Below are positions 1 through 35,426 of a stretch of DNA of 35,426 bases, piece after piece. A program made the translations under genes and the position numbers. Source of the stretch: Erysipelotrichaceae bacterium (GTDB lineage: Bacteria; Bacillota_I; Bacilli_A; Erysipelotrichales; Coprobacillaceae); assembly GCA_021201315.1 (NCBI GenBank), contig JAJQFG010000092.1:1-35426 (forward strand). Reading direction: 5' to 3'. Numbering within the stretch: position 1 is the first letter of the stretch; every line of letters starts with the position of its first letter. Below the pieces are notes generated by a model. It ran no database searches, was not told the DNA's origin, and was given only the letters and a program-made list of their open reading frames with translations.

Positions 1-127
1 AGACTGGTGCTAATGTTTGATATTTTTTAGGACATTTTCAAAATTGCTTGACATAACTTTTTTTAATTTTTTAAAAGTTTTACTATTATTTTTATGTGCA
101 AAACTATTGTACCAAAAACACAACAAA
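1..127. other. Left-edge segment, no gene supported
   Basis: An AT-rich stretch with no open frame of convincing length. A TTGACA hexamer (48-53) and one near-DnaA box on the minus strand (TTTTGCACA, 94-102) are visible but isolated. A rightward gene could end here, since every frame closes within about 60 bases, but too little is present to identify one. Confidence 0.4.
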
Positions 128-152
128 AAGAAAAGAATTATTTTCTTTTCTT
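128..152 (-). terminator. Rho-independent terminator of the small membrane protein gene
   Basis: Read on the minus strand, a 10-bp perfect stem (AAGAAAAGAA / TTCTTTTCTT) with a 5-nt loop is followed by a T-rich tail (TTTTTGTTG). It overlaps the last codons and stop of the leftward small membrane protein gene. It probably ends the rpmH-to-mnmE transcription unit. Confidence 0.75.
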
Positions 153-344
153 AAAGATAAAATAAAGTATATATAATACAACTGCTTCTACTAATGTAAC
201 ATAAAATAGCAATAAAAATATATATCTTATATCTGTACCTATTAATGTCAAAACTATAAATACTATTAAAGAAGCTAATGAAAACATACATGAATTTTTA
301 AAATACTTATAATAACGTTCTGCTGCAAAATGGAATTTATCCAT
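138..344 (-). CDS. Small two-helix membrane protein of unknown function
   Basis: A 68-residue protein. A short charged N-terminus (about 1-18) is followed by two hydrophobic segments (about 19-38 and 41-62) and a basic KKRK tail, so it is probably a two-pass membrane protein with both ends in the cytoplasm. The ATG follows an AGGAGATGATAAT ribosome binding site. The gene lies 11 bp after the mnmE stop codon and is followed by a strong terminator, so it is the last gene of the leftward rpmH-mnmE unit. mnmG normally follows mnmE in Firmicutes, and this gene occupies that place. I recognise no family. Confidence 0.65.
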   Translation of the reverse strand: MDKFHFAAERYYKYFKNSCMFSLASLIVFIVLTLIGTDIRYIFLLLFYVTLVEAVVLYILYFIFKKRK

Positions 345-355
345 ATTATCATCTC

Positions 356-1690
356 CTACTTACCTATACAAAAACGTTTAAATAACTCATCTAATAAATC
401 TTCCTTAGCACGTTCCCCTAATATATCTTTTAAATTTTCCCAACTATCATATAAATCAGTAACTATTAAATCAGATGGAATATTTTGATGCATTGCATCA
501 ACTGCTATTTCTAATGATTGTTTGGCTTTTTCTAATAATTGTATTTGTCTAGCATTAGCTAGTATATCATCAGAAGTAGATGTAATATTTCCTTTATTAA
601 ACATATCTTTTATCTCATTGATTAAAGGTTCTATATCATGTTCTTTAACACTTATGGATATACCATCAATATTATTGACATATCCTTGATCATTCTTATT
701 TAATACAATAATACGATTCGTATCTTTTGATAACTCTAATAGTTCTTTATCCTCATCATCTAGTGGTGAAGAATTATCAATCAATAATAAAACCAAATCT
801 GCTTTATGAATCAATTCTATAGACTTATTGACACCGATACTTTCAATGACATCACTTGTATTTCTAATACCAGCAGTATCAATCATATTCAGCACAATAT
901 TATCCAATCTAATGCTACCTTCAACTATATCCCTTGTTGTTCCAGCAATATCTGTAACAATGGCTTTATCTTCTTCTAATAAAGCATTTAATAAACTAGA
1001 TTTACCTACATTAGGTTTCCCAATAATAACAGTAGATATACCATCTTTTAATAAATGAACATTCTTAGAAGCATCAATAATATGATTCATTTTATCTAAT
1101 AAGTTTTGGCTTAATGGTAATAGTTTTTCAGCTGTTAATTCTTCAACATCTTCGTATTCAGGATAATCAATATTGACTTCTATTTGCGTAATAATTTGAA
1201 TCAAATCTTCCTTTAAATCTTCAATAAAATGACTTATATTACCTTGAATACCTTTCAAAGCTAAATCTGTTGCATAATCATTCTTAGCTGTAACCAAATC
1301 ACTAATAGCTTCTGCTTGTGATAAATCAATACGTCCATTCAAAAATGCACGTTTAGAAAATTCACCACGTTCAGCCATTCTAGCTCCTTTTTTTAAACAT
1401 AGATTAAAAACCTTTTGAGTAATATAAACACCACCATGACAATTAATCTCGACCATTTCTTCACCAGTAAAAGTTTTCTTACCACGATAGATATTTACTA
1501 ATACTTCATCTATTTTCTTATCACCATCAACAATATAACCATATGTTATCGTATGACTATCTTTATTAATAATCTTACCTGTAAAGAAGCTTTGAACAAA
1601 AGCTATACAATCTTTACCACTCACTCTAATAATGGAAATAGCTGCTTCTAATCTAGAGGTAGCAATTGCTACAATAATCTCATCATCCAT
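356..1690 (-). CDS. mnmE: tRNA uridine-5-carboxymethylaminomethyl modification GTPase MnmE
   Basis: MnmE, with MnmG, places the cmnm5 group on the wobble uridine of several tRNAs; it is a cytoplasmic, potassium-activated GTPase. The 444-residue length is typical. An N-terminal formyl-THF-binding domain comes first, then a helical domain into which the G domain is inserted. The G1 loop is GKPNVGKSS (about residue 225), G3 is DTAG and G4 is NKND. The C-terminus is FCIGK, the conserved catalytic-cysteine tail. I start at the ATG at 1690 (MDDEIIVAIATS), preceded by AGAGG, rather than seven codons upstream. It lies 42 bp after an ABC exporter gene with no terminator between. Its partner mnmG is not adjacent. 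Confidence 0.96.
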   Translation of the reverse strand: MDDEIIVAIATSRLEAAISIIRVSGKDCIAFVQSFFTGKIINKDSHTITYGYIVDGDKKIDEVLVNIYRGKKTFTGEEMVEINCHGGVYITQKVFNLCLKKGARMAERGEFSKRAFLNGRIDLSQAEAISDLVTAKNDYATDLALKGIQGNISHFIEDLKEDLIQIITQIEVNIDYPEYEDVEELTAEKLLPLSQNLLDKMNHIIDASKNVHLLKDGISTVIIGKPNVGKSSLLNALLEEDKAIVTDIAGTTRDIVEGSIRLDNIVLNMIDTAGIRNTSDVIESIGVNKSIELIHKADLVLLLIDNSSPLDDEDKELLELSKDTNRIIVLNKNDQGYVNNIDGISISVKEHDIEPLINEIKDMFNKGNITSTSDDILANARQIQLLEKAKQSLEIAVDAMHQNIPSDLIVTDLYDSWENLKDILGERAKEDLLDELFKRFCIGK

Positions 1691-1732
1691 GATTTTACCT
1701 CTTTTAATCAATATAATCTTAAAATATGTCTT

Positions 1733-3475
1733 TTATATGTCTTCTAAACCTTCAAATTGTAACTTATAATATCTAGCATATACTTGATTCAATGCTAGTA
1801 ATTCTTCATGTGTTCCTCTTTCTTTAATACCTTCTTCATTAATAACTATAATCTCATCAGCATTTCTAATTGTTGATAATCTATGAGCTATGGTAATACA
1901 TGTTCTATTTTTTGATAATGCTTCTAAACTTCTTTGTACATATCTTTCACTTTCATTATCTAAAGCTGAAGTTGCTTCATCTAAGATAAGTATTTTAGGA
2001 TCTTTTAAAAATATTCTTGCTATAGATATACGCTGTTTTTGACCACCACTTAATCTTGTACCTCTTTCACCAACATAAGTATCATATTGATCTGGTAAAG
2101 ACATAATGAAATCATGAATCATGGCTTTTTTAGCTGCTTCTACAATTTCTTCATCACTTGCTCCTGGTCTTCCATAAGCTATATTATCTTTAATAGAACC
2201 TGTAAATAAATATACATCTTGTTGTACAATACCTATAGATTTTCTTAATGATTTTAATGATAAATTTTTAATATTTTGACCATCTATCTCAATTGTACCA
2301 CTATTCACATCATAAAATCTTAAAAGTAATGAACAAATAGTTGTCTTACCGCCACCAGAAGGACCAACTAAAGCAATACTTTTACCCTTATCTATATGAA
2401 TATTCAAATCATCAAATACTTTATCATCATCATAACCAAATGTTACATGCTTATAATCAATGACACCTTCAACATTTTCTAAATCATGACAATTCTCACT
2501 ATCTTGTATATCGATAGGTGTATCAATAACTTCCATAAATCTTTTAAAACCTGAATAACCTTTTTGTAACATTTCAGTAAATTCTACTAATACTTCTATT
2601 GGTGCTACAAAGATATTAATATATAAAGCATAAGTTGCTAATGATACTGGTTCCAATGTCCCTTGAGCTATAAAATATCCACCACCAATAAGTATAGTTA
2701 CATATAATAAACCTTGAAAAAAATTATTACCTGCTTGAAAACTTCCCATTGCGTGATAATTTCGTCTTTTAGAATCCATAAACTTTTCATTACTAACTTT
2801 AAACTTTTCTCTTTCTATGTCTTCATTTGCAAAAGATTTTACAACTCTTATACCAGCAAGTGTATCCTGTAAAGATGCATTAATACCACCAATCTTACGT
2901 CGATTGTCCATAAATGTTTCTTGCATCTTTTTATTTTGGGTAAATGAGAAAATAACCATTCCTAAAGTAACAACTATCAATAATAAAGTTAAAGGTACAT
3001 GTACATAAAATAATAAGATAAATGAACCAATAATTTTAATCACTGAAATAAATATATTTTCAGGACCATGGTGGGCAAATTCACTAATATCAAACAAATC
3101 ACTAATCAACTTACTCATCATTTCACCTGTATTATTTTGATCATAATATTTAAAAGATAATGCTTCATATTTATCAAATAAATCTTTACACATATCTCTT
3201 TCCATTTGAGCTCCCATAATATGTCCTTGAGCAGAAACATAATATTTACATAAAACTCTTATAATATAAGCTATTAATAAGATAATAGCTAATAATAATA
3301 AATGATTCATAATATCACTAGAACTACTTAAATATAATGTTTTATTTAAATAATTAAGGACTTGTGGAAAAGCCAAATCTATAATACTAATAATTGTTGT
3401 ACAAAATAAATCAAAGAAAAATACTTTCTTATAAGGCTTATAATAACTAATAAAAGACTCTATAATATGTTTCAT
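1733..3475 (-). CDS. ABC exporter half-transporter (fused permease-ATPase)
   Basis: A 580-residue half-transporter of the MsbA/MdlB/LmrA exporter type: an N-terminal six-helix membrane domain (about 1-310) followed by one ATPase domain. Visible motifs are Walker A GPSGGGKTT, the Q-loop region, signature LSGGQKQR, Walker B ILILDEATSALD and the switch histidine in TIAHRLST. It should act as a homodimer exporting a lipid, peptide or drug; the substrate cannot be read from sequence. The ATG follows AGGAGG at good spacing. The gene sits between jag and mnmE, which are usually adjacent in Firmicutes, so it is probably an insertion into the operon. A hairpin separates it from jag. Confidence 0.93.
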   Translation of the reverse strand: MKHIIESFISYYKPYKKVFFFDLFCTTIISIIDLAFPQVLNYLNKTLYLSSSSDIMNHLLLLAIILLIAYIIRVLCKYYVSAQGHIMGAQMERDMCKDLFDKYEALSFKYYDQNNTGEMMSKLISDLFDISEFAHHGPENIFISVIKIIGSFILLFYVHVPLTLLLIVVTLGMVIFSFTQNKKMQETFMDNRRKIGGINASLQDTLAGIRVVKSFANEDIEREKFKVSNEKFMDSKRRNYHAMGSFQAGNNFFQGLLYVTILIGGGYFIAQGTLEPVSLATYALYINIFVAPIEVLVEFTEMLQKGYSGFKRFMEVIDTPIDIQDSENCHDLENVEGVIDYKHVTFGYDDDKVFDDLNIHIDKGKSIALVGPSGGGKTTICSLLLRFYDVNSGTIEIDGQNIKNLSLKSLRKSIGIVQQDVYLFTGSIKDNIAYGRPGASDEEIVEAAKKAMIHDFIMSLPDQYDTYVGERGTRLSGGQKQRISIARIFLKDPKILILDEATSALDNESERYVQRSLEALSKNRTCITIAHRLSTIRNADEIIVINEEGIKERGTHEELLALNQVYARYYKLQFEGLEDI

Positions 3476-3492
3476 TTTTCCCTCCTATAAGA

Positions 3493-3514
3493 AAAGTCCT
3501 ATATATAGGACTTT
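3493..3514 (-). terminator. Hairpin between jag and the ABC exporter gene
   Basis: A perfect 22-bp palindrome (AAAGTCCTATA and its complement) overlaps the jag stop codon. On the minus strand it is followed by TTTTCTTATAGG. The T-run is short, so this may be a weak terminator or an mRNA-processing hairpin that lowers expression of the genes after jag. Confidence 0.55.
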
Positions 3515-4112
3515 ACTTTACATATGATATTATAATATAACGATTTCTACCTTCGCCTTTACTTTCAGTTTTTAGATGATCCATAGTTGCAATCACTTGA
3601 TGAATCACTTTTCTCTCATCTGCTGGTAAAGGATCTAATTTCATATCAACTTTTGTACGTTGTACTTGTTTACCAAATCTCTTTGCCATTCCTGCTACTT
3701 TCTTATAACGATTTTCTTTATAACCATTAATATCTAAACTAATTTCAATACGTTTTTTAAATTCATTTTGTACAGCATTTTTAGCAATAAAGTTTAATGC
3801 TCTTAAAATAACACCATTTTTACCTATAAGAATTGAATTATTATCAGTATTAATATTTACATAAATACGACCATCTTGAATATAAGAAATTGTTTCTACC
3901 TCAAATTCCATATTTGTAAGAGTTCTTCTTACAAAATCTTCTAAATATTCTTGTACCATACCTTGATGATAACATTCAATCACAACTTTTTTATGAAATA
4001 AAGTTTTCTTTTCTTCAATAATTTCATAAGTCAATTCATCAGGTGTAATGCCTAAATCCTGACAAGCAAGTGAAACAACTTCTTCTTCATTTTTTCCTTC
4101 ATATGTTTTCAT
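3513..4112 (-). CDS. jag: Jag/KhpB RNA-binding protein (SpoIIIJ-associated)
   Basis: A 199-residue protein with the family order: an N-terminal Jag_N domain (about 1-50), a KH domain (about 65-135) with the GxxG-type loop GKNGVILRALN, and an R3H domain (about 140-199). KhpB homologues bind small and messenger RNAs in the cytoplasm, usually with KhpA, and influence cell division and envelope genes. It starts 14 bp after the yidC stop, with AAGGA upstream, and is co-transcribed with yidC as in most Firmicutes. Confidence 0.94.
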   Translation of the reverse strand: MKTYEGKNEEEVVSLACQDLGITPDELTYEIIEEKKTLFHKKVVIECYHQGMVQEYLEDFVRRTLTNMEFEVETISYIQDGRIYVNINTDNNSILIGKNGVILRALNFIAKNAVQNEFKKRIEISLDINGYKENRYKKVAGMAKRFGKQVQRTKVDMKLDPLPADERKVIHQVIATMDHLKTESKGEGRNRYIIISYVK

Positions 4113-4126
4113 AATTTTGCCCGTCC

Positions 4127-4990
4127 TTATTTCTTTTTGCCATTTTTTTCAATAATAAATATTTGAATAAATACAGTTCTTACAATAGTAATGATACTTG
4201 TTGTAATCCAATAAAGAGACATCGCAGTTGGTAATGATAATGAGAACCAAACAATCATTGCTATCATGACATAATTCATAGTTTTCATTGATTGCTCTTG
4301 TTGTGTTCTACGATATTTCTTACTACGTCTTGCCATAATATTATTTATTTCAATTGCAAAATATTGAGATAATCCAACTAATGATACGACAATAATATAT
4401 TGCCAATGTCCACTAGTAATCATTGTCATAGGTGTTGACCCTAACTGTAATGTTAAGAAAGTCGTTGAATATAAAATTTCAATTCTTTGCACTGCCTGAT
4501 ACATTGCTAACATGATAGGTAATGTTATAAATGTAATTAATGAACTCCACATGCTAACACCATGTTTCTTATATAAAGCTTGCATTTCAGCACTTTGTCT
4601 CATTTGTGAAGTTTGATCATTTCTTCCTACATATTTTCTTTGAATTTTTTCTAATTCTGGTTGCAGCAATTGCATTTTTTGACTCGATACTGTAGATCTA
4701 ATCATAATTGGTAAAATCAATAAGTTAATAAAAATTGTTAAAGCAACAACACCCCATGCTACATTGCCAGTTAAATCTGTTATCCATAAAATTCCTTTAG
4801 CAATTGGAATTGTTAAAAAGAAATCAAACCAACCAGCCGATAAACTCCACTCAGTATCTGCTGTAATAGCACGCTCTGCAATTAACTTTCCGTCAGAATC
4901 TAAATTAGCAGTACATCCAGCTAAAACTAAGATGATTGCTATTAACGCTACAATTTTTATATATTTCTTTGTACGTTGATCTAAACACAT
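4127..4990 (-). CDS. yidC: Membrane protein insertase YidC/OxaA (lipoprotein form)
   Basis: A 287-residue YidC/Oxa1 insertase, which helps the Sec machinery insert and fold membrane proteins. The N-terminus is a lipoprotein signal with lipobox LAGC (Cys26), followed by the five-helix core and the cytoplasmic loop motif SSQKMQLLQPELEKIQRKY. The basic C-terminus (KKYRRTQQEQ and the final GKKK) suits ribosome contact. This is the short Gram-positive form without the large periplasmic domain. The start codon is two bases after the rnpA stop, with an AAGGATG-like site inside the end of rnpA, so the two are coupled. Confidence 0.95.
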   Translation of the reverse strand: MCLDQRTKKYIKIVALIAIILVLAGCTANLDSDGKLIAERAITADTEWSLSAGWFDFFLTIPIAKGILWITDLTGNVAWGVVALTIFINLLILPIMIRSTVSSQKMQLLQPELEKIQRKYVGRNDQTSQMRQSAEMQALYKKHGVSMWSSLITFITLPIMLAMYQAVQRIEILYSTTFLTLQLGSTPMTMITSGHWQYIIVVSLVGLSQYFAIEINNIMARRSKKYRRTQQEQSMKTMNYVMIAMIVWFSLSLPTAMSLYWITTSIITIVRTVFIQIFIIEKNGKKK

Positions 4991-4992
4991 TT

Positions 4993-5328
4993 CTAATTTT
5001 CCATCCTTTTATTTATTTTGTCATAGAGATATTTTAATTCTTTAAGATTATCTTTATATGAACATTTAAGATATTTATTTCTAACTATGACAATATAATC
5101 CATACCCTTCTTATCATCAAAAACTTCTTTAATCATCATTCTTACTTGTCTTTTAACTTTATTACGAGTTACAGCATTACCTAATTTTTTACTTGCTGAT
5201 ATGCCTACTCTCATATGACTTCTATTTTCATCATAATACATCACAAAACACTGGTTAGAAACACTTTTTTTCTTTTTTATAATACGTTGAAAGTCTTCAT
5301 TTTTCTTAATTCGATATTCTTTTTTCAT
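4993..5328 (-). CDS. rnpA: Ribonuclease P protein component
   Basis: A 111-residue basic protein that binds the catalytic RNase P RNA and helps mature the 5' end of tRNAs. The family signature is clear: RVGISASKKLGNAVTRNKVK followed by RQVR (about 41-66). Its place between rpmH and yidC is standard. The ATG has no strong ribosome binding site because the upstream sequence is the T-rich tail of the rpmH terminator, which may keep expression below that of rpmH. Confidence 0.96.
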   Translation of the reverse strand: MKKEYRIKKNEDFQRIIKKKKSVSNQCFVMYYDENRSHMRVGISASKKLGNAVTRNKVKRQVRMMIKEVFDDKKGMDYIVIVRNKYLKCSYKDNLKELKYLYDKINKRMEN

Positions 5329-5335
5329 ATTTTTT

Positions 5336-5360
5336 TAGAAAAAAACCACATTAAAGTGGT
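5336..5360 (-). terminator. Partial terminator between rpmH and rnpA
   Basis: On the minus strand an ACCAC/GTGGT stem with a short AT-rich interior is followed by seven Ts. It lies directly after the rpmH stop and before the rnpA start. A leaky terminator here fits the need for far more L34 than RNase P protein. Confidence 0.65.
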
Positions 5361-5368
5361 ATTTTATA

Positions 5369-5503
5369 TTAGGCAGATAATACTTTTCTTCCTTTCTTGC
5401 GGCGACGAGCAAGTACTTTTCTTCCACCTACTGTTGCCATTCTAGCTCTAAAACCATGAGTTTTTGATCTTTTTCTTTTGTTTGGCTGATATGTTCTTTT
5501 CAT
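5369..5503 (-). CDS. rpmH: 50S ribosomal protein L34
   Basis: A 44-residue, very basic protein beginning [14 protein letters not shown] and ending KKGRKVLSA, with the L34 hallmark [20 protein letters not shown] split over its middle. It is a large-subunit ribosomal protein. The ATG is preceded by GGAGGTG at optimal spacing. It is the first gene of the leftward cluster and has a near-consensus promoter about 60 bp upstream. Confidence 0.97.
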
Positions 5504-5558
5504 TTTTTAACACCTCCAAAATCTATAATTTTTTATACACACTAACATATGCCCCATT

Positions 5559-5587
5559 ATTATAGATTCTTTAAAAGTATAAGTCAA
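5559..5587 (-). promoter_or_regulatory. Sigma-A type promoter of rpmH
   Basis: On the minus strand, -35 TTGACT (5582-5587) and -10 TATAAT (5559-5564) are separated by exactly 17 bp. This is among the strongest-looking promoters in the window and suits a ribosomal protein operon. Confidence 0.85.
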
Positions 5588-5635
5588 TGAAAATATTGAA
5601 ATTTGTTTAGTAAAATCCTTAAGTTTTTTATGATT

Positions 5636-6565
5636 TTAGGCTATAAATAACACAACAAGAGTATATACAATCAAGCTAACTATAATAAATAATAATACAA
5701 ATGCACTCGTAAATGCACCATCATCTTCATTTTCATACAATGGCTCAATAACTGGCATTAAACCAAATCCTGTAGGTGCTGTAAAATAAAGAATAGGAGC
5801 CATCATATATGTTTTATCTGCCATTAAATCAGGAAATAATATAAAGAATCCTACAATAATAGCTACACCAGCTACTAATTTCATTCCTATTAATTTTAAG
5901 ATAGGTCCTAAAGTATTCTTATCAATATTCAAATCATATCCTAAACAGAATAATATCATTGATACAATAGGTGTTGTTACTTGTGAAAATGTTGCAGTGA
6001 TTGTATCACCTAAAGGTGAAGCTAATAAATAACTATAAACACCAGTTAAATTTAAAGCTAATCCTATAATAACTGCAATCACAAATGAATTAGAAAAAAT
6101 ACTTTTAACCAATTCTTTAGTAGAAGTTGCACTAGATGATTCTTTAGCAATTAATATTGGAAAAATAATAAAACAAGTAACAGTTCCTGCAATATCATAA
6201 ATAACAGTATTACTAGAAGTTCCTACAATTGATAAATATAATGGTAAAGCTACATTTTCACCCTCTACCACTGTCAATAAATAAGGTGAAAATTTTACAT
6301 ATTTCTTTGAAGCTAGTGGTGCTACAATTTTACCATATACAAGGGCTATCATATAAGCTACAAAAACATAAGCAATAATCTTAATTTGTGTCATATCAAT
6401 CGTTGCTGATAATATCAAATTTAATACAAGAATTGGAAACAAAATATTAAATACAATAGTATTAGCTCCAGCCTTTTGTTCTGGAATAATTCATCCTTTA
6501 AGTTTACATATAAAACCTAATGCCAGCATAAAAAATACTGGAAAAAGTGTTGATAAAGCTACCAT
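5636..6565 (-). pseudogene. AEC-family (auxin efflux carrier-like) transporter with an in-frame TGA
   Basis: The intact frame runs from the ATG at 6565 (AGAGGA upstream) to the TAA at 5636-5638: 309 codons, the usual AEC/malate-permease length. A single TGA (6491-6493) interrupts it at codon 25, in the context CKLKG-stop-IIPEQKAG. AEC relatives commonly have Trp or another hydrophobic residue here (KKGWITPEQ-like), so TGA may stand for Trp. The rest is about ten hydrophobic helices. Family members move small organic anions or amino acids across the inner membrane; this substrate is unknown. If TGA is a stop, a TTG at 6442 would have to reinitiate and would lose the first helix. It has its own promoter at 6593-6621 and lies between rpmH and dnaA. 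Confidence 0.8.
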
Positions 6566-6592
6566 AATTTTAATCCTCTTTTTTTCTTCTAT

Positions 6593-6621
6593 ATTATCTA
6601 TAAAATATATATAAAAATCAA
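6593..6621 (-). promoter_or_regulatory. Promoter of the AEC transporter gene
   Basis: On the minus strand, -35 TTGATT (6616-6621), a 17-bp AT-only spacer and -10 GATAAT (6593-6598), ending about 28 bp before the ATG at 6565. This placement supports the longer start and argues that the codons before the TGA belong to the gene. Confidence 0.6.
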
Positions 6622-6660
6622 ATACTTTTAAAACATATTTATATATGCTTTTTTATTATA

Positions 6661-6917
6661 TTTTGCACAAGTTATGCATAATGTGAAAGAAAGTTATGCA
6701 CAATTGTGCATAACTTTAAATTATTTTCTTTTTATCAATACTTTTTTTATGAATAACTTGTGTAAAAAGACAAGAATAACTTTTTTATTATAAATTTATT
6801 CACAATTTTGCACAGGAACAAAAAATTTATGCACTTTTTTTCTTTTATAAAAGTTGTGGAAAACTAAAAAAGTAGTGATATAAGCTAATTGTTTAATGTG
6901 CATAACTATGTGAATAA
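6661..6917. other. oriC: oriC, upstream DnaA-box cluster (incA/B-like)
   Basis: An AT-rich segment upstream of dnaA with many DnaA boxes. Exact TTATNCACA matches: 6694-6702 (+), 6705-6713 (-), 6796-6804 (+), 6897-6905 (-), 6909-6917 (-). One-mismatch boxes: 6661-6669, 6672-6680, 6759-6767 (-), 6806-6814, 6827-6835. The first two exact boxes face each other inside a 28-bp perfect palindrome (6690-6717). With the cluster after dnaA this makes a bipartite origin. Boxes just upstream of the dnaA promoter also suggest autoregulation of dnaA. Confidence 0.88.
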
Positions 6918-6939
6918 ATGGTGCAAAACTTATTTATAC

Positions 6940-6968
6940 TTCAAAAATTATGCAATTTCCTCTATAAT
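6940..6968 (+). promoter_or_regulatory. dnaA promoter
   Basis: -35 TTCAAA (6940-6945), 17-bp spacer, perfect -10 TATAAT (6963-6968). Transcription would start near 6975, just before the GTG at 6993. This rules out the in-frame ATG at 6918 as the dnaA start. Confidence 0.65.
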
Positions 6969-6992
6969 AGTTTATTGAGAGAAGGTGATTAT

Positions 6993-8333
6993 GTGAATAA
7001 TTTAGATATTGATTGGCAGAAAACCTTAAATATATTCAAAAGTCGTTTAGAAGATTTCAAATTAGATAAGATTACTTATGATTCTTTTTTTACTACCATG
7101 AAAATTCAGGATATTGAAAAAAATAATGTTATTATAACTATTGATACAAAATGGAGTTATGATTTTGTTATTAATTATATGGAATATCTTGAAGAAATAT
7201 ATAATAGTGTTACCAATGGTCAATATCATCTTAATTTGATGAGTGAAGAAGATTATAATAAAAGTTATGCTACTAAAGATCAATTATTAGAATTTGAAAA
7301 TAATTTAAATGATGATTTAACATTTGAAAATTTTGTTGTAGGAAATAGTAATAGGATTGCTCAAAATGCTTCACTTGCTGTTGCAATGAAACCTGGTATT
7401 TCTTATTCTCCATTATTTATTCATAGTAATTCTGGTTTAGGGAAAACCCATTTATTAAATGCTATTGGAAATTATGTGCAAAAGAAAGATTCAAATATTA
7501 GAGTTTTGTATATAACTAGTGAAAATTTTGTTAATGAATATATTTCATCTTTATCCAATCATACTATTGATGAATTTAATTATAAATATAGACATATTGA
7601 TATTTTACTTATTGATGATATACAATTTATGGCTAAAAAAGATTCTAGTAGTGAGATATTTTTTAATATTTTTAATACTTTAATTAATAATAAAAAACAA
7701 ATTGTTATTACTTCAGATAAACCTCCTAGAGATTTAAGAGGTATGGAAAGTCGTTTAGTTAGTCGTTTTTCTTCAGGATTGACAGTTAGTATTGATACGC
7801 CTGAATTTGAAACTTCTAAAGCTATTTTAAGAAAAAAGATAGAAATAGAAAATGTAGAATATCCTATAAAAGAAGAAGTATTGGATTTTATAGCTAGTCA
7901 TTTTAATACTGATGTTAGAGAATTAGAGGGAAGTTTAAAAAGATTGTTATTTTATAAGTTAATATGTCCTACAGATAAAGATGTTATTGACTTAGATTTT
8001 GCTTTAGAAGCTTTTAGAGATTCTTATATTCCAGAAAACAAGAAAGAATTAACAGTTGATAGTATTAAACAATGTGTTGCTGATTATTATAATTTAACTG
8101 TTAAACAGATTAATTCTAAAAGTCGTACATCTTCTATAGCTATGGCAAGACATATAGCTATCTATTTAGTACGAGAACTTATTCAAGATATTTCATTTAT
8201 TCAAATTGGACAAGAATTTGGTGGTAGAGATCATTCTACTGTCATGAAAGCCCATAATAAAGTTCAAAACAAATTAAAAACTGATAAAAATTATCAACAA
8301 GCTATAGATGAAATCAAAAAGAAGCTTATTTAG
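6993..8333 (+). CDS. dnaA: Chromosomal replication initiator protein DnaA
   Basis: A 446-residue initiator ATPase that binds DnaA boxes and opens oriC. Domain I is about 1-85, a short linker follows, and the AAA+ domain holds Walker A NSGLGKT (Lys151) and Walker B ILLIDDIQF. The C-terminal helix-turn-helix domain carries the signature GGRDHSTVMKAHNK. I chose the GTG at 6993 because AGAAGGTG lies at proper spacing and the promoter -10 is at 6963-6968; the in-frame ATG at 6918 is upstream of the promoter. The gene is bracketed by DnaA-box clusters and followed by dnaN. Confidence 0.97.
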   Translation: MNNLDIDWQKTLNIFKSRLEDFKLDKITYDSFFTTMKIQDIEKNNVIITIDTKWSYDFVINYMEYLEEIYNSVTNGQYHLNLMSEEDYNKSYATKDQLLEFENNLNDDLTFENFVVGNSNRIAQNASLAVAMKPGISYSPLFIHSNSGLGKTHLLNAIGNYVQKKDSNIRVLYITSENFVNEYISSLSNHTIDEFNYKYRHIDILLIDDIQFMAKKDSSSEIFFNIFNTLINNKKQIVITSDKPPRDLRGMESRLVSRFSSGLTVSIDTPEFETSKAILRKKIEIENVEYPIKEEVLDFIASHFNTDVRELEGSLKRLLFYKLICPTDKDVIDLDFALEAFRDSYIPENKKELTVDSIKQCVADYYNLTVKQINSKSRTSSIAMARHIAIYLVRELIQDISFIQIGQEFGGRDHSTVMKAHNKVQNKLKTDKNYQQAIDEIKKKLI

Positions 8334-8475
8334 TTTTGCACATTTGTGCACAAGTTTTTCACATTAAAATTATTTAAAAATTATGTTAAATTAGTATAAA
8401 TTTTAAGTTATGCACATTTTGCACAGTATTATTATTAAATTATATAAATATAAAATATAAAAAAAGGAGAAAATT
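8334..8475. other. oriC: oriC, downstream DnaA boxes and AT-rich unwinding region
   Basis: Between dnaA and dnaN are one exact box (8408-8416) and four one-mismatch boxes (8334-8342, 8344-8352, 8355-8363, 8417-8425), all on the plus strand. Directly after the last box comes a run of ATT/TTA triplets (8427-8437), then nearly pure A/T to the dnaN ribosome binding site. This resembles the Bacillus arrangement of DnaA box, DnaA-trio and unwinding element. The unwinding function is inferred. Confidence 0.8.
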
Positions 8476-9597
8476 ATGGATTTTATAGTTAATCGTAAAG
8501 TTTTATTAGATGCTCTTTCTAAAGTTTCAAGAGCTGTTTCACCAAAGAATCCTATTGCAGCTTTAATTGGTATTCAATTTGATTTTAAAAATGATCGATT
8601 AATATTAACTGGTAGTGATAGTGATATGTCTATTCAAGTAACAATAAAAGAAAATTTAAAAATTAATCAAAAAGGATCAGTTGTTTTAAATTCTAGATAT
8701 ATATTAGAAATTGTTAGAAAAATGGATAGTGAAGATATCCATATATTCATTGTAGATGGAACACTTACGAGAATTGAAGGGAATAATTCTAAATTTCAGC
8801 TAAATGGTATGTCAGCTTTTGATTATCCACGTATAGATTTTTCTACAGAAGGTGTTCATTTTACAATTCATGCCTTTTTATTAAAAGAAGCTATTGAACA
8901 AACTGTTTTTGCTACAAGTAATAAAGAAACAAGTCCAGCATATACAGGTGTTAATTTTAAATTTCAAGATAATATTTTAAATTTAACAGCTACTGATACT
9001 TATAGACTTGCTAAAAAGACAATTAAAACTGATTCTGATGCCTTGTTTGATATTATTATTCCTAAAAAGAGTCTTAATGAATTGAGTCGTATCATTGAAA
9101 AAGATGAAGTTGTTGATGTTTATGTATCAGATCGTAAATCGTTATTTGTTTTTGATGATATATATGTTAGATCTAGATTAGTGGAAGGTACATATCCTGA
9201 TATTTCACGTTTAATTCCTCAATCATTCAATCATACTTTAACTGTTGATAGTTATAAATTGTTGAATGCTGTATCACGTGCTACTTTATTATTGGATGAG
9301 AAAGATGATTATATTACTTTAACCATGGATAGTGAGAATGTTAAAGTATCTTCTTATTCTCAATCAGTTGGTTCTGTAGAAGAAAATTTATATGATGCTG
9401 TTTTTAAGGGAGATCCTTTAAAAATATCATTTAAAGCTAAATATTTAAGTGATGCTATTAGAAGTTTAAATACTGATAAGGTTATATTATTATTTGTAGG
9501 TAATATGAGACAATTTATTATCAGAAGTTATGATCAAAAAGATAATGATGTCGATTATTCTATGCATCTTATTTTACCAGTAAGAACATATAATTAG
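8476..9597 (+). CDS. dnaN: DNA polymerase III beta subunit (sliding clamp)
   Basis: A 373-residue clamp of three similar domains (about 1-125, 126-245, 246-373). It dimerises into a ring on DNA and tethers polymerase III and repair enzymes. Family landmarks include a C-terminal end of the HLILPVRTYN type. The ATG follows AAGGAGA. It lies directly downstream of the second DnaA-box cluster, the standard position. The next gene starts 8 bp after the stop, so both are probably co-transcribed. Confidence 0.97.
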   Translation: MDFIVNRKVLLDALSKVSRAVSPKNPIAALIGIQFDFKNDRLILTGSDSDMSIQVTIKENLKINQKGSVVLNSRYILEIVRKMDSEDIHIFIVDGTLTRIEGNNSKFQLNGMSAFDYPRIDFSTEGVHFTIHAFLLKEAIEQTVFATSNKETSPAYTGVNFKFQDNILNLTATDTYRLAKKTIKTDSDALFDIIIPKKSLNELSRIIEKDEVVDVYVSDRKSLFVFDDIYVRSRLVEGTYPDISRLIPQSFNHTLTVDSYKLLNAVSRATLLLDEKDDYITLTMDSENVKVSSYSQSVGSVEENLYDAVFKGDPLKISFKAKYLSDAIRSLNTDKVILLFVGNMRQFIIRSYDQKDNDVDYSMHLILPVRTYN

Positions 9598-9605
9598 GTT
9601 ATGTT

Positions 9606-10403
9606 ATGTATGAAATATATAAAATAAATCAAGATACAACATGTATTTTGGATAAATATAAAGAAGCTTTATTTTTAATTAAAGGTAATGATAAAGCATT
9701 ATTAATAGATAGTGGTATGGATGAAGATAGTTTGATGGATGCTATAACTCTTATTACTGATAAACCTGTTATATTGGCTTTATCTCATGGTCATATTGAT
9801 CATATTGGATTAAGTAATGAATTTGATGATGTTTATATGAATTTAAAAGATTTGGATACTTATAAACAACATATGACCATGAAAAGAGGACATTTTAATT
9901 GTGAAATGTTGCATTTTAAAAATCCTGATGACTTATTAGAAATGCCTGATTCATTTAATTTAGTAAATCATGAAATAAAGGTCATTGATTTATCTGGTCA
10001 TACTCCAGGCTCAGTAATATTTGTAGATATGAAAAATAAAACAATATTTACTGGTGATGCCATTGGTTCTGGTTGTGGAGTTTGGTTACAATTACCAGAA
10101 AGTTTAAGTATTAAGGATTATAAGTTATCATTGGAAACTAATATTAAAGAATTAAAAGATTTAGGTGTGGATGATACATGGAAATTTTATGGTGGACATG
10201 CACATCAAGAGTATGAATCTCAAGTATCAGAGTTTAATGAACTTAATTTTCAACTCATGAAGGATATGGTTAAGTTATGTGATCAATTGTTAAAAAATAA
10301 CATAGAATTTTATCCTACAGAAGCATATGCTTTCAATCATACTCCTTATTATGTTCATTATAAAAAAGCAGAAATGATTGTAACTAAGGAACAATTGGAT
10401 TAA
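9606..10403 (+). CDS. Metallo-beta-lactamase-fold hydrolase
   Basis: A 265-residue cytoplasmic protein with the metal-binding motif HGHIDHIG (about 60-67, HxHxDH type), a second histidine in SGHTPGS, the bridging aspartate in FTGDAIGSG and a late histidine in GGHAH. These define a two-metal hydrolase of the glyoxalase II/RNase Z superfamily; the substrate is unknown. The start ATG is 8 bp after the dnaN stop with only a weak AGGT ahead of it, suggesting translation coupled to dnaN. It is not part of the classical dnaA cluster and marks the left end of the insertion between dnaN and yaaA. Confidence 0.85.
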   Translation: MYEIYKINQDTTCILDKYKEALFLIKGNDKALLIDSGMDEDSLMDAITLITDKPVILALSHGHIDHIGLSNEFDDVYMNLKDLDTYKQHMTMKRGHFNCEMLHFKNPDDLLEMPDSFNLVNHEIKVIDLSGHTPGSVIFVDMKNKTIFTGDAIGSGCGVWLQLPESLSIKDYKLSLETNIKELKDLGVDDTWKFYGGHAHQEYESQVSEFNELNFQLMKDMVKLCDQLLKNNIEFYPTEAYAFNHTPYYVHYKKAEMIVTKEQLD

Positions 10404-10437
10404 AATATAAATAAGGAAGAAATAAGGAGGTTTTAAG

Positions 10438-11926
<1,489 letters not shown>

Positions 11927-11954
11927 AAATAGTGAGATTTATTTCTCACTATTT
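11927..11954. terminator. Bidirectional terminator
   Basis: An 11-bp perfect stem (AAATAGTGAGA / TCTCACTATTT) with a 6-nt loop, T-rich on both sides. It ends the GH1 gene on the plus strand and the small membrane protein gene on the minus strand, overlapping the latter's stop codon. Confidence 0.85.
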
Positions 11955-12103
11955 TTTTCAACTTTTGGTTTTAAATTCCATTCTATGACATTCATTAATA
12001 TAACGATAACTAATACAATAAACATTGTAATATAAAATCCTAAATCAATACCAAATAATGTAGTCGTTCCAAAATATTTCATATATAAATCTAACCAATT
12101 CAT
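11939..12103 (-). CDS. 54-residue single-helix membrane protein linked to MgtA
   Basis: A short gene with start ATG at 12103 and TAA at 11939-11941. The product begins MNWLDLYMKYFG, has one strongly hydrophobic helix (about 21-40) and ends with a charged tail (KPKVEKNSEK). The ribosome binding site is TAAGGAGG, in which the TAA is the stop codon of the upstream P-type ATPase, so translation is coupled to it. Small membrane proteins that bind or protect MgtA are known in enterobacteria (MgtS, MgtR); a similar regulatory role is an inference from position and topology, not from sequence similarity. Good start, clear coupling and a terminator at its end make it very likely a real gene. Confidence 0.75.
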   Translation of the reverse strand: MNWLDLYMKYFGTTTLFGIDLGFYITMFIVLVIVILMNVIEWNLKPKVEKNSEK

Positions 12104-12115
12104 TATTAAACCTCC

Positions 12116-14890
12116 TTATAGTAATTTTCCATAATGTTTCACATATGCTTTTTTAATACTAGTTGCTAAGCACATGTAAAGGAATATACATGGAATCAAA
12201 TATAAGAAATAATATGCAGGTGGTGCTGTAAATCCTAGAACTGAACCTAAAGGTGAAAATGGTATAATAGTTAATATAGCTATACCAGTACATGTTAGTA
12301 ATGTTAATGGTGCTGAAGCATGACTTTGAATAAATGGTAATTTAGGTGTTCTTATCATATGGATAACCAATGTTTGGCTCCACATTGATTCAATAAACCA
12401 GCCTGCTTGGAATAAGCCCATATATAATGCTTGAATTTGAACAAGCGTATCGCCACTAAAATGATTAGCAAGATCATTATATAAAATACCATGTGATACA
12501 GCCGTTGGACATATAATGAAATACATAAAGATATAAGTTGTAAAATCAAAGATTGAACTGGTTGATCCAAGCCAAATCATAAAACTTGAAATACCTGATG
12601 TATCCCAATCTTGTGGTTCTTTAATAAATTCTTCATCAACATTATCCCAAGGTATTGCAATACATGATATATCATAAATAAGATTCAGTAAAATTAAATG
12701 GATACTCATCATTGATAGAAAAGGTAAAAGGATAGATGCCGCTAATATAGAAAACATATTGTCAAAATTAGAAGATGCTGTCATTTTAATATATTTAATC
12801 ATATTTGCAAAAATTTTTCTACCTTCAATAATTCCTTGTTCCAATACCATTAAATCTTTTTCCAATAAAATAATATCAGCAGATTCTTTAGTAATATCAA
12901 CAGCACTATCAACAGATATACCAACATCAGCATTTGTCATAGCTGCTGCATCGTTAATACCATCACCCATAAATCCAACAACATGACCACCTTGACGTAA
13001 GGCTGAAACAACACGTACTTTTTGTTCAGGTGTCAATTTAGCAAATACATCTGTCTTTTCTGCTTTAATTGCTAATTCTTCATCATTCATATTTTCTAAA
13101 TCACTACCTAATAACATATTTTTGACTTCAAAACCAACTTGTTTACAAATAGTTCTGGTAACTTTTTCATTATCTCCTGTTAATATTTTAGTCGTAACAC
13201 CATAATTCTTTAAAGTTGAAATAGCTTGGGCTGTAGATTCTTTTGGTGGATCTAGAAAAGCCAAATAACCCATTAATACCATATCTGATTCATCTTTAAC
13301 ACTAAAAGATTCAACTGGAGATGGGTTGCTTTTTTGAGCTAAAGCTAATACACGGAAACCTTTATCATTCAATTCATCAACTGTTTTTAATATTTCTTGT
13401 TCTAATGAGTAAGATAATAATTCAACATGACCTTCATATTCAACATACTTACAAATAGAAAGCATTTCTTCGACAGCACCTTTGGTAACCATTTGAGTTT
13501 TACCTTCTTTATCTTGTACAACAGTTGTCAAACGACGACGCTGAAAATCGAAAGGTATTTCATCTACTTTAATATAGTTTTCTGATAAATCTAATAATTC
13601 TGGATTTTCTTCCTCTTCTTCCTCAGTTTTATTGATAATAGCCAAATCCATCAGATTCTTATAACCTGTTTGAAAATAACTATTCAAATAAGCATGTCTT
13701 AATACACGTGTATCATCTTCACCATTTACATTTAAATGATATTCTAAAACAACCTTATCTTGTGTCAATGTACCTGTTTTATCTGTACAAAGAATATCTA
13801 TTGCACCAAAATTCTGAATAGAATTAAGATTTTTAACAATAGTACTCTTTTTACTCATTGTAACAGCACCTTTAGACAAACAAGTTGTGACAATCATTGG
13901 TAACATTTCAGGTGTCAATCCAACAGCAATAGATATACCATATAAGAATGCTTGTAACCAATCATGTTTTGTAAAACCATTAATAATAAATACTAATGGC
14001 ACCATAACCATCATAAAACGAATAAGTACCCATGAAACATCATTAACACCTTTAGTAAAACTTGTCTCTACTGGTTCATCTGATAAATGAGAAGCCATCA
14101 TACCAAACATTGTATGGTCTCCTACTCTTATAACAATGCCTTTACCACTACCAGATACAACATTACTGCCCATAAAAGCAATATTTGAATAATCAGTTAA
14201 TGAAGTTTGTTGAACAATAATTGTTGAATTTATTTTTTTAATAGGTTCACTTTCACCAGTTAAACTAGCCTGACTTACATATAAATCATTAGTTTCTATC
14301 AAACGTACATCACCTGGTACCATATTTCCTGTAGATAAATGAATAATATCACCAACAACGAGATCATCTAGGGGTATTTCCATTTGTTTTGATTCACGTG
14401 TGACTGTGCAAGTTGTTGTAATCATATCAAGTAAAGCATCTACAGCTCTACCACTTCTTGATTCCTGCACAAATCTCATAATACCAGAAATTAATACCAT
14501 TGTTGATATAATAACTACTGTTAAACAATCAAAATTTTCTTTGGTATTACCAAACATTTCAAAATATGGAAATAGCATGTCTATAATAGATGAAACTATA
14601 GCTAAACAAAATAGAATAAGTGTAAATGGATTTACAAATGCATCCACTAGTCTTTCATTTAATGTCTTTTTTGAGCCATCATCTACTACATTAGTTCCAT
14701 ATAAATCTGAACTTTTTTTGACATCATCTTCATTTAAACCACATAAAGATGTATGAAACTTCTTAAATAGTTCTTCAATAGAACTCATTGCAGCAAAATG
14801 TAATAAATCATTTTGTTCATCATGTATTAAAGAAATTTGAATTTCTTTTTGAATTTCTTCTCTATTCATTTTTTTAGATTTTTTATTCAT
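12116..14890 (-). CDS. mgtA: MgtA-type magnesium-transporting P-type ATPase (first copy)
   Basis: A 924-residue P3B-type ATPase, the family that imports Mg2+ driven by ATP. The N-terminal cation-ATPase domain (about 30-100) is followed by the actuator motif TGES (211-214), the phosphorylated aspartate in DKTGTLT (Asp370) and the hinge [10 protein letters not shown], with about ten membrane helices. [11 protein letters not shown] (about 324-334) is the conserved helix-4 motif of MgtA. The ATG follows GAAGGGAGG. It is the second P-type ATPase on this strand, with a 54-residue membrane protein directly downstream and a terminator and repeat pair upstream. No M-box riboswitch fits in the short leader. 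Confidence 0.93.
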
Positions 14891-14918
14891 TTTAAAAACC
14901 TCCCTTCATTTAAAGTAT

Positions 14919-14956
14919 AAAAAAAACACAAGATTTATCACATGAATGAAATCTTG
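14919..14956 (-). terminator. Terminator after the winged-helix regulator gene, before mgtA
   Basis: On the minus strand an 8-bp stem (CAAGATTT / AAATCTTG) with a 12-nt loop is followed by eight Ts. It lies after the regulator's corrected stop and before the first mgtA copy. One stem arm overlaps a TCTTGC box, so termination and operator binding may interact. Confidence 0.7.
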
Positions 14957-14968
14957 CATTTTTCTTGC
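14952..14968 (-). promoter_or_regulatory. Tandem 11-bp repeat upstream of mgtA copy 1 (putative operator)
   Basis: Two TCTTGC boxes (plus-strand reading) at 14952-14957 and 14963-14968, exactly 11 bp apart, each followed by A and a T-rich tract. The same arrangement precedes the second MgtA-like gene. OmpR/PhoB-type winged-helix proteins typically bind such direct repeats spaced by one helical turn. A TATACT -10-like element lies downstream at 14914-14919. Confidence 0.55.
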
Positions 14969-14981
14969 ATTTTGGTAAGAA

Positions 14982-15462
14982 TTATTGATCATTGAATTTA
15001 TAACCAATGCCCCATATTGTAATTATATATTCTGGATTATCAGGATGTGATTCGATTTTTTTTACGTAATTTTCTAATAAATGCCATGATATTACTATCA
15101 TCTAATAAATAATCATTTTTCCATACAGCTTTATATATTTGTTCTTTAGTAAATACTTCTCCTTGATTTTGAGCAAGAAAGTAAAGTATATCAAATTCTT
15201 TAGGAGTTAAATTAATTTCAATGTTATTTCTTAGCACTTTTCTATATCTATAATTAATGATTAAATCACGATATTGGATAATATCATTATAAGATATATT
15301 TTGGTCATTCATTTCTAACATAAGGGAATGCATAGAACCATTCATCATATCTTCTAAACCAGAAGTAAAATCTTTGACATTAATAGTAGAATAAATCAAT
15401 TGTTCATGAATTTCTTTGATAGTCGTTGAGTCTAAACTTACAAATCCAATTTTCTTTTTCAT
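14982..15462 (-). CDS. Winged-helix (OmpR/PhoB-type) regulator, frameshifted near its end
   Basis: The first 140 codons read to a TCC-TGA at 15040. A run of eight As (minus strand) is one too long; with seven, the frame continues through ESHPDNPEYIITIWGIGYKF to the TAA at 14982-14984 (about 160 residues). That tail is the classical last beta-hairpin of an OmpR-family DNA-binding domain, so I call the gene to 14982. The winged helix (about 75-160) has LTPKEFDILYFLAQNQGEVFT. The N-terminal about 70 residues lack the receiver aspartate and fit no domain I recognise. The start follows TAAGGAGG, overlapping the stop of the upstream ATPase. Position and the shared TCTTGC repeats suggest it controls the two Mg-ATPase genes. 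Uncorrected, it lacks the wing. Confidence 0.75.
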
Positions 15463-15476
15463 ATAAATTCTCCTCC

Positions 15477-18110
15477 TTAAAGTAATTCGTGATTTTTATG
15501 AATATACCATGATTTTGATAATGTAACTGTTAATAAATATAATATAACAATTATGATAAGAAATGTAAAATAAGATAAAGGCATAGCAGTTAGATCTAAT
15601 AAATGACCAACACTTGTAAAAGTAAGAATAGTATAAAATAATATACCAATAGTTGTTACTATAATTACTGGATTAGATGGCTTACTTTCAATAAATGGTA
15701 TTTTTTGTGTTCTTAATAAATGGAGTATGAGTATTTGTGACCACATAGATTCTAAAAACCATCCTGTTTGAAATAGTGATATAAAATAAGTTTGTGTTTG
15801 TATATCAATAGCATTATAATGACCACCACAAATCATAGGACAAAATATAAAATAGAGAAATAAGAATGTTATAATGTCAAATAATGAACTAATTGGTCCA
15901 AAGAATCTCATGAATTTTCCTAAATGACGATCACCCCATTCTAATGGATCATTGAGTAATTCTTTATCAACATGATCCCATGGTAGTATTAAACATAAAA
16001 CATCATATAATAAATTTAATAGTAGTAGTTGTATAGCTGTCATTGGTAAGAATGGCAAAAATATACTTGCTAGGACTATAGAAAAAATATTACCAAAATT
16101 GGATGAGGCTGTTATTTTTATATATTTTGACATATTTGAAAAAGCTTTTCTACCTTCAATAATACCTTCTTCTAATACATTTAAATCTTTTCTTAATAAA
16201 ATAACATCAGCACTTTCTTTAATAGCTTCAACAGCACTATCAACTGATATGCCCACATCGGCTTTTAAAGTTGCTGGTAAATCATTCATGCCATCTCCTA
16301 AATATTCAACCGTATGACCATTAGTTTTTAATGATTTTACAATTTTTTCTTTTTGTTTTGGTGATAATTCTACAAATACATGTGTATTTTCTATAGTCGT
16401 TAAGTAATTATCAGAATTTAATTGATCTAATTGAGAACCAGTTAATACATGATTAGTATCTATATTGAGTCTTTGACAAATAGATAGTGTAACATTTTTT
16501 TGATCACCTGTTAATACACGAATATTAATATGCATTTGTTGAAGTTTTTCAATCGCAAGACTTGCTGTTTGTTTAGGTGCATCAAAGAATACTATATAAC
16601 CTAATAATATAAGATTATTTTCATCTTCTTTTTGAATGATTTGTTTTTCTAATGGTTTATAAGCAATTGCTATAACTTTCATACCATCTTCTAGCATTTC
16701 ATCTACAATATTGTGAACATTAATATATATATTATCTGTTATAGGTATTTGTTGATGATTGTGTTCAATATAGGAACAATGTTGACATATTTCATCGATA
16801 CTTCCTTTGAATATGAGTAATGTTTGGTGATTATTTTGAATGAGTACGGAAGCAAATTTTCTATCGTAATCAAAGGGTAATTCATCTATTTTTATATAAG
16901 AAGATGTTAATGAATGAAAATATTCTTTCATATTATTCATATCTTGGCACTTTAGAATAGCTTTATCTATATGATTATTGACACCTGTATGAAAGTAGCT
17001 ATTTAAATAAGCATAGGATAATACTTTCTGACTTTCATTTCCTAATATATCTAAATAATATTCTAATGTTAATTGATTTTGAGTTAGTGTTCCTGTTTTA
17101 TCCACACATAGTATATCCATACTACCAAAGCCTTGCATGGCATTGATATTTTTTATAATTGTTTCTTTTTGTTGCATGGAAGAAGATCCTTTTGCTAAGC
17201 ATGCATTAATGACCATTGGTAGTATTTCAGGCATCAAACCTACTGCTACTGATAAAGCAAATAAAAATGCTGATAATAGATTTTCTTTCGTTAAAGTACA
17301 AGCAATAAAAACAATGGGAACTAATACAATCATAAAACGTATAAGCACTAAAGATATTGCATGGGCACCTTGATCAAAATAATTATCTTCTTTATAATCA
17401 TTTTCATTCATACTACCATATACACTCTCTTTACCAACAACTAAAACAATTTCCTCACCTTTACCACCAATAATTATTGATCCCATAAAGGCAATATTAC
17501 TATACTGATTAAATGAATGAATATTTTGAATAAGTATTGTTTCCTTATTTTTTTCTACTATGGTACTTTCACCCGTTAACATGGATTGGGAAACAAATAA
17601 ATCTTGAGCTTTAGTAATTCTTATATCAGCAGGTATGTTATCTCCTGCAAAAAAACGTATATAGTCACCTACAACTATTTCATCAGATAATATTTCTTGC
17701 CATTGATTATCACGTTTAACACTAACAGTTGTTTGTATCATATGTGTTAATTTATCCATCACTTTTTTTGCTTGTGTTTCTTGTATATAACGAATAATAT
17801 CACTTAAAATAAGTATAGTCATTATAATAATAAAGGTTGTCATATTATGACTATAATTAGATGATAATAAGACATCAGTAATAAATGATACAATAGCTAA
17901 TATAAATAATATAATGGAAAATGGATTAATAAATGCATGTTTTAAACGATATTTTAATTTATCTTTTCTTTGTATAATCATTTCATTACTGCCATATTGT
18001 TTTTTACTTATTTCCACTTGTTTTTGATTATATCCTTTATCAGTTATATGAAAATCTTGAAATAATGTATCAATACTTTGATGAGCGTAATGATTAATAC
18101 GTTGATTCAT
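15477..18110 (-). CDS. MgtA-like P-type ATPase (second copy)
   Basis: An 877-residue paralogue of the neighbouring MgtA, collinear with it along its length. It has the actuator TGES, DKTGTLT after CV, an MgtA-like GLMPEILPMVI segment and about ten helices. The hinge reads GDGMNDLPATL instead of the usual GDGINDAPAL type. I start at the ATG at 18110, spaced well from AGAGGTG; a GTG three codons upstream lies inside that site. It is first in the operon and its stop codon is part of the regulator's ribosome binding site. Mg2+ import is the likely role, but another divalent cation or a specialised function cannot be excluded. Confidence 0.9.
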   Translation of the reverse strand: MNQRINHYAHQSIDTLFQDFHITDKGYNQKQVEISKKQYGSNEMIIQRKDKLKYRLKHAFINPFSIILFILAIVSFITDVLLSSNYSHNMTTFIIIMTILILSDIIRYIQETQAKKVMDKLTHMIQTTVSVKRDNQWQEILSDEIVVGDYIRFFAGDNIPADIRITKAQDLFVSQSMLTGESTIVEKNKETILIQNIHSFNQYSNIAFMGSIIIGGKGEEIVLVVGKESVYGSMNENDYKEDNYFDQGAHAISLVLIRFMIVLVPIVFIACTLTKENLLSAFLFALSVAVGLMPEILPMVINACLAKGSSSMQQKETIIKNINAMQGFGSMDILCVDKTGTLTQNQLTLEYYLDILGNESQKVLSYAYLNSYFHTGVNNHIDKAILKCQDMNNMKEYFHSLTSSYIKIDELPFDYDRKFASVLIQNNHQTLLIFKGSIDEICQHCSYIEHNHQQIPITDNIYINVHNIVDEMLEDGMKVIAIAYKPLEKQIIQKEDENNLILLGYIVFFDAPKQTASLAIEKLQQMHINIRVLTGDQKNVTLSICQRLNIDTNHVLTGSQLDQLNSDNYLTTIENTHVFVELSPKQKEKIVKSLKTNGHTVEYLGDGMNDLPATLKADVGISVDSAVEAIKESADVILLRKDLNVLEEGIIEGRKAFSNMSKYIKITASSNFGNIFSIVLASIFLPFLPMTAIQLLLLNLLYDVLCLILPWDHVDKELLNDPLEWGDRHLGKFMRFFGPISSLFDIITFLFLYFIFCPMICGGHYNAIDIQTQTYFISLFQTGWFLESMWSQILILHLLRTQKIPFIESKPSNPVIIVTTIGILFYTILTFTSVGHLLDLTAMPLSYFTFLIIIVILYLLTVTLSKSWYIHKNHELL

Positions 18111-18129
18111 AGTGTTCACCTCTTGCTGT

Positions 18130-18174
18130 ATTATAACATGTTATATATAATTTAAATTCTTGCTTTTTTCTTGC
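18130..18174 (-). promoter_or_regulatory. Promoter and tandem repeat upstream of the second MgtA-like gene
   Basis: On the minus strand a perfect -10 TATAAT (18130-18135) has no good -35. The expected -35 place (AATTTA) abuts two TCTTGC boxes at 18158-18163 and 18169-18174, 11 bp apart. A weak -35 with direct repeats at its upstream edge is the usual design for activation by PhoB/OmpR-type regulators. The same repeat pair precedes the other Mg-ATPase gene. Confidence 0.6.
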
Positions 18175-18188
18175 TTATTTAAAAATTG

Positions 18189-18203
18189 AGCCAAATTTTG
18201 GCT
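18189..18203. repeat. Short palindrome in the divergent mgtA/yaaA region
   Basis: A 7-1-7 perfect inverted repeat (AGCCAAA-T-TTTGGCT) between the two divergent promoters. It could be an operator; it has no T-run and is too short for a terminator. Confidence 0.4.
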
Positions 18204-18285
18204 TCTGTGGGCATTTGTGCTAAAAATGAGTTATATATCGTTTTTGATATAAATGCCTTTTAAACTATCATTTTTAATCAATTTG

Positions 18286-18294
18286 TGATATAAT
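18286..18294 (+). promoter_or_regulatory. Extended -10 promoter of yaaA-recF-gyrB-gyrA
   Basis: TG-A-TATAAT (TG at 18286-18287, -10 at 18289-18294), with no convincing -35. It lies 26 bp before the yaaA ATG at 18320 and excludes the in-frame ATG at 18293, which is inside the -10 box. Confidence 0.65.
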
Positions 18295-18319
18295 GATTAA
18301 GGTTAAGAGGAGTGGTGAT

Positions 18320-18535
18320 ATGCAAGAATTGAATATTCAAACTGAATTTATTGTTTTAGGACAAGCACTTAAATTAACAGGACTAGTTGATAGTGGATCA
18401 CTAGCTAAGATTGTGATTCAAAATGGCGAGGTTTTGGTTAATGGTGAAATAGAAACACGAAGAGGTAAGAAATTATACAATGGGGATCGTGTTTCATTTT
18501 TAGATAGAGAATTTATCATTAAAAATGAAGATTAA
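18320..18535 (+). CDS. yaaA: S4-domain RNA-binding protein YaaA
   Basis: A 71-residue S4-like protein: IVLGQALKLTGLVDSGSLAK followed by NGEVLVNGEIETRRGKKLY is the characteristic YaaA/S4 pattern. It is thought to bind RNA; its exact role is unsettled. The ATG at 18320 follows AAGAGGAGTGGTGAT and lies downstream of the extended -10. recF overlaps its end by 11 bp. In most Firmicutes yaaA directly follows dnaN; here it is about 8.7 kb away. Confidence 0.92.
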   Translation: MQELNIQTEFIVLGQALKLTGLVDSGSLAKIVIQNGEVLVNGEIETRRGKKLYNGDRVSFLDREFIIKNED

Positions 18536-19622
18536 TCATATAGAATTAAAAAATTTTAGAAATTATCAACAATGTTCTATAGATTTTGATCCTTATATTA
18601 ATATTATTATTGGTAAAAATGCTCAAGGTAAAACCAATCTATTAGAAGCTATTTATATATTATCGATGTCTAGAAGTTTTAAAACTAAGGTTATTGATGA
18701 AATGATATATTTTGATGAAGACTTTACAAAACTTCATGGTTTTGTAGAAAGTAATCATCAAAATATAGAATTAGAAATTATTCTATCTAAACTCGGAAAA
18801 AAAGCTTTAATTAATCATAAAGAAATAAAAAAAAGTAGTGATTATGTTGGTTATTTGAATGTGGTATTATTTATACCTGAAGATTTAATGTTAATAAAAG
18901 GAAGTCCAAAACTAAGAAGAAAGCTTATAGATGACGAAATAGCTAAAATATCACCTATCTATATGTATAATTTAAATAATTATCATAAGCTTCTTAAAGA
19001 AAGAAATAAATACTTAAAATTATTAAATGAAAAACATCAATCCAAAGATGAATACTTAGAAGTATTATCGGAACAAATGGCTCATATTCAAGTAGATCTT
19101 ATGAAAAAAAGATATGAATTTATAGAACTATTAAATGATATATCTAAAAAAATGTATGATTATATTTCATTACATCATGAAACATTATCTTTAGAATATA
19201 AAACATATTATAAAGAAATGACTTATGAAAGTATTATGGAACAATATGAAAAAGATTATCCAAAAGATATCTTATTTAAATCAACTAATCATGGTATTCA
19301 TAAAGATGATATGATTATGAAACTTAATGATAAAGATGCTAGTATTTATGCCTCTCAAGGGCAACAAAGATCCATAGTTTTAGCTATTAAAATAGGATTA
19401 TTAGAACTTATAAAAAAGGAAATAGGGGAATATCCAGTATTATTATTAGATGATGTATTGAGTGAATTAGATGATGTTAGGAAAACGAAATTATTGAATC
19501 TCATTCAAGGTAAGGTTCAAACATTTTTAACTTCAACGAATATTGATGGTATTCATCATAATGTTATAGATGAAGCAAAAAAGATTGAAATTGAAAGTGG
19601 TTGTGTGAAAGGAGTATTATAG
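18525..19622 (+). CDS. recF: DNA replication and repair protein RecF
   Basis: A 365-residue SMC-like ATPase that with RecO and RecR loads RecA at single-strand gaps. Walker A is GKNAQGKT (30-37), the ABC-type signature is SQGQQRS and Walker B is VLLLDDVLSELD. The start codon overlaps the end of yaaA and the stop codon touches the gyrB start, so the three are tightly coupled. Confidence 0.97.
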   Translation: MKINHIELKNFRNYQQCSIDFDPYINIIIGKNAQGKTNLLEAIYILSMSRSFKTKVIDEMIYFDEDFTKLHGFVESNHQNIELEIILSKLGKKALINHKEIKKSSDYVGYLNVVLFIPEDLMLIKGSPKLRRKLIDDEIAKISPIYMYNLNNYHKLLKERNKYLKLLNEKHQSKDEYLEVLSEQMAHIQVDLMKKRYEFIELLNDISKKMYDYISLHHETLSLEYKTYYKEMTYESIMEQYEKDYPKDILFKSTNHGIHKDDMIMKLNDKDASIYASQGQQRSIVLAIKIGLLELIKKEIGEYPVLLLDDVLSELDDVRKTKLLNLIQGKVQTFLTSTNIDGIHHNVIDEAKKIEIESGCVKGVL

Positions 19623-21548
<1,926 letters not shown>

Positions 21549-21558
21549 GAGGTAAGGC

Positions 21559-24036
21559 ATGGAAGAAAGAGAAATTAAAAAAAGAACACTGACATCTGAA
21601 ATGAAACAGTCTTTTATTAATTATGCGATGTCAGTTATTGTTCAAAGAGCTTTACCTGATGTAAGAGATGGTTTAAAACCAGTACAAAGAAGAATTGTAT
21701 ATGGTATGAATGAATTAGGATGCCATAGCGATAAGCCTTATAAGAAGTCTGCTCGTATTGTTGGGGAAGTTATGGGTAAATATCATCCTCATGGAGATAC
21801 TTCTATCTATGATGCTTTGGTTAGAATGGCTCAGGATTTTAGTTATCGTTATATGTTGGTTGACGGTCATGGAAACTTTGGTTCTATTGATGGTGATGGT
21901 GCTGCTGCACAACGTTATACAGAAGCAAGAATGTCAAAGATATCTATGGAACTAGTAAGAGATATCAACAAAGATACTGTTAATTTTATACCTAACTATG
22001 ATGGTGAAGAAAGAGAACCAGAAGTTCTCCCTTCACGTATTCCTAATCTGTTAATTAATGGAACAACAGGTATTGCAGTAGGTATGGCTACTAATATTCC
22101 ACCTCATAATTTAGGTGAGGTTATTGATGCAGTGATAGCAGTTGCTCATAATCCTGATATCACAGTTGTGAAACTTATGGATAATTATATTCAAGGTCCT
22201 GATTTTCCTACAGGTGCTTATATATTAGGTAAATCAGCCATCAAAAAAGCTTATGAAACAGGTAATGGATTAATTGTCATGCGTGCAAAAACACATATTG
22301 AGGATATTCATGGTGGTAAAAAAGCTATTGTTGCAACAGAAATACCTTATATGGTTAATAAAGCTAGATTGATTCAAAAAATAGCTGAAAATGTTAAAGA
22401 AAAAAGAATTGATGGTATAACAGCTGTTAATGATGAATCTAGTAGAGAAGGTATTAGAGTTGTTATAGAATTAAGAAAAGATGTACAACCTGAAGTTATT
22501 CTTAATCAATTATATAAATTAACAGCTTTACAAACAACTTTTGGTGTTAATTCCATTGCTTTAGTGAATAATGAACCAAAAACATTATCATTAAAAGAAA
22601 TGATTCAATACTATTTACAACATCAGGAAGAAGTTATTAGTAGAAGAGTTAGATACGATTTAAAAAAAGCTGAAGATAGAGCACATATCTTAGAAGGTTT
22701 AAAAAGAGCGATAGATCAAATTGATGAAATTATTGCTTTAATTCGTTCTTCACGTACAACAGAAATCATTCAACAAAGATTAATGGATGAATTTGATATG
22801 TCTGAAAGACAAGCTAAAGCGATTAGAGAGATGCAATTACAGCGTTTGGCTGGTTTGGAAAGAGAAAAGATTGAAAATGAATTAAATGGTTTATTAGAAA
22901 CAATTGCTGATTTAAAAGATATTTTAGCTCATGAAGAAAGAATTTTACAAATTATTGAAGAAGAATTATTAGAAATAAAGAGTAAATATGCTGATGAAAG
23001 AAGAACAGAAATTATTCAAGGAGCTTTTGATATTGAGGATGAAGATCTTATTCCAGTTGAAGATGTTATTATATCTCTAACAACCAATGGTTATATTAAA
23101 CGTTTACCAGTTGATACTTATAAATCTCAAAATAGAGGTGGTAGAGGTATTATTGGTATGACTACCAACGAAGATGACCTTGTTTATTCTATGACATCTA
23201 TGTCTACTCATGATGATATCTTATTCTTTACAAATTTAGGTAGAGTTTATCGTTTAAAAGGTTATAATATTCCTGAATATGGTAGAACAGCTAAAGGATT
23301 ACCTGTGGTTAATTTATTAAATATTGATAAACAAGAATATGTTAAAGCCATGATACCTATTGATAATTCTAAGATTCAAGAAAATATAGAAGATGATGAA
23401 CTATACTTAATGTTTGTAACTAAGAAAGGTATTGTTAAGAAAACCAATATTGATGAATATAGACGTATTTCTAAATCAGGTAAGTATGCTTTAAAATTAA
23501 ACGAAGAAGATGAGCTTGTAGATGTTAAAATATGTTCTGATAATGATGAAATTTTCTTAGCATCATCATTAGGTAAAGTGGTTAGATTTAAAGTGTCTGA
23601 TGTTCGATCAATGGGTAGAATTTCTACTGGTGTAAGAGGTATGAAAGTCAATGATGGTGAAGTCATTGGTGTAACAACAAACTATGAAGGTAAAAATATT
23701 ATGACTATATCTGAATATGGTTATGGTAAGATGTCACCAATTGATCAATTTAGATTATCACATCGTGGTAGCCAGGGAGTTAAAGCTATTAATACAACTG
23801 AAAAGACAGGTAACTTGGTTGCTATTAAAGCTGTTAATGGTGATGAGGATCTGATGATTATGACGAGTGAAGGTGTTGTGATAAGAATACCTATGGAACA
23901 AGTTAAAGTTGCAGGTCGTGCTACTATTGGAGTTAGACTTATTAGGGTAGCTGAAGGTTCAGTAGTATCTAATGTAGAAGTTGTTGCTAAAAATGTTGAA
24001 GAGCCAGAAGAAATAACAGAAGAAATACAAGAGTAA
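21559..24036 (+). CDS. gyrA: DNA gyrase subunit A
   Basis: An 825-residue DNA-cleaving gyrase subunit. The catalytic tyrosine is Tyr120 in [10 protein letters not shown]. The quinolone region reads [17 protein letters not shown]: Thr81 and Asp85 occupy the positions of E. coli Ser83 and Asp87. Threonine there is normal in several Firmicutes, so no resistance change is evident. The C-terminal beta-pinwheel has a GyrA-box-like QNRGGRG. The gene follows gyrB by 10 bp and ends at a strong terminator. Confidence 0.98.
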
Positions 24037-24062
24037 AAGTGATTCGTTATGAATCACTTTTT
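24036..24062 (+). terminator. Terminator of the yaaA-gyrA operon
   Basis: A 10-bp perfect stem (AAAGTGATTC / GAATCACTTT) with loop GTTAT, followed by TT and AT-rich sequence, directly at the gyrA stop codon. Confidence 0.85.
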
Positions 24063-24083
24063 ATATGTAAAAATTAATTATTT

Positions 24084-24178
24084 GACTAATTAGGAATTTA
24101 ATTCCTGATTAGTCATTAATAATGATTTAAAATATTGAATATATGGAGGCTAAAATGGAATTCAATTCCGTTTTAGTC
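24084..24178. repeat. Two related 31-nt hairpin palindromes
   Basis: Copy 1 (24084-24114) and copy 2 (24148-24178) each form a 15-bp stem around one central base and share the frame GRCTAA...GGAATT...AATTCC...TTAGTC. They differ mainly at stem positions 7-9, where both strands have changed so that pairing is kept. Neither has a T-run on either side, so they are not simple terminators. They may be diverged copies of a small palindromic repeat or paired structured sites in the gyrA/PAS intergenic region. Confidence 0.6.
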
Positions 24179-24191
24179 GTAAAAGATAATA

Positions 24192-24219
24192 AAAAAAGTA
24201 ATTCATTAATTACTTTTTT
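24192..24219 (-). terminator. Terminator of the DUF1836-PAS operon
   Basis: A 12-bp stem (AAAAAAGTAATT / AATTACTTTTTT) with a 4-nt loop and a T7 tail on the minus strand, overlapping the PAS gene stop codon. Confidence 0.85.
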
Positions 24220-24601
24220 AAATACGATGTTTCCAATATTCTTTAACTGATATATTAGGAAAATCTTTATTCCAAGATACTTCATGTCTTTCAAAATAAC
24301 CAATAACATGTCCATTATCATCTCTAACTGGTGTAAAAAATTCTCTTTCACCAGTTTTTGTATTATAAGCTTCAAACATTTCATTTTCGCCATTATCAGC
24401 ACGTTGTAAGAAAGTTTCAATTTTAGCTTGAAATTCTTGATTATGACAATTAAAGATACTTTGACCTATTTGTATTCGATTGTTATATCTTATTTTAGCA
24501 GTTTTGTTCATATATTGGATGATATGATTTCTATCAACAAATATGATTTCATAGGGATAAGCATCTAAAATATTTGATAATAATTCTTTTGTAATTTTCA
24601 T
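24218..24601 (-). CDS. Single PAS-domain protein
   Basis: A 127-residue protein that is almost entirely one PAS domain: LDAYPYEIIFVDRNHIIQYMN near the start and EFFTPVRDDNGHVIGYFE near the end, similar in style to the C-terminal PAS of DUF438 proteins. There is no output domain, so it is probably a small sensor or a partner of another protein. Ligand unknown; the CHN motif (about 61-63) might bind a metal or haem but this is not shown. I start at the ATG at 24601 after AAGGAAGAG, one base after the stop of the DUF1836 gene. Confidence 0.75.
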   Translation of the reverse strand: MKITKELLSNILDAYPYEIIFVDRNHIIQYMNKTAKIRYNNRIQIGQSIFNCHNQEFQAKIETFLQRADNGENEMFEAYNTKTGEREFFTPVRDDNGHVIGYFERHEVSWNKDFPNISVKEYWKHRI

Positions 24602-24602
24602 G

Positions 24603-25109
24603 TTATTTCTCTTCCTTTTCATTTATATTTAAATAGTATTGAACATATATCTTATGAGTAACAGATAATACTGTATTATGTAATAGATATACAACTTCTT
24701 TATTAGATGAATTAGAAGGAACATGTTGAACAGGTTCCTGATTAATAATAGCTCTAATACATGCTTCTATTTCTTCACAAAAATAATTATAAGATTGATC
24801 AGTTGGAAAATCTTTAATTTGTATTTGTATTAATTGGGATATTTCTTGTAAACTATAGGATTGTTTTAAAATGCATACGACAATAAAATAAGCTATGTGT
24901 ATACGATTATATTTTTTCTTTACTGGGGGATTTACAATACCATGTTTGACATAGTTGTTAATCATGGAATTAGTAATAATTTTTTCATCATAAAATAGTA
25001 TACCTAAATTATCTTCAATATAACTGACAACTTGATCAATATATAAAGGAAAATTAGGTAATTCTTCCCATCTAGGTATATGTATTTTTTGAATATTTGT
25101 TTCTTCCAT
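24603..25109 (-). CDS. DUF1836 family (MerR-like HTH) protein
   Basis: A 168-residue protein of the DUF1836 pattern: IPRWEELPNFPLYIDQVVSY, then ITNSMINNYVKHGIVNPPVKKKYNR, which resembles a MerR-type helix-turn-helix, then a helical C-terminus. Members are presumed transcription factors; the target is unknown. I use the ATG at 25109 with GGAGGTG seven bases upstream. It is divergent from a DegV gene, and a long palindrome lies between them, so regulation of one or both is plausible. Confidence 0.75.
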   Translation of the reverse strand: MEETNIQKIHIPRWEELPNFPLYIDQVVSYIEDNLGILFYDEKIITNSMINNYVKHGIVNPPVKKKYNRIHIAYFIVVCILKQSYSLQEISQLIQIQIKDFPTDQSYNYFCEEIEACIRAIINQEPVQHVPSNSSNKEVVYLLHNTVLSVTHKIYVQYYLNINEKEEK

Positions 25110-25129
25110 GATAAACACCTCCAACTATG

Positions 25130-25158
25130 ACTATAACATGATTTATATGAAAAGTAAA
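25130..25158 (-). promoter_or_regulatory. Promoter of the DUF1836 gene
   Basis: On the minus strand, -35 TTTACT (25153-25158), 17-bp spacer, -10 TATAGT (25130-25135), about 20 bp before the ATG. Confidence 0.65.
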
Positions 25159-25171
25159 TAGTTTAAAAAAA

Positions 25172-25204
25172 CAATATATCTAGTTTTTTAAACTAGATAT
25201 ATTG
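25172..25204. promoter_or_regulatory. 33-bp perfect palindrome over the degV promoter (putative operator)
   Basis: Perfect inverted repeat of 15-bp arms (CAATATATCTAGTTT and complement) around TTT. Its right arm runs into the -35 element TTGACT (25202-25207); a -10 TATTGT follows at 25225-25230 with 17-bp spacing. A repressor bound here would block degV. It has no T-run suited to either flanking gene end, and both genes point away from it. Confidence 0.65.
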
Positions 25205-25259
25205 ACTTTATTGTAAAGATTTGTTATTGTATAAATGGAATGAATAAGGAGAAGTATTT

Positions 25260-26090
25260 ATGAAAATTGTTACAGACACATCAGCACTATATTCACCTAA
25301 AGAAGGAGAAGAAAAAAGATTTATTGTTTTGCCTTTAAGTGTGACTTTTAATCATAAAACATATAAAGAATATGTAGATGTTCAAAGTGATGAATTTATT
25401 GATTTTATTAAAGCAGGAGCTATGCCTACAACATCTCAACCTTCTATTGGTGAAACAATAGAATTGTTTGAAAATAATGAAGATGAATTATTAGTTATAA
25501 CTATGGCTGATGGTTTATCTGGTACATATCAAAGTACTGTAGGTGCTAAAGAAAGTATTGAAAACAATGAACGTATCCATATTATTAATTCTATGACATT
25601 ATGTGGTCCGCAACGCCATTTAGTTGATAAAGCTTTAGAGTTACAGAAACAGGGTTTAGATTTAGAATCTATTAAACAGGAAATATATAAATGTTTAACA
25701 ACTGAAAAATCATTTTTGATTCCTAGTGATTTTGATTTTCTAAAACGTGGTGGACGCTTAACACCTTTGGCTGCAAAAGCATTAGGAATGTTAAAGATTG
25801 TACCAATTATGACTTTAACAGAAGATTCTAAGAAATTAGAAACATTTAAAGTAAAGAAAACAAAAAAAGGTGCTATTAATGAAATTATTAAATGTTTTAA
25901 GGAAATAGGTGTAGATGAATCATATAAGATTTATGTGACACATGCAGGTGTTTTAGTACAAGCACAACAAGTAGTTGAACAAATCAAAAAATCATTTAAA
26001 AATGTACAAATTGAACTTTATGAATTATCACCAGTATTTATTACTCAAGGTGGACCTGGTTGTATAGCAGTTCAAACGATAAAAATATAA
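25260..26090 (+). CDS. DegV family fatty-acid-binding protein (FakB-like)
   Basis: A 276-residue DegV/FakB protein. Such proteins hold a fatty acid and, with the kinase FakA, deliver acyl-phosphate for phospholipid synthesis. The family marks are TDTSALY at the start, TSQPSIG (about 58-64), GLSGTYQ and a KRGGRLTPLAA segment. AAGGAG precedes the ATG at good spacing. FakA is not in the window. It ends at a bidirectional terminator shared with the VWA gene. Confidence 0.9.
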   Translation: MKIVTDTSALYSPKEGEEKRFIVLPLSVTFNHKTYKEYVDVQSDEFIDFIKAGAMPTTSQPSIGETIELFENNEDELLVITMADGLSGTYQSTVGAKESIENNERIHIINSMTLCGPQRHLVDKALELQKQGLDLESIKQEIYKCLTTEKSFLIPSDFDFLKRGGRLTPLAAKALGMLKIVPIMTLTEDSKKLETFKVKKTKKGAINEIIKCFKEIGVDESYKIYVTHAGVLVQAQQVVEQIKKSFKNVQIELYELSPVFITQGGPGCIAVQTIKI

Positions 26091-26118
26091 AACGAATGAA
26101 GTTAATCTTCATTCGTTT
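26090..26118. terminator. Bidirectional terminator between degV and the VWA gene
   Basis: A 12-bp perfect stem (AAACGAATGAAG / CTTCATTCGTTT) with loop TTAAT; T-rich on the right for degV and A-rich on the left, which gives a T-run on the minus strand for the VWA gene. Confidence 0.85.
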
Positions 26119-26737
26119 TTCTTGTAATATAGTCCTCATTGACTTCTTTAGACCATAATGGGTCAAAATCACCATTTCTAGCATTTCCTACAAAATGACT
26201 CATTGCATCATAAGACATTTCTACACCTTGAACATCTTCATATAGATTGACACTATGATCTACTTTAATACCTAATTTTGATGCTTCTTTTTCTGCATTA
26301 ATTTTTGCTCCTAAGAATATAAATTCCCATCCTTTCTTTTGTTGTTTCTTAATCATTTTATTGATTTGTTGATAAGTAAATTCATGACTAGCATTTTCAT
26401 AACCATCTGTTGTTATAACAAATATCACATGATCTGTTTTGTTTTTCTTTTGTTTCTCTTTCATTTTAGTAATAGCATAACCCACAGTATCTAATAATGC
26501 AGTACAACCTCTTACATAATATTCTTCTTCAGTTAATTTTTTTACTTTTTCTAATGGTTTATCTTGATATAATACATCAATCTGATCATCAAATAAAATC
26601 ATTGTGACAAAAGCATCACCATCTAACTTCTTTTGTTTTTTTATCATCTTATTAAATCCTTTAATTGTACTCTTTTCTAAACCACTCATAGATCCACTTC
26701 TATCTAAAATAAATACCAAATCACTTGTTTCATTCAT
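26102..26737 (-). CDS. Small von Willebrand factor A (VWA) domain protein
   Basis: A 211-residue protein consisting mainly of one VWA domain. The metal-ion-dependent adhesion site is intact: DRSGSMSG (DxSxS, about 12-18), a later threonine (near 80) and the aspartate of VITTDGYEN. There is no signal peptide or membrane segment, so it is cytoplasmic. Such stand-alone VWA proteins often work with tellurite-resistance-like or AAA+ partners; none is adjacent. The ATG at 26737 follows AAAGGGGGA. Confidence 0.85.
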   Translation of the reverse strand: MNETSDLVFILDRSGSMSGLEKSTIKGFNKMIKKQKKLDGDAFVTMILFDDQIDVLYQDKPLEKVKKLTEEEYYVRGCTALLDTVGYAITKMKEKQKKNKTDHVIFVITTDGYENASHEFTYQQINKMIKKQQKKGWEFIFLGAKINAEKEASKLGIKVDHSVNLYEDVQGVEMSYDAMSHFVGNARNGDFDPLWSKEVNEDYITRKTNED

Positions 26738-26784
26738 TTTTGCGTCCCCCTTTGTTTTGTTGTATATAGTCTATCAAATATCTA

Positions 26785-26813
26785 TATATATTTGGTCGCA
26801 AAAAAAGCGACAA
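26785..26813 (-). promoter_or_regulatory. Promoter of the VWA gene with an internal hairpin
   Basis: On the minus strand, -35 TTGTCG (26808-26813), 17-bp spacer, -10 TATATA (26785-26790). The inverted repeat GTCGC-A7-GCGAC (26795-26811) lies across the -35 and spacer and could be an operator. Confidence 0.5.
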
Positions 26814-26932
26814 TTTAAGGTAATGAAAAAAATACTAAAGCTTATTTAAATATTGGCCTGGTTATAATGATGAAAAAACTCAAAACTTGAATATATAAAA
26901 TATTAGAAATTGATAAAATTTTAACAAAAGCG

Positions 26933-26963
26933 TTGACTCTACAGTTACTGTAGGGTTTATAAA
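26933..26963 (+). promoter_or_regulatory. MerR-type promoter of the flavin oxidoreductase gene
   Basis: -35 TTGACT (26933-26938) and -10 TATAAA (26958-26963) are 19 bp apart, too long for normal sigma-A recognition. The spacer contains the perfect inverted repeat CTACAG-TTA-CTGTAG (26939-26953). This is the diagnostic layout of promoters that MerR proteins activate by untwisting the DNA. The MerR gene lies directly downstream of the controlled gene. Confidence 0.85.
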
Positions 26964-27016
26964 AAATATAACAATAATACGTGCATACTAAACGTGCACA
27001 CTAGGAGGGTACAATT

Positions 27017-28948
27017 ATGCGTTTAGAAAAGATGTTTACGCCACTTCAGATAGGTAATATTGAATTGAAAAACAGATTTGTAGTTACAGCTATGGTCTGC
27101 AATATGTGTGATGAAGATGGCTATGCTACAGAACAGTACATTAAGTATCACGAAGCAAAAGCAAAAGGCGGTTATGGTCTGATTATTACAGAAGATTATG
27201 CTGTAAATGCTAATGCAGGTGGATATAGGAGAGTTGCTAGAATCTACAAGGATGATATGATTGAAGGTCATAAGAAGATGACTGATGCAGTACACAAATA
27301 TGGAGCAAAGATTTTTGCACAAATTTATCATGCTGGTCGTCAGACAAACAGTGGAGTGAATGGTGGAGTACCAACGAAGGTAGTATCTCCAACTTCATGT
27401 CCATGGAACAGAGAGATGCCACAGGAAATGACAATTGATGAAATTCATTCTATTGTAAAAGATTTTGGAATTACAGCAAAGAATGTAAAAGCAGCAGATT
27501 TTGATGGTATTGAGATTCATGCAGGAAATGGATATCTCATTGCAGGTTTCCTTTCTCATTTTCAAAATAAGAGAACGGATGAATATGGTGACTGCTTTGA
27601 CAATCGTATTCGTATTTTACATGAAATTTATGATGAGGTAAGAAGTCAGGTTGGAGATGATTTTCCTATTCAGGTTCGTTTTTCAGCAGAGGAGCATGAA
27701 ATTGATGGTAGAACAATTGCAGAGTCTCGTATGCTTGCTAAGGAATTGGAAGCGTGGGGAGTAGATTCCATCAACTGCTCTAATGGTGTTTATGGTTCTT
27801 ATAATCTTACACAGGTATCAACATCTTATATGCCACATGCATGGACAACTAATAATGCCAAGGAATTAAAAAGTGTTGTAAATATTCCAGTTATGGGTGT
27901 AAACAGTATTGATGATCCTCTTATGGCAGAAAGTCTTGTGGAGGAAGGATTCTGTGATTTCGTTGGTATGAACCGTTGTTCTCTTGCTGATCCTGATATG
28001 CCAAATAAGGCAAAGGAAGGTAGATTTGATGAAATTCGTCCTTGTGTTCGTTGTGTTCTGGGATGTACAGGATATGTTGTAAAACAGGTTCCTATTAGAT
28101 GTTGTGTGAATCCAGAGCTTGGAAACGAATATAAATATACTTTTGAAGATCAGGTACCATCTAAAAATGTTCTTATTGTTGGTGGTGGTCCAGGAGGAAT
28201 GGAAGCAGCTATTGCAGCAGCAAGACGTGGTCATGAGGTTACTCTTTGGGAAAAGACAGATAAGCTTGGAGGAGAATTATTAGCAGCTATCTATCCACCT
28301 GGAAAAGGAGAATTTTCTACCTTTATTGCTTATTTGATTAAGCAGTTAAAACTGCTTAATGTAAATGTTGTATTAAACAAGTGTGCAACAGCAGAAGACA
28401 TTAAGAATTTTGGAGCAGATAAAGTGATTCTTGCTACTGGTGGTCTTGCAAATATGCCAAGAATTCCTGGTATCAACAAAGAAAATGTTGTACAGGCCAG
28501 AGAGGTTTTAAGAGGTTGGAAGCAAGTAGAAGGTAAGATTATTGTAGCTGGTGGAGGAGAAGTTGGAGTTGAGACTGCAATGTATCTTGCACAAGCAGAA
28601 CGTGGTGATATCACAATTGTTGAAATGTTTGATAAGATTGCAGCAAAGACAGATTCTACTAGAGTTGTTGCAATGAAAGAATTCTTGAATAAACACGAAG
28701 TGAAGGTTATGACTAACACAAAGGTCATTGAAATTGGAGAAACTGGAATCTTATTAGAAGAAGAAGGTGTCAAAAAGTATGTACCATGTGATGCAGTTGT
28801 AGTAGCTATGGGATATCATCCAAATAATTCACTTGTAGCGGAACTTGAGGATCTTGGAGATAAGTTGGTTGTTATTGGAGATGCATCTGAATGTGCCAAT
28901 GCAATGGAAGCAGCAACTGCAGGATTTGATGCAGGATATAATGCATAA
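27017..28948 (+). CDS. NADH:flavin oxidoreductase, 2-enoate reductase/2,4-dienoyl-CoA reductase type
   Basis: A 643-residue enzyme with three parts. An N-terminal FMN-binding TIM barrel of the old yellow enzyme type (about 1-330) has IYHAGRQTN in the active-site region. A [4Fe-4S] cysteine cluster follows: RPCVRCVLGC plus a later Cys in RCCVNPE (about 340-365). The C-terminal FAD/NAD(H) domains have GGGPGGMEAA and AGGGEVGVETA. Relatives reduce activated C=C bonds (enoates, dienoyl-CoA, bile acid intermediates of the BaiCD/BaiH kind); the substrate here cannot be told. AGGAGGG precedes the ATG. Codons such as CAG, CTT and ATC are commoner than in neighbouring genes, hinting at transfer from another Firmicute. 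Confidence 0.9.
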   Translation: MRLEKMFTPLQIGNIELKNRFVVTAMVCNMCDEDGYATEQYIKYHEAKAKGGYGLIITEDYAVNANAGGYRRVARIYKDDMIEGHKKMTDAVHKYGAKIFAQIYHAGRQTNSGVNGGVPTKVVSPTSCPWNREMPQEMTIDEIHSIVKDFGITAKNVKAADFDGIEIHAGNGYLIAGFLSHFQNKRTDEYGDCFDNRIRILHEIYDEVRSQVGDDFPIQVRFSAEEHEIDGRTIAESRMLAKELEAWGVDSINCSNGVYGSYNLTQVSTSYMPHAWTTNNAKELKSVVNIPVMGVNSIDDPLMAESLVEEGFCDFVGMNRCSLADPDMPNKAKEGRFDEIRPCVRCVLGCTGYVVKQVPIRCCVNPELGNEYKYTFEDQVPSKNVLIVGGGPGGMEAAIAAARRGHEVTLWEKTDKLGGELLAAIYPPGKGEFSTFIAYLIKQLKLLNVNVVLNKCATAEDIKNFGADKVILATGGLANMPRIPGINKENVVQAREVLRGWKQVEGKIIVAGGGEVGVETAMYLAQAERGDITIVEMFDKIAAKTDSTRVVAMKEFLNKHEVKVMTNTKVIEIGETGILLEEEGVKKYVPCDAVVVAMGYHPNNSLVAELEDLGDKLVVIGDASECANAMEAATAGFDAGYNA

Positions 28949-28958
28949 TAAATAATAG

Positions 28959-28998
28959 AAAATGTCAGTTAAATGTAAAAAGCATTAACTGGCATTTT
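28959..28998 (+). terminator. Terminator after the flavin oxidoreductase gene
   Basis: A stem pairing ATGTCAGTTAA with TTAACTGGCAT (one G-U pair), plus flanking A/T pairs, followed by TTTTTATTTTG, 10 bp after the stop codon. Confidence 0.75.
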
Positions 28999-29002
28999 TA
29001 TT

Positions 29003-29049
29003 TTGTACCAAATGTCATATGATGTTAAAATATACATAGTATATTTTAA
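29003..29049 (+). promoter_or_regulatory. merR promoter with 25-bp palindrome
   Basis: -35 TTGTAC (29003-29008), 17-bp spacer, -10 TAAAAT (29026-29031). A perfect 11-3-11 palindrome (TTAAAATATAC-ATA and complement, 29025-29049) covers the -10 and start point, so binding there would repress. It differs in sequence from the CTACAG repeat upstream of the oxidoreductase. Confidence 0.55.
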
Positions 29050-29069
29050 GATTAATATGAGGTGAAGGC

Positions 29070-29909
29070 ATGAGCGAAAAGTATAAAATTGGTGATATTT
29101 CAAAGTTGTTGGGAATTCCAGTACAGACACTAAGATATTATGAGGAACAGGGAATTGTATCACCACACAAGGATGATATGACGGGATATCGTTACTATGA
29201 TGCATGGGATTTAAATAATCTTTTAGATGCTGTATATTATCGTGCATTGGATTTTTCAGTAAAACAGACACAGGAAATACTTAATTTCGATAATTTGTAT
29301 GAAATACAAACAAAATATGAAAATCAGGAGAAAATTCTTCTGCAAAAAATACAAGATTATAAAAGAATGTTAGAAATTATATCAAAACAGAAAATGAAAA
29401 TGACACATTTTAAGAATCATATAAATAAATTTGACATCAGTAGATGCCCTGAACTTTTATTTTCTCGATATCGTTTAAAAAATTGTTTTCAATCAAAAAA
29501 AGGTGACACGAATATTCAAAACTTAAAGTTAGAAATGCAGGAATGGATGGATGAAATTCCTAGTGTTATTCCAACGTTTATAATTATGCAAGCATCTTTG
29601 GACAATGTCTATGAAAATCTGTAGTATTGGTGGGGTTGGTCGATGCCAATGGAAAAAGCATTAAATGAGCAAATGCAGATCAATGATTACAACGAATATA
29701 TACCAGCATGTAAATGTATTTATACGGTCTTTGAGGCAAACGAAGAAGGTACATTTGCTAGAGCTTTTTATGAGAATGTATACAATAAAATCAATAAGAA
29801 CATGTATACTATAGAGGGAAATCCAGTAGGTCGATTAGTTATGAAGGCTCATGATAAGGATGGTTTGCATCGCTATTTTGAAGTATGGATTCCAATTGAA
29901 GAACTATAA
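29070..29909 (+). pseudogene. MerR-family regulator with effector-binding domain, split by an amber codon
   Basis: An N-terminal MerR helix-turn-helix (KIGDISKLLGIPVQTLRYYEE, about 6-26), a coiled-coil dimerisation helix (about 80-125) and a C-terminal GyrI-like ligand-binding domain. A TAG at 29622-29624 falls after codon 184, and the same frame continues as YWWGWSMPMEKA to the TAA at 29907-29909, making 279 codons in all. CAG to TAG is a likely cause. The first part alone could still bind DNA; the rest could start at the ATG at 29643, but no clear ribosome binding site precedes it. It is probably the regulator of the upstream oxidoreductase gene, whose promoter is of MerR type. The truncated form would lack ligand response. 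Confidence 0.85.
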
Positions 29910-30067
29910 AATTCTTGATTATACATTTTATGAAGATTATATGATGTTTTCATAAATGATGAGGAAAGATAAAGCAAATGATATCAATGAAAAATAAAAT
30001 GTACCCTTTCCATTGTACAGGTTACATTTTGTTTTTTGGTTCTTTTCTATTCTTTTAATTGAATGAA
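29910..30067. other. Intergenic region with terminator-like hairpin
   Basis: Between convergent merR and macro-domain genes. AAAATGTACC (29996-30005) pairs imperfectly with GGTTACATTTT (30020-30030), followed by G and six Ts, a probable terminator for merR. Nothing else is evident. Confidence 0.55.
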
Positions 30068-31042
30068 TTAAGTCGCAAGTAGTGGTAAATCATAAAAAAA
30101 TAATGCTTCATTAATTTTAAAAATATCATATTCTTCATTTTCAATAAAATAACTAATAATAATATCATTCTTTTGACTATAGGATAAAGAATAACCAGCT
30201 GTATCTAATAAATCTATAGTTTCATCTAGATTAAGTTTTAAAGATATCGCAAATGAAAATACTGTAGATTTTTTAGGATGATACTCTTTATTACTACGTA
30301 TTTTAGAAAAGTGTTTTCTATCAATATTAGCATTCTTATATACTTCTACATCTGTTAAATTTCTTTCATCAATTAATCTTAATAACATTTCAGAAAAAGT
30401 TTCATGTTGTTCTTGAATTAGTTCTTCTAATGAATTATATGAATACTCATCATTTGTTAATATTAAAGGTGAAAGGTTAATAGATTTACTTTCAAATAAT
30501 CTATCACGTGTTTCTTCATAATAAGTATCAATATAATGTTCTATATTATGATATAAATCTTCACTTAATTGTACTGCTTCTTTATCTAATAAAATGATAT
30601 TAACATCTAATTCATGATTATTTAAAAATGATGTAATCGTACTAATAGCTATATCTAGAGCTTCTTTTTTTGGATAATTATAAATACCTGCAGATATTAA
30701 AGGAAAAGCAATAGAATGAATATGATGATTAACTGCTAAATTTAATGAACTAATATAAGCACTTTCTAATAGTTCTTTTTCATGATGTTTTCCATCTTTA
30801 TATATAGGACCAACAGCATGAATAACATATTTTGCTTGTAAATGAAAACCAGGTGTTATAATAGCCTCTCCAATTTTTATTGGGGAGTATTTTTCACAAG
30901 CTTTTTTCATTTGTTTAGCACCAGCTTTTTCAAAAATAGTACCACAAACACCACCACCTTGTTTTAAATTCACATTGGCAGCATTTACAATAGCATCTGT
31001 ATTCATTTCTGTAATATCAGCATGGATAAGGTTTAAAGGCAT
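30068..31042 (-). CDS. Macro-domain protein with C-terminal HTH-like domain
   Basis: A 324-residue protein. The N-terminal macro domain (about 1-150) has the ADP-ribose site motifs ADITEMNTDAIVNAAN, GGGVCGTIFEKAG and ISAGIYNYPK, as in enzymes that remove ADP-ribose or deacetylate O-acetyl-ADP-ribose. The C-terminal about 120 residues (FSEMLLRLIDERNLTDVEVY, then NIDRKHFSKIRSN and LNLDETIDLLDTAGYSLS) resemble a helix-turn-helix of the XRE kind. The pairing is seen in other Firmicutes. It may couple ADP-ribose sensing to DNA or protein binding; this is inference. Start chosen at the ATG at 31042, after GGAGATG. Confidence 0.85.
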   Translation of the reverse strand: MPLNLIHADITEMNTDAIVNAANVNLKQGGGVCGTIFEKAGAKQMKKACEKYSPIKIGEAIITPGFHLQAKYVIHAVGPIYKDGKHHEKELLESAYISSLNLAVNHHIHSIAFPLISAGIYNYPKKEALDIAISTITSFLNNHELDVNIILLDKEAVQLSEDLYHNIEHYIDTYYEETRDRLFESKSINLSPLILTNDEYSYNSLEELIQEQHETFSEMLLRLIDERNLTDVEVYKNANIDRKHFSKIRSNKEYHPKKSTVFSFAISLKLNLDETIDLLDTAGYSLSYSQKNDIIISYFIENEEYDIFKINEALFFYDLPLLAT

Positions 31043-31109
31043 AAGTATCATCTCCAAACATATTATATCAAGTTATAAAGAAAAATAACATATTAAAAAG
31101 AAAGTATGA

Positions 31110-31115
31110 TATAAT
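31110..31115 (+). promoter_or_regulatory. Extended -10 promoter of the membrane protein-dehydrogenase-aminotransferase operon
   Basis: TG-A-TATAAT with TG at 31107-31108, the same form as the yaaA promoter, about 30 bp before the ATG at 31146. Confidence 0.6.
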
Positions 31116-31145
31116 CAATTTAATAAGTTAGGGAGAGAATTTATC

Positions 31146-31551
31146 ATGTTTCATTTAATGCTTATTTTTCCAATGATTGTTTTATTTTTTTATAGTTATT
31201 GGATTTGTTATTTTTGGAATTATTGCAATCGTAGGATCAATTATAGGAGGGACTTCTGTATTATTTTTAGTAAAAAATGATTTGGTTAAGAAGTTGTTAC
31301 TAGTAGGATTTGGATTATTATTATTGTTTGAAATTTGGACTTTGATGTTTTGGATGAATTTATCACAAGCTGGTTTTATATTTATGTTAAGTATGATTGA
31401 TATAGGAGCTATTGTTTTAACAAGTTTTGGTATATATTTATCTAATAAGATTGAAAATCGTATTATAAGAATTATTTTGTTGGTATTGTTTATTATAAAT
31501 TTTGTTCTTATTATTTCCCAGGCAATATTAATTATATGGTTGATTATATAA
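31146..31551 (+). CDS. Four-helix membrane protein with a T-run frameshift near its start
   Basis: The ATG at 31146 follows GGGAGAG at good spacing and gives MFHLMLIFPMIVLFF. A run of seven Ts then throws the frame off; with six it continues as IVIGFVIFGIIAIVGS to the TAA at 31549-31551, about 134 residues with four hydrophobic helices. As written, only a TTG at 31177 without a ribosome binding site could start the rest. I recognise no family. The stop codon is part of the ribosome binding site of the next gene, so it heads an operon with a 2-hydroxyacid dehydrogenase and an aminotransferase. Sequence error at the T-run is a real possibility. Confidence 0.6.
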
Positions 31552-31564
31552 GGAGATGAGTATT

Positions 31565-32551
31565 ATGAATTTATTAATTATTGGGAATAAAGACAGATAT
31601 GAAAAATATAAACCCAAAAATATATTTATAAAAAATATTAATGTAAGATATATACCAAGAGATTATAAGAATAAAGATATATTAGAATTTGCTCCTTTAA
31701 TTGATGCTATATTTATTGATCCTATGTCACATTTGGATAGAGAAGTGATTGATTGCATGCCTAAACTTAAATTGGTACAATCTGAAGGTGTGGGATATAA
31801 TCAAATTGATATACAAACATGCAAAGATAGACATATTTATGTTTGTAATTGTCGTGGTGCGAATGATAATGCTGTAGCTGAACAAGCGATATTATTGATG
31901 TTAGGATGCTTAAGAAATGTAATTGTAGGTCATGAAGCAGTTTTAGCAGGTCATCAAATTGAAATGAAAGAGCGTTTGATGTATGAAGGAGTTGTTGAAT
32001 TAGGAGATTGTAAGGTTGGTTTAATAGGTCTAGGAGTTATTGGTCAAGCTACAGCTAAACGATTAAAAACTTTTGGATGTGAGATTGTTTATAATGATGT
32101 TATTAGAAATAATAAGTTAGAGAGAAAATTAGGAATAACTTATAATGATTTAAATACACTTGTAAAAACATGTGATATTATTTCTTTACATTGCCCTGTA
32201 ATAGATAAAACAACACATATGGTTGATGAAAATTTTTTAAAGAATATGAAAAATACAGCTTATCTTATTAATACTGCTAGAGGTGAATTGGTGGATAATC
32301 AAGCATTGTATGATGCTATTGTAAATAATGAAATATTAGGTGCAGGTTTAGATACAATAGCTCCTGAACCAGTATTAAAAGATAATATTTTACTCAATTT
32401 ACCTGATGAGTATCAAAATAGAATTATATTATCACCTCATATAGGTGGTATTACGAATACTTTCTTTAAAAAATCACAAATAGTGATGTATAATAATCTA
32501 CAAAAAGTAGAGAAAAATAAAAAACCAGAATTTATAGTAAATGGTTTATAG
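31565..32551 (+). CDS. D-isomer-specific 2-hydroxyacid dehydrogenase
   Basis: A 328-residue NAD(P)-dependent dehydrogenase that interconverts 2-oxo and D-2-hydroxy acids. The Rossmann motif is GLIGLGVIGQ (about 150). The catalytic triad is visible as Arg in NTARGELVD, Glu in APEPV and His in SPHIGG. The family includes phosphoglycerate, lactate and aryl-lactate dehydrogenases; the substrate is open. I choose the ATG at 31565, seven bases from AGGAGATG, over one three codons upstream. TAGGAGG at its end serves the aminotransferase gene. Confidence 0.9.
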   Translation: MNLLIIGNKDRYEKYKPKNIFIKNINVRYIPRDYKNKDILEFAPLIDAIFIDPMSHLDREVIDCMPKLKLVQSEGVGYNQIDIQTCKDRHIYVCNCRGANDNAVAEQAILLMLGCLRNVIVGHEAVLAGHQIEMKERLMYEGVVELGDCKVGLIGLGVIGQATAKRLKTFGCEIVYNDVIRNNKLERKLGITYNDLNTLVKTCDIISLHCPVIDKTTHMVDENFLKNMKNTAYLINTARGELVDNQALYDAIVNNEILGAGLDTIAPEPVLKDNILLNLPDEYQNRIILSPHIGGITNTFFKKSQIVMYNNLQKVEKNKKPEFIVNGL

Positions 32552-32560
32552 GAGGAAAAT

Positions 32561-33751
32561 ATGATAAATCAACAATATAAAGAAATGTTAAATGCAAGAT
32601 CACCTATTCGAAGCTTTTCAGAATATGCAACAAAACGTGCTAAAGAAATAGGATATGAAAATGTTTTTGATTATAGTTTAGGAAATCCATCTCAGAGCGT
32701 ACCAGATGCTTATACTAAACACACAATAGATGTATTAAATACGATTCCATCTAATGAATTACATGGCTATTCACCAACATTGGGCTTACCTTCATATAAA
32801 GAAAAAATAGCAAAATCATTAAATCAAAAATTTGAAATGGATTATACAGCTGAGTATATATTTCCTACTGCAGGAGCTGCAAGTGCACTTGCACATGCTC
32901 TTCGTGCAGTATCAAAACCATGTGATGAAATTATCACATTTGCTCCATATTTTTTAGAATATCAACTGTATACTGCTCCTACTGGAGCTAAACTTGTTGT
33001 TGTGGATGCAGATACATCATCTTTCCAAATTAATTTTGATAAATTTGAACAATTAATCAATGAAAAAACAGCTGCTGTACTTATTAATACACCTAATAAT
33101 CCATCTGGTGCTGTTTATAGTGAAGAAACAATTATAAAACTAGCAGATATCTTAGAATTAAAACAAAAGGAATATAATCATGAAATATTTATTATTTCTG
33201 ATGAACCTTATAGAGAAATTGTTTTTGATAATAAAACAGTACCTTATGTAGCAAAGTATTATGATAATACATTAACATGTTATAGTTATTCTAAATCATT
33301 ATCATTACCAGGTGAAAGAATAGGATATGTAGCAGTTAATTCAAAAGCTAAAGATGCATCTTATTTAGTTCCTATGATGGGACAAATATCAAGAGGCTTA
33401 GGACATAACAATCCATCTGCATTAATTATGCGAGGAGTAGAAGATGTTTGTGATTTAACCTGTGATATGTCTGTTTATGAAACAAATATGAATTTGATAT
33501 ATGATAAGCTTATTGAATTAGGTTTTGAAGTAGTTAGACCTGGAGGTACATTTTATATATTCCCTAAAGCTTTAGAAGATGATGCCAATGTATTTTGTCA
33601 AAAAGCTTTAAAATATGATTTAATATTTGTACCTAGTGATGCTTTTGGTGTGAAAGGTTATTTTAGAATGGCTTATTGTATAGATACTGATAAAGTTAAA
33701 CGTTCTTTAAATGCTATAGAAAGATTTGTGAAAGAGGAATATAAGTCTTAG
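32561..33751 (+). CDS. PLP-dependent class I/II aminotransferase
   Basis: A 396-residue fold-type I aminotransferase (aspartate aminotransferase superfamily). NTPNNPSGAVYS, SDEPYRE and the PLP lysine in YSYSKSLSLPGERIGY are all present. It moves an amino group between an amino acid and a 2-oxo acid. With the preceding hydroxyacid dehydrogenase it could form a short route from amino acid to D-2-hydroxy acid; that is inference from adjacency. It starts 9 bp after the dehydrogenase stop with a shared TAGGAGG. Confidence 0.92.
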   Translation: MINQQYKEMLNARSPIRSFSEYATKRAKEIGYENVFDYSLGNPSQSVPDAYTKHTIDVLNTIPSNELHGYSPTLGLPSYKEKIAKSLNQKFEMDYTAEYIFPTAGAASALAHALRAVSKPCDEIITFAPYFLEYQLYTAPTGAKLVVVDADTSSFQINFDKFEQLINEKTAAVLINTPNNPSGAVYSEETIIKLADILELKQKEYNHEIFIISDEPYREIVFDNKTVPYVAKYYDNTLTCYSYSKSLSLPGERIGYVAVNSKAKDASYLVPMMGQISRGLGHNNPSALIMRGVEDVCDLTCDMSVYETNMNLIYDKLIELGFEVVRPGGTFYIFPKALEDDANVFCQKALKYDLIFVPSDAFGVKGYFRMAYCIDTDKVKRSLNAIERFVKEEYKS

Positions 33752-33757
33752 AATTTC

Positions 33758-33786
33758 TTTACATTTCGACATTTTTTTCATACAAT
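33758..33786 (+). promoter_or_regulatory. Promoter of the DUF4230 gene
   Basis: -35 TTTACA (33758-33763), 17-bp spacer, -10 TACAAT (33781-33786). The ATG at 33787 touches the -10, so the true start must be the ATG at 33811, which has its own ribosome binding site. Confidence 0.7.
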
Positions 33787-33810
33787 ATGAATAAAGTGAG
33801 GATGAGAGAA

Positions 33811-34464
33811 ATGTTTAAGAAATTTAGTCAAATTAATGTGTTACAAATTGTAAAAAATATTATTGTTATTGTAGCTTTAGTTGTATTAATATTTTTTGAT
33901 ATTAATTATTATGTAGGTCATTCTTCATCAAATAATGATAGTGAAGCAACAATTACTAGTGATATACTTACTGAACAAATTCAAGGTATATCAGAATTAG
34001 CAACAACGGAATATAATTATACTAATATGGGATTATATGAAAAATCAAATAATGTTAAAGTATTTATGTTTGAAACAAAAGTTCCATTATCAACTAAAAG
34101 TTTTATAGTTTCTTATGATGGTATTATTAAAGCAGGTATTGATATGAGTCAAGTTGATGTGAATTTAACTGATAATACAATTACTATTAATATGCCAGAA
34201 GCTACTGTATTATCACATGAAATTGACGAAGATAGTTTAGAAATATATGACGAATCAGATGGTGTATTTAATCCTATTACTTTAAGTGATTATAATGACT
34301 TTGTAAAAGATCAAAAAGCCGATGCAAAAGAAAGAGCTATAGAAAAAGGGTTACTTACTAAAGCAACAGATGAAGCTCAATCAGTTATTGAAACTTTTAT
34401 TATACAAGCAAATGATTTAGATGATGATTATGAAATAGAATTTAATATTATAGAAGAGGAATGA
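33811..34464 (+). CDS. DUF4230 membrane-anchored protein
   Basis: A 217-residue protein with one N-terminal membrane anchor (about 10-32) and an extracellular DUF4230 domain: repeated YDGIIKAGIDMS- and ITINMPEATVLSHEI-type strands and a lysine/acid-rich C-terminal helix. The function of DUF4230 is unknown. The start at 33811 follows AGGATGAG. The gene ends in tandem TGA codons (34462-34467), the only TGA end among 31 genes in the window, and these lie inside its own terminator hairpin. Confidence 0.75.
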   Translation: MFKKFSQINVLQIVKNIIVIVALVVLIFFDINYYVGHSSSNNDSEATITSDILTEQIQGISELATTEYNYTNMGLYEKSNNVKVFMFETKVPLSTKSFIVSYDGIIKAGIDMSQVDVNLTDNTITINMPEATVLSHEIDEDSLEIYDESDGVFNPITLSDYNDFVKDQKADAKERAIEKGLLTKATDEAQSVIETFIIQANDLDDDYEIEFNIIEEE

Positions 34465-34479
34465 TGATATTCCTCTTTT
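34454..34479 (+). terminator. Terminator of the DUF4230 gene
   Basis: A 9-bp perfect stem (AAGAGGAAT / ATTCCTCTT) with loop GATGAT and a TTT tail; it includes both TGA codons. Confidence 0.75.
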
Positions 34480-34696
34480 AAGAAAGTAGGGATACTATGA
34501 CTCAAATATTTATTAAAAGTTCGTTCTAATACTTCATGTCTTACCTTGAGGATACAGAACGAACATAATTTTGTCGTTTAAATATACTAAATATGTGAAT
34601 GCTATGTGAAATTTTAACGTAAAAATTATGATGATTATATCAATATATTTCAGTTTGGGAATTTTTGTGAAATTTGCTATAGATTAAAGAATAGTG
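34465..34696. other. Intergenic region with gene remnant and inverted repeat before the TnpB-like gene
   Basis: A 10-codon open frame MTQIFIKSSF (34497-34529) has a plausible ribosome binding site and looks like the cut-off start of a lost gene. It runs into a 9-bp inverted repeat (GTTCGTTCT 34519-34527, AGAACGAAC 34556-34564) that could be the structured left end of an IS200/IS605-type element. The remainder is AT-rich and featureless. Confidence 0.4.
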
Positions 34697-34702
34697 TATA
34701 AT
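34674..34702 (+). promoter_or_regulatory. Promoter of the TnpB-like gene
   Basis: -35 TTGCTA (34674-34679), 17-bp spacer, perfect -10 TATAAT (34697-34702); an AAAGGAG ribosome binding site and the ATG at 34739 follow. Confidence 0.7.
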
Positions 34703-34738
34703 GGTATCACCAGAAGCAAATAGAAAGGAGATTCCATT

Positions 34739-35426
34739 ATGAAAACAACTATTACTATTCCTTCTAACCGATTATACGTTGATGAATTAAATATTGATAA
34801 AAAAGTAAAAGAATCAATTGATAAAACCTTCTATCAGTTCAATATCATGCTTGAATGGGCTTATAACAGTCTATATGATGAAAAAATACTATGCAAGGAA
34901 TTTGATGATACTTTAACTCAAAGAATAAAAGATGAATACAATAGACGTTTTGGTGGAAATCTTAAGGATTATTTTGTAACATCTATCTACAGCAGAGCCA
35001 ATGGTCTTCTATCTTCACAAAAAGAGTTAATAAAAGAAGATAGAAAGGATATTGGTGCCAGAATAAAGAACTGCCAGAATCAGATTAAAACAAGATATGA
35101 AAAACCTCTTAAAAGAAAGCTTGAAATAAAGAAACTATTGATTGAACGTGCAAAAGCCATAAAGAATAATAAAAAGTTCAATGATGATAGATTCAATAAA
35201 TATAATGTAACTATTGATACTGCCGATGATGCTACTGTTGTTTATTATCACGGAAGATATAATAGATTATATAATAAGAACATCTATGACTATGAAGTGA
35301 TGCTTGATAAGCAGATAAAGGATCATAAGACAAAGATAAAACAGATCAATGGTAAAATCAGAAGATTAAATGAAAAGCTTGATAAGATGAAAGTTCTTAA
35401 GCGTGCTACATTTTGCTGTAGAAAGT
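34739..35426 (+). CDS. TnpB-like protein of IS200/IS605 type, N-terminal part (cut by the window edge)
   Basis: An open frame of 229 codons that runs off the right edge. The N-terminus (MKTTITIPSNRLYVDELNID), YFVTSIYSRANGLLSSQKEL (about 80-99) and the long basic helical stretch ending KRATFCCRK resemble the part of longer TnpB proteins before the RuvC-like nuclease domain. TnpB proteins are RNA-guided nucleases that help transposon maintenance. The catalytic residues and the guide RNA would lie outside the window. Codon use (AAG, CTT, CAG) differs from the neighbours, as expected for a mobile gene. No TnpA is seen. Confidence 0.65.
   Translation, partial: MKTTITIPSNRLYVDELNIDKKVKESIDKTFYQFNIMLEWAYNSLYDEKILCKEFDDTLTQRIKDEYNRRFGGNLKDYFVTSIYSRANGLLSSQKELIKEDRKDIGARIKNCQNQIKTRYEKPLKRKLEIKKLLIERAKAIKNNKKFNDDRFNKYNVTIDTADDATVVYYHGRYNRLYNKNIYDYEVMLDKQIKDHKTKIKQINGKIRRLNEKLDKMKVLKRATFCCRK

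Follow-up and report, generated by a model that had tools for sequence, protein, structure and literature searches.

The DNA analysed here, a stretch of 35,426 nucleotides from an Erysipelotrichaceae bacterium (the window), carries two copies of a direct repeat, TCTTGC-N5-TCTTGC, each of which is likely to be the activator site of the locus's own receiver-less OmpR/PhoB-type regulator, which would bind there and drive a self-activated Mg2+-uptake regulon. The location of the pair is unique in the genome, its sequence is conserved in relatives, its distance to the promoter is helically phased, it co-occurs and is co-absent with the ATPases, and the DNA-binding domain encoded beside it has the predicted fold of this regulator type. 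The interpretation given in a preliminary description of the sequence, in which such a regulator acts on these boxes, is well supported by the comparative evidence.

The exact pattern occurs twice in the window and, in the whole 2.99-Mb genome, only at the same two sites, both of them just upstream of MgtA-type ATPase genes. About 0.12 exact pairs would be expected in 2.99 Mb from the base composition, compared with the two observed, and a reversed control pattern gave no match across the same genome. The pairs are both exact and share spacing and orientation, as had been reported; the observation is correct and not due to chance. Both ATPase genes lie on the minus strand, and in their direction of reading each pair becomes GCAAGA-N5-GCAAGA, operator A1 lying 62 bp before the ATG of ATPase1 (14890) and operator A2 48 bp before that of ATPase2 (18110). 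The filler between the boxes, described earlier as T-rich, is A-rich in gene orientation, and the sister species G002 has ATTTC in the same site, which indicates that an A-rich filler is not itself essential to the operator.

Both flanking proteins score above the curated cut-off of TIGR01524 (610.75 bits) and are members of this family of Mg2+ P-type ATPases, the ion and the direction of transport being predicted. The start of ATPase2 is placed at the ATG at 18110, after GAGGTG, instead of the GTG at 18119 given in the ORF list. No histidine kinase gene adjoins the regulator gene, whose neighbours are the two ATPases and, in some relatives, MgtC. The ATPase1 gene of G002 (G002:C48:9212-11882, locus L036) is split over three frames by assembly errors or decay. 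Elsewhere in the window, a transporter gene on the minus strand (5636-6652) is broken by a TGA, its frame otherwise continuing, and a 6-phospho-beta-glucosidase-like GH1 gene (10415-11926) has two in-frame TGA codons at conserved-looking Trp positions. Recoding of UGA as Trp, suggested by these codons and by the small number of genes ending in TGA, was rejected: a full-length RF2 and tRNA-Trp(CCA) are present, so the GH1 codons are more likely nonsense mutations and the gene probably a pseudogene.

Table 1. Features of the Mg2+ ATPase locus in window coordinates
Feature	Position	Strand	Basis
ATPase1, MgtA-type Mg2+ P-type ATPase	12116..14890	-	TIGR01524, 1072.8 bits
ATPase1 -10 (TATACT), 32 nt from operator	14914..14919	-	
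Terminator-like hairpin and U-tract, 5' arm formed by operator A1	14919..14966	-	RNA fold -17.2 kcal/mol, z -4.69
Operator A1, GCAAGA-AAAAT-GCAAGA direct repeat, regulator/ATPase1 intergene	14952..14968	-	Exact pattern; A1 alignment
Rest of the winged helix (ESHPDNPEYIITIWGIGYKFNDQ), shifted frame	14982..15055	-	Conserved in orthologues
Regulator ORF as sequenced, 140 aa: N-terminal module of about 60 aa and OmpR/PhoB-type winged helix, cut before the wing	15040..15462	-	PF00486
A8 tract, site of the frame shift (A7 in G001)	15056..15063	-	Comparison with G001
ATPase2, MgtA-type Mg2+ P-type ATPase	15477..18110	-	TIGR01524, 886.7 bits
Extended -10 of ATPase2 (TGTTATAAT), 22 nt downstream of operator; no recognisable -35; site centre about -42.5	18130..18138	-	
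Operator A2, GCAAGA-AAAAA-GCAAGA direct repeat, 11-bp period, upstream of ATPase2	18158..18174	-	Exact pattern; kept in relatives

The winged-helix regulator said to be encoded between the ATPases is indeed of the OmpR/PhoB type, both by sequence and by predicted fold. The PF00486 (Trans_reg_C winged helix) match of the window ORF is partial, covering profile positions 3-56 of 77, and the family is present in all 24 of the orthologues examined. The ORF is this short, and lacks the wing, owing to a frame shift at the A8 tract; in the close relative G001 the frame stays open through the complete wing, and intact orthologues of 159-165 aa are found in G002 (full-length and 85% identical), G021 and others. 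The shift could stem from a sequencing or assembly error, from recent decay or from transcriptional slippage on the A-tract. An AlphaFold2 model built with the 24 orthologues has a mean pLDDT of 82.5, and its C-terminal 100 residues match the DNA-binding domains of VicR/YycF (Z about 19, rmsd 1.0-1.2 Å, 36-37% identity), as well as PhoB bound to pho-box DNA. The protein probably binds DNA as response regulators do. The N-terminal 60 residues are predicted to form two helices and, modelled alone, gave no PDB match at E<=0.001, which does not prove a new fold. That the regulator would lack a receiver aspartate was borne out, since in the orthologues the third predicted strand ends in Glu in most cases, in Gln, Ser or Gly in the others and never in Asp; the claim was nevertheless an understatement, no Pfam receiver being present in any of the 24. 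Without a recognisable receiver or phosphorylatable Asp, the protein is by this defining feature not a response regulator. The idea that Mg2+ binds directly to what remains of a receiver site, an Asp after strand 1 and the Glu ending strand 3, was attractive but was set aside; neither residue is invariant, which weakens the case for sensing at such a site.

The operator pair is conserved beside the same regulator gene in about 25 related bacterial genomes, and the order ATPase2-regulator-operator-ATPase1 recurs in Erysipelotrichaceae, Lachnospiraceae, Oscillospiraceae and Intestinibacter. Both sites are present in G002; in G001 one is exact and the other has a single change, at the same two places. 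In G021, which belongs to another genus, the regulator is 58% identical overall and identical through the recognition helix, and GTAAGAAAAAAGCAAGC and GCAAGGAAATCGCAAGA stand at the two homologous positions. G003, of the same genus as the window species, lacks the site, any ATPase above the TIGR01524 cut-off and any close regulator. Among GTDB genomes a scan yielded about 30 full-length orthologues with 52-66% identity, in hosts that include Lachnospiraceae, Oscillospiraceae, Anaerostipes, Blautia, Flavonifractor and Intestinibacter bartlettii. Their loci keep the order ATPase2-regulator-ATPase1, with an MgtC gene (PF02308) before ATPase1 in some, and in most of them GCAAGRAAAWNGCAAGR is found ahead of ATPase2, after the regulator or at both places; in regulator-bearing genomes GCAAGRAAAWNGCAAGR is nearly confined to this locus. 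There are exceptions: L073, L074 and L075 encode the regulator and yet have no site near ATPase2, and none is found there in L093, G233, G235 and G238, of which L093, G233 and G238 retain the site on the ATPase1 side. The pattern is found upstream of orthologous ATPases in many genera, and it is not scattered over the genomes searched, namely this one, 18 that bear the regulator and 315 of the window's order; the outcome named in the preliminary description as refuting its interpretation thus did not arise. The degenerate form RCAAGRAAAWNRCAAGR has 40 matches in the 18 regulator-bearing genomes, about 35 of them at Mg-locus genes (reversed control, 7), and by our tally 44 matches in the 315 genomes (control, 35), which places its background at about 0.1 per genome and its enrichment in genomes with the regulator at about 20-fold over that of the order.

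Some individual loci depart from this arrangement. In G331 there are sites before MgtC-ATPase1, before a CDF transporter and before an ATPase1 remnant, the operator before the cation-efflux CDF transporter (PF01545) and the remnant lying in locus L190 (G331:C1, 2654-3842); these extra sites are a possible extension of the regulon. In L194 (G041:C77, 878-3637) the operator precedes an ATPase2 frame that is followed directly by the C-terminal part of ATPase1, the regulator being missing on the reading of the ORFs, an arrangement that looks like a recombination deletion. Short winged-helix genes in G005, G035 and G021:C127 were not counted as the same system, as they lie beside ABC-transporter or mobile-element-like genes and have no operator sites, and degenerate matches in G031, G193 and G234 do not precede Mg ATPases and look like chance.

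The geometry of the promoters favours activation, as had been suggested. At the 18158 site, where a missing -35 had been described, the best -35 match is 2/6, below the random mean of 2.6/6, and the extended -10 follows downstream of the operator. In a hand-picked set of 32 promoters, 18 of them before ATPase2, the -35 matches average 2.6 of 6, compared with 2.5 for random sequence, and the extended -10 (TGn) is present in all 18 ATPase2 promoters. The ATPase1 promoter has a weak -35-like GTGATA at 14936-14941, 16 nt before TATACT, and CATGTGATT, conserved in the A1 promoters, may include a weak -35. Across the relatives, nearly every promoter has 21/22 or 31/32 nt between the operator repeat and its -10 hexamer, and this spacing holds for -10 hexamers as different as TATAAT, TATGAT, TACAAT, TATACT and TAGAAT, so that the operator centre would fall at about -42 or about -52. 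It is the combination of a helical-phase-locked spacing with a missing -35 that points to an activator. The same operator and regulator could also act by repression, the protein being a repressor or a Mg2+-bound co-repressor that is released at low Mg2+, and in the 21/22-nt class the site does overlap the -35 region, so that a repressor bound there could stand in the way of the polymerase. We regard repression as unlikely, however, because promoters with a -35 no better than chance would be served poorly by unaided polymerase, and because a -10 spacing locked at two values one helical turn apart is needed by an activator only.

The 14952 copy has a second property: its hairpin, followed by a U-tract, has the form of a predicted intrinsic terminator and is also strong in relatives (L083, z -5.8; L095, z -7.1). 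Neither the hairpin nor the frame shift in the regulator ORF figures in the preliminary description. This hairpin probably ends the ATPase2-regulator transcript, and with the operator A1 forming the stem of that terminator, ATPase1 would depend on its own promoter. A block, TTCTTRCCAAA, is conserved directly 5' of the A1 operator, at -16 to -3 of the repeat (window 14971-14984), and its TTCTTRCC part could pair with box 1 in RNA. The hairpin strength here and in relatives (z -4.7 to -7.1) and this potential pairing are what could be expected if the repeats were not a protein site at all and instead formed the arms of a terminator or attenuator governing read-through into the ATPases. That reading is very improbable: the 18158 copy forms no structure on folding and lies upstream of the -10, so that it is not transcribed from that promoter, and in an alignment of 23 A1 sites the two direct boxes are fixed, averaging 1.8 bits per column, whereas the inverted arm drifts at 0.9 bits. 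The direct repeat is therefore constrained as a DNA site and not merely as part of a hairpin. There is equally little to recommend the view that the repeats bind another winged-helix response regulator, the neighbouring protein being a bystander or no longer functional. In its favour one could cite the frame shift in the window assembly, roughly a dozen matches to related winged-helix proteins in G000 and the many PhoB-type proteins of the genome. Against it, the degenerate pattern is enriched in genomes with the adjacent type of regulator, and G003, which has other such regulators and lacks that of the locus, has no site.

Control by RNA was also surveyed. The M-box riboswitch is a common control of Mg2+ transporters in Firmicutes. 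A search for the M-box (RF00380, ykoK) was negative in all four genomes of the genus and also in 14 loci from relatives, where no Rfam family other than tRNAs was detected, and the window contains no Rfam family. The proposal of a riboswitch-free regulon therefore stands for the window and its genus; it may not extend to those relatives in which a short ORF starting M-D-x-D, with a good ribosome-binding site, lies between the A1 promoter and ATPase1, as in Intestinibacter (MDPDGKRKNNIATR, then a stop). Among the Clostridial relatives such ORFs were seen in L082/L083 (about 5613-5657) and also in L068, L069, L072, L084, L093 and L095. In the window species the leader is too short to hold one. 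Folding of the leaders was not consistently significant.

Several known systems resemble parts of this one. The hexamer-N5-hexamer direct repeat near the -35 is shared with the boxes of PhoB (pho box), PhoP and WalR/YycF, which are bound head to tail, and GCAAGR-N5-GCAAGR, phased to the -10 with a period of about 11 bp, fits an OmpR/PhoB-type target, binding being predicted. The regulator's DNA-binding domain is closest to that of VicR/YycF; in those systems, however, a kinase phosphorylates a receiver, whereas here there is neither, and the box sequence differs. HP1043 (HsrA) of Helicobacter pylori and CosR of Campylobacter are likewise orphan OmpR/PhoB-type proteins that work without phosphorylation, but their receiver, though degenerate, is still full-length and their targets are many genes, while the window regulator has no recognisable receiver, a two-promoter Mg2+ locus as its target and the box GCAAGR. 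ChxR of Chlamydia trachomatis, an atypical OmpR/PhoB-type protein, is described in the passage of PMC12632262 that cites it as phosphorylation-independent and as binding direct repeats. ChxR retains a dimerising receiver fold, in contrast to the N-terminal module of about 60 aa without a fold match found here. The enterobacterial PhoPQ-mgtA/mgtCB system also controls an MgtA-type ATPase, and MgtC is present at the locus in relatives of the window species; the M-D-x-D leader ORF that several relatives have before ATPase1 resembles MgtL, a Mg2+-sensing leader peptide with the motif EPDP. The window system differs in having no PhoQ or receiver, an unrelated operator and no leader ORF. No description of the regulator was found in the open-access literature searched. 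What would be new is a regulator of Mg2+ uptake that is PhoB-type, receiver-less and apparently one-component.

In the mechanism that we propose, two regulator subunits would bind head to tail on one face of the DNA, with one helical turn between them, near -42 or -52, and would bring RNA polymerase to promoters in which an extended or ordinary -10 is otherwise the only element. The genes activated by the regulator would thus be ATPase1 and those of the regulator's own operon (ATPase2-regulator), joined in relatives by MgtC or the cation-efflux transporter, and activation would most likely occur when Mg2+ is scarce; Mg2+ as the signal is something we infer solely from the annotation of the ATPases and MgtC. 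As the protein has no receiver domain, the signal must come by a route other than phosphorylation, and it might be conveyed by the conserved, unrecognised 60-residue N-terminal module, by a partner or by the level of the regulator itself. More tentatively, and with considerable doubt, the module might be a new sensor of intracellular Mg2+ or of transporter state fused to a PhoB-type domain, which would make the protein a one-component transcriptional Mg2+ sensor of Gram-positive gut bacteria, stacked in some species with an MgtL-like leader peptide.

What is known of Mg2+ control in bacteria concerns chiefly PhoPQ, M-box RNA and leaders of the MgtL type. The locus poses the question of how Mg2+ is sensed by a protein that is PhoB-like but has no receiver, and its operator is precise and cheaply testable. 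In many gut Firmicutes, high-affinity uptake of Mg2+ appears to be governed by a winged-helix regulator that has no receiver, is dedicated to this purpose and has a defined operator of 17 bp.
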